From positions 24,155 to 88,154 of the forward strand of contig JAGUYK010000008.1 of NCBI GenBank assembly GCA_020061355.1: 64,000 nt of DNA, given 5' to 3'. Positions within the stretch are counted from its first letter, which is position 1. The number at the start of each line of letters is the position of its first letter. Of the stretch, positions 1-64,000 are shown piece after piece. The notes beneath the pieces are model-generated. The model was not told the DNA's origin. It saw only the letters and a list, made by a program, of their open reading frames with translations, and made no database searches. Position numbers and translations under genes: made by a program. This stretch comes from Ignavibacteriales bacterium. Lineage in GTDB: Bacteria > Bacteroidota > Ignavibacteria > Ignavibacteriales > Melioribacteraceae.

Positions 1-211
1 TTGTAGAGAACTTGTCGAAAACAGCATTGGTTTGATAACCGCACTTAATCCGTACCTGGGTTATGAGATGTCTACAAAAATCGCCAAGGAGGCAATGGAA
101 CAGAACCGCGGTGTTTATGAATTAGTACTCGAAAAGAATTTACTAAGCAAAGATGAACTGGATAGAATACTATCACCGGAGAATATGATTAAACCCCAGC
201 GGATAAAATAA
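1..211 (+). CDS. Aspartate ammonia-lyase / class II fumarase family lyase (C-terminal fragment)
   Basis: The 5' end lies outside the window; only the last 69 codons are seen, open from base 2 to TAA at 209-211. The tail reads IGLITALNPYLGYEMS, then VYELVLEKNLLSKDELDRIL and a SPENM ending. This is the C-terminal domain of the aspartase/fumarase superfamily, tetrameric cytoplasmic enzymes that release ammonia from aspartate or water from malate to give fumarate. The VLEKNLLS..ELD..L.PENM pattern is closer to aspartase (AspA) than to FumC, which usually ends in a D..V.PE.M form, but the active-site loop is outside the window, so the substrate is not settled. The next gene is convergent and ends 12 bases downstream. 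Confidence 0.8.
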   Translation, partial: CRELVENSIGLITALNPYLGYEMSTKIAKEAMEQNRGVYELVLEKNLLSKDELDRILSPENMIKPQRIK

Positions 212-222
212 ATAACGGTGAT

Positions 223-1368
223 CTAATTACTCATTAAATTAGTGATGAACCTTATGTTCCTTGAAGATGAATTTGAAAATATAATCTTCAGAACTGCTGT
301 AAGCGGCACAGAAAGAAACATTCCAATTATTCCCCATATATAACCCCAGAGCATTAATGAAAACAATATTACCAGGGGATTTAAACCGAGCCGATCGCCA
401 AATACTTTCGGTTCAATAATATTCCCGATAATATTCTGTATGAGAATAAGTGTTGCCATCACGAGTAGTGCGTATCCGAAAGATTCATACTGAATAAGTG
501 TCATCAATGAAATCATCATTACGGCAATGACCGAACCGATATTGGGGATGAAATTCAACAGAATCGAAAGAACTGCCCATACTATAACAAATTCAACTCC
601 AAATGACCAGGAAACTATGCCGACAATAATACCCAGCAATAAGCTTATCATAAATTTCGTAATTATATATTTCTGTACTTTCTCCGTAATATCCTTAAAG
701 GTCTTCTGCAACTTTGATTCTCTCTGAATGGTTAATGTTGCAAGATCTTCATCAATTGTATAATGATGCTCTTTATCTAGATCTTCTTTTATTAACAATT
801 CTTTTTTAATTTTTCTCAGAGAAGACTTAACTCCTTTTTCGACATAACGTAATCTTATGGCTTCAACAACTTTTTCGTGTCCGCTGCTAATAAAAATAAA
901 GAAGAAAAGGATTAAAAAAATATAAGTGACAACATCAACAGTAGATGCAAAAATTCCACCGGCTAAACCACCGTAATCGTATGATTCAAACAGATGCGAA
1001 ATATTAAAGTTCGTTAGTGAAGCATCTGTAATTCCGAGCGATTTTGCTGAAGTGCTTATCAGGTGATTTAATTTTATCTCGATTACAGGCAGTTGGCGCC
1101 CGAACTGAACAAATGCATCGATTATCAGTTTTGAAGATCCCCAGATGAATACGACGGAAACAAGAATATCAATTACAATAGCCATACTATGAGGAACTTT
1201 AATTTTTGTTAGAAGTTTGTTAAGCGGTTCAAAAAGGAAAAACAAAAAGTATGCAATTACTAAAGGCAAAAAGATGTGTTGAAGCTCTTTCAATACAAAG
1301 AAAATAAGAATTAGTCCAACAGCGGAAATAAAAAATTTTATTACGGGATCAGTGCTAAATTTTTTCAT
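223..1368 (-). CDS. AI-2E family transporter (PerM/TqsA-like membrane permease)
   Basis: A 381-residue polytopic inner-membrane protein of the AI-2E/UPF0118 family. Members export small molecules, in some bacteria autoinducer-2 or sodium/protons, but the substrate here cannot be read from sequence. Two N-terminal hydrophobic hairpins (residues about 12-80), another segment near 145-165 and a hydrophobic C-terminal half (about 235-370) match the family. The conserved NFIPNIGSVIA and IEPKVFGDRLGLNPLVIL motifs are present. The hydrophilic region between the third and fourth hydrophobic blocks is longer than usual, roughly 60 charged residues (KKELLIKEDLDKEHH...), so it may have a cytoplasmic add-on. 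It stands alone, convergent with the upstream lyase and divergent from the GH13 gene. Confidence 0.85.
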   Translation of the reverse strand: MKKFSTDPVIKFFISAVGLILIFFVLKELQHIFLPLVIAYFLFFLFEPLNKLLTKIKVPHSMAIVIDILVSVVFIWGSSKLIIDAFVQFGRQLPVIEIKLNHLISTSAKSLGITDASLTNFNISHLFESYDYGGLAGGIFASTVDVVTYIFLILFFFIFISSGHEKVVEAIRLRYVEKGVKSSLRKIKKELLIKEDLDKEHHYTIDEDLATLTIQRESKLQKTFKDITEKVQKYIITKFMISLLLGIIVGIVSWSFGVEFVIVWAVLSILLNFIPNIGSVIAVMMISLMTLIQYESFGYALLVMATLILIQNIIGNIIEPKVFGDRLGLNPLVILFSLMLWGYIWGIIGMFLSVPLTAVLKIIFSNSSSRNIRFITNLMSN

Positions 1369-1467
1369 AGAAATGATTTGTTTGTTGTCACAAAATAATT
1401 AAAAAATGAGATTTTTCTAACTATTAAATTTCTTAAATTAAATAACCAATAATTAGCATAAATAAAA

Positions 1468-2850
1468 ATGATGGGAAGTAAATTGAGTCGTAAAAAAATT
1501 ATTCTTATTGATTTTCTTTTCTTAATAATCACAATTCATTTTGTAAGTTGTCAGCCGCAGGATGAAATTAATAATTTAAATAACGCAACTTCATTTGAAC
1601 CGCCGGAATGGAGCAATAATGCAACAATATACGAGGTAAACGTTAGACAATTTACTCAAGAAGGAACATTTAACGCTTTTGCTTCTCATCTTCCAAAATT
1701 AAAAGAGATGGGAATAGATATATTATGGCTTATGCCAATTCATCCGATTGGTTTAAAAAACCGGAAAGGTACTTTAGGAAGTTATTATTCAGTTAAGGAT
1801 TATACTGACATTAATCCGGAGTTCGGAACATTAGATGATTTTAAAAACCTTGTAAAAGATGCACATGAACTCGGAATGTACGTGATCATTGATTGGGTTG
1901 CCAATCACACATCGTGGGATAATGTCTGGACTGAAAAGCATCCTGAATTTTTTACCAGGGACAGCAAAGGGAATTATGTTTCACCGTATGATTGGACTGA
2001 TGTAATTGACCTCAATTACGATAATAAAGAGTTATGGAATTATATGCGCGATGCAATGAAATACTGGGTAGATGAGTGTGATATTGACGGTTTCCGTTGC
2101 GACGTTGCTGCAATGGTTCCTCTTGAATTCTGGAAGTGGCTGCGTCCGCAACTTGAATCGAATAAAAAATTATTTATGCTTGCCGAAGCACATGAACCGG
2201 AACTTCACAAAGCTTTTGATATGACTTATAATTGGCAACTGAAAGATTTATTTGTTGATATTGCCAAAGGAACTAAAAGCCCTGATGATCTATACCGTCA
2301 TTTTGAAGAAGAAAAAAGTGTGTATCCTAAAGATGCCTTCAGGATGGTTTTTACAACCAACCACGATGAAAATTCATGGCAGGGTACAGATATTGAGCGA
2401 TTTGGAGATTTCGCCGAGCAATTTGCTGTGATTTCATGTGTGGTCTCGGGGATGCCTCTGGTTTATTCGGGTATGGAAAGCGGACTTAATAAACGACTTA
2501 AATTTTTTGAGAAGGATCCAATTCTCTGGAAAGAGAGCAAATACAGAGGATTGTATACAAAACTCTTTTCCCTTAAAAAACATAATCCGGCACTTTGGAA
2601 TGGTTCGTTCGGCGGTGAAATGAATTACGTCGATACCGGAATTAAGCAGGTGTTCTCCTTTGTGCGTCAGAAGGACGACAACAAAATATTTGCTCTGTTT
2701 AATCTTTCAAAGAATAGTACAACGGTTTCCATAGATAACCCTTTAATAGACGGTGAATATAAAAGTTTGTTTTCTGAAGAGATTTATAATTTTAATTCAA
2801 AAAAGAGTTTAACTTTAGAGCCATATTCTTATTTAATTCTATTTCGTTAA
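1468..2850 (+). CDS. Secreted/lipoprotein GH13 alpha-amylase family enzyme
   Basis: A 460-residue glycoside hydrolase family 13 enzyme that should cleave alpha-1,4 (or alpha-1,6) glucans outside the cytoplasm. The N terminus is a lipoprotein signal (IIITIH-type hydrophobic stretch followed by FVSC; Cys near residue 29). The (beta/alpha)8 barrel shows the usual GH13 regions: WLMPIHPIG, region I DWVANHTS, region II GFRCD (nucleophile D212), region III LAEAHE (acid/base E240) and region IV TTNHDEN (D300). All three carboxylates are present. A short C-terminal beta domain ends in EPYSYLILF. It resembles maltogenic or neopullulanase-type members without the N-terminal domain. Two adjacent ATGs begin the frame; either is possible. 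It precedes the kinase gene by 28 bases on the same strand. Confidence 0.9.
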   Translation: MMGSKLSRKKIILIDFLFLIITIHFVSCQPQDEINNLNNATSFEPPEWSNNATIYEVNVRQFTQEGTFNAFASHLPKLKEMGIDILWLMPIHPIGLKNRKGTLGSYYSVKDYTDINPEFGTLDDFKNLVKDAHELGMYVIIDWVANHTSWDNVWTEKHPEFFTRDSKGNYVSPYDWTDVIDLNYDNKELWNYMRDAMKYWVDECDIDGFRCDVAAMVPLEFWKWLRPQLESNKKLFMLAEAHEPELHKAFDMTYNWQLKDLFVDIAKGTKSPDDLYRHFEEEKSVYPKDAFRMVFTTNHDENSWQGTDIERFGDFAEQFAVISCVVSGMPLVYSGMESGLNKRLKFFEKDPILWKESKYRGLYTKLFSLKKHNPALWNGSFGGEMNYVDTGIKQVFSFVRQKDDNKIFALFNLSKNSTTVSIDNPLIDGEYKSLFSEEIYNFNSKKSLTLEPYSYLILFR

Positions 2851-2878
2851 TAACTTTTAACAATCAGCAAATTATTGA

Positions 2879-5431
2879 ATGGGTCACAAGCAGAAGATCG
2901 GCAAAAAAGGTAAAGGATTATATTTTTATATTCTTATTTCCGGAGTATTGGTATCACTTGCGGTACTATATGTAATGCTTCTTGGTTTTAGGATTAATTT
3001 TATCTTTGGACAATTAATTGACTCTGCAACAAAAGTTAAGATGAGCGTTGCAAATGCGAAATTCGAGTTTATTAATAGCTCAAACGACACAACAAATGCT
3101 TCTCTTATCAGTGCATGGGAACATTTAAGTCTTGCGGAATTCTATGCAGGCAAATTGCTGGAAGAGAAAGATAAGATTGCGGTAATTGCTTTACCGATAA
3201 TTGATGAAGAGATAAAATCAAAGGTACAGAACCTCCAGGTTTTACTTCTTGAGTACAGGGGTGCTTCAAGTAAACTGCTGCAAAGCAAATCTAAATCAGG
3301 TCAGAAGACAGGGGAATTATTCAATAACATTGTTCATTTATCAGATGACATAGAACAGGATATCCGCAATCTACTTGATTCCGAAATAAATGTATTCAGA
3401 TTTTCTTTGTTTGGTTTGATTAGTTTTTGTGTTCTACTTCCTTTCGTATCCTTATTCATATTTTATAGATATGAGAAACAGCGCACTTCTTTCATTAGGC
3501 AAATTGAAGCTGCCAGCTTAACACTTGAAAAGGGTCTTCATAAAAAAACCAGAGTTGAAGGAGCCCTTCAGGAAACACAGAGACAGCTTACAACACTTAT
3601 TCAAAACTTACCTGGAATAGTTTACAGATGTAAGAATGATGCCGAATGGACGATGGAATTCGTAAGCGATAAGTGTTACCAAATAACCGGCTATAAACCC
3701 AGCGAGTTAATCGACAACAAAGCTATTGCTTACAGTCAGCTTATCCATCCGCAGGATAGAATAAAAATATTGGATCAAATTCAAAAAGCTGTCGAACAAA
3801 GAAAAACATTTCAGCTGGTTTATAGAATCAAGACAGCTTCAGGTTATGAAAAGTGGGTCTGGGAAGAAGGTATCGGGATATTCAGCGAAAGAGAGGATGA
3901 ATTAATTGCGCTGGAAGGATTTATTACAGATATAACCGAACAAAAAATTGTTGAAGACCAGCTCCAACTTCAAAGTAACGCTTTAGAAGCAGCCGCTAAC
4001 GGAATTGTGATAACTGATAATAATGCGAACCTGATATGGGCAAACAGTGCTTTCTGGAAGTTAACGGGATATTCTCTGTCTGATTATTCCGAAGGCAAAA
4101 TTCATGTTTTCAAATCCAATCAACATGATATCTCATATTTCGAAAACATGTGGGATACTATTAAAAGCGGTGACCTCTGGCGCGGAGAAATGATTAACAA
4201 AAAGAAGGACGGGTCAATTTACTTCGAAGAAATGACCATTACGCCGATACGAAATTCAGAAAATAAAATAATATACTATGTTGCGATAAAGCAGGATATC
4301 ACCGAAAGAAAAAAATCTGAAGAAGCCCTGCGTGAAAACGAATTTCGATTCAGAGGTTTGTACGAAAATGCAACTGTGGGTATTTTCAGAACTTCCCTTG
4401 CCGGTAAAATACTAATGGCAAATCCTGCCCTCTTAAAAATTATTGGCTTTGACTCGTTGGAAGATGTTTCAAAAATTGAGGCTAAAGATGCTTATACCGA
4501 TCCTAACACCAGAATGGTGTTCACAAAAGAACTGAACACAAAAAACAAAGTAGTTGGTTTTGAATCTAAATGGAAAAAGAAAGATGGAACTATAATTTAC
4601 GTTCGCGAAAGTGCACGGTTGGTAAAAGACCAGGACGATAAACCTCTTTATTACGAAGGCACGGTTGAAGATATAACTGATAAAAAGATTGCAGAAGAAC
4701 AGCTTATTGGCGCTAAGGAACGCGCAGAACAATCGGACCGTCTGAAATCCGAATTCCTTGCACAGATGTCGCATGAAATAAGAACACCGTTGAATGTAAT
4801 ACTCAGTTTTACAAGCATGATGAAAGACGAACTTCAGGATCAGGTTGATGAAGATTTGAAAAAGGGATTTGATGTTATTGACGAAGAAGGAAAACGAATT
4901 ATGAGAACCATTGAGCTTATCATAAACATGTCGGAGCTTCAAACCGGTTCTTATAATTTCAAGGAAAAGGAATTCGATCTTTTCAAACATGTAATCAAAA
5001 AGCAATACGAGAATTATCTGCCATTTACAAAACAGAAAAAAATTGCCTTCGAATTACTAAATAATGTTGAGCAATCGACTGTAACTGCTGACGAGTATTC
5101 GATAAATCAAATTTTTTATCATCTTATTGATAATGCTATAAAATATACTCAAACCGGGAAAGTTGAAGTCAGTATCAATTGTGATCCAAGAAATAATTTG
5201 TATGTTGATGTAGCCGATACCGGAATCGGTATTTCGGAAGAATATATGAAAATGCTCTTCACACCTTTTACAAGAGAGGAGAAGGGTTATACTCGTAATT
5301 TTGAAGGAAACGGACTAGGACTTGCCCTTGTAAAGAAATACTGCGAATTAAATAATGCAGAGATAAAAGTAACCAGCCGAAAAGGAAAAGGATCTTTATT
5401 TAGAGTAACCTTCCACAAAAAACAAAATTAG
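2879..5431 (+). CDS. Membrane PAS-domain sensor histidine kinase
   Basis: An 850-residue hybrid-free sensor kinase. Two membrane segments (about 13-35 and 172-195) bracket a helical periplasmic sensor. Three PAS/PAC units follow (about 235-358, 362-480, 487-608), each closing with a DITE/DITD linker. The kinase core has the H-box SHEIRTPLN with phospho-acceptor His632, an N-box LIDNAIKYT, G1 box DTGIGI (about 780-785) and G2 box GNGLGLAL (about 810). It autophosphorylates and hands the phosphate to a response regulator, but none is encoded in this window, so it is an orphan kinase. The signal is unknown. The GNAT gene starts 3 bases after its stop, suggesting one transcript with the two genes downstream. 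Confidence 0.92.
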   Translation: MGHKQKIGKKGKGLYFYILISGVLVSLAVLYVMLLGFRINFIFGQLIDSATKVKMSVANAKFEFINSSNDTTNASLISAWEHLSLAEFYAGKLLEEKDKIAVIALPIIDEEIKSKVQNLQVLLLEYRGASSKLLQSKSKSGQKTGELFNNIVHLSDDIEQDIRNLLDSEINVFRFSLFGLISFCVLLPFVSLFIFYRYEKQRTSFIRQIEAASLTLEKGLHKKTRVEGALQETQRQLTTLIQNLPGIVYRCKNDAEWTMEFVSDKCYQITGYKPSELIDNKAIAYSQLIHPQDRIKILDQIQKAVEQRKTFQLVYRIKTASGYEKWVWEEGIGIFSEREDELIALEGFITDITEQKIVEDQLQLQSNALEAAANGIVITDNNANLIWANSAFWKLTGYSLSDYSEGKIHVFKSNQHDISYFENMWDTIKSGDLWRGEMINKKKDGSIYFEEMTITPIRNSENKIIYYVAIKQDITERKKSEEALRENEFRFRGLYENATVGIFRTSLAGKILMANPALLKIIGFDSLEDVSKIEAKDAYTDPNTRMVFTKELNTKNKVVGFESKWKKKDGTIIYVRESARLVKDQDDKPLYYEGTVEDITDKKIAEEQLIGAKERAEQSDRLKSEFLAQMSHEIRTPLNVILSFTSMMKDELQDQVDEDLKKGFDVIDEEGKRIMRTIELIINMSELQTGSYNFKEKEFDLFKHVIKKQYENYLPFTKQKKIAFELLNNVEQSTVTADEYSINQIFYHLIDNAIKYTQTGKVEVSINCDPRNNLYVDVADTGIGISEEYMKMLFTPFTREEKGYTRNFEGNGLGLALVKKYCELNNAEIKVTSRKGKGSLFRVTFHKKQN

Positions 5432-5433
5432 AA

Positions 5434-6000
5434 ATGGAATTAAGAATTTATCCTCTTACAAAAAGTAGATGGAAAGATTTCGAAAAACTTTTTGGTGAAA
5501 GAGGAGCATGCGGCGGATGCTGGTGTATGTGGTGGCGTTTAAATAGATCTGATTTTAATAAGAGTAAGGGTTCCGGTAATAAGAAAAAAATGAAAACGCT
5601 GGTTAATGATGGCATTGTGCCGGGTGTTCTTGTTTATTATCACAATAAAATTATCGGCTGGTGCTCGGTTGCACCGCGTGAGCAATTCTCTGTTCTGGAA
5701 AACTCCAGGATTCTGAAAAAAATTGATGAAGAAAAAGTCTGGTCTATTGTCTGCTTCTTTGTTGATAGAAAATATAGGGGACTTGGTATTTCGGTGGAGG
5801 TTATTAAAAGTGTTGTTGAATATTTAATGAAAAAGAAAGTTAAAATCATTGAGGGTTATCCTGTAGAACCTAAAAAAGATGATTTGCCTACTGTTTTTGC
5901 ATGGACCGGTTTTGCTTCAGCATTCCGTAAAGCTGGATTTATTGAATGCGCACGGCGTTCGGAGACAAGACCAATAATGAGGTATTTTATTCAACCATAA
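5434..6000 (+). CDS. GNAT family N-acetyltransferase
   Basis: A 188-residue cytoplasmic acetyltransferase that would move an acetyl group from acetyl-CoA to an amine. The N-terminal GACGGCWCMWWR block is a hallmark of a specific GNAT subgroup seen in many bacteria; the acceptor is unknown. The central motif A region reads IVCFFVDRKYRGLGISVEVIK, with the RxxGxG-type pyrophosphate loop in slightly altered form (RGLGIS). A late block, FAWTGFASAFRKAGF, is the typical subgroup C terminus. Three bases separate it from the kinase upstream and ten from the thioredoxin-like gene downstream, so the three are probably co-transcribed, though no functional link is obvious. Confidence 0.85.
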   Translation: MELRIYPLTKSRWKDFEKLFGERGACGGCWCMWWRLNRSDFNKSKGSGNKKKMKTLVNDGIVPGVLVYYHNKIIGWCSVAPREQFSVLENSRILKKIDEEKVWSIVCFFVDRKYRGLGISVEVIKSVVEYLMKKKVKIIEGYPVEPKKDDLPTVFAWTGFASAFRKAGFIECARRSETRPIMRYFIQP

Positions 6001-6010
6001 TGGACTTGAA

Positions 6011-6529
6011 ATGAAAACTAAACTTTTTATCATTTTGATTCTTTTTTTAATTTCATCCGCATTGATTGCCCAGGATGATGTTGCCTCTTCCACACTTCTT
6101 AATTTGGGCGATAGACTGCCTTCTTTTAATGTTCCTTCCCTTAGCGGTGGAACATATTCGTCGAATGAACTGAAAGGGAAGGTGATCCTGATAAATTTCT
6201 GGGCTACATGGTGTCCACCTTGCAGAGCAGAATTTCCGTTATTACAAAAAGATATTTATGATACGATAAAGGAGAGTAATTTCAGGGTAATGGCAATCTC
6301 GCGGGGTGAAGAAATCGATACTGTCAAAAATTTTATTGATAAATATAAATACACATTCCCGGTTTACTTAGATAAAGAGGCAAAAGTATATAACCTGTTT
6401 GCGAATAAATATATTCCCAGAAATTTTGTGATCGGAAAAGACGGAATAGTTAAGTGGGCATCAACAGGTTTCAAAAAAGACGAATTCTATGAAATGGTTA
6501 ATTTGATTAAGAAGGAGTTAAAAAAGTAG
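6011..6529 (+). CDS. TlpA-like periplasmic thioredoxin-fold protein
   Basis: A 172-residue exported thiol-disulfide protein. The N-terminal Sec signal ends near SALIAQ. The mature part is a redoxin/AhpC-TSA-type thioredoxin fold with the active site WATWCPPCRAEFP (Cys68 and Cys71) and a cis-proline region at YIPRNFVIGKDG. Proteins of this type reduce periplasmic disulfides, for instance in cytochrome c maturation or in keeping exported enzymes reduced; the partner is not shown here. It is the last gene of the kinase-GNAT-TlpA run. A weak GGATT/AATCC hairpin follows the stop, before the convergent lipoprotein gene. Confidence 0.9.
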   Translation: MKTKLFIILILFLISSALIAQDDVASSTLLNLGDRLPSFNVPSLSGGTYSSNELKGKVILINFWATWCPPCRAEFPLLQKDIYDTIKESNFRVMAISRGEEIDTVKNFIDKYKYTFPVYLDKEAKVYNLFANKYIPRNFVIGKDGIVKWASTGFKKDEFYEMVNLIKKELKK

Positions 6530-6582
6530 GGATTGTTAATCCATCATAATAAAAAACGCACTTTAGATTTTTTTGATATTGA

Positions 6583-7737
6583 TTACTCTTTCGCAATTAT
6601 ATAGTTAAAAAGTTTGCTGTTATCTGTTTTTATATACTCTTTTTCAATTAATCTGTTTGCTGCTTCTGCTATTATATATTTATAAATCCAGAATGACCAT
6701 TCACGAAAACTTGTTTCCTCTTTATAGACCGATTGCAAATAATGTTTAACAAGCTGGGGACGTTGATTATCAAGGTAGCGAATCAAATCATTTGTTATAA
6801 TTTCCGCAATCTCAAAAAGTGTTTTATTCTCATCCTTTGTTATTCTTGCCAACGATAATCTATTGCTTTTTACTATCCCGTATTTTGTAAATGCATCGGC
6901 ATAATCCGGAGGCGCTGAATGAATTAAACCCTTAATGGATTTAACCAGATTATCAATAAGGTGCTTTTTGAAAGTCGTGCTGTCTTCGTTTTCACTCATT
7001 CCAAAATCAGAAATCAGTTTGTCTCGTGAAATATCTGCAAAATTATCTTCAGTCCAGACATCACCGAATGTACATAAGTAATAATCTTCGTATTCGATAC
7101 ACCAGTTACCCAAAAGAGAAAATTGTTTTGATGGTTCCTCATTGCTCCTTTGGTTTATTAATAAATAATACCGTTCTCCACTCCTTTGTGGCGGTTTGGC
7201 TCTTAAAAATTTTTCTTCAATATTCTTAATCTGCCACTTATCCAACAGTGCATTATATAAAATGAACATTGCGGCATCTTCAAAAGATTCTTTTGCAAAA
7301 CCGGGCATTAGCTTATGTGAGTCTCTAATTATTTTATAGCGGTCAATTATAATCTCAGCTACCTTACTTCCGAACTCACCGGTAAAACTTCTAATCTCCT
7401 TTTCATTTTCTGAATTAACAACCATGCATGCCGGGATAAACTTTCCGTCGTTTGATTTCTTTACCAACCCTTCGCCGTAAAGTGTGTTGATAATTAAACC
7501 ATAATCGTCATTGTTCATTTTGAAGTGATCTATAATTTCTTCGGTTTCAACCTTATTATGGAGAAGTAAAATTATTTCCTTTAGATTTCTTTGATTAAGA
7601 TCAAGAATGGATGATTTTACTTCTTGCGGATAGATTACTATACCGGATTCAGCTTTTAACATATCGGAAGTATCATCTTTGGATGTGCATGATAATAAAA
7701 CTAACAAAAGTGATAAAACACTAAATAGCTTTTTCAT
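6583..7737 (-). CDS. Lipoprotein of unknown function with winged-helix-like N-terminal region
   Basis: I do not recognise a named family. The product has a clear lipoprotein signal (MKKLFSVLSLLLVLLSC, lipobox LLSC), so it should be anchored in the outer membrane or the periplasmic face. The start is the ATG at 7737; a TTG four codons earlier lacks a ribosome site. After the signal, residues about 45-105 resemble a winged helix (ILLLHNKVETEEIIDHFKMN... LYGEGLVKKSNDGKF). Most such domains bind DNA in the cytoplasm, which is odd for an exported protein. The rest is mixed alpha/beta with Trp/Tyr-rich strands. The O-methyltransferase gene lies 26 bases upstream on the same strand. Confidence 0.6.
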   Translation of the reverse strand: MKKLFSVLSLLLVLLSCTSKDDTSDMLKAESGIVIYPQEVKSSILDLNQRNLKEIILLLHNKVETEEIIDHFKMNNDDYGLIINTLYGEGLVKKSNDGKFIPACMVVNSENEKEIRSFTGEFGSKVAEIIIDRYKIIRDSHKLMPGFAKESFEDAAMFILYNALLDKWQIKNIEEKFLRAKPPQRSGERYYLLINQRSNEEPSKQFSLLGNWCIEYEDYYLCTFGDVWTEDNFADISRDKLISDFGMSENEDSTTFKKHLIDNLVKSIKGLIHSAPPDYADAFTKYGIVKSNRLSLARITKDENKTLFEIAEIITNDLIRYLDNQRPQLVKHYLQSVYKEETSFREWSFWIYKYIIAEAANRLIEKEYIKTDNSKLFNYIIAKE

Positions 7738-7763
7738 ATTAGCAATCAAATAAGTTGTATAAT

Positions 7764-8756
7764 TTAATTTTTTATTCCAATTAACAGGTTAGAACCGAAG
7801 CTTGTATTTTTACGCTCGATTCTAGAAATACCGGAACTCTTAAACCATTCCCTGATTTCTTCTTCCGTATATGTATCTCCGCGTTCAGTGCCGACAAGCA
7901 TATTTAATGCAAACAGAGTTCCGCTCAATGGTTCTGTTCTATCATCCTTCATAATAAAATCACGGATGATTATTTGACCTCCGTTGTTCAGTGTATTTGC
8001 ACACTTAGCAATTAGTTGCTTGTTCTGCTCATAACTATTGATATGAACAATAGCAGAGAGTAACATCAAATCGTATCCGGTACCGAAAGAATCAGCCAGA
8101 TAATCTCCTTCGATGAATTCAACATTGTTAAGCATATTAGATTGTTCAGCGTATTTTTTTGTTAAAGGTATTATATCCGGCAAATCAAATATTACACCTT
8201 TCATACCGGGATTCTTCGACATAAACTCATAAGTAAAGGCACCAGACCCAGCGCCAATATCCAGCATCTTTTTTACATTAGATAAATCGAGCATCAGCGA
8301 AATTATTTTAGCTTCGTGTTGGGCACGGTAGTGCATAGCTGAGATAAAATTTTCCCGCCAGATTTCCTTTTTATAATTATTTTTTTTATAAATGGAAGTA
8401 CCTTCTTTAACGGCATCCGTTAATGTACTCCACGAATCCCACAAATGATTTGTGTGGTGAAGGCTGCCCATATATTCCGGCTTACCCTTTATAAAGTATT
8501 TTTTTGAAGATTCCGTGTTATAAAACTTACCATGAAGTTTTTTCAGAAAGCCCAGGGCAACTAGAGCATTCATAAACCGGTCGGTAGCCCTTTCATCCGT
8601 TCCCAGTATTCGTGCAACATCAGCCGGCAGCATCAAATGGTTATCAATCACACTGAATAAATCCAGTTCAATGGCCGTAAGAAGAACTCTGCTCTGCTGA
8701 AATGAATTAGCAAAATTACGAATGCTTTCCGGTGTTAATATTTCATTGCCCTGCAT
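7764..8756 (-). CDS. SAM-dependent O-methyltransferase (ASMT/CrtF-like)
   Basis: A methyltransferase of the hydroxyindole-O-methyltransferase/CrtF type, about 330 residues. An N-terminal winged-helix dimerisation domain (RVLLTAIELDLFSVI ... DERATDRFMNALVALGFL) precedes a Rossmann domain with the SAM loop LDIGAGSGAF and a late LLSAIVHINSYEQN block that holds the usual catalytic His. Substrates in the family are small aromatic or polyene hydroxyls; the target here is unknown. I use the ATG at 8756. A TTG at 8825 would add a Phe/Tyr-rich 23-residue stretch unlike the family. It may be co-transcribed with the downstream lipoprotein gene. Confidence 0.85.
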   Translation of the reverse strand: MQGNEILTPESIRNFANSFQQSRVLLTAIELDLFSVIDNHLMLPADVARILGTDERATDRFMNALVALGFLKKLHGKFYNTESSKKYFIKGKPEYMGSLHHTNHLWDSWSTLTDAVKEGTSIYKKNNYKKEIWRENFISAMHYRAQHEAKIISLMLDLSNVKKMLDIGAGSGAFTYEFMSKNPGMKGVIFDLPDIIPLTKKYAEQSNMLNNVEFIEGDYLADSFGTGYDLMLLSAIVHINSYEQNKQLIAKCANTLNNGGQIIIRDFIMKDDRTEPLSGTLFALNMLVGTERGDTYTEEEIREWFKSSGISRIERKNTSFGSNLLIGIKN

Positions 8757-8866
8757 TTCAAATCCATTAAATAGTGCAAAACAAAAATAATATTTGATAC
8801 TTGTTAATGCAGATATTTTTTTCAAATCATTCTCTTGGATTCTATTGATAGGGAGCAGAAATAAAT

Positions 8867-9187
8867 TTAAAGTTTACCCTGCTTATAGAGGAACTGAGTT
8901 CTTAGTCTTAGCATTTGCCTTTCTATTATAAGATCGGCAAGCTTTTCTGTTACTGTTGTCTTGTCTTTTGAATGCAGAATTTCCTGAACCTTTGATTCGC
9001 TGACATCAATACGATATAAGCTGTTTAAAAAACGCTCGTAGTCTCTTGACATTAATTCGTTGATCCTTTTCACTAAAAATTCTTTTATTAATGCAAGGTT
9101 TGCGGCAACCGGAAGAGAGGATCCTTCAAGTGAAAAATCTTTGGAGAGTTTTGCAATAAGAGCCGTGTAAAGTTCTTTTTCGTCCAT
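8867..9187 (-). CDS. Small helical protein of unknown function
   Basis: About 106 residues from the ATG at 9187 (MDEKELY...). A longer reading back to 9229 would run through the palindrome at 9201-9225 and encode low-complexity sequence, so I reject it. The protein is soluble, mostly helical and highly charged, with a central RFLNSLYRIDVSESKVQEIL segment that reads like a conserved helix-turn. I recognise no family. It lies directly behind the ABC exporter genes, separated only by the hairpin, so it may be an accessory or a passenger of that transcript. Confidence 0.6.
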   Translation of the reverse strand: MDEKELYTALIAKLSKDFSLEGSSLPVAANLALIKEFLVKRINELMSRDYERFLNSLYRIDVSESKVQEILHSKDKTTVTEKLADLIIERQMLRLRTQFLYKQGKL

Positions 9188-9190
9188 TTT

Positions 9191-9236
9191 CAAAATTATT
9201 AGGGACAGGGAGCTACCCTGTCCCTGCAAAATAATT
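9191..9236. repeat. Perfect hairpin flanked by near-identical 10-bp direct repeats
   Basis: A 10-bp perfect inverted repeat, AGGGACAGGG (9201-9210) and CCCTGTCCCT (9216-9225), has loop AGCTA. It is bordered by CAAAATTATT (9191-9200) and CAAAATAATT (9227-9236), identical at 9 of 10 bases. The flanks look like a target-site duplication. The hairpin sits between the ABC permease stop and the small downstream gene and may end or attenuate transcription, but no T-run follows. Confidence 0.7.
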
Positions 9237-10501
9237 TAATACTTATACTTTATCCACTTAACGACTTCGGACCATTTAGGTTTTTTTCCTGTTCGTAAAA
9301 TTCCAACACGATAAATTTTTCCGGCTAATGGAAAGATAGCCAACAAAGTAAGAATACTTATTGCAAGAGATAATGCAAGCTGGAATAAAGGAACTTCGGC
9401 TATCGTCATACGTGCCGGCATCACAATAATATTTGCAAACGGAATAAACGAAGAAATCTTGGCAATGGCGCTATTAGGATTTTCGATCATTGAGAAGGCA
9501 ATAAAAAATGGAATAATTATTAGAAGCATTATAGGCCATAATCCTGATTGTGCATCCTGCGGATTATCGAAAATTGCACCAACGGTTGCAAACAATCCGA
9601 GGAAGATTACCAGACCCAAAAAGAAGTTGAGTAAAAAATAAACAACCTGCAATAATGTAATACTTATTGTAATTTCAGGCGGAAGCATAATCCACGTTGT
9701 TGATGTAACCATTATAACCGGTATAAGCCAGATTGACATCTGCAATAATCCTGTTGCTCCAGAACCCAAAATTTTACCGATCATAAGTTCTTTAGCACTT
9801 ACAGAAGATAAAATTACTTCAACTATTCTACTTGACTTCTCTTCAATAACAGACTGCAAAATCATCTGTCCCATCATAATCAAACTTATATAGAGCAGAA
9901 AAGTAAAAAGATAGGTTAGAACCAGACTACCGTAACCTTCCTCTTCATACCCCTCTTCCTTTGTTACTTTAAAACCTGTAAAATCAAGACCCTGCCTTGC
10001 AAAATTTAATTCCTCCATAGAGAGAGAGCGATTGCTGAAATAAGTATCAATCAATACTTTGTTAATTGGTCTGCCTAACATTTCCGACAGGCGCCGGTTT
10101 TGAGGTGTTTTTGAATAGTATTCTAACTTCTTGTCTTTCAATGCAGAGTCCGGGATATAGAGCACGCCTGTTATCTTCTCATCAAGGACTTCCTGCTTTT
10201 TACTGTTTAAAAAATCTTTAAACTCCTCTTTATTCATTGTGCCGAACAAAAGAATAAGACTTGAATCTTTTACTGATTCAGTACTGCTTAATTCACTTTC
10301 CAATTTGTAAGTTAGATCTGCTGATTCCGATACCACTGTAACGTTAAACTTTGTAGATCCTTCGTTCATCAAAAGTACCTGAATACCAATCAAACCGAAC
10401 ATAAATACGGGAAGCAGAATTGTCATTAAAATAAATCCTTTAGAAATAACTCTTTCTTTAACCTCTCTTTTAAATACCGCGATCACCCTGTTATTAAACA
10501 T
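9236..10501 (-). CDS. ABC-2 type transporter permease (NatB-like)
   Basis: A 421-residue membrane subunit of an ABC exporter. One N-terminal membrane span (about 17-38) leads into a periplasmic domain of about 150 residues, then five or six C-terminal spans (about 195-400). The layout and the EEKSSRIVEVILSSVSAKELM box match ABC2_membrane_3/NatB proteins, which work with NatA-type ATPases in sodium or drug export. The substrate cannot be assigned. The ATG at 10501 has an excellent ribosome site (AAAGGAGGTG) and overlaps the ATPase gene by 8 bases, so translation is coupled. Confidence 0.9.
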   Translation of the reverse strand: MFNNRVIAVFKREVKERVISKGFILMTILLPVFMFGLIGIQVLLMNEGSTKFNVTVVSESADLTYKLESELSSTESVKDSSLILLFGTMNKEEFKDFLNSKKQEVLDEKITGVLYIPDSALKDKKLEYYSKTPQNRRLSEMLGRPINKVLIDTYFSNRSLSMEELNFARQGLDFTGFKVTKEEGYEEEGYGSLVLTYLFTFLLYISLIMMGQMILQSVIEEKSSRIVEVILSSVSAKELMIGKILGSGATGLLQMSIWLIPVIMVTSTTWIMLPPEITISITLLQVVYFLLNFFLGLVIFLGLFATVGAIFDNPQDAQSGLWPIMLLIIIPFFIAFSMIENPNSAIAKISSFIPFANIIVMPARMTIAEVPLFQLALSLAISILTLLAIFPLAGKIYRVGILRTGKKPKWSEVVKWIKYKY

Positions 10502-11423
10502 TTCGCACCTCCTTTAATTCAAGTCCGTCGGTTCCGGCAAACTCAATAAATATTTCCTGCAGTGATATATCGTTGGCATCAAACTTTTTAATAATTATAC
10601 CTCTATCGACAAGCATTTTTAATAAATTCTGCGCCTGCTCCGGTTCTTTAACTCTGATACCGGTTGTATTACCGAAATTTTCAACCTTTTCAATCATCGG
10701 ATGACCTTTTAAAAAGGAGATGTCCCCTTCATAATTTAAGCTGACATTCTTCTGCGCATACTTTGCTTTAATCTCGCTCAGTTTCCCTTTCAAAATAATT
10801 TTTCCCCGATCAATCATGGCAAGATGGTCGCAAAGTTTTTCGGCAAATTCCATCAGGTGAGTAGAAAAGATAATTACCTTGCCTCTTTCTTTCATTTCAA
10901 GGATAATATCTTTTAACAGATTTGTGTTTACCGGATCGAGTCCGGCGAAGGGTTCATCAAGAATAACAAAATCGGGATCGTGAAGAACAGTTGCAATAAA
11001 TTGAAGTTTCTGTTGATTTCCTTTTGAAAGATCTTCAACTTTCGAAAGCCGGCGGTCGTAAAGTTCAAATCTTTTTAAGTATTCATTGGCCTTCTTATGA
11101 ATTTCTCTTCCGCTCTTCCCCTTAATTTCAGCAAAGTAATATAAAGTATCTAGCACTTTCATTTTTTTGTAAAGGCCGCGTTCTTCGGGAAGGTAACCAA
11201 CCCTGTTTTTAAAATCCTGACCGACTTTAACGCCGCGCAGATTAACTTCGCCTTCGTCGGGAAGGTAGATTCCCATCATCATTCTAATTGTAGTTGTTTT
11301 ACCAGCGCCGTTTCTACCGATCAGTCCGAATATCGAACCTTCCGGTACTTCAAACGAAGCCTGGTTAACCGCCACCAATGATCCAAAACGTTTTGTTAGA
11401 TTTTTTACTTCAAGTGCTTGCAT
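10494..11423 (-). CDS. ABC transporter ATP-binding protein (NatA-like)
   Basis: A 309-residue ATPase paired with the permease that follows. It contains Walker A GRNGAGKTT (about 36-44), Q-loop region GYLPEERGLY, the ABC signature in the variant form LSKGNQQKLQ, Walker B VILDEPFAGLDP and the switch His in FSTHLMEFAE. The GYLPEERGLY and KGNQQK forms are typical of ABC-2 exporters such as NatA. A C-terminal extension of about 80 residues probably regulates or dimerises. The ATG has an AGGGGAG ribosome site. It is the first gene of a two- or three-gene operon. Confidence 0.92.
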   Translation of the reverse strand: MQALEVKNLTKRFGSLVAVNQASFEVPEGSIFGLIGRNGAGKTTTIRMMMGIYLPDEGEVNLRGVKVGQDFKNRVGYLPEERGLYKKMKVLDTLYYFAEIKGKSGREIHKKANEYLKRFELYDRRLSKVEDLSKGNQQKLQFIATVLHDPDFVILDEPFAGLDPVNTNLLKDIILEMKERGKVIIFSTHLMEFAEKLCDHLAMIDRGKIILKGKLSEIKAKYAQKNVSLNYEGDISFLKGHPMIEKVENFGNTTGIRVKEPEQAQNLLKMLVDRGIIIKKFDANDISLQEIFIEFAGTDGLELKEVRNV

Positions 11424-11536
11424 TTAACTCCCCTAAATAGTGACCTCATTTTGACGTGCAATATAATGAAAGTGATGCAAAATTAAATTTAAAGATGATG
11501 AAAACATATAAAGAAAAGGTGAAAATTTACTTCTTC

Positions 11537-12907
11537 TTATGATAATTTACGCATCCAGAATTTTAATTGTTTATCAACTTCTTTCGGTGAAGTGCTGCCA
11601 TCAGATAATCTATTATTGATGCTCGATTTAGCGGTGAGAAAATTATAAAGATTTTTTTCGAATTTGGGAGAGATTTTTTTGTAGTCAGCAAGTAATATTT
11701 CATTCAATTTTTTTTTCTTTGAAACGGCAAGAGCGACAACTTTTCCCACATTATTATGTGCTTCCCTAAACGGAATCTCTTTTCGAACTAAATAATCGAC
11801 AAGTTCAGTTGAAAGTGATAGATCGCCATCAAGTTCTTTTTCGAAACGGTCTTTTCTGAAACTTGTATGTTTCAACAATCCCGCCATAATTTCCAGGCAA
11901 TCTTTTGTTGTGTTGACTGCTTCGGTAAGATGAAATTTATCTTCCTGCATATCACGGTTATATGCAAGCGGAAGTGATTTCATTACTGTTAATATTCCTA
12001 TTAAAGTGCCATAGACCCGTCCGGTTTTTCCTCGTACAAGTTCTGCAATGTCGGGATTTTTTTTCTGCGGCATAAGACTGCTTCCGGTTGCAAATGAATC
12101 GTCGAATTGAGCGAATGCAAATTCCTGTGAGCTCCATAGAACTAATTCTTCGGCTAATCGACTTAAATTCACCATTATAATTGCACATGTACTTATAAAT
12201 TCTATAACAATATCCCTGCTGCTAACCGCATCAAGTGAGTTTTCAACAATGCCCTTCATGCCGAGAAGCTTAGCAGTGTAGTTGCGATCGATCGGCAAAG
12301 TAGTACCTGAGAGAGCGGCTGCACCAAGAGGTGATTTATCGGCACGCTTTAAGCAGTCGTTAAGCCGCTCAACATCTCTCCCCAACATCGAAATATATGC
12401 AAGCAAGTGATGTGCAAAGAGTATCGGCTGAGCTCTCTGCAAATGTGTGTAGCCGGGCACTATCGTACTTTTATGTTTTGAAGAAATTTTTAATAACGTT
12501 TTCTGCAAACCAATTAATGTCTTTATCAAAGTAGTAATTTCTTTTTTCAAATAAAGCCGCTCATCGAGAGCAACCTGATCGTTACGGCTCCGTGCGGTGT
12601 GTAATTTCTTTCCGATAGCTCCGATTTTTTTTGTTATCTGCTCTTCTATAAATGAATGGATATCTTCGTTGCGCCAATCATATTTTAGTTTACCTGACAA
12701 TATTTCTTTTCTGATCGATTCAAGCGCACTAATTATTTTTTTACCTTCTGCATATGAAATTATTTTCTGCTTCATGAGCATCTTTACATGTGCAATACTG
12801 CCAACAATATCTTCATTGTAAAGTTTTCCGTCAATATCAATCGATGATGAAAATTTCAAAGCCTTTTCATCAAGCGACTTTTTGAATCTGCTGTTCCACG
12901 TCGGCAA
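11537..12907 (-). CDS. argH: Argininosuccinate lyase
   Basis: Catalyses the last step of arginine synthesis: argininosuccinate to arginine plus fumarate, in the cytoplasm as a homotetramer. The 456 residues have the normal family length and the signature GSSLMPQKKNPD (catalytic Ser loop), plus LHTARSRNDQVA and the GYTHLQRAQP block near residues 150-160. Translation starts at TTG (12907), preceded by AGGGAG seven bases upstream; no suitable ATG lies nearby. It is the last gene of the arginine operon. The 73-base gap to argG holds a CTCTGCG palindrome. Confidence 0.97.
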   Translation of the reverse strand: MPTWNSRFKKSLDEKALKFSSSIDIDGKLYNEDIVGSIAHVKMLMKQKIISYAEGKKIISALESIRKEILSGKLKYDWRNEDIHSFIEEQITKKIGAIGKKLHTARSRNDQVALDERLYLKKEITTLIKTLIGLQKTLLKISSKHKSTIVPGYTHLQRAQPILFAHHLLAYISMLGRDVERLNDCLKRADKSPLGAAALSGTTLPIDRNYTAKLLGMKGIVENSLDAVSSRDIVIEFISTCAIIMVNLSRLAEELVLWSSQEFAFAQFDDSFATGSSLMPQKKNPDIAELVRGKTGRVYGTLIGILTVMKSLPLAYNRDMQEDKFHLTEAVNTTKDCLEIMAGLLKHTSFRKDRFEKELDGDLSLSTELVDYLVRKEIPFREAHNNVGKVVALAVSKKKKLNEILLADYKKISPKFEKNLYNFLTAKSSINNRLSDGSTSPKEVDKQLKFWMRKLS

Positions 12908-12940
12908 CTCGTATCTCCCTTATTCTCTTTATTTCAGTGT

Positions 12941-12975
12941 CTCTGCGTAAAAATATTTACCGCGGAGACGCAGAG
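12941..12975. repeat. CTCTGCG-type intergenic palindrome between argG and argH
   Basis: CTCTGCGT (12941-12948) pairs with ACGCAGAG (12968-12975). The interior holds GTAAAAATATTTAC and CCGCGG, both self-complementary. No T-run follows on either strand. It shares CTCTGYG/CRCAGAG words with the repeats at 36194-36249 and around the GxxExxY cassette. It could form an mRNA hairpin between argG and argH. Confidence 0.65.
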
Positions 12976-12980
12976 TTAAA

Positions 12981-14210
12981 TTAAGCAACTGCGCTCTTAC
13001 TTTCGTTTTTTACTTTTTGTGTTACACGGTTATAAGTTTTCAACGGCAAACCATAAATTTTAATAAATCCTTCAGAAGCTTTATGGTCAAATTGGTCTTC
13101 TGCAGTGTAAGTTGCAAGTGCCGGATCATATAAAGAATAAGGAGATGTTCTTCCGAGGACGCGCAGTGTTCCTTTATAAAGTTTAACTTTCACCAGCCCT
13201 GTAACCCGCTCCTGGGTCTTATCCACAAATGCGGAGAGAGCTTCTCTCAAAGGAGAGAACCAGAGTCCATTGTAAATCAGGTTGGAAAATTCATGAGCTA
13301 CAAGTGATTTATAATGCATTACAGATTTTTCAAGTGTCAATCGTTCCAATTCTTTATGTGCAAAGTGAAGTATTGTTGCTGCCGGAGCTTCATAAACCTC
13401 TCTCGATTTAATTCCTACCAGTCTATTTTCTATAAGGTCTATTCTGCCAATAGCATTCTTGGCGCCGATAACGTTAAGAAATTTTACAAGTGATATATTT
13501 TCCATTACCTGTCCGTTTACTGCAACCGGGATTCCCTCTTCAAATTCAATTGCAACTTCATCGGATTCGTGATTCGCATTCTCTGGTGAAGTTGTTGATT
13601 GAAAAGCATCTTCAGGAGGAGCGACCATCGGATCTTCAAGAACACCACATTCAATACTTGTTCCCCAGATATTCTCATCTATCGAATAGGGATTTTCTTT
13701 TGTTGCAGTGACAGGAATATTATTCATCTTTGCATAGTCAATCTCTTCCTCACGCGACTTAAATTCCCACTCTCTCAGCGGTGCAATAATTTTCAGATCG
13801 GGCGCAAGTGCACCGACCGAAACTTCAAATCGTACCTGGTCATTCCCCTTACCTGTACATCCGTGCGATACCATATTAGCACCTTCTTTCAATGCGACAT
13901 CAACTAATGCTTTTGCAAGCAGGGGTCTTCCAATTGATGTAGCCATCGGGTAAGCATCTTCATACATTGCTCCGGCTTTTAATGAAGGATAAACATATTC
14001 TTCAATAAACTCTTTTCGTAAATCCTGAATATAAACTTTGGATGCGCCGGATTTTAGTGCCTTCTCTTTTAATCCGGTTAATTCCTTGGTCTGACCGAGA
14101 TCGCCGGTGAAGGTAATGATCTCAGCATCAAAATGATTTTTCAACCAGTGAACCATAACGGATGTATCCAATCCGCCCGAATACGCTACAACAATTTTGT
14201 TCTTGTTCAT
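12981..14210 (-). CDS. argG: Argininosuccinate synthase
   Basis: Joins citrulline and aspartate using ATP to give argininosuccinate. 409 residues, normal for the family. The N-terminal PP-loop nucleotide site is [11 protein letters not shown] (residues 8-18); [15 protein letters not shown] (about 115-129) and [13 protein letters not shown] (about 177-189) are the substrate-binding signatures. It starts at an ATG one base after the end of argR, with AGGA as ribosome site. Position between argR and argH fits the arginine operon. Confidence 0.97.
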
Positions 14211-14211
14211 T

Positions 14212-14673
14212 TTAAGTTATTCCTAAAGTTGTTTTTAATTGTTCTATTATTGTTTTCATCTTCTTTATCGAACGCGGGATAATAAGGATTGTATCATCAC
14301 CGGCAATTGTACCAAGAATTTCGGTTTGCTTCTGACTATCAATAAAGACTGCAACTCCCTGGGCTCTACCGGTAAATGTTCGAATAACTATTAACTGTTC
14401 ATTATTATCAATAGATATTACTTCTTCAGAAATGCGGCTTTTGATTAACGATTGCGTCCCCGATTCACCAACTTTATAAACCGTTCCTTTCGGCGTCGGG
14501 ACTCTAACAATTCCAAGATCATTCAAATCTCTTGATAATGTTGCTTGTGTAACTCTAATTCCATTCTGTTTCAAAAGTCTTACAAGCTGAGTCTGGTTAT
14601 AAACTTCCTGAGAAGTAATTATTGATTTAATAAGCGAATGACGCTTGCTGATATCTTCTAATTTTTTGCTCAT
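14212..14673 (-). CDS. argR: Arginine repressor
   Basis: Hexameric arginine-sensing transcription factor, 153 residues. The N-terminal winged helix (about 8-75; [22 protein letters not shown] as recognition helix region) binds ARG boxes; the C-terminal domain has [14 protein letters not shown], the arginine-binding and trimerisation motif. It should repress the operon it sits in through the paired ARG boxes at 17835-17872. The ATG at 14673 has a GAGGA ribosome site. No ARG box is visible in the 67 bases directly upstream, so its expression likely follows the argC promoter. Confidence 0.95.
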
Positions 14674-14740
14674 ATCAAATCCTCTTTAGTGTTATTTCGA
14701 ACCTAATACCTAATCCCTTTCATTTCAAGTCTCTTAGTTT

Positions 14741-15589
14741 TTAATCGCCGACTATCTCGGTCCCAACTCCCTCTTCAGTAAATATTTCAAGCAGAAGTGC
14801 ATGTTCAATTCTTCCGTCAACTATGTGCACTTTATTCACCCCGGCGTTCAATGCATTTAAGGCAGACTCTACTTTGGGAATCATCCCGCCGTTAATAATT
14901 CCCTTTTCAATGAAATCCAAAATTTCCATCTCTGTAAGATGTGAAGCCAATTCATCATTAATCTTTACACCCTCGGTATCACTCATATAAACAAGCTTAG
15001 CCGCATCAATTGCACCGGCGATAGAACCGGCAGCAAGATCAGCGTTTACATTATAAACATTTCCAAATTTGTCAACACCCATTGGTGCAATCACGGGCAT
15101 ATAGCCGTCCTTCAGTAAGTTTTTTATCAATGATTCATTTACATCAATTACTTCGCCTACTAATCCGAGATCTTCCTTTTCATATTTTTTCACCTTTATA
15201 AGATCGACATCAATTCCGCTAATTCCGATTGCTCTTCCGCCATGAATGTTTATTCTTCTCACAATATCTTTATTAATTAAACCGGCAAGGACCATTTGTA
15301 CAACTTCAAGAGTTTCTTCATCTGTAAATCTTTGCCCATTAACAAAACTCGTTTTTATGTTCAGTCTGTTTGATAAAGAAGTGATTTCTTTTCCTCCGCC
15401 ATGGACAACTACAATGTTGATCCCGATTTTACGAAGCAGCGTTACATCCTTTGCAATCATTGATTTAAGCGATTCCTCTTCCATTACAGCGCCGCCGTAT
15501 TTTATTACGAACGTTTTCCCTTCAAACTGCTGAATGTAAGGGAGCGCTTCTATCAGAATATCTTCTTTTTTGAATGTGGCCGTTGTCAA
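14741..15589 (-). CDS. argB: Acetylglutamate kinase
   Basis: Phosphorylates N-acetylglutamate, second step of the acetylated arginine route. 282 residues of the amino-acid kinase fold: VIKYGGAVM (nucleotide lysine), VVVHGGGKEI glycine loop, NVNADLAAGSIAGAI and GGMIPKVE near the C terminus. The start is TTG at 15589, overlapping the argJ stop in TTGA and preceded by GGGAG; no in-frame ATG exists before the conserved core. The overlap implies coupling with argJ. I see no long N-terminal helix of the kind found in arginine-inhibited hexameric forms, so feedback may fall mostly on ArgR. Confidence 0.95.
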   Translation of the reverse strand: MTTATFKKEDILIEALPYIQQFEGKTFVIKYGGAVMEEESLKSMIAKDVTLLRKIGINIVVVHGGGKEITSLSNRLNIKTSFVNGQRFTDEETLEVVQMVLAGLINKDIVRRINIHGGRAIGISGIDVDLIKVKKYEKEDLGLVGEVIDVNESLIKNLLKDGYMPVIAPMGVDKFGNVYNVNADLAAGSIAGAIDAAKLVYMSDTEGVKINDELASHLTEMEILDFIEKGIINGGMIPKVESALNALNAGVNKVHIVDGRIEHALLLEIFTEEGVGTEIVGD

Positions 15590-16806
15590 GATCGGTAGCT
15601 CCCGTTAATCTTCACATATTCTTCAGAGAAATCACATGTCCAGCAATTAGCCGATTCATTTCCTTCATTTAATTTTATCACAAGTTCAATCTGATTTCCT
15701 TTTAAAGTCTGATTCGCAACAGCATTCGGTAAAGCAACAATAAAATTCTTCTGTAATATTTGAGTGCCGTTAATAAATATTTCGAACTTAGCCGGATCGA
15801 ATTCAATACCGGAGTAACCGACAGCGGCAATTATTCTTCCCCAGTTTGCGTCTTCGCCATGAATAGCGGTTTTAACCAATGGCGAGAGAGCAATTGTTTT
15901 TGCAGCTTTACCTGCATCTTCATCGGTTAGTGCCCCTTCAACTTTTATTTCGATCAATTTTGTAGCACCTTCACCGTCGCGTACAATATCGACGGCTAAT
16001 TTTTTAAGCAGTTGGAAAAGTTCTGCTTCGAATGTTTTGTATGACACACTCCCCTTAGTTATTACAACACCCGAAGCAGCATTTGAAAGCATAAGAACCA
16101 TATCATTTGTACTTGTATCGCCATCAACAATTATTCTATTGAAAGTTTTATCGGTAGTTTTTTTAAGTAAGGATTGCAAAGTATCTCTTTCAATCGCGGC
16201 ATCTGTAGTAATAAAACCAAGCATTGTTGCCATGTTAGGATGAATCATTCCCGATCCTTTAGCAATACCGCTAATTGTAACTTCTTTGCCGTCTATTATG
16301 AATGAAGCTGATTCTGCTTTGTAAAATGTATCCGTAGTCATTATTGCTTCTGCGGCATCTTTTTCATCACCCTGGATCAGATTAGATTTAATCATATTAA
16401 TTCCATTCAGAATTTTTTCCATTGGAAGTGGTTCGCCTATTACTCCGGTCGATGCAACAAGGACTTCTTCCTTCTTTATCCTGAGAATATCAGCGGTCTG
16501 TTCCGCCATAATCTCAGAATCAAAATAACCGCGATCGCCTGTGCATGCATTCGCATTTCCACTATTAACAATTATTGCGTGAAAAGTTTCGCTTTCCGAT
16601 AGATGTTTTTTACTAATTAATACAGGTGCTGCCTGAACTTTATTCAACGTAAAAACTCCTGCTGCAGTAGCCGGATAATCCGAAACAATTAGTGCCAGAT
16701 CCTTTTTATACTTTTTTACGCCGCAATGAATACCGGCAGATCTATAACCCAACGGCAATTTTGTCTTCATACTAATTATATTTGCTGCAGGTGCTTCTTT
16801 GAACAT
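15586..16806 (-). CDS. argJ: Bifunctional glutamate N-acetyltransferase / ornithine acetyltransferase
   Basis: Recycles the acetyl group from N-acetylornithine to glutamate, making the arginine route cyclic. 406 residues. The self-cleavage site is in MATMLGFITTDA: cleavage before the Thr of TMLG gives alpha and beta chains with Thr as nucleophile. Other family blocks are AGVFTLNKVQAAPV, VNSGNANACTG and GEDANWGRI. The ATG at 16806 has AAGGA upstream and overlaps argC by 31 bases; a second ATG at 16770 lies just after the argC stop but has no ribosome site. Whether it is bifunctional or ornithine-specific cannot be decided from sequence. Confidence 0.95.
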   Translation of the reverse strand: MFKEAPAANIISMKTKLPLGYRSAGIHCGVKKYKKDLALIVSDYPATAAGVFTLNKVQAAPVLISKKHLSESETFHAIIVNSGNANACTGDRGYFDSEIMAEQTADILRIKKEEVLVASTGVIGEPLPMEKILNGINMIKSNLIQGDEKDAAEAIMTTDTFYKAESASFIIDGKEVTISGIAKGSGMIHPNMATMLGFITTDAAIERDTLQSLLKKTTDKTFNRIIVDGDTSTNDMVLMLSNAASGVVITKGSVSYKTFEAELFQLLKKLAVDIVRDGEGATKLIEIKVEGALTDEDAGKAAKTIALSPLVKTAIHGEDANWGRIIAAVGYSGIEFDPAKFEIFINGTQILQKNFIVALPNAVANQTLKGNQIELVIKLNEGNESANCWTCDFSEEYVKINGSYRS

Positions 16807-17816
16807 TTTAATAATCCTTCTTGTTGATCTAATCCAAACATTATATTCATGTTTTGAACCGCCTGTCCGGCAGCTCCTTTAATTAAATTATCTATAGTAG
16901 AAAGAATTGTTATGATACCATTGTTAATTGAAAAACCGATATCGCAGAAGTTGGTGTATGTTACGTTTTTTATTTCCGGTATCAGCGGATGAATTATTCT
17001 GACAAACGGTGTATTTGAATAATATTTGTTAAATATTTCCATGCATAATATTGCATCTGCATTTTTATCAACTTTCACTTGAATTGTCGTATATATTCCT
17101 CTTGTTATCGGAAGCAGATGCGGGACAAATGAAAATGTCGGTTCAATTCCGCTGAACAATTCAAGATACTTTTTTATTTCCGGCATGTGCTGGTGGCTAC
17201 CTACTTTATAAGCTCGCACACTCTCATTTACTTCCGAGAAGATCATATTTTCTGCTGCAGATTTACCTGCACCCGATGTACCGCTATATGAGATAATACT
17301 TATAAAGCTATGATCAACAACACCCTCTTTTATCAATGGAATTAAAGGGAGTAGAACGCTTGTAGGATAACAGCCGGGATTAGCTACAATAGCTGCATTA
17401 GCAATTTCGCTTTCGTTCCACTCACTTAAACCATAAACTGCTTTATTTAATAGCTCCGGTGCACTGTGATCATGTTTATAGTATTTATTATAATCAGTGA
17501 TTTTGCTAAGTCTAAAATCACCGCCTAAATCAATTACTTTTATTCCACTTTCGTAGGCAGCTTTAACATATTGAATTGCCTGACCGGATGGAAGAGCAAT
17601 AAATAAAAGATTCGTATCATTTATATCAGATTCATTGAAAAGTTCTATCTCTTTAGATATCATTCCTCTTAAGGAAGGATGGACTTCTTCAATTCTATTG
17701 CCGGCCGATCTGCTGCCGTATAAATGCTTTATCTCGACTTCCGGATGGTTGATAAGTATTTTTATCAACTCCAGACCGGAATAACCCGCCGCACCGACTA
17801 TACTGACCTTTATCAT
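16776..17816 (-). CDS. argC: N-acetyl-gamma-glutamyl-phosphate reductase
   Basis: NADPH-dependent reduction of acetylglutamyl phosphate to the semialdehyde, third step of arginine synthesis. N-terminal Rossmann loop VGAAGYSGLELIKIL, catalytic cysteine in ANPGCYPTS and the SGAGK loop are present; length (about 347) is normal. I choose ATG 17816 (MIKVSIVGA, the usual family start) over 17828, because the predicted -10 box at 17843-17848 would leave a leader of only a few bases for the upstream ATG. First gene of argCJBRGH; argD and argF are not in this window. Confidence 0.95.
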   Translation of the reverse strand: MIKVSIVGAAGYSGLELIKILINHPEVEIKHLYGSRSAGNRIEEVHPSLRGMISKEIELFNESDINDTNLLFIALPSGQAIQYVKAAYESGIKVIDLGGDFRLSKITDYNKYYKHDHSAPELLNKAVYGLSEWNESEIANAAIVANPGCYPTSVLLPLIPLIKEGVVDHSFISIISYSGTSGAGKSAAENMIFSEVNESVRAYKVGSHQHMPEIKKYLELFSGIEPTFSFVPHLLPITRGIYTTIQVKVDKNADAILCMEIFNKYYSNTPFVRIIHPLIPEIKNVTYTNFCDIGFSINNGIITILSTIDNLIKGAAGQAVQNMNIMFGLDQQEGLLKCSKKHLQQI

Positions 17817-17834
17817 ACCAAGCTTCATTTTTTG

Positions 17835-17872
17835 AGGGCATAATTATACAATAATATGCATAATTATGCAAG
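17835..17872 (-). promoter_or_regulatory. Tandem ARG boxes (ArgR operator) upstream of argC
   Basis: TGCATAATTATGCA (17857-17870) is a perfect 14-bp palindrome; GGCATAATTATACA (17837-17850) matches it at 12 of 14 positions. Their centres are 20 bp apart, close to the two-turn spacing of paired ARG boxes bound by one ArgR hexamer. Both resemble the general ARG box TGNATNNNNATNCA. They cover the predicted -10 and -35, so bound ArgR should block transcription of argCJBRGH. Confidence 0.8.
17843..17871 (-). promoter_or_regulatory. Predicted sigma-70-type promoter of the arginine operon
   Basis: On the minus strand TTGCAT (17871-17866) is followed after 17 bases by TATAAT (17848-17843), a perfect -10. 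Transcription would begin near 17836. Both hexamers lie inside the ARG boxes. The -35 matches consensus at three of six positions. Confidence 0.65.
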
Positions 17873-17891
17873 TTAATTTTTAGAGGGTAAT

Positions 17892-17918
17892 AAAAAAACC
17901 CGACAATAGCCGGGTTTT
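17892..17918 (-). terminator. Rho-independent terminator after the serine hydrolase gene
   Basis: Stem AAAACCCG (17895-17902) and CGGGTTTT (17911-17918) with an 8-base loop. On the minus strand the stem is followed by a run of T (complement of 17892-17898). It lies 33 bases beyond the serine hydrolase stop and just upstream of the arginine operator, insulating the two. Confidence 0.85.
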
Positions 17919-17950
17919 ATAGTTAAACAACATGCGTTCTTCGGGGAGTT

Positions 17951-19675
17951 TTATTCTATCTTTTTCCCAGGTAATTCTCTACCCCCTTGAAATAATGTAA
18001 GTCCGGTGCCTTTGCCCTCGGCATCCTTGCTAAATTTTATTTTAGCTTCGACAACTTTTAGATAAAAAGTATCGTCAGATTCAGCAAAGATTTCAAACTT
18101 AGGCTGCCCGGTTGCTTGAGCGAAGACTTGTTCACCGTCAACTGTTATAGTAATTATGAAACTGGGGGCTATCTCATACTTACCGGTATACAGCTCCAAT
18201 ATTTCTTTGCTTGCCTTTATTTCGGCTGGCTCTTCAACTTTTACACCCATTTCCTGTAAATACTTTATTGCACCTGCATTCCGGGGATTTAACACCAAAG
18301 ATTTTTTATAATAGACAATAGCAGAATCTTTTACTCCTTTCTTTGCCCATGCTTCTCCATAGCTATCGTAAACATTAGCAGATTTTGAAAATTGATTAAT
18401 ATTCATTTTGAAAACCGCGAGCGCTTCATCATACATCTTTTTATTCAGCAATTCGTATCCTAAATTATTCATCTCGTTTTCTGCTAATCTAAAATTCTCT
18501 GAATCATTTTTTAATTCGTTAAACGCTTTGCCAGCTTCGCTGATCCCGTCTTCCAGTATTATTTTATTTATATACTCCGCCAATGATTGTTTCGGATTGA
18601 CCGTTTCTTTACCATAAAGAATCTTCAATATCTGCTGGGTTATTTCATTTAACGGAGCACCGCCGGTATTACTGAACAGAGCAACGAACTGTCCTTTCTG
18701 AGGTAAATAATAACCGATAGTATTAAATCCATTGATTCCCCCACCGTGTGTTATCACTTTAAGTGAGTCTTTTCCATTAAAATATTTATCCACAGCCCAA
18801 CCATATCCGTATTGCGCATTACCGAACGCTTTGATGTAACCCGTAAACATTGTATCCCACGATTTCCTTTCAAGTATTTTCTCTGAATAAAATGATCTAT
18901 TCCAAATCAAGAGATCTTCAACTGTTGAATAGAGCGAACCTGCAGCATAGGGAAGCGACATATCTATAAATGAAGCGTTCCGGTAACCAGAAAATGTTTT
19001 CTCATATCCGGCTGCACGATTTGGAAGAATATCAGCACTCCAATCGTAACCGGAATTATCCATTCCGAGAGGAACAAATATTTTTTCTTTTACCAGTTCA
19101 TCATATTGCTTTCCTGAAACTTTTTCTAAAATTGCACCGAGAATAAAATATCCCGAGTTATTATAAACGAATTGTGAACCGGGTTCAAATTCCAGAGTTC
19201 CGCTGCAATATTCTTTTACAAAATCATCCGGTTCATAAAATGTTCTGCTCTTCTTGGATAAGAAATCAGGAAGATTGGTATAACTGGGTATCCCGGAAGT
19301 GTGTGTTAAAAGATGATGTATTGTAATTTTATCCCCTGTATCCTTGCTGTAATAAGGTAAATAATCGGTCAGTTTACCATCGAGTTTTATTTTCCCGTTT
19401 TCTACTAGCTGCATAATAAGTGTAGCAGTAAATTGTTTTGTGATAGATCCGAGACGAAATTTGGTGTCCGGCTTATTTGGAATTTTCCATTCCATGTTAG
19501 CAAAACCGTAGCCCTTTTTAAAAATCGTTTCATTATTATCGGCGACCAGCGCACTGCCGTTAAAAAGCCGGAACTCCTGGTATTTTGTAATTAGCTGATC
19601 GATTTTTTCTGAAGTAGTCTGTGCAGAGAGATTAATTGTAAAAAGTATAAAAACTAGTATTCCAAGCTTTTTCAT
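17951..19675 (-). CDS. Exported class C beta-lactamase-family serine hydrolase with C-terminal TPR region
   Basis: 574 residues with a Sec signal ending NLSAQ. The catalytic domain has the class C/DD-peptidase triad motifs: SITK (Ser77, Lys80), YNN in FVYNNSGYFILG (about 172-183) and THGGG (about 301-305). Such proteins act as esterases, D-aminopeptidases or penicillin-binding enzymes in the periplasm; true beta-lactamase activity is only one option. After about residue 370 come two or three TPR-like helices (YDEALAVFKMNINQF..., KDSAIVYYKKSLVLNP) and a C-terminal beta domain (ELYTGKYEIAPSF...) like DUF3471. ATG with GAGGA ribosome site. Single gene with its own terminator. Confidence 0.88.
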   Translation of the reverse strand: MKKLGILVFILFTINLSAQTTSEKIDQLITKYQEFRLFNGSALVADNNETIFKKGYGFANMEWKIPNKPDTKFRLGSITKQFTATLIMQLVENGKIKLDGKLTDYLPYYSKDTGDKITIHHLLTHTSGIPSYTNLPDFLSKKSRTFYEPDDFVKEYCSGTLEFEPGSQFVYNNSGYFILGAILEKVSGKQYDELVKEKIFVPLGMDNSGYDWSADILPNRAAGYEKTFSGYRNASFIDMSLPYAAGSLYSTVEDLLIWNRSFYSEKILERKSWDTMFTGYIKAFGNAQYGYGWAVDKYFNGKDSLKVITHGGGINGFNTIGYYLPQKGQFVALFSNTGGAPLNEITQQILKILYGKETVNPKQSLAEYINKIILEDGISEAGKAFNELKNDSENFRLAENEMNNLGYELLNKKMYDEALAVFKMNINQFSKSANVYDSYGEAWAKKGVKDSAIVYYKKSLVLNPRNAGAIKYLQEMGVKVEEPAEIKASKEILELYTGKYEIAPSFIITITVDGEQVFAQATGQPKFEIFAESDDTFYLKVVEAKIKFSKDAEGKGTGLTLFQGGRELPGKKIE

Positions 19676-19771
19676 TACATGTTCCTCTATATTTATAGCT
19701 ATTTAGATAGTTGAATAGGAATAAAAGTTACACAATTATTACATCGCGCGATAATGAAGTTATCATGAAAA

Positions 19772-19978
19772 TTAGTTGTCTGGTGTATACTCTAAAATAT
19801 CCCCGGGTTGACAATCGAGCACTTTACAAATTGCATCGAGAGTCGAGAACCGAATTGCGCGTGCTTTCTCTGTCTTCAGTACCGAAAGATTTGCCATTGT
19901 GATATTCACTTTTTCCGCTAATTCGGTTAAGCTCATTTTTCGTTTTGCCATCATTACGTCAAGGTTTACTCTTATCAT
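19772..19978 (-). CDS. XRE-family (YozG-like) transcriptional regulator
   Basis: A 68-residue Cro/CI-type helix-turn-helix protein made of little but the DNA-binding domain: MSLTELAEKVNITMANLSVLK is helix 2-turn-helix 3, followed by FSTLDAICKVLDCQPGDIL, typical of the short YozG group. These small regulators are very often encoded beside DUF2975 membrane proteins, as here, where it follows the DUF2975 gene by 9 bases. The start has a strong GAGGAG site. It probably regulates this three-gene operon. Confidence 0.9.
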   Translation of the reverse strand: MIRVNLDVMMAKRKMSLTELAEKVNITMANLSVLKTEKARAIRFSTLDAICKVLDCQPGDILEYTPDN

Positions 19979-19987
19979 ATCATCTCC

Positions 19988-20788
19988 TCACACAGTTAAA
20001 TCGTTTTCTTCTTTAATTACTGCGCTCATTCTGAAAATTGAAGCAAGGATTAAAAAAACTATACCGGCAAAAAGAAGTGCGAAGTTAACATCGCTAAAAG
20101 AGAACTTGTAGGTTTGACGAATCGAGTTGACCCATTCTGTTCTTGCTACTGAATTATTGATCCAATAAAAAATTAGTAACCGAACAATTTCTCCTAAAAG
20201 TAAATAAACCCCTATAAATTTGAGACGTTCTGAATTTTCTTTTGAAAAACCATTACCCATTAGAGCGCTTCTAAATAGCTCTCTCAAGTTGTAGAGGATA
20301 ATTATTAAGAAGGCAGAAACAATCAAGAAAAAGAATGAAAGACCTAGTATAGGTTCTGGATTATCTTCATGAGCGAAATATCTTATTGGTATTAAGAATT
20401 CAGGATAAAATGTAAATCTACCATATCTTAATGATTCGCTACCGCGAAAATCCACCGGCATCTTACTAAAATCCAGCATATATAATTGTTCTATTACTTT
20501 TATAGTTTGGGGAGATGCGTGGAATAATGCCCGCGCGACTTCTTTCTCAACTGCTTCTTTTGTTATTGAATCAATCCTTCTAACTTCTACAAACTGTGAG
20601 TTAAATCTATAAGTGTAATTATTCATTTCAATCGAAACAACTGGTAGCCTAATATTTATTAGGCCGAATACAGAAAGATTGTATGATATAACTATAAGAA
20701 TTATTAGAATTGCTGCAGATAGTGCACCGAACCATAATATGTCAATAAGTGTTTTTAATATTTTTTTCGATCCATATTTATTTTTCAT
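19988..20788 (-). CDS. DUF2975 family membrane protein
   Basis: About 266 residues with four membrane spans (about 20-45, 165-185, 205-225, 240-260). The large loop between spans 1 and 2 contains charged, strand-like sequence. The C terminus IKEENDLTV matches the tail of its upstream paralogue. Start is ATG 20788 with GAGGTGG; a GTG at 20800 lacks a ribosome site because it lies inside this one. DUF2975 function is unknown; the constant link to XRE regulators suggests membrane sensing or membrane-based control of the regulator. Confidence 0.8.
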   Translation of the reverse strand: MKNKYGSKKILKTLIDILWFGALSAAILIILIVISYNLSVFGLINIRLPVVSIEMNNYTYRFNSQFVEVRRIDSITKEAVEKEVARALFHASPQTIKVIEQLYMLDFSKMPVDFRGSESLRYGRFTFYPEFLIPIRYFAHEDNPEPILGLSFFFLIVSAFLIIILYNLRELFRSALMGNGFSKENSERLKFIGVYLLLGEIVRLLIFYWINNSVARTEWVNSIRQTYKFSFSDVNFALLFAGIVFLILASIFRMSAVIKEENDLTV

Positions 20789-20796
20789 TTCCCACC

Positions 20797-21372
20797 TCAC
20801 ACGGTTAAATCGTTTTCTTCTTTGAGTTTTGCTGCATAAATAATTATCTCACCCATTACAAATATGAAAAGTCCTATAATTAAATAAGGGCTAAATACAA
20901 TTGAGATTAGCCAAGATAGTTTCGTAAGGATATTAACGGCAACAGATAGATTTGAAATTACATCCGATGAGTTTGTAATCTTTGAAATATGATACACTAC
21001 TGTAAGTAACAAAATAGCTTTTCCAACATATTTAAGATGATTTCCGTTTTCTTCTATGAACGGATTATTTTCAAACACATTTTTAATAAAAACAGTTAGT
21101 TTTTTCAGAATCATGTAAATACAGTAAAGTATAATTACATCAACTATAATTAAGTAAATACATAATAAAACTTTTTCCGAATGCGACACTTGCTCGCTAA
21201 CACTCAGCAAATTGAAAAAATCCAACTTACTTAATTTCATTTCGCCTATACTCAGCAATGAAATTACAGCTGGAGCAATATAAAATAGGATCACAATTGG
21301 AAATAGTTTCAAAAACAAATCAAGATATGCATAAACTGTTTTGACTGTCCAGTTTTCTTTGAATGATTTCAT
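20797..21372 (-). CDS. DUF2975 family membrane protein (second copy)
   Basis: About 191 residues, four predicted spans, ending LKEENDLTV. The last coding bases and the stop are almost identical at the ends of both DUF2975 genes (GTTAAATCGTTTTCTTCTTT in both on the plus strand), so the pair arose by tandem duplication followed by strong divergence of the body. The ATG at 21372 has GGAGGGG seven bases upstream and is better than an ATG at 21405. First gene of the DUF2975-DUF2975-XRE operon. Confidence 0.78.
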   Translation of the reverse strand: MKSFKENWTVKTVYAYLDLFLKLFPIVILFYIAPAVISLLSIGEMKLSKLDFFNLLSVSEQVSHSEKVLLCIYLIIVDVIILYCIYMILKKLTVFIKNVFENNPFIEENGNHLKYVGKAILLLTVVYHISKITNSSDVISNLSVAVNILTKLSWLISIVFSPYLIIGLFIFVMGEIIIYAAKLKEENDLTV

Positions 21373-21556
21373 TTTATCCCCTCCGTGAAATGAATTATTA
21401 TTCATTTGATTTCCGGAGGCAACATAAAAAAAGATTTTCCTTTTGTCAAGATATTTTTATTGTTTACCAATAAATAATTTCCGTTAATAGGGAAATGTTG
21501 AAAACCGGGATTGATTTGTCTAATTTGCTTTTGGAAATCTATTTTATAGGTGATTT

Positions 21557-21817
21557 ATGAAGAAATCGATCCTCATAATACTAATCGGCAACAGAAAAGA
21601 TTCTGCAGTTAAAGTCCAGCAGATACTTACAGGCTGGGGATGTACGATCAAAACACGGTTAGGTCTTCATGACGGTGTTCTCGATAACTGCTCGGACTCC
21701 GGATTATTGATTCTTGAAATTTGCGGTACCGATGAACAGAATCATGAACTGGCAAGAAAAATATCTGTGCTTCCGGGCGTCTCTTCCAAATTAGTTGAAT
21801 TGGAAGTTGCTGGTTAA
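21557..21817 (+). CDS. TM1266-like small ACT/ferredoxin-fold protein (iron-only hydrogenase regulator family)
   Basis: 86 residues. The pattern KKSILIILIGNR.DSAVKVQQ then GCTIKTRLGLHDG and LLILEICG fits the TM1266 family, small beta-alpha-beta proteins often encoded beside [FeFe]-hydrogenase maturation genes and named putative iron-only hydrogenase system regulators. The fold is close to ACT and NikR C-terminal domains, which bind small ligands or metals. No hydrogenase or HydEFG gene is near, so this copy is an orphan and its role is open. It is a single plus-strand gene. Confidence 0.7.
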   Translation: MKKSILIILIGNRKDSAVKVQQILTGWGCTIKTRLGLHDGVLDNCSDSGLLILEICGTDEQNHELARKISVLPGVSSKLVELEVAG

Positions 21818-21833
21818 GGAATTGACATTAATT

Positions 21834-21920
21834 GAACACGGATGATCTTTCGACAATCCTTCGACCAGCTCAGGATTTGCTCAGGATCATACACGGATTG
21901 AACAGATATCCGCGGATTTT
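21834..21920 (-). repeat. ATCCGCG-type intergenic repeat with a nested second repeat
   Basis: Read on the minus strand, AAAATCCGCGGAT, TCTGTTCAATCCGTGT and ATCCGTGTTC match the repeats at 24481 and 51055. Between the last two blocks about 45 bases (21844-21888) are inserted, made of CTGAGC and GGTCGAAGGAT words that occur twice in altered form. It fills the gap between two convergent genes. Confidence 0.7.
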
Positions 21921-21927
21921 CAAATTA

Positions 21928-22473
21928 TTACTTTCGTGGCTTTTCAGTAATTTCTTTGAGAACGCGATAGAGTTCATTCGCTCTTTCAGAACTTATAAGA
22001 AGATTCTTTCCGCTCTTAAGATGAATGTGGACGCCGACTTTCCCTTTCATAATATAACCCGTTGTTTTCCATCTGATCGAGTAACGCAATCCCCATCCGC
22101 CGAAATCGATGATCGGGTTGAACTCTTTTTTTTCAAATGTGGAGATATCACTAACGAGAATTTCTCTTTTCATGATCGGATAAAAACGGATAAAGATTTT
22201 TTCGCTATCCACTTTTACCGTAAGCGTCATAACATAAAAAAGCCAGATAAGAAAGATCATTAACGGAATAACAATGAATGACAAAATAATCAGCCATGTA
22301 TCGGAGAGAGGATCTGAACCGACCGGCTTTTTCCAGACCAACTGGCTATAGAGCGAATAGCATTGAAACAGAATAAAAGCAGTACAAACCGGTGTAATTA
22401 AGAACAGATTCCATTTCTGGTTGAATCTTTCCTCTTCAAAAAATAATGGTTTTTCGTTTTTCATTTTATTCAC
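21928..22473 (-). CDS. DUF6141-like membrane protein with PH-like domain
   Basis: 181 residues: a short cytoplasmic start, two membrane spans (about 24-45 and 62-87), then a soluble beta-rich domain (LTVKVDSEKIFIRFYPIMKRE... GWGLRYSIRW... VHIHLKSGKNLLISS) like bacterial PH or DUF6141 domains. Function unknown; related proteins sit on the inner membrane. The GTG at 22473 overlaps the AlkD-like gene stop (GTGA), while an ATG at 22464 is also possible. A plus-strand frame through the same region is a shadow. Confidence 0.7.
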   Translation of the reverse strand: MNKMKNEKPLFFEEERFNQKWNLFLITPVCTAFILFQCYSLYSQLVWKKPVGSDPLSDTWLIILSFIVIPLMIFLIWLFYVMTLTVKVDSEKIFIRFYPIMKREILVSDISTFEKKEFNPIIDFGGWGLRYSIRWKTTGYIMKGKVGVHIHLKSGKNLLISSERANELYRVLKEITEKPRK

Positions 22474-23147
22474 ATATTGTTTCGAATGTACGTTTTAGGA
22501 TTCGTTAACTCTCTTAGTGCGTCGTTTGCAATCCACCGCGCAGATTTTGAATCAACTGTTTTAATCTCTTCTGCAAGTTTAATAGCATGTTCTCTAAGGA
22601 ATGAACTCCGCTTACCAATTTGTCTTAGCGACCAGTTTACAGATTTCTTAACAAAATTTCTTTCGTCGGTTGAATATTTCCTAATTAGCGGAAAGAACTG
22701 AAGAAATTCCTCATCGCTTCTCTTTTTATCGTGAACGGTGAGGTAGGCAATCATCGAAAATGCGGTCCGGCGCACAAATTCTTTATTACTTTTTGCCCAC
22801 TTTAAAATCATATCATAAGCATGATCGGTTTTACGGAATAGATTTGAACACGAGCCGTCAACAATATCCCAGGAATTGAAATCCTTGATCCATTTATTCA
22901 TGAGTGCTTTAGTAGTCAGCTTTGGATCAGCGATCATTGTTGCAACATGGCGTGCTTCGTGATAACCGCTTTTCCACAGCTTCAATGCTAGTTCGTGGTT
23001 CCTGCCGATCTTCTTAGCAAGTGCACGCATCACCGGAACGTTTACGCCGAAAGCTTTATCAACATTAATTCCAAAGCGTTTCATACCCTGACGGTTATAT
23101 TCGCTGCCGTTCTTCTTAAGCTCAGCAATTATTTCTTTAACTGTCAT
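22470..23147 (-). CDS. AlkD-like DNA alkylation repair protein (HEAT repeats)
   Basis: 225 residues of tandem HEAT-like helices, DNA_alkylation/AlkD family. Characterised AlkD removes 3-methyladenine and 7-methylguanine without flipping the base. Signatures visible are FGVNVPVMRALAKKIG, EARHVATMIADP, NSWDIVDGSCSNLF (the Trp-Asp pair in this block corresponds to the AlkD active region) and NFVKKSVNWSLRQIGKR. ATG at 23147. It probably shares a transcript with the downstream PH-like protein, whose start overlaps its stop by four bases. Confidence 0.88.
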   Translation of the reverse strand: MTVKEIIAELKKNGSEYNRQGMKRFGINVDKAFGVNVPVMRALAKKIGRNHELALKLWKSGYHEARHVATMIADPKLTTKALMNKWIKDFNSWDIVDGSCSNLFRKTDHAYDMILKWAKSNKEFVRRTAFSMIAYLTVHDKKRSDEEFLQFFPLIRKYSTDERNFVKKSVNWSLRQIGKRSSFLREHAIKLAEEIKTVDSKSARWIANDALRELTNPKTYIRNNM

Positions 23148-23281
23148 TTTATTTTCCCTGTATCTTCAATCAGAAGAAATTCGAAAAAGAACTTTCATTT
23201 CATTAGATTTGATACCAACATAAGATTTATCGGATTTCTTTTCAATACTCATTTTATAATTAACAAACAGATGAGATTAAA

Positions 23282-24439
23282 ATGAAAATTAGATACTTAT
23301 TACCGACACTTCTAATATTATCCGTCATTATTTACTCTCAGGAAGAAAATAAAAAAATAAGAGCAAGTGATATCGGAATTAATGTGGGAGTTATGAGGCA
23401 AGGCAAGATAAACTCTATTACCGACGTTGAGGGCGTACTTGTTGGACACAAGACAATAATAAAGGATGATAATATTCGATCTGGTGTAACTGCTATATTG
23501 CCACACAACGGAAATATTTTTCAGCAGAAAGCACCGGCTGCCATTTATGTCTTTAACGGATTCGGAAAGTTAGCAGGTTATACGCAGGTTGAAGAACTTG
23601 GAAATATCGAATCGCCGATTATTCTTACAAACACTCTAAATGTCGGAACCGCCGTAAAGGCAACTGTTAATTACGTACTGTGCCTGCCGGGAAATGAAGA
23701 TGTACGTTCTGTAAATGCTGTTGTTGGTGAAACTAATGATGGTTACCTGAATGACATCCGGGGTATGCATGTTACCAAGAATGATGTTCTTGATGCAATT
23801 CATTCGGCTAATTCAGGTGTCGTTGAAGAAGGAACAGTCGGGGCTGGAACGGGAACCGTTTCATTCGGACTTAAAGGCGGAATCGGAACTGCTTCGAGAA
23901 TAATTACAAGCATTGGAAACACTACTTATACAGTTGGAGTCCTCGTCCAAACAAACTTTGGACGCGAACTGATGATTAATGGAATTCCATATACACGTGA
24001 AGTAAAAATTTCCGAGGTAAAACGTAAAGAAGATGGTTCATGTATGATTGTGATTGCAACAGATGCACCTCTATCACCGGGGAATCTTAAGCGGCTTGCA
24101 AAGCGGGCATTCATCGGTATGGGTAGAACTACAAATGTAATGTCTAACGGCTCCGGTGATTATGCGATCGCATTTTCTACCGCTTATAAAATTCCGCACG
24201 AGCCTGCAAGTCAGAAAAATGAAATTCCGGATCTCATCGATAACAATGCAATTACAATTTTATTTCAGGCGGTTGAAGAAGCTACACAGGAAGCAATTTA
24301 CAATTCTCTTATTGCGGCAACAACAGTTACCGGTTATAAAGGGAGAACTGTTGAAGCCATTTCGATTGATAAGGTCAAAGAGCTTCTTAAGAAATACAAC
24401 ATGGAGAATTTGAGGGAGCGGCTAAAAGATTCCAAATAA
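23282..24439 (+). CDS. Exported P1-family peptidase (DmpA-like aminopeptidase)
   Basis: 385 residues with a short Sec signal (ILSVIIYSQ). P1 peptidases are N-terminal nucleophile hydrolases that cleave themselves at a Gly-Ser bond; the new N-terminal Ser is the nucleophile. Here the site is DGSCMIVIATDAPL with Ser253, near DmpA Ser250. Other family blocks are ITDVEGVLVGH, GVTAILPH, VNAVVGETNDGYLNDI and GTGTVSFGLKGG. DmpA releases D- or L-amino acids from peptides and amides, but substrate here is unknown. A signal peptide in a P1 enzyme suggests a periplasmic role. Single gene. Confidence 0.92.
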   Translation: MKIRYLLPTLLILSVIIYSQEENKKIRASDIGINVGVMRQGKINSITDVEGVLVGHKTIIKDDNIRSGVTAILPHNGNIFQQKAPAAIYVFNGFGKLAGYTQVEELGNIESPIILTNTLNVGTAVKATVNYVLCLPGNEDVRSVNAVVGETNDGYLNDIRGMHVTKNDVLDAIHSANSGVVEEGTVGAGTGTVSFGLKGGIGTASRIITSIGNTTYTVGVLVQTNFGRELMINGIPYTREVKISEVKRKEDGSCMIVIATDAPLSPGNLKRLAKRAFIGMGRTTNVMSNGSGDYAIAFSTAYKIPHEPASQKNEIPDLIDNNAITILFQAVEEATQEAIYNSLIAATTVTGYKGRTVEAISIDKVKELLKKYNMENLRERLKDSK

Positions 24440-24477
24440 AAATAATGGTGCTGCTTAATAAATAATTATTTAAATAA

Positions 24478-24520
24478 AAATCCGCGGTAATCTGTTTAAT
24501 CCGTGTTAATCTGCGTTCTA
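24478..24520 (+). repeat. ATCCGCG-type intergenic repeat, simple copy
   Basis: AATCCGCGGTAATCTG, TTTAATCCGTGTTAATC and TGCGTTCTATTAAT run without interruption. It is the uninterrupted version of the repeats at 21834-21920 and 51055-51140. It lies between the P1 peptidase and the convergent barrel protein. Confidence 0.65.
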
Positions 24521-24560
24521 TTAATATAATAGAAGTTATTTATGAGACAGCAACCTTTTA

Positions 24561-25859
24561 TTAATTCGATATAATAATTGTGGTTCCGCCACCGCCGCTG
24601 CTGCCGAATCTTGGATTGACAATATTATTATATATTGAGCCGAAAGAATACGAAATACCAAAACCGCCCCAGTAAGAATAGCCCGTTTCGAGTTGACGGC
24701 GCTGTAAGAGCACTTCCTCAAGTGATGCAGTACCTATCGGCAGTGAAATCTGATTTCTTATCTTTGAGTAGCCGCCATAGACACTAAAAGATAATCCCTT
24801 TACAATTTTCCATGATGCCGTACCGTAAACTTCCAGTTCATACTTACTAAAATCATGAAAATAATTTGCCCCGGTTAATTTAAGAGTTGTGCTTCCCCAA
24901 GGTTCTATTAATGATAAAGTTGCAGATAACTCCTGACTTAATAACGATTCGTTACTTTTAAAAAATATTGTTTGTTCAAAATAACGGTTGTATGTGGGGG
25001 AAATCCTGTAGTTAATTCTTAATTGCCTCTGATTCGACTGATTGTATGGGAAGACATTATATTCGATGGTGGGCGCAAGGTACGCACTTAACGAAATATT
25101 AGAGTACGTGGATCTGAAAGCATAAGCGCTAAAACCCCAGGACCAGTGATCATTTGCAGAAAAGTAGAGGGCTCCGCTGAAACTTTGGTTCCTTGAAACA
25201 CTTTTTATGTTTACATCCTCGTTCCCGTCGTAAAACTTAAAATTATTTTCAGTATAAGAATTAGAAAGCCTCAAATTAACTTTCAAATCTTCTGTAACCC
25301 TGTTTGCACTGAATGATCCGTTAAGCCAATTATAATTGCTCCTCTCTTCGCCGCTAATGTTGCTGTTAAGGCTTAACTGGAAGTACCAGAAATTCCAATC
25401 ATCTATAGGTTTTTCTTCCTGTTGTTTCGTTTTTTGAAATGTAATTGTCATTTGATTTGCAACTTTGGATTTGCCAATGTATCTAACCAGACCAAGTTTT
25501 AAAGCATTAACTGTCTTCTCCCTTTTATTATCCTCTGAATCAGTCTGATCTGTGGCAAACTTAATAGTATCATTAATTCCACTAAAATGATTCTGACCTA
25601 TGAAGAACAATGAATACTCCGATCCGGAGGCACCGGTTCCTTGTGTAACAAACAATATATGCACATCTGCATCTTTTCTATCATTAACATAATTGACTAT
25701 CTGAATCTGCTCCTTGATATAGTTTATATCACACAAACCGCAGTCAATATAAACTTTGGGCGCACCTTCTTTAATCAAGCTTTGATCGGTTTGTGAAAAA
25801 ATAATTGTTGTTTGTAAAAAGATGAGAACTGCTAAAAAACAGATTATTCGGATCGGCAT
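24561..25859 (-). CDS. Outer-membrane beta-barrel protein of unknown function
   Basis: 432 residues with a Sec signal ending IIFSQ. The first mature part (PKVYIDCGLCDINYIKEQ, then ADVHILFVTQGTGASGSEY) is a compact alpha/beta domain with a CxxC pair, followed from about residue 155 by alternating polar/aromatic strands (FQLSLNSN, VNLRLSNSYT, GALYFSANDHWSWGFSAYAF) typical of an outer-membrane barrel of about 12-14 strands. The end is Gly/Ser-rich (GSSGGGGTT). The N-terminal domain plus barrel pairing is not one I can name. Single gene on the minus strand. Confidence 0.65.
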   Translation of the reverse strand: MPIRIICFLAVLIFLQTTIIFSQTDQSLIKEGAPKVYIDCGLCDINYIKEQIQIVNYVNDRKDADVHILFVTQGTGASGSEYSLFFIGQNHFSGINDTIKFATDQTDSEDNKREKTVNALKLGLVRYIGKSKVANQMTITFQKTKQQEEKPIDDWNFWYFQLSLNSNISGEERSNYNWLNGSFSANRVTEDLKVNLRLSNSYTENNFKFYDGNEDVNIKSVSRNQSFSGALYFSANDHWSWGFSAYAFRSTYSNISLSAYLAPTIEYNVFPYNQSNQRQLRINYRISPTYNRYFEQTIFFKSNESLLSQELSATLSLIEPWGSTTLKLTGANYFHDFSKYELEVYGTASWKIVKGLSFSVYGGYSKIRNQISLPIGTASLEEVLLQRRQLETGYSYWGGFGISYSFGSIYNNIVNPRFGSSGGGGTTIIISN

Positions 25860-25958
25860 ATACCCCCCTAAATAAATACTAGTTTTGGTTTAAAAAAAAC
25901 TTTCTATACATGTAAACGGAATAACAAGCTGTGCTATTGTAATAACAGTCAGCACATT

Positions 25959-26438
25959 TCAAGTAATTTTTTTTAGTAATGATATCTGAGCAGAATGATA
26001 TGCATTGTGTTGTATCAACCCCAATATCATTGAAGCAAATGAAACTCCTGTGCCGAGTGGTGAATTACGCTCCAATCCAACAACTTCATCAAGTCTTTCT
26101 TCAGGAAAATTTTTAATCGTATTTATTATGTTCTGTGATTCTCTGAAGAACTGATTTTTAAGTTCTGCCCAACTAAGTTTTTGGAAGTCTGTTAACCTTG
26201 GCCAATCACCCATTGCAGGCTCATTAGGAATGCCTCCCGATAATCTGCTGTTTACCTCCTCTGTCCATGCCCACATATGCAATAGAATTTCAATAATTGA
26301 GTGAGCGCCGGTTATCGGATGCTTTACTGCCTGCTCTGCGGTTATATTTTCCAATATCTTTTGCATTGACGCTCCATGCCACGGATCACCAAAAACAGTG
26401 TTGTATAATTCATCAGCAAGATTTTTTGACCGTATCAT
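25959..26438 (-). CDS. DinB family protein
   Basis: 159 residues, four-helix-bundle metal-binding fold of the DinB/YfiT family. The likely metal ligands are the His residues in TGAHSIIEILLHMWAWTEE (two His near 43 and 50) and NAYHSAQISLLKK (near 148). Proteins in this group include mycothiol- or bacillithiol-dependent transferases and uncharacterised damage-inducible proteins; no thiol partner is visible here. It lies 10 bases beyond the chloride channel gene on the same strand. Confidence 0.88.
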   Translation of the reverse strand: MIRSKNLADELYNTVFGDPWHGASMQKILENITAEQAVKHPITGAHSIIEILLHMWAWTEEVNSRLSGGIPNEPAMGDWPRLTDFQKLSWAELKNQFFRESQNIINTIKNFPEERLDEVVGLERNSPLGTGVSFASMILGLIQHNAYHSAQISLLKKIT

Positions 26439-26448
26439 GGTATATACC

Positions 26449-28557
26449 TTAATCGATGTTCCATTGTTCTGTCAATGCAATTTTTTCATCCGCGCCGAAG
26501 AGAATAAGAAGATCATTTTCCTTTATAACATACTGGGGATTCGGCAGTATATAATTTGCCCGATCGTTTTCATTATCATACGGGGAATTGTGCCGGCGGA
26601 TCATTAGTATTTCCAGTTCGTATTTACTTCGCAGACCGATCGCGGAAATATTCTTACCTATAAATTCCCGAAGCGGAGTCTTTTCAACTATAGAATAACC
26701 TTCCATCACTTTAGTCTGTTTTGTATTACTTATAGTTTTCAATTCGCGAGCAAATCCTTCCGCCACATTGTACTTAAATGATTCCCTGTTATAAGCGGCA
26801 ATAACATCCTGCCGCCTTACGGCGCCAATAACTTTATTTTTATTATCAATACCTACTACCGGGAATTCATCGGCTTCATTGCTTTCAAAAAGTTTCATCA
26901 CATAGTCTAAATCGTCCGTTTCCAGTAAAGTTGTATAGTTCTTTGAAGCAATATCCCCCGCAACAAGAACCTCACGAATATGTTCGTACTCTGTAATTAT
27001 AGGCCTTATTTCAGAATAGGATATCATTCCAACAATTGCGCCGTTTCTGTCCACAGTGTAAAAAGTATTTCGCTCGTTTTCCATTAAATTGCTCAGGACT
27101 TTAGGAAGCGGAGTTTCTTCCGGTATAAGAATAATATCTTTATTCATTACCTGTTCAACCGAAATTGATTTCAGTAGACTAAATTCTTTGTTCTGCGATA
27201 TCCTGTACCCTTGTTTTTCAAGGTGTCGTTCGTGAACAGATTTCTTGAGAGTGCCTTGAACTATCATTGTACTTGCAACAACGGCAAGCATAAGTGGAAG
27301 TATGAAGGAATAATCTTTTGTCATTTCGAATATTATAAGTATTGCTGAGATAGGAATCGAATTTATTCCTCCGAGGACGGCTCCCATTCCAACAAGTATG
27401 AATGCAGTTACATCAAATTGAAATCCGAAAAAATAATTTAGTCCTACTGCATATAGATAACCCAGACAAGCACCGATAAATAGTGACGGCGCAAATACTC
27501 CGCCGAATCCGCCGGAGTTTAATATAAGCGGTACAAGAAATATTTTGAGAGTTAGAAGTACAACAACAACTTTCCACGATAACAGGTTTGCAAGAATATT
27601 ATTGATGCCTATGTAACCGATTCCAAAAATATCTTTGTAGAAGTAGCCGCTCACTCCAACAATTAACCCGACAAGAGTCATCACAATCCATTGCGGATAT
27701 CTCTTTAATATTTTCCTTTTGAAAAGATTATCAAGGGTATTTGAATACTTGATGAACAAGAGGGAAATTAAACCGGCAGTTATTCCCAGAATAGCATATA
27801 AGTAAAGTTGTGAATATTCACCAACGTTGGGACTATGAAAAATAAAGACTGATGTGTTGCCCAGAAAAATTCTCGATATTGCGCTTGATGTAACCGTTGC
27901 AAGTATTAGTGCCGAGAAAGTTGCTGCTTGAAATTCGTTCAGTAGAATTATTTCGAGTGCAAAGAAGATTCCGCCCATAGGAGTATTGAATATCGCAGCA
28001 ATTGCAGCGCCCGAACCGGCTGCAGTAAAAACTCTTTTACGGGAATCTGATAGTTTAAATAAATGGGCAAGCTTATTTGCAACCCCGCCTCCTAATTGTG
28101 CTGCCGGGGCTTCGGGACCCATTGTATTTCCCGAACCGATACTGATAACCGGTGCAAAGAAATGAAATATTGTTGTTCGAAGCGGAATCCGTGCGCCCCG
28201 CGAAGCAACCGATTTAATTACTTCAGCAACACCGCGTTTCGCTGCAATATCGGGCGAAACAATAATCATTAAACTTTGTATCAGCATACCGATAGCCGGC
28301 AGGGCAATAACGGCGGCGGCACCTAAAAAGTATAATCCGCCGGCTGTCTGTTTAAAGAAAACTTCATTAAAAAATTCAATTGAGTGATGAAATAGTACTG
28401 TTGCAAATCCAACAACTGCGCCTGTAATAATTGAAAGAAATGTGAATGTCGTATAGTCGGTGCGGAAAAGAGCGTGATAAATTCTAAAAATAAGATTCTT
28501 AAACCAATCTAATAGTTTTTGAAAATAGTTTTTAGTAGCTTTTTCTTCATTAATCAT
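26449..28557 (-). CDS. ClC chloride channel/antiporter with CBS pair and TrkA-C domain
   Basis: 702 residues in three parts. Residues about 30-445 form the ClC membrane core with SIGSGNTMGPEAPAAQ (filter and gating Glu in GPEAP, normally GREGP), GGFGGVFAPSLFIGA (normally GGIFAP) and SIPISAILIIFE. Two CBS domains (about 465-590) follow, with MNKDIILIPEETPL and VAGDIASKNYTTLL, and a C-terminal TrkA-C/RCK_C domain (about 610-700, LREFIGKNISAIGLR ... LLILFGADEK). The soluble part likely senses nucleotides or another ligand and gates chloride (or other anion) exchange. This ClC-CBS-TrkA-C layout is known in Bacteroidota. Transport mode cannot be inferred with certainty. Confidence 0.92.
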   Translation of the reverse strand: MINEEKATKNYFQKLLDWFKNLIFRIYHALFRTDYTTFTFLSIITGAVVGFATVLFHHSIEFFNEVFFKQTAGGLYFLGAAAVIALPAIGMLIQSLMIIVSPDIAAKRGVAEVIKSVASRGARIPLRTTIFHFFAPVISIGSGNTMGPEAPAAQLGGGVANKLAHLFKLSDSRKRVFTAAGSGAAIAAIFNTPMGGIFFALEIILLNEFQAATFSALILATVTSSAISRIFLGNTSVFIFHSPNVGEYSQLYLYAILGITAGLISLLFIKYSNTLDNLFKRKILKRYPQWIVMTLVGLIVGVSGYFYKDIFGIGYIGINNILANLLSWKVVVVLLTLKIFLVPLILNSGGFGGVFAPSLFIGACLGYLYAVGLNYFFGFQFDVTAFILVGMGAVLGGINSIPISAILIIFEMTKDYSFILPLMLAVVASTMIVQGTLKKSVHERHLEKQGYRISQNKEFSLLKSISVEQVMNKDIILIPEETPLPKVLSNLMENERNTFYTVDRNGAIVGMISYSEIRPIITEYEHIREVLVAGDIASKNYTTLLETDDLDYVMKLFESNEADEFPVVGIDNKNKVIGAVRRQDVIAAYNRESFKYNVAEGFARELKTISNTKQTKVMEGYSIVEKTPLREFIGKNISAIGLRSKYELEILMIRRHNSPYDNENDRANYILPNPQYVIKENDLLILFGADEKIALTEQWNID

Positions 28558-28637
28558 TACAGAGATTCTTCTGCTTTGTTCAATATAAAATTAATCAAAA
28601 ATGAATAAAGTGTAAGTAACTACTCTTAATTTTTTAT

Positions 28638-29087
28638 CTAAACCGGGAAGGTTGAAGCGCGGATCAATTTCCATTCTCCATCCTGATTTTTCTGCCAGAT
28701 CTGAATCCCTTTGTCGTGAGCAGTAGTAGCCTCTGTTGCAAAAGCAGGTTTAATGGTTGCGGTTAGAATCATCCTTACAAACGCAAGATTACCGCTCATC
28801 TCAATCTCTTCAATCTTTACCGCAAGTTTTATCGATAGATTCTTGTTGGCTAAAAGATGCTTATATTGTTCTTTGATCGTTTTATATGATTGATCCGGCT
28901 GATCGGGATAATACCCGATGAAGTCTTCACTGTAAATTGAGAGTGATTTCTGCAAATCCCTTTTATTGAATGCATCTATCCATTCATTTAAAATATTTGT
29001 AATTGATGAGGGGGATTCCTGTGCGTGAATTGTAATTGATAAAATGAAATAGAGGAATGATATCAGGAAAATTTTTCTGTTTCGCAT
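28638..29087 (-). CDS. Exported NTF2/SnoaL-like protein
   Basis: 149 residues with a Sec signal ending ITIHAQ. The mature part is one cone-shaped alpha+beta NTF2-like domain: NEWIDAFNKRDLQKSLSIYSEDFIGY at the start, LAFVRMILTATI in the sheet and GIQIWQKNQDGEWKLIRAS at the end. Such domains may bind ligands or act as enzymes; nothing here picks one. Single gene between the ClC gene and the PKD-like lipoprotein pair. Confidence 0.8.
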   Translation of the reverse strand: MRNRKIFLISFLYFILSITIHAQESPSSITNILNEWIDAFNKRDLQKSLSIYSEDFIGYYPDQPDQSYKTIKEQYKHLLANKNLSIKLAVKIEEIEMSGNLAFVRMILTATIKPAFATEATTAHDKGIQIWQKNQDGEWKLIRASTFPV

Positions 29088-29104
29088 GTTGAGTTGTTCG
29101 TTTA

Positions 29105-30025
29105 TTAAGACCTGACAAATATAGTTATATATTTTACTGCGGCATAATATTGAAGATCGTAAACAGTAACCTTTATTGTGATAGTTCCAACGGTTCTGGG
29201 TTTAATAGTTATAACATTCTTTTCCGGGGTAGTAAGCATATCCGCTACACTGGCAACTAATTGCCAGGTGTATGTTAACGGATCGCCATTAGGATCGAAC
29301 GCCGTACAGGTTATAGTGGCTGTATTGCTTACTTTGATTGTATCAGCCGATGAAGTTAGTGATTGAATAACGGGAGGTTTATTATCTGTTTCAATTACAT
29401 TCAGCGATATTGTTTTCAATGATTGATTGCCGTCAAGGTCTTTTGCCGTACAGGTAATGACCGCTTCGCCTTTAACATTAGCAATAAAATTAGCAGTATT
29501 AGTTCTTGGTTCTAAAAAACCGGAAGACGAAGTGGTCCAGATATAATAAATATATGTGCCTTTGGGGTGATAAGCATTTGCCGTTATTACCGCCCATTCA
29601 CCCACACCAATTGTTTGCTTCGCCGTACTCAGGCTTGTAAAAATCGGGGCAGTTGTATCCAGACTTTTTACTACAATCGTAAGGTTCTTAACTGTTTCGG
29701 CTCCTTTGGAATCTTTTATCTTGCATGTAAGTATAATATCGCCGGCACTGGCAGCAACGTACCTTGCTGATCCTTCATAAATATCAACTAAAAATCCTTT
29801 GGACGGTTTCGACCATTCAAAAATTATCGGGTCGTCATCCGGATCTTCTGCTGTTATTATAATATCCGCACTCTCACCAATAAATATATTTGCCGGTGTC
29901 ACTGAAAAAGAAATTATTTTTGGCGGATTGTTAGAATCTGGGGAAGTCGGCTCGGACGATTCCTTTGTACAGTTCATAACTGACAGCATCAACATGAATA
30001 TCAAAAAAAGTTTTAGCGCTTTCAT
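29105..30025 (-). CDS. Lipoprotein with three Ig/PKD-like domains
   Basis: 306 residues with lipobox SVMNC near residue 19. Three repeated beta-sandwich domains follow, each opening with a phrase like PPKIISFSVTPANIFIGES, PIFTSLSTAKQTIGVGEW or PPVIQSLTSSADTIKVSN, and holding a D.DGN/DPD-type turn before an ITCTAKD/ITCTAFD strand. It should be a surface or periplasmic adhesion or scaffold protein. It lies 13 bases after the second PKD-like gene, with which it shares design, so the two form a paralogous pair. Confidence 0.8.
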   Translation of the reverse strand: MKALKLFLIFMLMLSVMNCTKESSEPTSPDSNNPPKIISFSVTPANIFIGESADIIITAEDPDDDPIIFEWSKPSKGFLVDIYEGSARYVAASAGDIILTCKIKDSKGAETVKNLTIVVKSLDTTAPIFTSLSTAKQTIGVGEWAVITANAYHPKGTYIYYIWTTSSSGFLEPRTNTANFIANVKGEAVITCTAKDLDGNQSLKTISLNVIETDNKPPVIQSLTSSADTIKVSNTATITCTAFDPNGDPLTYTWQLVASVADMLTTPEKNVITIKPRTVGTITIKVTVYDLQYYAAVKYITIFVRS

Positions 30026-30038
30026 TTTCTCTTTAGCC

Positions 30039-30746
30039 CTATTTCACAAATATTATTTTTGAGCCGAATACATTATTTATATTATCAGATACATAACATG
30101 AAATTGTATGGGCACCGGGGACTATTCCTTTATACTCTGCGATATTCTTTATTGCATAGACAAGTTCACCCGGACTATTCAATATCCACGTATAACCGAG
30201 CGGACTTCCATCCGGATCATATGCATCACAAATAATTGTTGTTGTCTCTCCCACACTAATTGTATCCTTTGAAGTAAACATTCCCCTTATAATTGGCGGC
30301 AGATTTTGAAGCGAGCTAACAAGAAGCCTGAGAGAATCCGATGCCGAACCACCTTTACCGTCAGTTACTTTGCAGCGAAGCAAATAATACTTCGAGCTGG
30401 TTGGCGCAACCCATTTAACAACAGGACCGGAACCATCTATTCTTCCTCCATCTGTTGACCATTGGTATTTGAGATAATCGTTATCAAGATCGGTAGCAAG
30501 ACAATAAATCCTTGTCGATGTTCCTCCGGCAACAATCGAATCCTGCATAATCAAATCATTAATTACAGGTGGAAAATTTTTTACAATGTGACTCGTAGGA
30601 TTGACCATCTGTTCGGATTCACATGAAGTTAAAATCACAAATCCGAGAACCGGGAGAAATAAATTGTAAAATTTTGATTTGATGATTAATTGCCTTGAAA
30701 TTTCTATGAAAAGTCTAATCAATTTTGAGAGAAAATTCAATCCCAT
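30039..30746 (-). CDS. Lipoprotein with two Ig/PKD-like domains
   Basis: 235 residues. The lipobox is LTSC near residue 42; about 25 residues before the hydrophobic core make an unusually long n-region, so the true start may be internal. Two Ig-like domains are seen: PPVINDLIMQDSIVAGGT...TDLDNDYLKYQWST and PPIIRGMFTSKDTISVGET...AYDPDGSPLGYTWILN. The pattern is the same as in the gene that follows it, which has three domains, so one arose from the other by duplication or domain gain. Likely surface anchored. Confidence 0.75.
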   Translation of the reverse strand: MGLNFLSKLIRLFIEISRQLIIKSKFYNLFLPVLGFVILTSCESEQMVNPTSHIVKNFPPVINDLIMQDSIVAGGTSTRIYCLATDLDNDYLKYQWSTDGGRIDGSGPVVKWVAPTSSKYYLLRCKVTDGKGGSASDSLRLLVSSLQNLPPIIRGMFTSKDTISVGETTTIICDAYDPDGSPLGYTWILNSPGELVYAIKNIAEYKGIVPGAHTISCYVSDNINNVFGSKIIFVK

Positions 30747-30786
30747 TTTATTGATAGAGTATTATAGGTTAATTTTGAACTAAGAA

Positions 30787-31278
30787 TTATTGCTTTATGG
30801 GTTTAGAAATCGCAACGTATAATCCTTCGTGTATCGCTACTAATTTCCCTGCGGAATATAATTGGGACTTTATTTTAATTTTTGCTTTCCCTTTCTCAAT
30901 GAAATCCAGTTTGAAATCATTCCATATTTTCGGTGTCAATGCACGGTTAACGGCTTCAAAATTTGTAAGCGCGGGGCGGAGAAATTTCATTTTCCCTTCC
31001 TGAATGACCAGGGTACCTTTAATACTATCCTCAATCATATTGAAATGAAGTAGTCCCCATCCGGCAAGAATTCCTAAAATTGCAAGACTTCCCCCGAATA
31101 CAGTACCGTAATGATTATCATTTGGCTTAAGAGGCGCTGTAATTCGAATAGAATCAGGTGTTAGTTCCGTTATATTAAAATTTATGAAATTAGTTAGGGG
31201 AATATTATGTTTTATATACTCCTCGAGCAGTTTTATTTTTTTCTTCAAAGATTCTGGTGTAGAATTTTCTTTAAACAT
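30787..31278 (-). CDS. Hotdog-fold thioesterase (YiiD C-terminal type)
   Basis: 163 residues. Matches the YiiD_C/4HBT_4 thioesterase family: APLKPNDNHYGTVFGGSL (hotdog helix with the N...GT.FGGS signature), AGWGLLHFNM and the late strand KAKIKIKSQLYSAGKLVA. The family hydrolyses acyl-CoA or acyl-ACP; no acyl substrate can be named. Cytoplasmic. It lies upstream of the PKD-like pair on the same strand, 40 bases away, with no clear functional tie. Confidence 0.82.
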   Translation of the reverse strand: MFKENSTPESLKKKIKLLEEYIKHNIPLTNFINFNITELTPDSIRITAPLKPNDNHYGTVFGGSLAILGILAGWGLLHFNMIEDSIKGTLVIQEGKMKFLRPALTNFEAVNRALTPKIWNDFKLDFIEKGKAKIKIKSQLYSAGKLVAIHEGLYVAISKPIKQ

Positions 31279-31351
31279 AAGTTCTCAAATTAGCGTGGGC
31301 GAATATAATCATTAAATGAAACTATGTCGAACTTAAAAAGTGATTGTGTTA

Positions 31352-31834
31352 TTACTCATCACTCCTAAAAATTTGATCAAGATGATGTTTCATATGCCCA
31401 AGGTAATCTCTAATAAGATAATTGAGATCAACCGGTTTATTTTTGTCAACCGCTATCCAGGCAATTTCATCAAAGTTGTGGTATGAAAATTTTCTTGTTA
31501 ATACTTCGGCAGGGATATGTTTTATAATATTGAGTATATGAAAATTGCTCGTATGCCACAGATCTATCAATTCATTCCACTCTCTTTCCTGATAACTCTG
31601 GACTTTAACCCAGAAATCCTGATCGTAAGGGGCAAAGATCATATCCTCTTTTGTCTGACATTTAACAAACCTGACTGCATTGTTAAATGCAGAATCTATC
31701 AGATGACCAAGTATTTCTTTTTGTGACCATTTGTCAACGGCTGGTTTTACTGTACTTTGTTCTTCTGTTATTTCTCTTAATGCCTTCGCTGAAGTTGAAA
31801 TTGCATGCTCAAAGACAACGAGAAAATCTTTCAT
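31352..31834 (-). CDS. DinB_2 family protein
   Basis: 160 residues, a second DinB-like four-helix bundle distinct from the one at 25959. Metal-site candidates are His in SQKEILGHLIDSAFNN (near 46), and the HMKHHLDQIF motif at the end. The KWSQKEILGHLIDSA phrase is characteristic of the DinB_2 branch. Function unknown. It starts 8 bases after the phosphatase gene stop, so the two may share a transcript. Confidence 0.85.
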   Translation of the reverse strand: MKDFLVVFEHAISTSAKALREITEEQSTVKPAVDKWSQKEILGHLIDSAFNNAVRFVKCQTKEDMIFAPYDQDFWVKVQSYQEREWNELIDLWHTSNFHILNIIKHIPAEVLTRKFSYHNFDEIAWIAVDKNKPVDLNYLIRDYLGHMKHHLDQIFRSDE

Positions 31835-31842
31835 AAAAATTC

Positions 31843-32823
31843 CTAAAGTTTTTTTATTGCCATAATTGTTAAATCGTCGCTCCTGGTATTACCTGCAAGA
31901 AAATTCTTCAATTCAATCAGAAGTTTCTCAATAAATTGCTTGGGTGATAATTCTCTGTTTTCGAATGCAAATTTTTCAAGCCTTTCCGTTCCATACAATT
32001 CATCCTTTTTCATCGCTTCAGTCAGTCCATCGGAATATAAAAGAAGCATTTCATCTTTATCAAGATTTAATGTTGTTAACCCGTACTCCGATTCACAAAA
32101 AATACCGATCGGCATTCCTGTAGATTCAATTTTTCTTACACCAGTTTTTCCGATATAAAATGGAAGACAATGCCCGGCATTGCAAATCTCCACAGTGCCT
32201 TTATTGTTTGATTTTACACAAATCAATGTTGCATAATGTGTTGAGGTTGTACTTTCACAAAGCAGTCGGCTTGCTCTTGCTATTAACTGAGCGATAGTTA
32301 ATCCGAGAGGAATTAAACTTTGAAACATGGCACGTAAATGAGTCATTAACATCGAAGCGGCAATTCCTTTTCCCGATACGTCTCCTAATACAAAGTAGAG
32401 AGAATCGCTATCTGCTCCGGGATCAATTATATCGCAGTAGTCACCGCTAACAGCGCCTGCAGCATCGTAGTAAAAATAGATTTCAAAACCTTTAAGCTGC
32501 TGACCATTTTTTGGAAGCATTGCTTTCTGAATACTATTAGCAACTATAAGGTCGTCTTCAAGTTCTTTCTGTTGATTCGTCGTCAAATGGTCAAGGCAAA
32601 CTTTAATAAGGGGATCAATGATTAGTCTCTCTTTCTCAATCGGGTCGTGGCAGACAACACACATTCCGTAAGTTCCGTTATCAATTCTTTCCAATGCAGA
32701 ATCAACCTCTTTAAGAAGATTAGCCAGGTGCATCTGTACTATATGTCCCGAAACTGCTTCTTGAATTTTACTTTTACGCCAGAGCAGTTGAGATTTTATT
32801 TGATTTAATTCTTGTCCTTCCAT
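31843..32823 (-). CDS. DksA/TraR-type zinc finger fused to a SpoIIE/RsbU-type PP2C phosphatase
   Basis: 326 residues in two parts. Residues 1-85 are a coiled-coil helix pair plus a zinc finger with Cys55, Cys58, Cys76 and His79 (CVVC...CLDH), the layout of the DksA/TraR C-terminal finger. Residues about 100-326 are a PP2C SIII/RsbU phosphatase: SIQKAMLP, AGAVSGDYCDI (Asp metal ligand), VLGDVSGKGIAASMLM, CNAGHCLP, LLYSDGLTEAM and RSDDLTIMAI. Such phosphatases usually act on anti-anti-sigma factors. A DksA-like part could bring it to RNA polymerase, but that is inference. No anti-sigma partner is adjacent. ATG with AAGGA site. Confidence 0.88.
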   Translation of the reverse strand: MEGQELNQIKSQLLWRKSKIQEAVSGHIVQMHLANLLKEVDSALERIDNGTYGMCVVCHDPIEKERLIIDPLIKVCLDHLTTNQQKELEDDLIVANSIQKAMLPKNGQQLKGFEIYFYYDAAGAVSGDYCDIIDPGADSDSLYFVLGDVSGKGIAASMLMTHLRAMFQSLIPLGLTIAQLIARASRLLCESTTSTHYATLICVKSNNKGTVEICNAGHCLPFYIGKTGVRKIESTGMPIGIFCESEYGLTTLNLDKDEMLLLYSDGLTEAMKKDELYGTERLEKFAFENRELSPKQFIEKLLIELKNFLAGNTRSDDLTIMAIKKL

Positions 32824-32850
32824 CTATTTTCCTTTCACATTGTCTTATAA

Positions 32851-35800
32851 TTATTGCTTAATCTTGATTTCTTTGTTTAAATAATTTTCATCACCTTTTT
32901 CAAAATCCACGGCGATGGATTCCACTTTTCCATTTTTCCAGACTTTTAACTGATTTCTGCTTCCATTAATACCCTGTACTTCAACAATATAATCTTCCCC
33001 TTCAATTCTTTCTTTAAGAATCCTGAACCCTTCTGAAGTAAAATTTGGTTTTGGCAAAACTATATGCGGTAAAGCTGCGATTCCGCCTTCGCAAGAAATT
33101 TCTATGGTCGTTGAAGAGTATAAGATAAATGAAATGTTAATGGTTCTATTGTCAAATTGCTCTATTGTTGTCGGCTTGTTGTTAATTGCTGTTTTAATAA
33201 ATTTCGTTCCAAGAGGGAAAGACGGATTAAAATAAAATTGAATCGGCGTTTTTGAATCTGTTGTAAATATAAATTCTGTTTTTCCGTTTTTCCGTTTCAT
33301 TAAAAAATCGACAAAGGAATTTCCAATTCTTATTCGTTCAACATTTACAGAATCCCAGTCCGCCGGGAAGCGCGGCGCTAATACTATTTTATTGTTTATT
33401 GCATCTACATTGAGACCAAGCATTCCCTCAATAGCCGGCTGAAGAATCATCGTTTGGCTCCAGCACTGATGAGAGCAAACACCGGAGGGACGATATTCGG
33501 ATCCGTGCAGAACTTCTTCAACAAAACCGAGCTGCCAGTTTTTATAAACAAGAAGATTGTTCATCAAATGGGTGAATCCCTGAAGATGACTTCCATACTT
33601 GAATTCAGCAAGCGAACTCCATCCCGTAAAAAGCGGCCATACGGAACCTGTATGATATCCCCGTGGATTATAAATCGGAGAATCGTCACGTAAAATTCTT
33701 ACACCCCAGTCGGAAGAAAAGTAATTCTCTGAATAATCATCAATAACATTTACAGCTTTCTCATAATCAAGCATATCAAAATAAACGGGAATTGAAGCCA
33801 GCACCGTTTTCTCCGGATTGAAGGTTCCATCTTTAAGCTTAGAGAAACACAAAAAATTATTCTCTTCATTCCAAAAATCCTTATTGATGATATTTTTCAC
33901 ACTGCTAAATTCTTCATCATAAACTCTGCTCTCTTCACTCATCCCGATCTCGTTTGCCATTACACCAGCCATTCTTAACGCTTCTGCCCAGCAAGCAGCA
34001 AGATAGACTTCCGTATAAGCAGTAAATAAACCTCCGCCTTCCACCCATCCATGACCAACATTAGTGTTTTCTATCAGATGATCTTTGTCCGTATCAGTAG
34101 AGTAGCAAAAGTCCATTGCCCTTTTTATATGAGGCCATGTTTGTTTTATAAACTCAACATCTCCGCTATGTTGTAGATATCTTCCGGCAAGAATTATGTA
34201 GAGCGGTGTTGCATCCGAAGCATCATAATGAACTGCTCCCGAAGTTGTAAGCTCGTGAAATATTTTTCCATTTAAGTCCTGATAATTATTAAAAAATTGA
34301 AGTTGTGATTTCACTTTTTCAAAATCGCCGTAATCCAATAATGCAAAAGAACTCCACACGGCATCTCTTCCGAAATACCATCCGTATCCTGGTCGACCGT
34401 TTACTTTATGTCCCCCGTTCCAACCTTTAGCTGTTGTTGAGTAACCGGCAACAAGTGCTTTTCCAAGTCCGGGAGTGTTTACGAAGAATCTATCAGTGCC
34501 AATTAATGACCATTTATATCCTTCGTTAAAATCTTTATCAGGTGTGGTTATCATCAAGGAATTATTTAGAAACCCTTCCGAATACTCAGATGCATCAACA
34601 TATATTTTTTCAGGATTTCTAAATGTCTCTTCAAAGTTTTTGCGCGTTACTTCCAAACCTTCATTTGTTGCTGCAATAATTAAATCAATATTGTCATTCA
34701 TTTCAAAATTGAATTGAGCGAAAGCGCCGACAGAAAAATTTCTTGATGCAATACCTTTAAATATTGAATCGCGTTTTTCAAAATTTTCAAACTGACCAAT
34801 TAATTGCTGATCCGGTTTTCGATTGGCACCTACAAAAACAGAGTGATCTCCGCTATCGTCTTTAATTATAAATGAATTGATCGAATTATCCCACGCATAG
34901 TTAATAGTACCGAACACCTTTTCAGAGTAGGGCCACATGTAACGCATATTGCTCTTAAATTTTATTATCAGCTTAGCCGGATAAACTCCGCGGTATTCGT
35001 AATGAAGAACCGCTATGGGTTTATTTTTAGACGTGGTTATTATTTCTGTTAGATAAGCTCTTCTGAATTTATAGATTCGTGTAAACGATTCGGGTCTAAC
35101 TTCTATTTGCGGTCGCTCATCATTCAACCAGTAAACAGTATCCTTGTAAGAGAATTGAAGACCCACCTCATAATCCCGTAGAGCCATGAAAGGATGCGCC
35201 CAAATCTCATCGATTCCGCCTTTTTCCTTTCCCATAACAAGCATCCGCTCGCCGGCAACATTCCAGAAGTTTTCGGATCCGAATCTATTTGTAATTAGAA
35301 GGGATCCGTTTGCTCTTTGCCACAGCTTGGACTTAACGGGAGTGCTAATTGGAAATTGAGAATTGAGAATTGAGAATTCTGCAACTCTATTTTTATTATA
35401 ATCCCAATAGTACTTTAGCTGGTTATCAAACTTTCCAGTAAGATAATTCAAACAATTTTTCGTGAACTGTTCTAAATGCTGTCGGTTTTGGTTAGGTATT
35501 GAAAAATAAGTATATGCACCCACGGCCAACACTTTTCCTTTACCGATCTGATATTCAATAACAAGTTTTGAATCTTCTTTTAATGTTATGTAGGACCAAT
35601 CGACCGCAACAACCTTTCCGTTTTGCGGTATCGAAGAACCGAAGAATCCAATTTGTCTTGTCTTCATATCTGTTGTTGGGTTGAACAAATATACCCCTCC
35701 GTTCAATCCATCAAAGATTGGGTGCGAACGGAATGAATGGAGTCCTAGCTTTCTTCCGTAACCGTCATCTATTGCATCAGCATATTGAATGGTTGGAATT

Positions 35801-36168
35801 TCAGTTTCAAATCCGAGAAGATTCAGATACTTAACAGCATCAAGTGTTAGGAATAGATTTCCCCCGTCAATTACATATTGGCGAAGTTTGCTAATTACAC
35901 GGGGATCGGTTTCCTTTTTAGTGAATTCATTTGAATCGGCACGGTGAAGCCATAATAAATCATAATTGAGAATTGAGAATTTTGAATTGAGAATTTCCTT
36001 ATGATCAATAACTTGAGACGTAAACTCTTCGTGACTATTTAGAAATTTATAAACTAAGTGAAGTTCTTTATCGTTTGAAAAGGAACTATTTAAATCCAGA
36101 AGAGCAACTTTAGTTTGAGGGTGCACCAAAGATGTAAATAGAATTACAACCGCCAATATTGATTTCAT
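32851..36168 (-). CDS. Large secreted glycoside hydrolase with GDE/GH15-like (alpha/alpha)6 domain
   Basis: 1105 residues with a Sec signal (AVVILFTSLVHPQ). Residues about 20-240 form a glutamine-amidotransferase-like or Trehalose-utilisation-like Rossmann domain (LRQYVIDGGNLFLTLD, GKGKVLAVGAYTYFS). The middle (about 280-560) is a beta-rich galactose-mutarotase-like domain. The C-terminal part (about 590-1000) is an (alpha/alpha)6 barrel: GWYFGRDAVWSSFALLDYGD, GHGWVEGGG, NPRGYHTGSVWPLFTGW and SGVCSHQCWSQT, as in amylo-1,6-glucosidase/GH15-GH63 type enzymes. Glu in GWVEGGG is a candidate catalytic acid. Substrate is unknown. Two in-frame heptanucleotide repeat tracts lie inside. ATG with GGGAGGA site. 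Confidence 0.8.
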   Translation of the reverse strand: MKSILAVVILFTSLVHPQTKVALLDLNSSFSNDKELHLVYKFLNSHEEFTSQVIDHKEILNSKFSILNYDLLWLHRADSNEFTKKETDPRVISKLRQYVIDGGNLFLTLDAVKYLNLLGFETEIPTIQYADAIDDGYGRKLGLHSFRSHPIFDGLNGGVYLFNPTTDMKTRQIGFFGSSIPQNGKVVAVDWSYITLKEDSKLVIEYQIGKGKVLAVGAYTYFSIPNQNRQHLEQFTKNCLNYLTGKFDNQLKYYWDYNKNRVAEFSILNSQFPISTPVKSKLWQRANGSLLITNRFGSENFWNVAGERMLVMGKEKGGIDEIWAHPFMALRDYEVGLQFSYKDTVYWLNDERPQIEVRPESFTRIYKFRRAYLTEIITTSKNKPIAVLHYEYRGVYPAKLIIKFKSNMRYMWPYSEKVFGTINYAWDNSINSFIIKDDSGDHSVFVGANRKPDQQLIGQFENFEKRDSIFKGIASRNFSVGAFAQFNFEMNDNIDLIIAATNEGLEVTRKNFEETFRNPEKIYVDASEYSEGFLNNSLMITTPDKDFNEGYKWSLIGTDRFFVNTPGLGKALVAGYSTTAKGWNGGHKVNGRPGYGWYFGRDAVWSSFALLDYGDFEKVKSQLQFFNNYQDLNGKIFHELTTSGAVHYDASDATPLYIILAGRYLQHSGDVEFIKQTWPHIKRAMDFCYSTDTDKDHLIENTNVGHGWVEGGGLFTAYTEVYLAACWAEALRMAGVMANEIGMSEESRVYDEEFSSVKNIINKDFWNEENNFLCFSKLKDGTFNPEKTVLASIPVYFDMLDYEKAVNVIDDYSENYFSSDWGVRILRDDSPIYNPRGYHTGSVWPLFTGWSSLAEFKYGSHLQGFTHLMNNLLVYKNWQLGFVEEVLHGSEYRPSGVCSHQCWSQTMILQPAIEGMLGLNVDAINNKIVLAPRFPADWDSVNVERIRIGNSFVDFLMKRKNGKTEFIFTTDSKTPIQFYFNPSFPLGTKFIKTAINNKPTTIEQFDNRTINISFILYSSTTIEISCEGGIAALPHIVLPKPNFTSEGFRILKERIEGEDYIVEVQGINGSRNQLKVWKNGKVESIAVDFEKGDENYLNKEIKIKQ
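35354..35381. repeat. AATTGAG heptanucleotide tandem repeat inside the glycoside hydrolase gene
   Basis: Three exact AATTGAG units plus one altered (AATTCTG). On the minus coding strand it gives FSILNSQF-type residues near 263-272. Seven is not a multiple of three, so gain or loss of one unit shifts the reading frame. Confidence 0.85.
35964..35998. repeat. Second AATTGAG heptanucleotide tract in the same gene
   Basis: Five units in register: AATTGAG, AATTGAG, AATTTTG, AATTGAG, AATTTCC. It encodes KFSILNYD-like residues near 58-69, close to the N terminus, where slippage would abolish most of the protein. Confidence 0.85.
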
Positions 36169-36193
36169 AGATCATCCTCCCTGCGACTTTGTG

Positions 36194-36249
36194 CTCTCTG
36201 TGGTTTAAACTATTTTTAAAATATAATAACCGCAGAGTGCGCAGAGTTT
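36194..36249. repeat. CTCTGYG-type palindrome upstream of the glycoside hydrolase gene
   Basis: CTCTGTGGTT (36196-36205) pairs with AACCGCAGAG (36228-36237), one G-U pair, with an AT-rich loop; a second GCGCAGAG follows. It resembles the palindrome at 12941-12975. It lies between the DPP IV-like gene stop side and the glycoside hydrolase start, on the same strand, and could act as an mRNA hairpin. Confidence 0.6.
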
Positions 36250-36253
36250 ATAA

Positions 36254-38509
36254 TTATCTTCCTCCGGCCGGAGTATTATCATTCAAATATTTTGTAAGCA
36301 ATGTATAGAGGTGCATTGTAGTACCTTCACCTTCGTAAATACCGTGCGACCTGTTAGGATAAGCCATCATTGTAAAATGTTTGTTGTGTTTTACAAGCTC
36401 ATCTATCAGCAATTCCATATTCTGGTAATGAACGTTATCATCTCCTGTTCCGTGAACCATCAGCAAATTACCTTTTAATTGGTGGGCAAAAGTAATCGGC
36501 GCACTTTCTTTGTATCCCTCTTCGTTTTCCGTTATTAATCCCATATACCTTTCTGAATAGATCGTATCATAAAGTCTTTCATCACTTACTGCCGCAACAG
36601 CAAGTCCGGTCTGGAATAGCTCCGGATATCTGAACAGAAGGTTCAAGGTAGAAACACCGCCGCCGCTCCATCCCCACACTGCAATCCTTAACGGATCAAT
36701 GAAGTTGTAATTATTCAAAACAGATTTCATTGCCTCGGCTTGATCAATTGAAGTAACTGTTCCAGCATTTTTATAAAGTATTTTTCTGAAATCTTTTCCT
36801 TTCGGTGCCGGTGTACCGCGGTTATCGATGCTTATTACTATATATCCTTGCTGGGCAAGCATAAGATGCCATAAATACTGCACTCCAAACCATTGATCCA
36901 GAACTGTCTGTGCTGCCGGATGACCGTACAAATAATATAGAACCGGATATTTTTTCGCAGGATCAAAATCGGGCGGCTTTATCATCCATCCGTCAAGAAC
37001 AACATTGTTGCCGATATCAACTTTGAAAAACTCCGAAGGTAATCGTTTCAATGCATTAACTTTTTCTTTGTACGTTTTATTCTCAACAAGATTTCTAATA
37101 GTTTTATGCGAAGGTAACTCAACAAGATTTATTGATGCAGGACTATCCATTTTAGTGTGTGTATGAATAGCATAATTCGCTCCGTCGGATACCTGGTAAG
37201 AGTTGACGCCGCCCAAATCTCTTGGAGTCAACTTTTCAGTTTTACCCTTTCCATCTAATGATACTCTGAATAAAAAACGCTGAGTTGCATTTTCGGGAGA
37301 AGCGCGATAGTAGATCCATCCGTTCTTATCATCAATTTTCTGAATATCAATAACATCAAAATTGCCGGGTGTAATTAGCTCAACTTTTTTGCCGTCTTTT
37401 GATATCAGATATATATGGCGCCAGCCGTCGCGTTCGCTAATCCACGTGAATTCTTTCCCTTTATTAAGCCAGCGCATGTCGTCAACAACATCAATCCATA
37501 CATTATCTTCCTCCTTGAGTATTGGTTTTATGTCTCCGGTTTTAATATCTCCAAGGAAAATTTCAACTTTAGTTTGAGCACGGTTGAAATATTGAAACCA
37601 GATTTCATTCGATGAATCATGCCAGCCCATTCTTGGTATGTAGTTGTTTCGTGGATCGCCATCCACTTTCATCCAGACTGTTTCCCCGCCTTCAGAATTT
37701 ATAACTCCAACTTTAGCGGATGAATTCTGTGTACCGACCTTCGGATACTGAACAGGAATAATTCTGGAATAAACAGAATCAGTATTGTTGATCATATTGA
37801 AAACGCCAATGCCTGAAGCATCGAGCTGCCAGTATGCAATCTGTTTACTATCCGGACTCCATCGGAAACCGTCGCGGCAATCGAACTCTTCCTCATAAAC
37901 CCAATCGAATGTTCCATTGATAGTTGTTTCGGATCCGTCGAATGTAAGCTGTGTTATTTTTCCATCGGAAAGATTTTCTACATAGATGTTATGCTCTCTT
38001 ACATAGCCGACCTTTTTGTTATCGGGTGAATATTTTGCAAACATTAATGTCGATGGCTTAGCTTCTCCTCCTAACTTCTTTAATTCATTTGTTTCAAGAT
38101 TGAGTACCCAATAATCGCCTTTTGTGTTATATCGCCAGACGCGCGCTGTGTTTGTGAAGATCATCAAAAGTTTTCTGTCGGTAGACCAGGTATAGTCATT
38201 AATAGCTAACGGTTTTTCTTTCCCTTCAGGAATCAGAAGTTTTGCCGATACCATTATTTCGCGGTTACCGGAAACCGTTTCATACTTTATGATGTCCCGG
38301 CCGCCAGTAACATCCTTAGAAGTCTCGAGTGAAGTGTAATATTTCCCTTCGTCAATCCATCGAGCCGGACCGAAACGTTCACCGAAGAATTCGAAGTTCT
38401 TAAAAATCCGGTCGAGTGTTAATGTCGATTTGTCCTCTTCCTGTGCAATAATTGAAATGTTAGAAATAAGAAGAAGTAGCAAAAAGAATAAGCTTCTGAG
38501 TGGTTTCAT
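36254..38509 (-). CDS. S9B dipeptidyl peptidase IV-like enzyme
   Basis: 751 residues with a Sec signal ending ISIIAQ. N-terminal beta-propeller (about 60-460, with EEEFDCRDGFRWSPDSK holding the conserved Glu pair that anchors the substrate amino terminus) and C-terminal alpha/beta hydrolase domain. Nucleophile is Ser615 in WGWSGGGVS, with Asp in GTGDDNVHYQN and His in NRSHGIYEG. DPP IV-type enzymes cut X-Pro dipeptides from peptide N termini; the double Glu in the EEEF motif supports dipeptidyl activity. Likely periplasmic or secreted, in peptide scavenging. It precedes the glycoside hydrolase gene in its own orientation. Confidence 0.93.
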   Translation of the reverse strand: MKPLRSLFFLLLLLISNISIIAQEEDKSTLTLDRIFKNFEFFGERFGPARWIDEGKYYTSLETSKDVTGGRDIIKYETVSGNREIMVSAKLLIPEGKEKPLAINDYTWSTDRKLLMIFTNTARVWRYNTKGDYWVLNLETNELKKLGGEAKPSTLMFAKYSPDNKKVGYVREHNIYVENLSDGKITQLTFDGSETTINGTFDWVYEEEFDCRDGFRWSPDSKQIAYWQLDASGIGVFNMINNTDSVYSRIIPVQYPKVGTQNSSAKVGVINSEGGETVWMKVDGDPRNNYIPRMGWHDSSNEIWFQYFNRAQTKVEIFLGDIKTGDIKPILKEEDNVWIDVVDDMRWLNKGKEFTWISERDGWRHIYLISKDGKKVELITPGNFDVIDIQKIDDKNGWIYYRASPENATQRFLFRVSLDGKGKTEKLTPRDLGGVNSYQVSDGANYAIHTHTKMDSPASINLVELPSHKTIRNLVENKTYKEKVNALKRLPSEFFKVDIGNNVVLDGWMIKPPDFDPAKKYPVLYYLYGHPAAQTVLDQWFGVQYLWHLMLAQQGYIVISIDNRGTPAPKGKDFRKILYKNAGTVTSIDQAEAMKSVLNNYNFIDPLRIAVWGWSGGGVSTLNLLFRYPELFQTGLAVAAVSDERLYDTIYSERYMGLITENEEGYKESAPITFAHQLKGNLLMVHGTGDDNVHYQNMELLIDELVKHNKHFTMMAYPNRSHGIYEGEGTTMHLYTLLTKYLNDNTPAGGR

Positions 38510-38574
38510 TACGCCCCCATTTTATAGATTATTCATAAAGTTGTTTTTTACTTACATTAACCAATTTTTTATAA

Positions 38575-38604
38575 CAAAATAACCACATCATATATGATGT
38601 GGTT
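38575..38604 (-). terminator. Palindromic terminator downstream of tRNA-Arg
   Basis: A perfect 24-base palindrome (38581-38604; half-site AACCACATCAT) lies 50 bases past the 3' end of the tRNA. Minus-strand sequence after it is ATTTTGTTAT, moderately T-rich. It probably ends the tRNA transcript, and may also act on either strand. Confidence 0.65.
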
Positions 38605-38653
38605 TAAAAGAAAGTTGACAGATTTTCTTAATAGTTCGGAAGTTTATTCATAG

Positions 38654-38725
38654 TACCCCCGACAGGAGTCGAACCTGTGCGCATGGCTCCGGAGGCCACT
38701 GCTCTATCCACTGAGCTACGGGGGC
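38654..38725 (-). tRNA. tRNA-Arg (anticodon CCG)
   Basis: 72 bases fold as a cloverleaf: acceptor GCCCCCG with CGGGGGT (G-U at 1:72), D arm GCTC-AGTGGATA-GAGC, anticodon loop CTCCGGA (anticodon CCG, reads CGG), variable loop of four bases, T arm ACAGG-TTCGACT-CCTGT, discriminator A. CCA is not encoded. The 394-base gap between the DPP IV gene and the acidic protein holds this tRNA, the terminator and otherwise no feature I can support. Confidence 0.96.
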
Positions 38726-38903
38726 AATTTAATATCATCTATAAAAAGAGCGATCAATAACTTTCAACGGACGGAAAATAACAATAATTAATTCTTAATT
38801 CATATCTTAGTTTTGTAATTGTACACGTCAAATTTTTATCTATATTGACTTTCAAAAGATTTTACTAATTTATTCCCGGGAATATTACTTGTCAGGAGAT
38901 ATT

Positions 38904-39428
38904 ATGTCATACACAATGAAAAAAACCGTGTCCGAAATAATTACAGGATTAAAAAAACTTCCAGAACCGGGAAAAAAAACCGGCTCCTTCTGGGATTTTA
39001 TGAAAAGTCAATTGGCCGATGAAGGTCAATGGGACCAGAATCATATAAAAGTAATCGAAAAAGAAATTGATACGTTTTTAGGTAAGGTAGATAAAAGATC
39101 GTTGACAGAAATGTGGAAAGAAACTCCAGCCGGAGATGAAAAATTTGACGAAGAGAAAAAGATAGATATTAAAGAAATGAAGACTGACCTTAGCGATGAG
39201 ATTATAGGTCGGGTTATGGATCAGATGGATGACAATTATTCATCCCGCGATTCATTTTTTATTCAGGATGTACCTTTATTTGAAACCGAAAAGAGTGTCG
39301 AAAAAACCGAAGATGACGATCTGGATTTAGACAAAGAGCCTGAGGTTATTCCCGATGAGGAAATAGATCTTGATGATAGCGATCTATTTGATGAAGGTGA
39401 GGAAGAAGATGATGAAATCAAATTCTAA
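38904..39428 (+). CDS. Acidic protein of unknown function
   Basis: 174 residues from ATG 38904, which has AGGAG six bases upstream; a TTG at 38889 lies within this site. The N-terminal half is basic and helical (SFWDFMKSQLADEGQWDQNH), the C-terminal half extremely acidic (about 120-174, with DDLDLD, EEIDLDDSD and GEEEDDE). No membrane span or signal, so it is probably cytoplasmic. I recognise no family. Its last codons overlap the start of the next gene. A 12-bp palindrome ATTCCCGGGAAT lies 20 bases upstream of the start. Confidence 0.6.
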   Translation: MSYTMKKTVSEIITGLKKLPEPGKKTGSFWDFMKSQLADEGQWDQNHIKVIEKEIDTFLGKVDKRSLTEMWKETPAGDEKFDEEKKIDIKEMKTDLSDEIIGRVMDQMDDNYSSRDSFFIQDVPLFETEKSVEKTEDDDLDLDKEPEVIPDEEIDLDDSDLFDEGEEEDDEIKF

Positions 39429-39831
39429 AACGATTATACTGATATTTTTTTTTGTATCATATAATATTTGCAGGGCACAATCGGAAACTTTAAGAAGTTT
39501 CAGGCTCGAAATCCCGCCGGAAATTATTGACTACCAGTTAAGCGAATTCTATTTTCTGGATAATCCGAACCGGCTTTTTCTCAATCCATCTCTAATGAAT
39601 GATTCAACTTCTTTATGGATTAAAACAAGAATACAATTAGGTGCTTTCTCAAATCGTCCTTTAATCAATGCAAACTCGGCTTCAGATCTTCTTAATCCCC
39701 TTTATCAAAAATATCTCGATTCACAAGGCATGAAAACCATGAATTCAATTCTGGGCTCTGTATCGGTTGGCGCCACAGCATATCTCGCATATAAACACCT
39801 TAAGAAATACGGATTTTTGAAGAAAAAATAA
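39409..39831 (+). CDS. Small exported protein of unknown function
   Basis: About 141 residues. The start is one of two adjacent ATGs at 39409 or 39412 inside the end of the acidic gene, with GAGGAAG as ribosome site; a longer frame back to 39370 is just the overlap. The N terminus is a Sec signal (TIILIFFFVSYNICRAQ). The mature protein is mixed and ends in a hydrophobic GSVSVGATAYLAYKHLKKYGF stretch that may be a C-terminal membrane anchor. Translationally coupled to the acidic protein, so the two may act together. No known family. Confidence 0.6.
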   Translation: MMKSNSKTIILIFFFVSYNICRAQSETLRSFRLEIPPEIIDYQLSEFYFLDNPNRLFLNPSLMNDSTSLWIKTRIQLGAFSNRPLINANSASDLLNPLYQKYLDSQGMKTMNSILGSVSVGATAYLAYKHLKKYGFLKKK

Positions 39832-39914
39832 ATAGTACCTCTCCAAATAAATTTTAATTTATAGTGTAACTTTGTCGGGGACTGAAAAGTCTAAATTCAC
39901 GTAAAAAATATCTT

Positions 39915-40928
39915 ATGGGAAAAACAATGAAAAGATTATTTGTTATAATTTGCCTTTTAGTATTAACTCCATCACTTTTCGCACAAATTGATTTATTTGA
40001 TGATGATACAACTGCTGCTGAATGTTCGCACAATAGTTTTGATCTTGGTATCCGGAAGAGCGGAATAAGTTTCGGTAACTCGCCGGTTTGGAACGGACTA
40101 AGAATTAACTTTTCCGATTGCGGTGTTGAAGAGATTAATGGAATTAACATCACATTCTGGAAACCGGGACGAAACGAGGGCTCCAGAATAAATGGAATTT
40201 CAATTGGACTTGCACCTTTTGCCGATGAACTTAAAGGGATTCAAATTGGATTAATAGGTGTGGTTGCACAAGAAAAATTACAAGGAATCAATATCGGCGG
40301 ATTAGCAGCCGTTTCAGAAGGCAATATGGACGGTGTAAATTTCGGAGGACTGGCTGTCGTTTCTCAAAATAATTTACGAGGAATAAATATAGGCGGCCTG
40401 GCTACTGTATCAGAAGCAAATCAGGTAGGATTTAATTTCGGCGGACTAGCAGTTGTATCCCAGGGAAATTTATTCGGTTTTAATTTCGGAGGACTTGCCG
40501 TCGTTGCTGAGGGTCAAATGTCAGGTATTAATATTGGCGGACTGGCTGTTGTTGGACAGGAGAGCTTGAAAGGAATAAATTTAGCAGGACTTGCTGTTGT
40601 AAGCGAAGGAGATATTCTTGGAATTAATCAGGCGTTACTGGCAATAGTGAGCCAAACCGCAATAAAAGGGATTACAATTGCCGGATATAAAATTGATGCT
40701 CCGGAATTCAGGGGTTTAAATATTAGCGGCTGGGTTGATGTTGAAGATTTTGTAGGACTTTCGACAGCAGTTTATCATAAGATCAGCAATACACAGAGAG
40801 GTTTGGTGATTGGATTATTTAATGTTGCGGAGGAATTGCACGGTGTTCAAATCGGTTTGATTAACATTGCAAAAAACAACAAAGGGATTGCAAAAGTATT
40901 ACCCATTATAAATGCAAATTTTGATTGA
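39915..40928 (+). CDS. LA_2272-type surface protein with 16-residue repeats
   Basis: 337 residues with a Sec signal (VLTPSLFAQ). From about residue 95 to 265 run nine or more 16-residue repeats, each built on GINIGGLAVVSEGN-like units (for example GVNFGGLAVVSQNNL and GFNFGGLAVVAEGQM). Alternating I/F-N-I/F-GG-LA gives a regular pattern fit for a beta-solenoid. LA_2272-type proteins are surface-repeat proteins named from Leptospira. Function is unknown. A start at 39927 is also possible. It is a single plus-strand gene. Confidence 0.8.
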   Translation: MGKTMKRLFVIICLLVLTPSLFAQIDLFDDDTTAAECSHNSFDLGIRKSGISFGNSPVWNGLRINFSDCGVEEINGINITFWKPGRNEGSRINGISIGLAPFADELKGIQIGLIGVVAQEKLQGINIGGLAAVSEGNMDGVNFGGLAVVSQNNLRGINIGGLATVSEANQVGFNFGGLAVVSQGNLFGFNFGGLAVVAEGQMSGINIGGLAVVGQESLKGINLAGLAVVSEGDILGINQALLAIVSQTAIKGITIAGYKIDAPEFRGLNISGWVDVEDFVGLSTAVYHKISNTQRGLVIGLFNVAEELHGVQIGLINIAKNNKGIAKVLPIINANFD

Positions 40929-40954
40929 TGAATTAAATTACTGCATATAAAGTT

Positions 40955-40979
40955 TTCCCCCTTCAATCTGAAGGGGGAA
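40955..40979. terminator. Hairpin between convergent genes
   Basis: A 10-bp perfect stem, TTCCCCCTTC (40955-40964) and GAAGGGGGAA (40970-40979), loop AATCT. It sits between the repeat protein (plus) and rocD (minus) stops. T-runs are weak on both sides, so I call it a bidirectional terminator with caution. Confidence 0.6.
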
Positions 40980-40991
40980 TCTAAAAAACAA

Positions 40992-42209
40992 TTACATAGC
41001 TTCAATTTCTTTTATCGATTTTCCGATAATTCCTACAGCTTCTTTAATTTGTGATTCATTAATTACCAGAGGCGGCGCAAAACGAATTATGTGTTGATGT
41101 GTAGGTTTTGCAAGCAGACCGTTTTCTTTCATCTGCAAACAGACATCCCATGCTTCTTTCCCGTTCTTCGGTTTAATTACGATTGCATTCAATAATCCTT
41201 TGCCTCTCACGAGTTCAATCATTTCAGAATCAATTTTTCTAACTTCTTCCCTGAAAACATTGCCAAGTTTCTCTGCATTCTCATCAAGCTTTTCTTCTTT
41301 CAGAACTTCAAGAGCCGCTACAGCAACTTTAGAGGCAAGCGGATTACCGCCAAAAGTTGATCCATGTTCGCCGGGTTTTATTACAAGCATAATTTCGTCA
41401 TCAGCAAGCACAGCACTAATCGGCATTGTTCCGCCGCTCAATGCTTTACCGAGAATTACAATATCGGGTCTTACTTTTTCATGTTCACATGCTAAAAGTT
41501 TTCCGGTTCGGCAGAGACCGGTTTGAACTTCATCTGCAATAAAAAGTACATTTTTTTCTTTACACATTTGATATGCTTTTGAAAGATAACCTTCATCGGG
41601 CACAACAACTCCGGCTTCTCCCTGGATCGGTTCCACTAAAAATCCTGCAACGTTTGGATCCTTTAGAGCTTTTTCCAATTCGGCAAGGTCATTGTAAGGA
41701 ATCTTCACAAACCCGGGTGTGTAAGGACCAAAGCCGCGATAGGAATCAGGATCGTTCGACATTGAAATTACAGTGATCGTCCTACCATGAAAATTTCCCA
41801 AACACACTATTATCTTTGCTTCGTTTTCGGGAATTCCTTTTTTATCATAAGCCCATCGTCGGCACAATTTGAGAGCGGTTTCGTCAGCTTCCGCACCTGA
41901 ATTCATCGGCAATACTTTATCATAACCAAAATATTCGGTGATATACTTTTCATACGGACCGAGACAATCATTATAAAAAGCACGTGAGGTGAGAGTTAAA
42001 GTTTTTGCCTGTTCAATCATCGTATTGATAATTTTAGGATGGCAGTGCCCCTGGTTAACTGCAGAATACGCCGAGAGGAAATCGAAATATCTTTTCCCCT
42101 CTACATCCCAGAGAAATACTCCCTCGCCCTTTGATAATACAACCGGAAGAGGATGGTAATTATGTGCACCGAACTTATCTTCTAATTCAATGTAGTCTTT
42201 TGTAGTCAT
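40992..42209 (-). CDS. rocD: Ornithine aminotransferase
   Basis: 405 residues, class III PLP aminotransferase. It moves the delta-amino group of ornithine to 2-oxoglutarate, giving glutamate semialdehyde. Ornithine-aminotransferase phrases are [67 protein letters not shown], the PLP lysine in ILGKALSGG and [13 protein letters not shown]. These are closer to RocD than to ArgD (acetylornithine aminotransferase). ArgD itself is not seen in the window, so a side role in arginine synthesis is possible. Single gene with ATG. Confidence 0.94.
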
Positions 42210-42339
42210 GCTTTCTCCAAATAATTTTTAATGTATCGTTGTTTACTATTCTTTTAATTATTTCAAATTGCTTATCAAGGGATTAAATGAATTGTCTTTT
42301 AACAAGGATGTATATTTTTCACACCACAATATATTGAAC

Positions 42340-42447
42340 CTAATTCGGGCTTCCAAGATCAACTAAATGAATTCCATAAGATTGAATTTTACTTAGAATT
42401 TGAGGTGGAAATGCAGCTTTCGGAAGATTAAAATAACCCGGAACCGA
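42340..42447 (-). other. Open 35-codon stretch with protein-like composition (possible gene remnant)
   Basis: Between two TAG codons on the minus strand lies a frame reading GYFNLPKAAFPPQILSK and then IHLVDLGSPN before the stop. It has no start codon and overlaps the terminator of the DUF1579 gene. It looks more like a protein C terminus than chance intergenic sequence. I recognise no family. It may be a remnant of a lost gene. The other 130 bases of the gap to rocD look like its 5' region. Confidence 0.3.
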
Positions 42448-42460
42448 CTAAATCCCGGGC
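42436..42460 (-). terminator. Possible terminator after the DUF1579 gene
   Basis: On the minus strand GCCCGG and CCGGGT pair around a 13-base loop, followed by TATTTTAA. The stem is short (six pairs, one G-U). Confidence 0.45.
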
Positions 42461-42474
42461 TATAATTATGGTTT

Positions 42475-43038
42475 TTACTTTCTTAAATATTCCATTGTAA
42501 ACATCTTCATTTCCTGTCCGTTCACTTCACCGAACATGTCGAAAACCGTTTTGTCATCATTAATCCATTTTGAAACTGAACGGTACCTCATCTTTTTACC
42601 GACAGAAGGATCGTATCCCTCACCTGTAAAACTTAGTGAGTTTGTTTTCTCATCGTATGTCCCCTTCATCATAATCATTCCGGTTCCCATATTATCGATC
42701 CACACGCTTATAAATTCCTTAGTCCCATTATCATAAGCATCAATACCAAATCCTTCAAACGGCATTCCCACCATTTCTCCGCTATGAACTGATTTCATAT
42801 ATCGTCCGCCAAGAATTATTTCAAAATTGGCGCTGCCTTCGGATTTCGTTTCGTTACCGCTTGCCGGGTCGGTAAATGTTGTTACTGTTTTCCAATCGCC
42901 AGCCATTTTTGCCATCATCTGGTGCATTGGACCCGGAGTCATATACTCCATCCAGACTTTCATTGCTTCCTGCTGATCCTGTGCCTGAAGATTTACTACG
43001 AGCAAAAGAAAAAATGATGTTAATAACATTTTTTTCAT
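42475..43038 (-). CDS. Exported DUF1579 family protein
   Basis: 187 residues with a Sec signal (LLLVVNLQAQ). The DUF1579 pattern is clear: MAKMAGDWKTVTTFTDPASG, GGRYMKSVHSG.M.GMPFEGFG, AYDNGTKEFISVWIDNMGTG and the ending MFTMEYLRK. DUF1579 proteins look like lipocalin-type beta-barrels that may bind small ligands; none has an assigned role that I can rely on. Periplasmic. Single gene. Confidence 0.88.
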   Translation of the reverse strand: MKKMLLTSFFLLLVVNLQAQDQQEAMKVWMEYMTPGPMHQMMAKMAGDWKTVTTFTDPASGNETKSEGSANFEIILGGRYMKSVHSGEMVGMPFEGFGIDAYDNGTKEFISVWIDNMGTGMIMMKGTYDEKTNSLSFTGEGYDPSVGKKMRYRSVSKWINDDKTVFDMFGEVNGQEMKMFTMEYLRK

Positions 43039-43153
43039 TCTACATCCCTTTCAAAAATTCATTAAATATTGTTAAAGTTTTAGAGAGCCCTCTGTAAAAT
43101 ATGAGAAATTGGAAAACTAAAAAAAATTTTTACCTAAAGAGGACAAACCTATT

Positions 43154-44419
43154 TTATTTAATCCTCTGATGTTGAACGGCTGTACTGCTTTTAACTTTGA
43201 AAAAGGAAAATAATAAGGCAGATATACAACTTAAAACGAATGTCATAATCCACAGAATATCCGAACCAAACCGATCCAGGATCTCTGTTCCGAGCCATGG
43301 ACCAAGCATCAAAGCCAGACTAAATGTCATCTGAAAATAGCCCATATATTCCCCACGTCTATTTTCGGGTGATAGTGTTGATGTGTAAGAAGTGCTTGCG
43401 GGAAAAAATATCATTTCACCAAACGTCCATACAACAATTGTAAATGCAATGAAAAAAATGTTTTCCCAGAAGACCATCATCCCGAATCCTATTCCGCACA
43501 AAATTGCACCTAGAGCAAGCGCTTTTCTATCATCCCAATGTGCCATCGCATTATTTAAAGGAACCTCAACAAAAATTATTACAACAGTGTTAATTGCAGT
43601 TAGAATACCGAAGACAACGCCCGAATATCCTAAGTCCCTTACTATATATAGGGGTAAACCGCCAATATGCTGAAAGAAAACTATGTTAACCGGAATTAAT
43701 GAAAACAGAAAGAGCAGAAATAATTTGTCTTTGAAAATACTAGCTTGATTCTGGATTCCAGATACTGACGGCTTGATGCTTGTTTCTTCTTTGAGCAATC
43801 CAGATTCCGGATTTTCGAAACTTGATACCTCCCCGCTGATTCCTTCTGCATGAGCATCAAACCTTGCAATCATCAGAAAGATTCCCGCAGCAATTGAAGT
43901 GATCCCATCAACATAAAAAAGTAATTCGAAATCGATTGTTGTTAGAATTCCTCCTATAACCGGACCGATACTCATACCCAGATTAATTGCCAATCGATTT
44001 AGAGCAAATGAAGTCTTTCTTTTTGCAGGTTCCGATTCAGTTGAAATAAGAGATAAGTTCGCCGGTCTGAATGCTTCACTTACAACAGACCAGATCACCG
44101 TGTAACCTAAAATCAGATAATAGTCATATATGAATGGATACACAAAAAGCATCAACCCGGTAAAAATGAGAGAGAGTTTCATAACACGTAATGCGCCGAG
44201 TTTATCCGATAGCTTACCGACAATTGGAGCTGTAAAAAGTGCACCCAATCCGTAAAATGCTAATACCAGTCCGGCACTTCCAGCGCTAACACCAAAATCC
44301 TTAGCCATATACAATGCAAGAAAAGGAAGGACCATTGTACCGGAACGGTTTATAAGCGTTGCAAACGCCAGTATCCAGATATTATGCGGTATCTCTTTTA
44401 ATCCGCGCCAGGGATTCAC
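43154..44419 (-). CDS. MFS transporter
   Basis: 421 residues, 12 predicted spans of the major facilitator superfamily. The loop 2-3 motif is GKLSDKLGALRVM (GxxxDrxGRR-like) with a GAL FTAPIVGKL entry, and spans 4-5 have AINLGMSIGPVIGGIL. A central cytoplasmic loop (about 195-230) is charged. Resembles drug-efflux or YdhP-type permeases, but substrate is unknown. The start is GTG at 44419 with AGGAA as ribosome site, in the frame MNPWRGLKEIPHNIW. Divergent from the lipoprotein gene, with a palindrome between them. Confidence 0.88.
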   Translation of the reverse strand: MNPWRGLKEIPHNIWILAFATLINRSGTMVLPFLALYMAKDFGVSAGSAGLVLAFYGLGALFTAPIVGKLSDKLGALRVMKLSLIFTGLMLFVYPFIYDYYLILGYTVIWSVVSEAFRPANLSLISTESEPAKRKTSFALNRLAINLGMSIGPVIGGILTTIDFELLFYVDGITSIAAGIFLMIARFDAHAEGISGEVSSFENPESGLLKEETSIKPSVSGIQNQASIFKDKLFLLFLFSLIPVNIVFFQHIGGLPLYIVRDLGYSGVVFGILTAINTVVIIFVEVPLNNAMAHWDDRKALALGAILCGIGFGMMVFWENIFFIAFTIVVWTFGEMIFFPASTSYTSTLSPENRRGEYMGYFQMTFSLALMLGPWLGTEILDRFGSDILWIMTFVLSCISALLFSFFKVKSSTAVQHQRIK

Positions 44420-44453
44420 TAAGCATTTCCTAATTGACTACTCTACTAATTCA

Positions 44454-44471
44454 TGATCATGTCCATGATCA
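44454..44471. promoter_or_regulatory. 18-bp inverted repeat between divergent genes (candidate operator)
   Basis: TGATCATG (44454-44461), two-base centre TC, CATGATCA (44464-44471). A perfect 8-bp dyad in the 159-base gap between the MFS gene (minus) and the lipoprotein gene (plus). It has the size of a dimeric regulator site. No regulator gene is adjacent. Confidence 0.5.
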
Positions 44472-44578
44472 AGAAAAAAATTTGCTTCGATAATTGTCAC
44501 AAAAATAGTAAATGATATCTACTAAATAACACATTAATTCATTAAGTTTTGTCAGGTAAAATTACCGGAGATTATATT

Positions 44579-45028
44579 ATGAAGATAACTAAAACAGTTA
44601 TTGGGATCCTTGTTTTAATGATAGTTGCGGGGTGTTCGTCTTTATTGTTAAAGCCTGCCGATTTTTCCTGGCCAGTTGAAAACGTATTAAAAGTTGATGA
44701 GAATGGTTTTATATCCGAGGAGCGATATACTTTTTCAATTAACGTGAAGCAGCTTTTCTTTGCAGAGTATAAAGATTCCACCAACTATTCGGGTAAAGAA
44801 ATTAGAATTATACGCGACAAACTTGGCTACTACTTTATGACAGCCAAAGACTTTAAAAATGTTTATGTCTTTATACCGGTAGAAAACGGGATGAAACTCG
44901 AAAACAAAGTTCTGCTCTCTGAAATAGAAAGTCTGACATCACCGGTCTTCAATCAAAAAAATTCTCATATTGAACTTCTCGATGGCTCAATAAAATATTT
45001 ATTGAATCACAAAGGTATTGTGAGGTAA
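44579..45028 (+). CDS. Small lipoprotein of unknown function
   Basis: 149 residues from ATG 44579 (site CCGGAG); the earlier TTG at 44549 lacks one. Lipobox VAGC near residue 18. The mature domain is mostly beta strands (SINVKQLFFAEY, YYFMTAKDFKNVYVFIPV). No family recognised. Four bases upstream of the next gene, so the two form an operon. Confidence 0.65.
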   Translation: MKITKTVIGILVLMIVAGCSSLLLKPADFSWPVENVLKVDENGFISEERYTFSINVKQLFFAEYKDSTNYSGKEIRIIRDKLGYYFMTAKDFKNVYVFIPVENGMKLENKVLLSEIESLTSPVFNQKNSHIELLDGSIKYLLNHKGIVR

Positions 45029-45031
45029 GAA

Positions 45032-46270
45032 ATGAAAACGCGAATGCTTATTGTAAGCTTGTTAACTCTGTTTTTCTTTTCGAATTTTTATGCACAATCC
45101 GATTATGAAAAAACACAGAACTTTAAAACCCGGTATACGCAGATGGCTGATGCAATAAAAAACGCCGCATCGCTTGATGAATGCGAAGCAATCGGAATAA
45201 ACATTGCCAAACTGAAAGAAGATTTTATTCTTGATAAATCCCTTCTTGATAAAACCCTTTACCCGGATAATTTTGAATCATCTTTTTTAAAAATTGAAAG
45301 CGCTCTTGTAGTGAGAAAAGGAGATTTTACTCAAATTGTTCAGCTGACTTCAGAGGTTGGAACACTTAAAACACAGGTAACCGAGTTGAGCCAGAAGAAT
45401 CAGGATCTTATCGGGCAAATCCGTCAGCTCAATTTAAAGGTCGACAAAGATGCTGCTACAATTGCCTCACTTCAAAACCTGATTACACAATTGAAAAACA
45501 ATATTCAGCAAAGAGATTTATTGGTACGCGATATTGTTGACAGTCTTCTTACAGAGTTTGTTAATGCTCCATCAACTCTTAACGATGCGGAAAAGCAAAA
45601 CTTCATTTCCAAAATTGACAGCCGTAATCTTTTCTATAACATCGAAAGAACAATAAGCGACAACATACAGTTTATGAGAGTTACTCAACTAATGCCGGAA
45701 GATCTGTCAGAGATGAAAAATCAATACAAAGATTTTAACAAAGTTTGGAAGCAGATCGGTCCAAAGATTGCCGAAGTATACTTAAGCAAACGCGATAAAG
45801 CAGTTGAGATTGCAAACATCGATAATATGTTCAACGACTGGAATCAGCGGATAAATGAAGAGATCTGGACTCAGGTAAATAAACTTTTCAGGGAAAAACA
45901 AGTTTCGCTTCTTCAATTCAACAGCGGCGACCAGTTTACAAACAACACCGTTTCATTTATTGATGATGAAATGAAAAATCTTGGCGTTAAAAGTTCCGTG
46001 GAATCTGAAAGAGTGTTTTACACTTTCAGCGACAGCGTTTATTTCCCGAAAGTTGAACCAACATGGATACCGATTTTGATTGAAAACAATATGATGACAC
46101 AGGCAAACAAAGATACCATTGAATCCCGGATTGCTATGTGGAAAGAAAAAGTTTCCCCGGCTTCAGTATTTAATTGGTACTATGTTGCGCTTATTGCAAT
46201 AATAGTATTACTTCTTGGCGCATATTACATGAAAGGAAGAAAAAAACCAAAAGTTGCCGCGGCGGAATAA
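45032..46270 (+). CDS. Exported coiled-coil protein with C-terminal membrane anchor
   Basis: 412 residues: Sec signal (FFFSNFYAQ), then a helical domain, a strong heptad coiled coil (about 105-170; TSEVGTLKTQVTELSQKNQD, LIGQIRQLNLKVDKDAATI), a second helical domain and one membrane span near the C terminus (about 381-400, YYVALIAIIVLLLGAYYM) with a short Lys-rich tail. It should be held in the inner membrane with the body in the periplasm, an unusual type II-like C-anchored layout behind a signal peptide. No family recognised. Operon partner of the preceding lipoprotein, ended by a strong terminator. Confidence 0.65.
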   Translation: MKTRMLIVSLLTLFFFSNFYAQSDYEKTQNFKTRYTQMADAIKNAASLDECEAIGINIAKLKEDFILDKSLLDKTLYPDNFESSFLKIESALVVRKGDFTQIVQLTSEVGTLKTQVTELSQKNQDLIGQIRQLNLKVDKDAATIASLQNLITQLKNNIQQRDLLVRDIVDSLLTEFVNAPSTLNDAEKQNFISKIDSRNLFYNIERTISDNIQFMRVTQLMPEDLSEMKNQYKDFNKVWKQIGPKIAEVYLSKRDKAVEIANIDNMFNDWNQRINEEIWTQVNKLFREKQVSLLQFNSGDQFTNNTVSFIDDEMKNLGVKSSVESERVFYTFSDSVYFPKVEPTWIPILIENNMMTQANKDTIESRIAMWKEKVSPASVFNWYYVALIAIIVLLLGAYYMKGRKKPKVAAAE

Positions 46271-46290
46271 TATAACCAAACGTCTCATTT

Positions 46291-46320
46291 AAAATGCCGG
46301 TTCATTCCGGCATTTTTCTT
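46291..46320 (+). terminator. Rho-independent terminator
   Basis: Stem AAATGCCGG (46291-46299) and CCGGCATTT (46306-46314), loop of six, followed by TTCTTTTA. It closes the lipoprotein/coiled-coil operon. Confidence 0.9.
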
Positions 46321-46322
46321 TT

Positions 46323-46617
46323 ACAGTCACCCATTGCTATGCAAAACTATTTATTGGCAATCACATTTCCACTTTTACAATTTGACTTTCGATAAGTCAA
46401 CTGTTAAGTTCATTACCAACAATAAGACTTGTAATACTATATCCGTGCTTATTCGTGAAATCAAAATGATAATAGTTAATATTTACAATCATTTCTTACC
46501 CTTCAAACTTCCTAATGGCAGCAAAAACATCTATATATATTATTCATTAACAAAATTATGTTTTAAACAGGTTCTTCATAAATAATCAAAGACATTGGTT
46601 TGTCTTTAGGAGGGCAC
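46323..46617 (+). other. Gap with an inverted repeat and a hairpin ahead of the T9SS cargo gene
   Basis: Nothing coding here is convincing; an 83-codon frame (46334-46585) has AT-driven composition. Two structures stand out: TTGACTT/AAGTCAA (46382-46400, centre TCGAT), a possible operator or -35-containing dyad, and a hairpin at 46588-46607. No clear promoter could be fixed. Confidence 0.5.
46588..46614 (+). promoter_or_regulatory. Hairpin abutting a strong ribosome site
   Basis: AAAGACA (46588-46594) and TGTCTTT (46601-46607) with loop TTGGTT end directly before AGGAGGG (46608-46614), three bases from ATG 46618. The stem may protect the 5' end or tune translation. Confidence 0.5.
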
Positions 46618-49600
46618 ATGAAACTCAAATTTACAGCCTGGATTTTTATTCTGTTTGTAATTTTCTACAATTCGATCACAATAGGACAATCAGTTAAAAG
46701 GGAAATAAAAGAATCGACGATTATTCCCGAATCTGAAATGAATATTCCTATTCCGGGACCATTCCAAGCAGCACAGGAAACAAATGCAAACTTTGCAACA
46801 ACGGTTTACACTTTCGGTGACATCACTGTTTTCTCCTACTTCGACAACACTTCAATTACAGTATATGATGCCACAGGTACTCAGAAAGGAACACAAACTT
46901 TAAATACTGATAAATATTATACTTTCAATTACGGAAGCGGTGTTTATAGAATCGTAGGTAATAAAACTTATACGGTTTTAGTTGGCGATGCAATTACCTC
47001 AACTGTAAATGGATTTTTTGCTATCGATGAAGCCGGACGTGGCGTATCAACAAAATTAAACACATGGATGTCAAAACAATATAGTTCCAGCGGAGATGAT
47101 TTTATAATATTTGCATATGAAAACGCAACAGGATTTACTGTAAGAAACTTAACATCCGGAAATGTTATTGCAGCCGGTTCCTTAAATGCAGGCGAACATT
47201 ACTCCTTTAAAAATGGCGTGGGTGTTCCCTGGAATACACCGCTTCAAGTAACGGGTACAAAACCGGTTTCCGCACTTTCATATGAAGACCAGGATTATTA
47301 TGTCCCGTCAAGCAATGGAAGTTTTGTTGGAACTCTATTCTATGGCTATTCTGCTTATAACGGCAACTGGCAAAACAGCATCACGGTTACTTCTTATGCA
47401 AATAATAATAGTATTACTATCCGCAATACTACGACAGGACAGGAAATTGGAACTGCAACATTACAAGCCGGGCAGGTATATTCATCCGGTATTACTGTTC
47501 CAACTTACTGGTCTGTTACATCAACAGGTCCCGTTTCTGCGGCTAATATTCCATTCTTCGGATGGACTGGAAGTTATTATTATATGACCCGTGCAATTGA
47601 TCAAACAGGAAAAGGGTTCGGTACATTATTTTATGTCCCAACAATAGGAAGTAATATCCATGTCTTTTCTTATGAAAACGGAAATAGTGTTAAGATTACC
47701 CGCATGGGTTTGTATAATCAATTTCCTTATACTACTCCAACTGAAGTCTGGACCGGAAATTTGGATGAAGGAAAATATTATAATTTTACCTCAACGACTG
47801 GGAATTATGTTTATAAAATTGAGGGTAGTAAAAATGTTTCTGTAATTCAAAGTAACGGCGGCGCCGGTGCAGATTTTGTTCCTCTGGCTTACTCCGCAGA
47901 TTATCCGGATCTTGCAATTTCTACAAGCGACATTGTTTACAGTAAAGCCGACACTGATATACTCGTTGGTGATCTAATTACTGTAACAGTAACTGTTCAT
48001 AACTATGGAAACGTAGCTGCTTCAAATGTAGTTTGCTATGCTTACGAAGGTGATCCGGATGCAGGCGGTAATGCACCGCTTATCGGCAGCGGCACTATTC
48101 CAAGCATTGCAGTGGGCGGAACGGGAACATTTACATTCCAGTACAGAGTTCCTACAAGTCCGGAATACCGTTTCATAGTTGTGAAAGTTGATCCGACAAA
48201 TCAAATAACCGAATCGAATGAATCGAACAATAAAGCTACACGAAGTATAAAACCGAATGGCGACTTGCTTCCTCCGTTAGCGGTTAATGTAACGGCTCCA
48301 TCAAGTTTAACTTTAACTAGCGGAGTTTTATCGCCGAATCCTTTCACTGTTAAGTTTGATATATTCAATACCGGAACAGTAAATGCAGGAAATTGTATTG
48401 TCACTCTTGAATTATTTAACGGCTTAACTACATCGGGCTCACTGACACAAAACCTTGGTGATATACCCGGCAACGGTACTAAGTCTGCAACGTACCAGAT
48501 AAATGCAAATGCGTCAGTTTCCGGATTCAATCTTTACAGAGCAACAATTACAGCTTCAAATGCCCCTGCAAAAATTGTCAGCAGAAGTGTGAATGTACCT
48601 GATGGGACTGCACCCGCAGCACCGGTCAATTTAGCCGGACAGGTAACAGGTAGTGGAACCGCTTCACTTACATGGAATAACAACAGCGAATCGGATTTAG
48701 CCGGCTACTATCTATATTATGGTACCGATGGAACAAACTGGAACGGTACAGGCGCCGCTCAGGGAAATTCTCCAATACTTGTAATTGGTCGTAATAATTT
48801 TTCTATTACTGGAATGCCGACCGGATTACGTTACTTTATGCTGAAGGCATTCGACACCTCAAATAACCTGAGCAGTATGAGCAATGTTCTGCAGTTGAAT
48901 TTTTCCGGGCAGACTACAACTCAGGAATTATTTTATGGTAACAACCCGAGAACAGTTACAGTAAATACGGATCAGGGCGGATGGGGTTATGTGGCAGGAA
49001 CAAATAGTTATGGCGATCTTGGTAAGTATCAACGGTTCGATTTAGATAAGAGTGCAGTATTAACCGGCACTAAACTTTACTTTACCGGAAAGACAATTAC
49101 TGGAAGCGCAGATAATTTTACTGTCGTTGTTAAACAAAGAGATGCTGCAACAGGAGCTCCGGGAACTACATTATTCTCACAATCATATAGTACGAGTGTA
49201 ATTGATGTTACAACACCGGGAACCTCTCACAATTACTTTGCAATTTCTCCGGGTATTAATCTTACGTCACCATTCTTCATCGGTCTGGAGTGGGGTGCAA
49301 CAATTGATGACCGTTTTGGTCTGGTAATGGATGCTGATACTGAGGGGAACAATGAAAAGCGTGCATGGGAGAAATGGGATAACGGTGCTTATCATGCAAT
49401 GGCAGATGCATGGAACACTATGGACAGAGATTTATGGATTGCCGCAGAAGTGCAAGTCGCAAGCAGTGTTGAAGACGGGGAAGATATTATTCCAACAGGA
49501 TATGCTCTGCATCAGAATTACCCGAATCCGTTTAATCCTTCTACGGTTATAAGTTATCAAATCCCGACATCTGCTTTTGTAAGATTAAGAGTATTTGATG

Positions 49601-49758
49601 TTCTTGGTAATGAAGTTGCTTCTCTTATCAATAAAGAACAGAATGCCGGATTTTATAATGTAACATTTAATGCAAAAAATCTGACAAGCGGAATTTATTT
49701 CTACAGATTGGAAGCAGGCACTTATAATGAAACAAAGAAATTAATTCTGATTAAATAA
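46618..49758 (+). CDS. Large T9SS-exported surface protein with IgGFc-binding-like, CARDB and FN3 domains
   Basis: 1046 residues from ATG 46618 (strong AGGAGGG; a TTG 18 bases upstream is inside the hairpin). Sec signal FYNSITIGQS. Residues about 50-440 hold four IgGFc-binding-like repeats (EHYSFKNGVGVPWNTPLQV, KYYNFTSTTGNYVYKIEG). Then CARDB domains (ILVGDLITVTVTVHNYGNV, NPFTVKFDIFNTGTVNAG), an FN3 domain (SGTASLTWNNNSESDLAGYY), a jelly-roll-like region and a C-terminal T9SS type A sorting domain (NYPNPFNPSTVISYQIP through SGIYFYRLEAG). Likely a secreted, cell-surface adhesin or matrix protein. Ends at a strong terminator. Confidence 0.85.
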   Translation: MKLKFTAWIFILFVIFYNSITIGQSVKREIKESTIIPESEMNIPIPGPFQAAQETNANFATTVYTFGDITVFSYFDNTSITVYDATGTQKGTQTLNTDKYYTFNYGSGVYRIVGNKTYTVLVGDAITSTVNGFFAIDEAGRGVSTKLNTWMSKQYSSSGDDFIIFAYENATGFTVRNLTSGNVIAAGSLNAGEHYSFKNGVGVPWNTPLQVTGTKPVSALSYEDQDYYVPSSNGSFVGTLFYGYSAYNGNWQNSITVTSYANNNSITIRNTTTGQEIGTATLQAGQVYSSGITVPTYWSVTSTGPVSAANIPFFGWTGSYYYMTRAIDQTGKGFGTLFYVPTIGSNIHVFSYENGNSVKITRMGLYNQFPYTTPTEVWTGNLDEGKYYNFTSTTGNYVYKIEGSKNVSVIQSNGGAGADFVPLAYSADYPDLAISTSDIVYSKADTDILVGDLITVTVTVHNYGNVAASNVVCYAYEGDPDAGGNAPLIGSGTIPSIAVGGTGTFTFQYRVPTSPEYRFIVVKVDPTNQITESNESNNKATRSIKPNGDLLPPLAVNVTAPSSLTLTSGVLSPNPFTVKFDIFNTGTVNAGNCIVTLELFNGLTTSGSLTQNLGDIPGNGTKSATYQINANASVSGFNLYRATITASNAPAKIVSRSVNVPDGTAPAAPVNLAGQVTGSGTASLTWNNNSESDLAGYYLYYGTDGTNWNGTGAAQGNSPILVIGRNNFSITGMPTGLRYFMLKAFDTSNNLSSMSNVLQLNFSGQTTTQELFYGNNPRTVTVNTDQGGWGYVAGTNSYGDLGKYQRFDLDKSAVLTGTKLYFTGKTITGSADNFTVVVKQRDAATGAPGTTLFSQSYSTSVIDVTTPGTSHNYFAISPGINLTSPFFIGLEWGATIDDRFGLVMDADTEGNNEKRAWEKWDNGAYHAMADAWNTMDRDLWIAAEVQVASSVEDGEDIIPTGYALHQNYPNPFNPSTVISYQIPTSAFVRLRVFDVLGNEVASLINKEQNAGFYNVTFNAKNLTSGIYFYRLEAGTYNETKKLILIK

Positions 49759-49780
49759 TATTTTCCACATTTACAATTCT

Positions 49781-49815
49781 AAAGCCCCGTTTTTAAGCGG
49801 GGCTTTCTTTTTCTC
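49781..49815 (+). terminator. Rho-independent terminator after the T9SS cargo gene
   Basis: Stem AAAGCCCCG (49781-49789) and CGGGGCTTT (49798-49806) with an 8-base loop, then CTTTTTCTC. High-quality hairpin and T-run. Confidence 0.92.
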
Positions 49816-49903
49816 TTTTTTTAATTCGGTTTAATTAGCCATTCTCACCGTAACTCAATAATTTAGTTCTGTAAATTTTTTCCAATAGCTATGGAATAAT
49901 AAA

Positions 49904-51055
49904 ATGAAAACCCTTTTTAACCACGCAATTAATTATGTCTTTATATTGATCATTATGATCTTCGTAACCAATAATTCAATGGCACAAATAACTTCCGAAC
50001 CGCCGGCGAAACCGAAAACAAACATTGAAGATGCCTTGAAATACGCCCGTAATGAAAACTCTATGCCCGGGAAATATCCCGGTAAAGTTGTACAGGTTAA
50101 TCATGAAAATTGCACTTCCGAAAACAAAATAATTTATCAGTCAGCATATGATATGATAACGAAAGGAATGCTTTCGTTAACCGGTTCCGACAATTTGAAG
50201 GATGCCTGGCTGAAATTCGTCTCGCCGAAAGATAGAATCGGCTTAAAAGTTAATCCCGTTGCAGGTGTTCAGCTTTCAACAAGTGTTGAAGTTACTCAAG
50301 CAATAGTAAAGCAACTTGAAGAAGCCGGTGTTCAGAGAAGTAATATTATCATTTGGGATCGTCGGGAAGAGCAATTGTTTGAAGCCGGTTTTAATCACGA
50401 AAATTTTCCCGGGATAAAAATTATAGGAACTGAGCGACCTGAAAATGGTTCGATGTATGATGAGAATGGAAAACTTCACAGCTTGAAAATGATTGATACC
50501 ACCTGGTATTACTGGGCCGATTGCGAGGACAAGTATGATTCGGCAACTATTCCATATATGGTTAACGAAGGCAAATACTCTTACTTCACAAAAATTGTAA
50601 CGGAGATGGTTGATAAGATTATCAATGTACCAATCTTAAAAAATGCCGGTTCGTCGGTTACACTCTGTTTGAAAAATCTTGCTTACGGTTCAGTTACAAA
50701 CACCGGAAGACTGCATCGTCAGCTATGGGCAGAGACCTGTGCAGAGGTTAATGCATTCCCTCCTCTGCGCGATAAAGTAGTTTTAAACATTGTTGATGGA
50801 ATAAAAGGATGCTTTAACGGGGGTCCGGGTGCCAATCCGCAATTTTTCTGCGAATATAAAACAATTTTAGTCGGAACCGACCCCGTTGCAATTGACCGCA
50901 TCGGTTACGATATAGTGATAAATAAAAGAATCGCCGAAGGAGTTCAGAAAGAAGATAATGCAAGAGGCAGAATATTTATGGAGCTTGCGCAAAATCTGAA
51001 TCTTGGAATTGCAGATATTGATAAAATTTCTTTAACAAAAATTGAGATAAAATAG
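49904..51055 (+). CDS. Exported DUF362 domain protein
   Basis: 383 residues with a Sec signal ending NSMAQ. Matches the DUF362 family: VSPKDRIGLKVNPVAG, a VTQAIVKQLEEAGV helix, IIIWDRRE, IINVPILKNAGSSVTL (the NxPxLKxH-like phrase) and GTDPVAIDRIGYDIV near the end. DUF362 proteins often carry a ferredoxin domain; this one does not, so it is the non-Fe-S form. No biochemical role is known for this branch. Single gene followed by a repeat. Confidence 0.85.
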   Translation: MKTLFNHAINYVFILIIMIFVTNNSMAQITSEPPAKPKTNIEDALKYARNENSMPGKYPGKVVQVNHENCTSENKIIYQSAYDMITKGMLSLTGSDNLKDAWLKFVSPKDRIGLKVNPVAGVQLSTSVEVTQAIVKQLEEAGVQRSNIIIWDRREEQLFEAGFNHENFPGIKIIGTERPENGSMYDENGKLHSLKMIDTTWYYWADCEDKYDSATIPYMVNEGKYSYFTKIVTEMVDKIINVPILKNAGSSVTLCLKNLAYGSVTNTGRLHRQLWAETCAEVNAFPPLRDKVVLNIVDGIKGCFNGGPGANPQFFCEYKTILVGTDPVAIDRIGYDIVINKRIAEGVQKEDNARGRIFMELAQNLNLGIADIDKISLTKIEIK

Positions 51056-51140
51056 AACGCCGATTTTTTATTGATTATTATCCGCGCTGATCAAATTAAA
51101 TCCGCGTTAACTTGTCCCGCCACGCGGGATCCGCGTTCTA
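51055..51140 (+). repeat. ATCCGCG-type repeat with terminal inverted ends and a nested hairpin
   Basis: GAACGCCGAT (51055-51064) and ATCCGCGTTC (51129-51138) are inverted ends, 9 of 10 paired. The interior has TTATCCGCG and AATCCGCGTTAAC, then a 20-base nested hairpin TCCCGC-CAC-GCGGGA (about 51110-51130) placed where the 24478 copy has none. The first end overlaps the DUF362 stop codon. Confidence 0.7.
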
Positions 51141-51160
51141 TTAAATGAGGTGTTTTTTAT

Positions 51161-52027
51161 ATGAAACAAATTAAGTTCGCTTTAATACTTTTCATATTCA
51201 ATGGCTTGCTCTTTTCACAAGAAGCGGATTTTCCTAAACTACTTGAATCCGACATTCCCGGTTCAAAGATAACGCGCGAACAGTATTTTGATGGAAGCGG
51301 TTTGTGGGGATACATTAACGGCGGGGCGGATATTTTTCTTGAATACGGATTCGATAAGCTTCTCCTTCAGGAAGTTGAGATTAACGGGTTTACATTCAAA
51401 ATTGAATTTTATAAAATGATTAATCAGCAATCGGCTTTCGGAATTTATTCCGTCTCACATTACAAGTGTGATGAGAACTCCCTTCTTACAAAATATAACT
51501 GCATCTCCCAATTCCAGGTCCAATGTGCCACCGGTGATTATTACATTTCAATAATAAACACAAATGGAAGTAAAGAAGAGAAAGAATTATCTAATGAAAT
51601 ATTCAATAAAGTTGTTTCAATAATTCCCGGTGGTGAATTTGCTATTCTGGAAATATTTCACAACAAATTATTTGATGGTTCACGTGACCAGATAAAATAT
51701 TTTAAGGGAATTCTTGGTGTTCAGAATGGTTTGATGGAATGGTATGACTACTTTGAAAATTTTAGTAATTATGAAATATATTTTCTTCCCAAGAAAGTTG
51801 ATGACAAGATTGTTAATGTTGCTCAGGTAAAATTCGGTTCCGGATCAGATGTAAAACAGTTTCTAAGCGGACTCGGGATTGTTATGAGTCCTTCAGATAA
51901 TTATTTAAAGAGTGATGATAAAGGAATTGCCAGAATTGTAAAAATGATTAGTGATGTAGAAATGATTTTTATTGAAGGCAATATGAATATGAATGATTTG
52001 GAAAATATAGCTAAACGGTTTTTTTAA
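51161..52027 (+). CDS. DUF6599-family exported protein
   Basis: 288 residues with a Sec signal (FNGLLFSQE). The LWGYINGGADIFLEYGFDKL block (about 49-68) is the hallmark of DUF6599, periplasmic or lipoprotein-like proteins with two related beta-rich halves (TFKIEFYKMINQQSAFGIYS and EIYFLPKKVDDKIVNVAQV). Role unknown. Start has no strong ribosome site but fits the signal peptide. It follows the repeat at 51055 and precedes the GxxExxY cassette. Confidence 0.8.
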   Translation: MKQIKFALILFIFNGLLFSQEADFPKLLESDIPGSKITREQYFDGSGLWGYINGGADIFLEYGFDKLLLQEVEINGFTFKIEFYKMINQQSAFGIYSVSHYKCDENSLLTKYNCISQFQVQCATGDYYISIINTNGSKEEKELSNEIFNKVVSIIPGGEFAILEIFHNKLFDGSRDQIKYFKGILGVQNGLMEWYDYFENFSNYEIYFLPKKVDDKIVNVAQVKFGSGSDVKQFLSGLGIVMSPSDNYLKSDDKGIARIVKMISDVEMIFIEGNMNMNDLENIAKRFF

Positions 52028-52057
52028 AAAGATGTTTACCAATTTTTAAATATTTAT

Positions 52058-52097
52058 TTCACAGAGTTCCACCGAGCATTCACAGATAAACACAGAG
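52058..52097 (-). repeat. Left inverted repeat of the GxxExxY cassette
   Basis: Contains three CACAGA words spaced through 40 bases and abuts the stop codon (TAA at 52098-52100). Its reverse complement aligns with 52480-52519. Confidence 0.65.
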
Positions 52098-52469
52098 TTA
52101 AAGAATAAATCTTTTGATTCCGTTTTTTAAGACAGTGACATTAAAATTCATTAGTAATCCTATCTTTTTATTTGCAAATCGCAAGTAGGTTAGAATCTGA
52201 GCTTCGTGGACTGGCAGGATTGCTTCCTGAGCTTTTAATTCGACAACGACTTCATTCTCAACAATTAAATCTGCTCTGTAACCGCAATCCAATTTAATTT
52301 CTTTATAGACTATTGGAATCGGTTTTTGTTTTTCAAATTTCAATCCGCGATTTAATAATTCATAGCAAAGACATTCCTCATAAGCAGATTCTAACATACC
52401 AGGCCCTAAATGCTAATGAACTTCAATAGCCGCACCGATTATTTCACTGGTAATCTGATTGATTTCCAA
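52098..52469 (-). pseudogene. GxxExxY protein (PD-(D/E)XK nuclease-like), interrupted by an in-frame TAG
   Basis: The full frame runs from TTG 52469, preceded by GGAGGGGG, to TAA at 52098. It reads EINQITSEIIGAAIEVH, then TAG (52413-52415) where relatives have Lys (EVHK.LGPG), then HLGPGMLESAYEECLCYELL. One base change from AAG would restore it. Downstream of the stop an ATG at 52397 could give a 99-residue piece that lacks the first helix. The nuclease-like core YRADLIVENEVVVELKA retains the Asp and the ExK of PD-(D/E)XK enzymes. No function of GxxExxY proteins is known to me with certainty. Confidence 0.8.
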
Positions 52470-52479
52470 TTTCCCCCTC

Positions 52480-52519
52480 CTCTGTGTAACTCTGTGAATT
52501 CTCCGTGTCTCTCTGTGTA
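52480..52519 (-). repeat. Right inverted repeat of the GxxExxY cassette
   Basis: Carries three CTCTGTG words plus CTCCGTG over 40 bases. It runs straight into the ribosome site of the frame (52471-52480). Confidence 0.65.
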
Positions 52520-52565
52520 ATTTTTTTCTTTATAGAACTCGACAGTACAAATTATCTATATAACT

Positions 52566-53210
52566 CTACGGAACTATCCGAAATATTTCCATTTTCTTAA
52601 AATAGCCGACGTAGAATTTCTTTCCCTTCTGCAGATTAATTTGACTTGAGTAGATCTCCTTCAATCCGGACCCTTCCGCTAAATCAACGAACTCTCTTTC
52701 ATCAACCAATTTGATAATTGAGCTCAGTTTTTTAATCGATTCATAGGGTGTTTCAGATACCGGGTCGGAAGAATCGGTTTGCAATTGTAATACCACACTT
52801 ATTATTCCGCCGGGATTCAACCAGTTTGATAATTTACTAAGTACTTTTTGTACATCAACATATTCAAAAATCAATGCAGTATGAATAAGATCAAAATACG
52901 GATGTTGAATTTCCAAATCATTCAAATCAGCACAAATAAGATTTAGTGATGGTAAATCCTCTGCAAACCACGCATGGCATTCAGCTAAGTATTTGTAATT
53001 TATATCAACGCCCAGAATAATTTTATTCTGCCTGTCAATTAAATGCTCAAAACCATTTCCGGTTGTACAACCGGGAATAAAAATTGAATCCGGATTAAAC
53101 TGATCAATTACCTTGCGGAATATTTCGTTTAATACCTGAAGCTGAAGAACATCGGGTGCCGACATATGTGCTTCGTACTCATCAGATTGTATTTGCTGCC
53201 ATGGATTCAT
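52566..53210 (-). CDS. Class I SAM-dependent methyltransferase
   Basis: 214 residues from ATG 53210, 5 bases after the Memo-like gene stop; a longer frame to 53276 overlaps that gene. Rossmann SAM site: SIFIPGCTTGNGFEHL (GxxxGxG-like), VDINYKYLAECH for the acidic end of strand 2 and LICADLNDLEI. Looks like Methyltransf_11/25 types; no substrate can be named. It closes the dmsABC-memo-methyltransferase operon and is the most distal gene. Confidence 0.8.
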   Translation of the reverse strand: MNPWQQIQSDEYEAHMSAPDVLQLQVLNEIFRKVIDQFNPDSIFIPGCTTGNGFEHLIDRQNKIILGVDINYKYLAECHAWFAEDLPSLNLICADLNDLEIQHPYFDLIHTALIFEYVDVQKVLSKLSNWLNPGGIISVVLQLQTDSSDPVSETPYESIKKLSSIIKLVDEREFVDLAEGSGLKEIYSSQINLQKGKKFYVGYFKKMEIFRIVP

Positions 53211-53215
53211 AAGAG

Positions 53216-54337
53216 TTAGAATTTGTTGTTTAACTGATTTCCATTTATATATAAACCTAGAGTAAACCATCCGCACCAGTGCCGATATGAAAATGGTGCT
53301 GTTAAACCCATACCGGTATTTATTACGGGCAGAACCTTCTCAGTAAAAGTATCTGAGTATTTGTACAATTCCCCTTTAATATCTTTACCGTAAAATTCGC
53401 TTAAAATATTTTGAATTGTCATTAAACCAAAAACCACCGGATACCTTCCGCACCAGATTGGAATAGTTTTATTTTCTACCACTCCGGGCCAAAGCTCTTT
53501 AGTAAGATTAACAATTTTTTCATTACTGATTTCAGTAATAAGATTTTCTTCAATTATCCTCTTGTCATTATCAGTTGCAATCTTATGTGCATTAGCATCA
53601 AGTCCGTATGGCGAGTTATTAAAATCCTCGCCGTAATGATTGGCGTCGTTTGAGATCAGGAAAAGAATATCCTTTCCAACCTCAAGTTTATTCTCATTAA
53701 TATATTCTAAGATAATTCTGCCAAGTTTATTACTTACATCTTCCATTTTTTTTAACGGCATTTGAGTTACCATGATCGGAGTAATTTTCATTTCTCTGTT
53801 ATAATATTGGAGGAAGGGAATTAAGGCTTCAATTGAATGTTCAATGCTATGTGCTTTGTTACTAATGATATAAAATTCTTTAGCAAGCTTCTCCTTTATT
53901 AATTCACGTAACGGAGAAATTTCAACTTCACTATATGGACCTTTCCATTTATCATATTCATCAAGTATCAATACATTCTTTGGATCGTTCAATTCCTTGC
54001 GGACAGTTCCGTGAGTTACACCGAATATAACCACCTCTTTGGTTCTTATTTTATTGAACAACGGATAATAAATCTTCCCGGCGTAGAGATAATCGTCATG
54101 TACAGAAATACCGCCGATCAATTTATTAGATGAGAATTCTGTAAGTGCTTCGGTTTCACCCGACAAATATTTCATGAATGAATTCATCTCTTCTGCATTC
54201 CAGCAAAATCCTACATCATCTCGAACAGGACGGATTGACTGCGAGTGCAGAGTGCAGGATAAGGAATTTAGAATAATATAAAGAATAAATTGTAAGCCGA
54301 TATATTTCATAAAAATGCTCATTATAAAAAAACTCAT
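53216..54337 (-). CDS. Exported Memo-like protein (AmmeMemoRadiSam protein B family)
   Basis: 373 residues with a hydrophobic N-terminal segment (about 10-30) suggesting a signal. The Memo fold motifs are IGGISVHDDYLYAG (putative first His), FGVTHG, AHSIEHSIEALIPFLQ and NDANHYG. MEMO1-family proteins bind metal (copper in the human one) and in bacteria belong to the AmmeMemoRadiSam group. Here the partners AMMECR1 and the radical SAM protein are not adjacent. It starts in a 4-base ATGA overlap with the anchor subunit gene (ATG 54310 is an alternative), so it is coupled to the Dms operon. Confidence 0.82.
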   Translation of the reverse strand: MSFFIMSIFMKYIGLQFILYIILNSLSCTLHSQSIRPVRDDVGFCWNAEEMNSFMKYLSGETEALTEFSSNKLIGGISVHDDYLYAGKIYYPLFNKIRTKEVVIFGVTHGTVRKELNDPKNVLILDEYDKWKGPYSEVEISPLRELIKEKLAKEFYIISNKAHSIEHSIEALIPFLQYYNREMKITPIMVTQMPLKKMEDVSNKLGRIILEYINENKLEVGKDILFLISNDANHYGEDFNNSPYGLDANAHKIATDNDKRIIEENLITEISNEKIVNLTKELWPGVVENKTIPIWCGRYPVVFGLMTIQNILSEFYGKDIKGELYKYSDTFTEKVLPVINTGMGLTAPFSYRHWCGWFTLGLYINGNQLNNKF

Positions 54338-55248
54338 ACACCAATGCGGAAATACATAGCATAAAAAAGGTAGCGTCCTATTAATTCTTCAAGCAATAAG
54401 ATGCCGAAATAGAGAGCATAATATTTCCGCTTAAGAAGTAAATCTCTTGTCCTGTTATATTTAACAAGCAAAGAGATTAACCATAAAAAAGCCGAAAGTA
54501 AAAGTAATAACCTCAGAATTATGAGAAGAATGTTTTTTTCAATCAATATTCCGAAGCTTGACCTCAGGGTTTCATCTCCGCTGCCGAGATAAATAAGCTG
54601 ACTAAACATTATTATAACCTGAAAGAACAACAATCCAAGTATGAATAAAGAAATTATTTTAAACGGATCGGTTAGTTTTTGAATTGAGAATTCATTTAAC
54701 AGTAAAGAATATTTTTTTTTGTTGATAATAATATTCAGAGCATGAAGAATTGCCCCGCTTCCTAATATAAGAGAAGTAAAAACAAATGCCAGAGGTGTAA
54801 ACAAATTATTCCAGACCGGAACAGTTTCAAGCATGTAGACCATCGCCATAGACGCAATTGCAATATATCCGAGTGCTACAGTTATCAGTGCCAAAGAGAA
54901 AATTAATTTCCTGTTTAACTTGTGTCTGATGTAGATCAGAAGAAAAAAACCGCCACTTAAAAGGAATAGAATCAAGGATAATATTTCTCGGCTGAGCCAG
55001 GATGTTCCCAGATTATTCAATGCATTAAACGCATTTATTGGATTTCCAAGGTGAAATCCTGCTACGATTACAGCTAAAACAAGTATGAACCCTGTTACAT
55101 TTAAGATCGGTTTACTAATAACAGTAAAAATCTCATCATTCAGTCTAACTAAACTCAGATGATGTATAACTCCGAGAAATAAAAACGCACCTACCGCCAT
55201 TTGGACCATAATCGTGAAAAGTATCAGGGGACATTCCGCAAAGTGCAT
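54334..55248 (-). CDS. DmsC-like membrane anchor subunit
   Basis: 304 residues, eight predicted spans, the membrane part of a DMSO reductase-type complex. It holds quinol oxidation and anchors the catalytic dimer to the periplasmic side. The start CPLILFTIMVQMAVGAFLFLG and the IAGFHLGNPINAFNALNNLGTSW block match DmsC/NrfD-type anchors. Two His in the latter region (GFHLGNP) are likely haem-free quinol-site residues. One base separates it from dmsB. Translational overlap with the Memo gene follows. Confidence 0.85.
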   Translation of the reverse strand: MHFAECPLILFTIMVQMAVGAFLFLGVIHHLSLVRLNDEIFTVISKPILNVTGFILVLAVIVAGFHLGNPINAFNALNNLGTSWLSREILSLILFLLSGGFFLLIYIRHKLNRKLIFSLALITVALGYIAIASMAMVYMLETVPVWNNLFTPLAFVFTSLILGSGAILHALNIIINKKKYSLLLNEFSIQKLTDPFKIISLFILGLLFFQVIIMFSQLIYLGSGDETLRSSFGILIEKNILLIILRLLLLLSAFLWLISLLVKYNRTRDLLLKRKYYALYFGILLLEELIGRYLFYAMYFRIGV

Positions 55249-55866
55249 TTATACTTCCTCCTTATTAGAAATTGCAAGATAAATGTCTGGTTTGTTAAGC
55301 GAATCTTTATGCGGATTGATAACAAGAGCCGGTTTAGTAATAGAGGAATCTGGCAATGGATAAACTTCCGCTAATTCACCGTATTTCTTTTTAAGCTCCT
55401 TAAACTCACCAAACTCAAGAACTCTCATAGGACACGCATCAACACAGGAGGGATTTTTCCCTTCGTTAATGTAATCGTAACAAAATGTGCACTTAGTCAT
55501 TACGCCTTTATTCGAATCATACTGTGGTGCACCATAGGGACATGACCATTCACAATATCTGCATCCGATACACTTATTTTCATCAATCAGTACAATTCCA
55601 TCTTTCCGTTGATAAATTGCTTTGGTGGGGCAGGTCTTTACACAAATAGGGTCTTCACAATGATTACACGCCATAGAAATGTTATAGGCAAATACTTGAG
55701 GAAGCCATGCGTTACCCTTTCTGATCCAATCACCCCCGCTTACCTCATAAACTCTGCGCCATAATATTCCATTGCCGGTATTATGCTTATCATTACAGGC
55801 TGCCTGACAGGCTTTACATCCGGAACATCTGCTTGTATCAATATAAAATGCATATTGCTTTTTCAT
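55249..55866 (-). CDS. DmsB-like iron-sulfur electron-transfer subunit
   Basis: 205 residues with four [4Fe-4S] cysteine groups: CSGCKACQAAC (about 14-24), CNHCEDPICVKTCP (about 67-80), CIGCRYCEWSCP (about 99-110) and CTFCYDYINEG...CVDACP (about 126-145). Passes electrons from the anchor to the molybdenum subunit. Lacks its own signal, so it is probably exported with the Tat-tagged catalytic subunit, as is known for DmsB. Confidence 0.93.
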   Translation of the reverse strand: MKKQYAFYIDTSRCSGCKACQAACNDKHNTGNGILWRRVYEVSGGDWIRKGNAWLPQVFAYNISMACNHCEDPICVKTCPTKAIYQRKDGIVLIDENKCIGCRYCEWSCPYGAPQYDSNKGVMTKCTFCYDYINEGKNPSCVDACPMRVLEFGEFKELKKKYGELAEVYPLPDSSITKPALVINPHKDSLNKPDIYLAISNKEEV

Positions 55867-55872
55867 GAACTG

Positions 55873-58272
55873 CTATGCCTTTTCTAACTGAACCATTATA
55901 GTGTGCTGTGCATTTCCGAAAGCAAGAGGAGTCCACTTTTCAGAAGTTAATACGTTTATACATCCCCGGCGGTCAATACCGTTTTTATCGGGAGTCCACC
56001 ACGCCCCCTGAGGAATATCTATAACACCGGGTAATATTCTCTTTGTCACCCGGCACTTAATAATTATTGTTCCTCTATCGTTGAATACCTTAACTTCATC
56101 ACCATCTTCTACATTACGTTCCAATGCATCAACTGGATTGATAAAAACTCTTTGAGGAAATGCTTCATCAGTCCATTCATTGTTATCGTGGGTTGAATGG
56201 ACCCGACCCATATAATGATGTCCGACAGCCTGAAGCGGATATTTTTTTGCTTCTTCGCCAAACGGGCTTTCCCACTCCTGTATATATTTAGGAATTGGAG
56301 GAATTGTACAAGGTTTCTGCATTTCAAAAAGTGTTTTAGAGAATATCTCAATTCTACCGGAAGGAGTTTTTAATGGATTCTTTTGGGGATTATTTCTGAA
56401 ATCTCTAAATGCAATTTTCGGTTCTGTAATTGGAGTTGAATAAACACCTTTGTTACTCTTTTCAAACTCTTTCAGATTTGGAACATTGGGGAATCTTGTT
56501 TTTCTATATTCTTCAATTGTCCATTCAATCCAATCTTTCTCGGTTCTTCCTTCTGTGTATTGATACTTAACACCAAACCTATCTGCAATCTCTGAACAGA
56601 TTTGATAATCACTTTTTGTTTCGAACGGAGGATCAACTATCTTGGGCATCAGAATTACTTCATCACCGTATTTCCATCCGTCCTCCAATCCCCATACTTC
56701 AAACTGAGTACAGACCGGAAGAACTATATCGGCAAACTTTGCAGTTGGGGTCATAAACTGTTCATGAACAACTATGAACTCAACTAATTTTTCATCTTCT
56801 AAAATTTTTGCTGTGCGGTTAACATTTGCATGCTGATTTATCAATGCATTTGTTGCAACCGCATAAATCAATTTGACGTTGTTATCGAGTTTATCCGCAC
56901 CCACTACTCCTTCTGCGACAGATAGTTCTTGGCCACGCAGAACAGCTTCAGTCCATAGAAAAGTTGGAATTCTTGTTTTAATTGGATTAGGACCGGTGGG
57001 AAAAACATTCCAGAAGGGACCGCCGTCATCGGCCTGAAGTGCGATACCGCTTGCACAGCCACCCGGGATTCCGATGTTTCCGGAAAGTGCAGCAAGTACG
57101 CATCCACCTATTACTGCTGTTTCTCCGTATGCCCGTCTCTGCATACCGTATCCCTGATAGAGCATCGCGGGTTTTATGGTTGCATACTCGTGTGCAATAT
57201 TAATAATAGTTTCTTTAGGAACAGTAGTAATCTCTTCCGCCCATTGAGGTGTTTTAGGAATTCCATCGCGAATTCCCAGAATGTAATCCTTGTAGCTCTC
57301 TTCTCTTTCCAGACCTTCGGGCATTTGAGATGAGTCGAAACCGACACAATACTTTTTAACAAACTCTTGATCGTAAAGGTCTTGGGTTATCATTACATAG
57401 GCCATAGCGCTCATCATTGCAACGTCTGTACCGGGACGGATCGGTATCCATTCATCTGCAAGCGCAACAGCACTCATACTCATTCGCGGATCAATACAGA
57501 TTATTCTTGCACCGTTCTCTTTTGCTTTCTTAAGGAAGTATTCGCTGTTTGTTCCATCACGCATCTCACATGGATTCCAGCTCCACATAATTATGTATTT
57601 AGAGTTTACCCAATCCTGTCTCTGATTTCCTGTTACACTTGTTCCGAACACATAAGGAGTTGCTTTCGAAATTGCAGCCCAACTGTAGCTATTGTAAAAA
57701 CCGAGTGAGCCACCTATTAAATTGAAAAGCCGGACAGCAGTTTGTCTTCCGTTAACCTGATTGTAGCTTCCCGTTCCATAAGGAACATAAATTGAACTGT
57801 TGCCGTAAGTATCTTTTATCCGTTTGATTTCTGATACAATTATATCGTAGGCTTCATCCCATGAGATCCGTTCAAATTTTCCCTCACCTCTTTTTCCAAT
57901 TCTCTTCAACGGATACTTTAACCGATCGGGGTGGTATTGTCGTTTGCGGTAGGCTCTTCCTCTTATGCAGGCTCTTAACTGAGGATCTTCGATAGAATCG
58001 TTAGGACGGTCATCGGTTTCGATTCGGATGATTTTTTCATCTTTCACAAATACTTTTAATAAACATCGTCCGCCGCAATTATGTGCAGGGCAGCCTGTTC
58101 TTACAATTCGATCAGCTAAAACGAATGGATGGGTTTTTGATTCTATTGAGCCGATAACTTCTGATATTCCGCCAACGGATAAAGCTGTAGCGCCAAGAGC
58201 TGAGGACCATTTTAAGAATTCCCGCCTTGAAAGACCAAAAGGATTATTAGAGTTATCCGCCCTTTCTTTCAT
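55873..58272 (-). CDS. DmsA-like molybdopterin oxidoreductase, Tat-exported catalytic subunit
   Basis: 799 residues. Tat signal SRREFLKWSSALGATALS (about 14-31). A [4Fe-4S] site CPAHNCGGRC with a distal Cys in LRACIRGRAYRKRQYHPDRL, matching DmsA. The Mo-ligand region is FYNSYSWAAISKATP, with Ser as in DmsA. IIMWSWNPCEMRDGTNSEYF and RPGTDVAMMSAMAYV are cofactor contacts. Terminal part PVDALERNVEDGDEV and INVLTSEKWTPLAFGNA binds the pterin. It reduces DMSO or related S- or N-oxides, substrate unproved. No DmsD-type chaperone is next to it. First gene of the operon. Confidence 0.93.
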   Translation of the reverse strand: MKERADNSNNPFGLSRREFLKWSSALGATALSVGGISEVIGSIESKTHPFVLADRIVRTGCPAHNCGGRCLLKVFVKDEKIIRIETDDRPNDSIEDPQLRACIRGRAYRKRQYHPDRLKYPLKRIGKRGEGKFERISWDEAYDIIVSEIKRIKDTYGNSSIYVPYGTGSYNQVNGRQTAVRLFNLIGGSLGFYNSYSWAAISKATPYVFGTSVTGNQRQDWVNSKYIIMWSWNPCEMRDGTNSEYFLKKAKENGARIICIDPRMSMSAVALADEWIPIRPGTDVAMMSAMAYVMITQDLYDQEFVKKYCVGFDSSQMPEGLEREESYKDYILGIRDGIPKTPQWAEEITTVPKETIINIAHEYATIKPAMLYQGYGMQRRAYGETAVIGGCVLAALSGNIGIPGGCASGIALQADDGGPFWNVFPTGPNPIKTRIPTFLWTEAVLRGQELSVAEGVVGADKLDNNVKLIYAVATNALINQHANVNRTAKILEDEKLVEFIVVHEQFMTPTAKFADIVLPVCTQFEVWGLEDGWKYGDEVILMPKIVDPPFETKSDYQICSEIADRFGVKYQYTEGRTEKDWIEWTIEEYRKTRFPNVPNLKEFEKSNKGVYSTPITEPKIAFRDFRNNPQKNPLKTPSGRIEIFSKTLFEMQKPCTIPPIPKYIQEWESPFGEEAKKYPLQAVGHHYMGRVHSTHDNNEWTDEAFPQRVFINPVDALERNVEDGDEVKVFNDRGTIIIKCRVTKRILPGVIDIPQGAWWTPDKNGIDRRGCINVLTSEKWTPLAFGNAQHTIMVQLEKA

Positions 58273-58408
58273 ATGGTATAAAATTACGTTATAAATCTAT
58301 ACGCAACTTAATTTATAGAGGAATAATATGAAAGAGCATAAAACGAACTTGAGTGATTAGTTTTCCGAGATTCAAAAAAATCCTGTATAAATCGAACTTA
58401 AATGAAGG

Positions 58409-58442
58409 AACCGGCTCAGCAGAAACAATTGCAGAGCCGGTT
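58409..58442. terminator. Hairpin downstream of the C45-hydrolase gene
   Basis: A 13-bp stem with one mismatch: AACCGGCTCAGCA (58409-58421) and TGCAGAGCCGGTT (58430-58442), 8-base loop. It lies 10 bases past the stop. The T-run is on the plus strand side, so terminator on the minus strand is likely but not certain. Confidence 0.6.
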
Positions 58443-58452
58443 TTTCTAATTT

Positions 58453-61400
58453 TTAAAGAACTATTTCTAAAGCATTATTACAATGATAGCCTTTTTTCAC
58501 AATCTTGTTTCCTTTGTAAATTGCCCAAGCCGGCATTGTCTGATGCGCTTTTGTCATTTGATACAACTGCTGCGCACTGTTCCCGATAAAAATGTAGACA
58601 GTTTTGTTTGGATTATATGGATTGGGATATGTAATGTAAAGCCCGTCATCATTATGATTATAGAGGGCTCCATTCCACTTAAAGAAATATTTGCCGCAAT
58701 CGATTCCGAGTTTTTCAAAAACTTTTTTGGCAAAACTGTTTTCGGATGGACCGCCTAAAATTATTAAATCATTCTTTGCAAGTTCGTTCTCATCAACTTC
58801 ACCATCCTTCCTTAACGGCTGAAAAATTTCAGTGAAGCGGTCGGCTACCATTTTCTGATAGCGGAGCGCAATAGTATGATTTGCCTCTATCTGCTGTGAC
58901 GTTCCGTAAATAATAATTGTCGTTGCAAAATCATCAAAGAAGTTTTGATATGTATAGTAACTACTTCTTTCCACGGGTATTTCATTTCCATAATTAAAAA
59001 TTATTTTTTCTGGTTTTTCATTCATAACAAAATCAAACTTCTGCTCGCTTCCATTTACTTCTATTAACTTAATAATCCGCTCTTTCCCGGATTCAATTCC
59101 TAGTGTAGTAAAGAATTTGTACGGACTATTATTCTGCTTGATCTCAATGCTTAATCTCCATCTGTCATCTGCCTGAACCGCATTAGCATTAATAGTTATT
59201 GAAGGAATATCTTCCCTTTCAAGCCACTGCATAATGAAACTTCTCAACTGCTTGCCGGTTGTCTTTTCAGCTGTCTGAATGAATTGTTCGTTAGTTATAT
59301 TCTTTTCTTTGAACTCCGAATGAATTTTATTCATCATATTGGAAAAAGTATTGTTTCCCAGTAATAATCTTAGCTGATGAAGTAAATATGTTCCATTTAT
59401 TCTTGGTATCTGGTAGTTGTTATACTTATCATAAACGGTTTTTGCATTTATCGGTGCAAGATTTCCTTCTTTATGAATAGCATATAGAAGACGGTGATTC
59501 AGCTCGGTCAATTCATCCTTAGAGTAATTCAGCGCTGCCTCCGGATTTGAAGGCATCTGCTTCAAAAAATAATAATATGATGATGTTGCACTAACAAACC
59601 AGTTCTCTTTTTCGGTTGAGGGATAAACAGTGCTTTTCCATAAAGTGTTTTTATCGAATGAATAAATTTCCTTTACCTCGTTAAGGGAATTGTTAAGTTC
59701 TTTAACCATTTGAACAACCCCGGATTTCTCTTTCATCTCCTTTAGTTTATCTGCGACATAAACAGGATTGGCAACTGTATAGCCAAGCGTAAATCGTGGA
59801 ACAGCATTTGGCAGATCAGGTATTCGCCCATTTTCACCAACGAATTGTTCTCTCAATGTAACCTTACCGATATGTGCAAAGAACATAAGGTTCTCTGCCA
59901 TTTCGGATGTTGTTACTTTTCCATCGCATGCATGCGGTCGGTTGATCGGTGATGAGTTCCACAATTCAAACGCTTCCGTTTGATCAATATTTCCCTTCTT
60001 TTCCTGATAAAAATTCCAGAATGCAATATCGCGGTTTACGGGACGCCAGATAATATCTGCCGGTGATTCCTCTGCATTCTGAATATATTCTTTTCTTACT
60101 TCCATATCTTTGTTGTTATTGTTGCTCCAGTAAAAATCTTTTGCATTGTTATACCATTCCTGTTTAGAGCTTCTCCACAATTTCCATTTGTATGTACCGA
60201 GTAGAAGAATTGCAATTTCATTTTTCTTAACATCGCCTATCAGCCAATCATTAGTATACATTCCATTGTTTTTCGTTGTCATAATTTTTACCACATCGTC
60301 GACGCTATTTGCATACTGTGCCGCTTTTCTAATTCTATTGGACTGTGGAATTCCATCGGGATTATAAGGTGTTTGCTGAACAGTAGTTTCACCAAGCATA
60401 ATGCCGGCGCTGTTCATGTAGAAATCCGCACCGGAATGAATGCCGCCGGGATAAGTTTGATACACTAATCGATTTCCTTCAGACGGTTGGACATCTGCAA
60501 TCACATTCCAATGATATCCGGTATACCCGCCCCACATGAAAATTTGTGAGTACACAATTCTGCCGTCTTTTGTTGCCGAATTGTTAGCGAGAAATGCCGA
60601 ACACTTATGCAATCTTTCTTGTATACTTAACTCATCCTCATTAGATAAAAAACTTTTCCCGGTTAACGGATTAGGAGTTACACGAAGCGCGCTTTGAATA
60701 TAATCGAGATCAATTGAAGAATTGATCGCAACAATATCAAGCAGATCTACCGGACGGTCAAAAACTTTTGAACCGGCTTTGGAGGCACCATCAGCTATTC
60801 CTTTCATCTCGGTCAAATATTCTTCTTCGTATTTACGAAGCATCATTGCATCAACTTCAAAACGTGTTCTGTTCCAGCCGGTTTGCGGTTCAGAATTGTT
60901 ATAACTCACCGCAAGTTTTTCGATAAACATTTTTATTTCGTCAGCAAGCAGAAAACCGTACTGATAACCCCGCTCGTACGGTTTACCTTCAATATGAACA
61001 AAGATCCAACCTTTATCCTCATAACGGAATGCAGGTCCATACCATTTAACCGTTTCCATTGGGATATATTCAGAAATATCCGTTACCTCGGATAATTCAA
61101 TATCATCAAACCAGGCCTTTCCTTTTGCATTTCCATTGTAACCTAAATGAAACCGAACTCTATCTCTCGATTTTGTAGCAACAAACATCATTTCTATTTT
61201 TTGCCAATCGTTAGTAGCACCAACAGAGGAAGAGTTGTTTGTAAAAGGGAAAGATTCCATAGTTAAACATGCTGCAACTGATGTAGGATATTGATCGATC
61301 GGATTGGTAAAAGCATTTTCAGCTTTGATCCAACCGCTCAATTTATAAACGTGCCCGACTTTCAAACTCACTTCTTCAGAAGAAACAATGCTCTGTGACC

Positions 61401-61623
61401 AATCATCATGAATAATTGCCGCGCTTAAATTGCCGGAATGAAAATTATCTTTAGTAAAAATTACATTGCCGTTCGATTGAACATTCCAGCTCTCAGCACC
61501 ACCATGTGAATTTAATTTTTCAAAACCCGGATTCGAAAGTTTAATCTGGCTACTCTGCGCAAAAGTAGCATTAAGTGTAATTAATAAGATTGCGGACAAC
61601 AACAGGTTGGATTTCTTTCTCAT
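58453..61623 (-). CDS. C45-family N-terminal nucleophile hydrolase fused to an M1-like C-terminal region
   Basis: 1056 residues with a Sec signal (ITLNATFAQ). A jelly-roll carbohydrate-binding-like domain (about 25-185, NPGFEKLNSHGGAESWNV...) leads into an autoproteolytic C45/acyltransferase domain: EGKPYERGYQYGFLLADEI (about 213-231), nucleophile Cys341 in LHKCSAFLANNSATKDG, GYTGYHWNVIAD. Cleavage before the Cys is expected. The C-terminal part (about 700-850) looks like the helical end of M1 peptidases (TYLLHQLRLLLGNNTFSNMM, LRSFIMQWLEREDIPS) but no HEXXH zinc motif is visible. Acyl or peptide substrate unknown. Single gene. Confidence 0.8.
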   Translation of the reverse strand: MRKKSNLLLSAILLITLNATFAQSSQIKLSNPGFEKLNSHGGAESWNVQSNGNVIFTKDNFHSGNLSAAIIHDDWSQSIVSSEEVSLKVGHVYKLSGWIKAENAFTNPIDQYPTSVAACLTMESFPFTNNSSSVGATNDWQKIEMMFVATKSRDRVRFHLGYNGNAKGKAWFDDIELSEVTDISEYIPMETVKWYGPAFRYEDKGWIFVHIEGKPYERGYQYGFLLADEIKMFIEKLAVSYNNSEPQTGWNRTRFEVDAMMLRKYEEEYLTEMKGIADGASKAGSKVFDRPVDLLDIVAINSSIDLDYIQSALRVTPNPLTGKSFLSNEDELSIQERLHKCSAFLANNSATKDGRIVYSQIFMWGGYTGYHWNVIADVQPSEGNRLVYQTYPGGIHSGADFYMNSAGIMLGETTVQQTPYNPDGIPQSNRIRKAAQYANSVDDVVKIMTTKNNGMYTNDWLIGDVKKNEIAILLLGTYKWKLWRSSKQEWYNNAKDFYWSNNNNKDMEVRKEYIQNAEESPADIIWRPVNRDIAFWNFYQEKKGNIDQTEAFELWNSSPINRPHACDGKVTTSEMAENLMFFAHIGKVTLREQFVGENGRIPDLPNAVPRFTLGYTVANPVYVADKLKEMKEKSGVVQMVKELNNSLNEVKEIYSFDKNTLWKSTVYPSTEKENWFVSATSSYYYFLKQMPSNPEAALNYSKDELTELNHRLLYAIHKEGNLAPINAKTVYDKYNNYQIPRINGTYLLHQLRLLLGNNTFSNMMNKIHSEFKEKNITNEQFIQTAEKTTGKQLRSFIMQWLEREDIPSITINANAVQADDRWRLSIEIKQNNSPYKFFTTLGIESGKERIIKLIEVNGSEQKFDFVMNEKPEKIIFNYGNEIPVERSSYYTYQNFFDDFATTIIIYGTSQQIEANHTIALRYQKMVADRFTEIFQPLRKDGEVDENELAKNDLIILGGPSENSFAKKVFEKLGIDCGKYFFKWNGALYNHNDDGLYITYPNPYNPNKTVYIFIGNSAQQLYQMTKAHQTMPAWAIYKGNKIVKKGYHCNNALEIVL

Positions 61624-61717
61624 ATCATACTCTGAATTATTTGATGTTGGATGTAAAAATATGGATTATGCTGATGGATTTGAAAGAAAAAAGAATTCAA
61701 TATTATGCGTTCTGAGA

Positions 61718-62419
61718 TTAAAAATAAACCTTCTTTTGTGCTAACGGACTATTGCTAAGCATATCAGTAATAAACGTTTCAAGCGCAACAAGATATGATT
61801 CTTTACCGGGAAGGCTTAAAAGTTTTTGTGTGGATTTCAACTTGCCCAGAGCTGCAACCCTACCCGTTAAGTTATCGAGAAGAATATATTTTATACCTGC
61901 ATCAAGTTTAAAGAATGATTGTGAACCTCGACCTATACTAACTCCCTTTTCATCTCCACTTCTAACAAAATATGCATCTTCTATAAAGAAAAGGTAATCG
62001 GGTTTTCTGCCATCGTAGATTAAGTTCTTAACTTCAGGCAGATACATCATGTTAGAAGAATCGGATTTATGCTGGGTTGCAACATAGTTGAATTTTATAC
62101 GTGCCCTAATTAGCCCTTTATCAGCTTTAATAATTTTAGCAAATGTATTTTCTGCAAGCAGAATCGGCATGTAATTATCTATTAATTCGATCTCTTTAGT
62201 GGTTAAAAGCTGTTTGGTTTGATTTTTCTTTTCAATAAAAGTATGAAGCTGATCGCTCTCCAGAAGTGTCGATATAAAAGGCATGATCAGTATTTCTACA
62301 TTTGATTGGTTCAAATTCTTATATTCGGGGGCAACATAAGTAAACCGATCGGAGCCCGAACAGGAGATCAGAATCATCATTAATAAGGTATTTAATATAT
62401 AAGACTTTAATTTTCTCAC
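61718..62419 (-). CDS. Lipoprotein of unknown function
   Basis: 233 residues from GTG 62419 (site GCGGA). Lipobox LISC near residue 20. The mature protein begins YVAPEYKNLNQSNVEILIMPF and contains a YLFFIEDAYFVRSG strand pair; the general plan resembles CsgG/GNA1162-type lipoproteins but the match is weak. Family not recognised. Divergent from the aldo/keto reductase gene. Confidence 0.6.
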   Translation of the reverse strand: MRKLKSYILNTLLMMILISCSGSDRFTYVAPEYKNLNQSNVEILIMPFISTLLESDQLHTFIEKKNQTKQLLTTKEIELIDNYMPILLAENTFAKIIKADKGLIRARIKFNYVATQHKSDSSNMMYLPEVKNLIYDGRKPDYLFFIEDAYFVRSGDEKGVSIGRGSQSFFKLDAGIKYILLDNLTGRVAALGKLKSTQKLLSLPGKESYLVALETFITDMLSNSPLAQKKVYF

Positions 62420-62568
62420 AAAATCCGCTTACTTAATGTTATTTAATTTTCCGGCTCAAAAAATAGTCCGGTATTTATTCAATTGCAATCCAATATTTAA
62501 AGACGAAAATCATCCAAAAAAGTTGCGTATGAATTATATTACATACCAAAAATCTCTGCGGAGTAATT

Positions 62569-63450
62569 ATGCCCTTTAATTTATCCAGAACAGCCCTCGG
62601 TTTGTGGAGAGCCCGAAAGTGGAATTATTCCACCAAAGAACTTGAAAATCTAATCTCCCGGGTAATCGATGTGGGAATTACAACTTTTGATCATGCGGAT
62701 ATTTATGGTGATTATGAATGCGAGGTGTTATTCGGAGAAGTTCTAAAATCCAACAGCGGACTTCGCACTCAAATGAAAATCGTAACAAAATGCGGAATTA
62801 AAATAAAGTCATCTAAATTTTCCGAAAGAATAATCGGGCATTATGACACAAGTAAAGAACATATAATTAGTTCGGTTGATAAATCCCTTGTTAATCTTAA
62901 TACCGATTTTATTGATCTTCTGTTAATTCACCGTCCGGATCCGCTTATGAATGCGGATGAAGTAGCCGAAGCATTTACAGAATTAAAAAGTTCGGGCAAG
63001 GTATTAGATTTCGGTGTATCAAATTTCCTTCCCCATCATTTTGATTTGCTACAATCAAGATTAAGTTTTCCGCTTGTAACAAACCAAATCGAGGTTTCAG
63101 TTCTTCATCACGAACATTTTGATAACGGGAATATCGATTTCCTTCAGGAGAAAAAAATTTCCCCGATGGTCTGGTCGCCATTTGCCGGAGGCAGACTCTT
63201 CAATGATGGGGGCGAACAGGCGCAGCGAACAAAATCAATGTTAAGTGAACTTCAAAATAAATATGGCGCAGCGGGCATCGAAAGTATTGCAACAGCGTGG
63301 CTATTCATTCATCCTGTAAATTTTATTGTTGTTCTCGGAAGCGTAAATATTGATAGGATTAAAATGGCATTAGATGGAATGAATATTAAACTGACAAAAG
63401 AAGATTGGTTTAGAATATGGGTTGCTTCCCGCGGACAGAATGTACCCTGA
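62569..63450 (+). CDS. Aldo/keto reductase (YdhF-like)
   Basis: 293 residues, (beta/alpha)8 NADPH-dependent oxidoreductase. Catalytic tetrad residues are visible as Asp in TFDHADIYGDYE (and Tyr in DIYG), Lys in IVTKCG and His in LLIHRPDPLM. VLDFGVSNF and VVLGSVNIDRIK are the usual signatures, the last for cofactor binding. The order and the LGLWRARKW start match YdhF. Substrate unknown. Ends at a bidirectional hairpin shared with the TolC gene. Confidence 0.9.
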   Translation: MPFNLSRTALGLWRARKWNYSTKELENLISRVIDVGITTFDHADIYGDYECEVLFGEVLKSNSGLRTQMKIVTKCGIKIKSSKFSERIIGHYDTSKEHIISSVDKSLVNLNTDFIDLLLIHRPDPLMNADEVAEAFTELKSSGKVLDFGVSNFLPHHFDLLQSRLSFPLVTNQIEVSVLHHEHFDNGNIDFLQEKKISPMVWSPFAGGRLFNDGGEQAQRTKSMLSELQNKYGAAGIESIATAWLFIHPVNFIVVLGSVNIDRIKMALDGMNIKLTKEDWFRIWVASRGQNVP

Positions 63451-63474
63451 TAACCGGGATACAATTTAAAAGTG

Positions 63475-63503
63475 AAGACCCCGTTTAATCACGGGGTCTT
63501 TTA
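63475..63503. terminator. Bidirectional terminator
   Basis: Perfect 10-bp stem AAGACCCCGT (63475-63484) and ACGGGGTCTT (63491-63500), loop TTAATC, followed by TTATAAAA. It lies between convergent genes. Confidence 0.9.
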
Positions 63504-63526
63504 TAAAACAAACTCTATATTATCAA

Positions 63527-64000
63527 TTAGTATTCTATATTCTGCTTACCCAGAACATTCATAAATTCAAATTGCTTTGTAAAATAATTGTATTGTGCCT
63601 GAATATCATTATTCTGGGCCTGCAAATAATCTCTGTATGATTGCTGCATCTCAATGAATGTAGCTGAACCAAGTTCATAGTTTTCACTTTTTATATTCCA
63701 ATTCATCCGGGCAGAGATTAATCCCTTGTTAGAAACTTCAACCTGAGTTTTAGCAGTTTCCAGATCGAGCAGTGTATTTTTTACCTGCGCTCTAATCTCT
63801 TTTTCGAGTGCGTTAAGATCCTCTGCTGAATTTTTAATCTGAACTTCCGCAGATTGAATTGCAAAATCGGTATTCCAGTTGGAGAATATCGGAAAGTTAA
63901 GAGAGAGTCCAAGACTGAAAATGCTCCTATTGAAAAGATCACCGGGTCTGATTGCACTTGTTGAATATCGGTAGTTACCGCTCAATGCTGGAAATAATCC
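63527..64000 (-). CDS. TolC-family outer-membrane efflux protein (C-terminal part)
   Basis: Open to the window edge; at least 157 residues, and the codon at 63983 is internal Leu rather than a start. Typical TolC C-terminal half: LFPALSGNYRYS, LSLNFPIFSNWNTDF, a long coiled-coil helix region (EIRAQVKNTLLDLETAKTQV) and LGSATFIEMQQSYRDYLQAQ, ending NVLGKQNIEY. It would be the outer-membrane channel for an RND or ABC efflux system; partner genes lie outside the window on the right. Confidence 0.93.
   Translation of the reverse strand, partial: GLFPALSGNYRYSTSAIRPGDLFNRSIFSLGLSLNFPIFSNWNTDFAIQSAEVQIKNSAEDLNALEKEIRAQVKNTLLDLETAKTQVEVSNKGLISARMNWNIKSENYELGSATFIEMQQSYRDYLQAQNNDIQAQYNYFTKQFEFMNVLGKQNIEY

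Follow-up and report, generated by a model that had tools for sequence, protein, structure and literature searches.

RAYT genes are inherited as single copies and are not known to multiply within the genome. REP/REPIN sequences and their RAYT (TnpA-REP) enzymes are described as a system in which the repeats are associated with the enzyme gene, also occur in extragenic regions without it as singlets and inverted doublets, and fall into classes specific to groups of the enzyme (PMC3116915, PMC8266576). The locus analyzed here carries a GxxExxY gene between two arms that are built from short words. It lies in the window, by which we mean the whole stretch of 64,000 nucleotides.

The locus in the window

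The GxxExxY frame (TIGR04256 / PF13366) occupies positions 52098..52475 of the minus strand. The left arm, downstream of the gene (52056..52097), contains the plus-strand words CACAGAG, CACCGAG, CACAGAT and CACAGAG, and the right arm, upstream of the gene (52480..52521), contains CTCTGTG, CTCTGTG, CTCCGTG and CTCTGTG, with a spacing of 10, 11 and 10 bases in each case. When read toward the gene, both arms consist of CACAGAG-like words, and the letters between the words are more variable. The initial annotation had described inverted repeats of about 40 bases, one touching the stop codon and the other the ribosome site, and this layout was borne out. The arms are 42 bases long and identical at 33 of 42 positions (79 %), and the two 147-nt flanks gave a local alignment score of 26, above the best of 2000 mononucleotide shuffles (24). 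The left arm, whose last base is 52097, adjoins the stop codon of the frame (52098, minus strand), and the right arm extends into the ribosome-site-like GGAGGGGG, with its innermost word reaching GGAGG. CTCTGTG was found in nine copies in the window compared to 2.7 expected, five of the nine being inside the two arms. The shuffles, the controls and the CTCTGTG counts led us to reject chance and low complexity as the origin of the arms.

In profile searches, the window frame scored 126.7 bits against TIGR04256 (cut-off 35) and 120.8 bits against PF13366, PDDEXK_3 (cut-off 22). These were its only matches in Pfam and NCBIfam, and a HuH/Y1 transposase match was not observed. The family named in the initial annotation is thus retained, with a correction concerning the frame. 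An in-frame TAG (52413-52415, minus strand) stands shortly before the GxxExxY motif in the full-length frame, so that the open part is reduced to 99 aa and starts at an internal ATG (52098-52397). In this remnant, the nuclease motif D...ExK (RADL...VELK) is retained. At least in this assembly, the window copy is a pseudogene, a decayed member of the family.

Flanking words and protein clades

Two further GxxExxY genes in the genome of the window have other words beside them. TIGR04256 was present in 46 of the 58 relatives searched, and the best 80 of 581 confirmed stretches came from many phyla (among them Bacteroidota, Planctomycetota, Chloroflexota, Acidobacteria, Proteobacteria and Cyanobacteria) and from an archaeal Methanothrix MAG. 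For the flank test, the upstream flank of each gene was aligned to the reverse complement of its downstream flank, and a locus passed when its score exceeded the 99th percentile obtained from mononucleotide shuffles of that set. The test was passed by 170 of 257 GxxExxY loci (a total in which one locus, L024 = L108, is counted twice as it belongs to two sets) compared to 5 of 242 control flanks taken 500 nt away. The initial annotation had proposed comparing both flanks of GxxExxY genes in relatives; 54 of 88 relatives passed (controls 0/87), followed by 50 of 76 named loci (controls 2/62), 33 of 40 held-out loci situated elsewhere in the named genomes (controls 1/40) and 33 of 53 later loci (controls 2/53). 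When flanks were crossed between different loci, 40/871, 93/751 and 18/464 passed. One-armed and decayed loci are among the 87 of 257 failures. Inverted flanks built of words are a general feature of GxxExxY genes.

The arms are arrays of 7-letter words, which follow C-R-C-N-R-A-K in the commonest classes; successive clade-A words are mostly spaced by 8-11 bases (mode 9). Four protein clades were distinguished with their words: clade A (LGPGLLES) with C-R-C-N-R-A-G, clade B (LGYGFLEKVYE) with [AC]RCRGAT and tips AATAGAAC, clade C (GFxEIVYKDAL) with CACGAAT/CACTAAT, and clade D (GNGFQEVIYQRAL) with AGGATT. At least two cognate words were present in 108/127 A, 16/20 B, 6/9 C and 6/9 D loci, A words were present in 0/38 B-D loci, and B words were present outside clade B in 4/127 A, 1/9 C and 0/9 D loci; for these counts, the patterns were chosen after the relatives had been viewed and six clade-less loci were excluded. 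In a comparison using no chosen patterns, protein identity was correlated with shared repeated 6-mers in non-syntenic pairs (rho 0.25, compared to at most 0.06 in 300 permutations). The type of word goes with the clade of the protein.

The idea of CTCTGTG as a constant mark of GxxExxY genes was rejected, since the words vary between clades and, within the genus, even at a single site. The initial annotation had named relatives without CTCTGTG flanks as evidence against its proposal, and taken literally such relatives do exist (CGCAAAG, CACGAAT, CACGGAT and others). However, the words change jointly with the protein, and this strengthens rather than refutes the idea of a protein-repeat relationship. 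In four clade-B loci (L077, L084, L096 and L101), the arrays contain ATGATT words together with a B tip (AATAGAAC or a variant close to it), which may point to an additional word class that is emerging.

The two arms of a locus change in concert. In a set of 84 clade-A loci with at least two words per side, scored by unfiltered majority letters, the arms agree on letter 2 in 83/84 and on letter 5 in 76/84 loci, compared to 0.54 and 0.51, respectively, for arms of different loci. Among the later loci of all clades, they agree in 23/26 (letter 2) and 22/26 (letter 5). Each of these letters changed at least 18 times on the clade-A tree, a quick tree for which no shuffled count was made. At the window's site, two genomes of the genus (G000, the window's own, and G003) have CACAGAG-type arms and a third (G002) has CGCAGAG-type arms with the gene absent. 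At a site common to G032 and G016 (L073 and L092), both neighbors are homologous and the genes belong to different clades with 37 % identity; here, the words go with the gene and not with the site.

When protein columns were scanned against word letters, residue 3 (numbered by L139; the T of [LI]-T-x-x-[IV]-I-G) ranked top for letter 5. Among 35 disjoint pairs of near relatives differing in letter 5, a gain of Thr together with G was seen 26 times and a loss 0 times, whereas the next best column had a net of 14; the matched pairs are not fully independent of one another, and the column was selected from among all those of the protein. The rule was fixed before 60 more loci were added, of which 7 duplicates were removed, 53 were kept and 31 were scorable. 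In these new loci, Thr occurred with G in 11/11 and other residues with A in 14/20. Over all loci, residue-3 Thr occurred with letter-5 G in 79/79 and other residues with A in 74/100, the remaining 26 of these 100 scorable loci being non-Thr proteins with G words. The rule could be scored in 179 of 263 loci and not in 84; the scored pattern accepts G, T or A as the final letter, and clade D words (AGGATT type) were left out as they have no confident fit to the CRCNRAK frame.

The rule was also observed with the downstream arm alone (Thr-G 73/73; others-A 74/103) and with the upstream arm alone (Thr-G 68/68; others-A 67/97). Within the 24 genomes that hold both kinds of protein, 70 pairs were concordant, 0 discordant and 12 tied, a result reached by 0 of 20,000 within-genome permutations. 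As the rule holds within genomes and with each arm alone, it cannot be put down to the base composition of the genome or to nearness to the codon. The clade-C proteins L097 and L425, which have Thr, carry G words, unlike most of clade C. L467 and L471 have G words although residue 3 is not Thr. Two loci with Thr were judged by eye to be misfits, L328 with CACATAG words and L094 with AGAATT words, and in both the words fall outside the scored form. Residue 99 and others were considered as the setter of letter 2 and found to be weaker (16 to 0 of 36 pairs, but low information in the column scans).

Shared descent is the explanation to be weighed against recognition at this point: arms and gene, being physically linked, would have been copied jointly, and the correlation would need no reading of words by the protein. 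Many loci are indeed syntenic, the letter-change count has no shuffled comparison beside it, and the independent-pairs test restricted to supported branches yielded 3 pairs, too few to decide, so that the matched pairs and the validation set were used in its place. However, at least 18 word switches within clade A took place in both arms together, and the rule holds between clades, inside single genomes (70 to 0), for the far arm taken by itself (73/73) and in new loci (11/11). The words of L073 and L092 also track the protein where both neighbors are common. We consider pure co-inheritance very improbable, and the covariation is hard to explain unless the protein, directly or via a partner, reads the words.

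Gene-free arrays and inheritance of sites

Repeats of the gene-flanking class also occur at scattered places of the genome, both singly and as inverted doublets. When one mismatch was allowed, CTCTGTGnnnCTCTGTG gave 15 matches in the genome of the window and 0 in the control; four are in the window element and some form gene-free inverted pairs. Another word class is represented in the window by a gene-free inverted pair at 51051..51142 with tips AATAGAACGCCGAT ... ATCCGCGTTCTATT, at a site that is occupied in two genomes of the genus, and by a single arm tip, ATAGAACGCAGAT, on the minus strand at 24509..24521 (G000:C29:48663-48675), for which no partner was found within 700 nt. Class-B tips occur 27 times in this genome (controls 0), and the three GxxExxY genes found in it are of other clades. 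Among 24 class-B tips inspected, an inverted partner was observed within 130 nt in 6 and a doubtful one at 685 nt in 1, with none in 17.

Across the 58 genomes, 130 three-word A arrays were found in 25 genomes, compared to 3 for the reversed pattern. Of these arrays, 17 are near a GxxExxY match and 113 of 130 are not. A GxxExxY gene was present in 24 of the 25 array-bearing genomes and in 22 of the 33 others, the genomes being related to one another.

Some of the arrays are parts of other repeats. Identical arrays within one genome were rejected as proof of element mobility since the copies, judged by eye, are MITEs or parts of longer repeats, the latter in G019 and G052. One genome (G055; L392-L396) has five near-identical MITE copies with ends GAGTCTGTTGCA and A-word arrays inside, located in or beside CCTGCCTG-like repeats. 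A second MITE family (G005/G047; L405-L411), with ends CACCTTACGCAA, contains two A-word arrays in inverted orientation, is apparently bordered by TTANTAA-like direct repeats (by eye) and was found in two taxonomic families.

The initial annotation had seen in arms and gene the layout of a minimal mobile unit, with mobility as an inference, and a related explanation is that they form an ordinary small transposon or homing-type unit, in which the arms would be terminal repeats and the solo arms deletion derivatives. Presence and absence at individual sites speak for this. At the CcdA site, 18 family genomes were read by eye (of 21 places found), and the genes simply abut in 10; the others have one gene-bearing element, one gene-free pair of the same A words, one such pair of B type, AATGACT arrays in two (L192, L196; G026, G023), AACAATT arrays in one, one apparent four-helix-bundle gene and one other repeat. 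The site of the window is likewise variable in the genus, with the gene in G000, arms and a gene remnant in G003, and gene-free arms of other words in G002, and the spread of the family over phyla, within the best 80 of 581 confirmed stretches, is wide and patchy.

However, movement of the gene as such a unit at present is not supported. Among 174 within-genome pairs of gene copies, from the loci collected up to that stage, the highest identity was 75 %, and both neighbors are common in 34 distinct locus pairs (37 including a locus fetched twice), from which it follows that many sites are inherited. Direct repeats were seen, by eye, only around array-bearing MITEs, and target duplication was established for no gene-bearing unit. 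A search with one clade-A query gave 8 matches among 72,556 plasmid records and none among phage records. The window copy itself is broken, and the repeats observed away from the gene are arm arrays. An ordinary transposon appears unlikely to us. Within-genome copies of at most 75 % identity together with common neighbors indicate a gene that is mostly inherited, which is the pattern of REP/RAYT and not that of an active insertion sequence.

The position of the arms between stop codons and ribosome sites would also suit regulatory or structural hairpins (a terminator, an mRNA stabilizer or an autoregulatory operator), with the protein as a repressor or an RNA-processing enzyme. The S23 protein of 23S rRNA intervening sequences is described within a stem-forming element (PMC4990558). 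Four solo pairs folded as ssDNA gave z-scores of -3.2, -2.0, -3.0 and -1.1, but 24/200 shuffles of one solo and 5/200 of another folded equally well or better. When the two arms were compared in 72 clade-A elements, identity was 449/558 (80 %) at the variable letters of the words and 219/408 (54 %) in the spacers. The words are therefore better kept, yet the spacers are alike too, and at 54 % identity they are poorly complementary for a stem. No Rfam family was matched in 50900-52700, which indicates that there is no rRNA around the window element. The retention of the catalytic D/E/K residues in 255 of 263 frames argues for an enzyme, and autoregulation leaves the arrays far from the gene unexplained. 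We regard hairpins as a distinctly doubtful explanation.

The flank layout is shared by another gene family. At 29 loci of TIGR02436 (S23-type four-helix-bundle; L265-L293, one per genome), inverted arrays of AGTAATCAGTAATG, GAAGTCAGAAG and AGAATACAG type words were observed, and 14/29 passed the flank test compared to 1/21 controls and 8/277 crossed flanks. The layout does not require a nuclease, since these genes have it as well, and the loci are possibly a parallel system without one. In one region (G013:C4:315319-323462), three four-helix-bundle and two GxxExxY genes are found within about 8 kb, as if elements pile up.

The predicted enzyme and known systems

D63, E73 and K75 were all kept in 255 of 263 frames, and in-frame stops within the family match were found in 14 of 263. 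In 6 of 13 shared-site pairs, dN/dS was 0.04-0.11 with dS up to 2.6, dS being saturated in the other 7; the window copy compared with L022 gave 0.15. An AlphaFold2 model (pLDDT 96) consists of two helices, a strand run, a helix and a last strand, an order that would fit a PD-(D/E)XK core. The top Foldseek matches were weak, with chains of SSO0001 (4ic1; E 0.027, 0.038) followed by AdnA, Bax1 and other PD-(D/E)XK nucleases, and no fold match had E ≤ 0.001. SSO0001 (4ic1) is a Cas4 protein. Cas4 profiles of PADLOC matched 3 of 5 GxxExxY proteins weakly (best E 3.4e-4), and a 14-member profile searched against PDB sequences returned nothing better than E 0.21. GxxExxY proteins are thus predicted to be small (~120 aa) PD-(D/E)XK enzymes of Cas4/RecB-like type, and the retention of D/E/K suggests that they may also cut.

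The architecture, its generality, the conserved catalytic residues, the protein-word covariation and the gene-free arrays are established here. The reading that we favor, at a probability of roughly two in three, is a word-reading PD-(D/E)XK enzyme with its own arrays and with gene-free arrays as partners, which it would itself bind, cleave and spread. The protein would most likely bind the words directly, probably with one protomer per word and several along an array, and may cut or nick at or near arrays. Repair or transposition of the cut DNA could then spread and homogenize the arrays. The enzyme gene is under selection and mostly inherited, and the arrays would be its non-autonomous partners. 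The initial annotation had proposed a protein acting on its own repeats as RAYT does on REP; the general association (170/257 compared to 5/242) and the covariation of protein and words fit this, and recognition itself is what we infer from them. A wider claim seems evenly balanced to us, namely that GxxExxY is a widespread class of word-reading nucleases in which residue-3 Thr specifies letter-5 G, that it builds and maintains the dispersed arrays, and that it is an independent REPtron-like invention, possibly with a four-helix-bundle parallel.

The open literature searched, which leaves most subscription journals aside, returned no description of a GxxExxY word-array system among the matches listed. 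GxxExxY was named there only in passing, PF13366 was mentioned and COG5614 appeared in two listed papers; TIGR04256, six word strings and the combination of PDDEXK with repetitive extragenic palindromic were absent. If our reading is true, a protein family that has only a motif for a name would gain a function, the short dispersed repeat families of many bacterial genomes would be explained, and RAYT-like partnerships of enzyme and repeats would have arisen at least twice. The relation of residue 3 and letter 5 offers a concrete and cheap test of sequence recognition by a predicted nuclease of about 120 residues.

Among known systems, Cas4/RecB-like PD-(D/E)XK nucleases are similar through the weak Foldseek and PADLOC Cas4 matches and differ in size, the GxxExxY protein having about 120 aa. 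The 23S rRNA intervening sequences also have a short ORF within inverted arms, and the TIGR02436 genes are word-flanked here as well, but the window protein is TIGR04256 and not S23, and its element has no Rfam match. MITEs are likewise short non-autonomous inverted-repeat units, and some word arrays are inside MITEs having their own terminal repeats; however, word arrays also occur without such terminal repeats and the words track GxxExxY clades. The likeness to REP/RAYT includes an enzyme gene with its repeats, dispersed gene-free singlets and inverted doublets, clade-specific classes and a gene that does not multiply. The differences are the PD-(D/E)XK fold in place of the HuH enzyme of RAYT, and arms that are arrays of 7-letter words in place of one short REP palindrome. 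Thus, the system is not REP/RAYT by its enzyme, not an rRNA intervening sequence by its context and not an active insertion sequence by its behavior, and it works like REP/RAYT.
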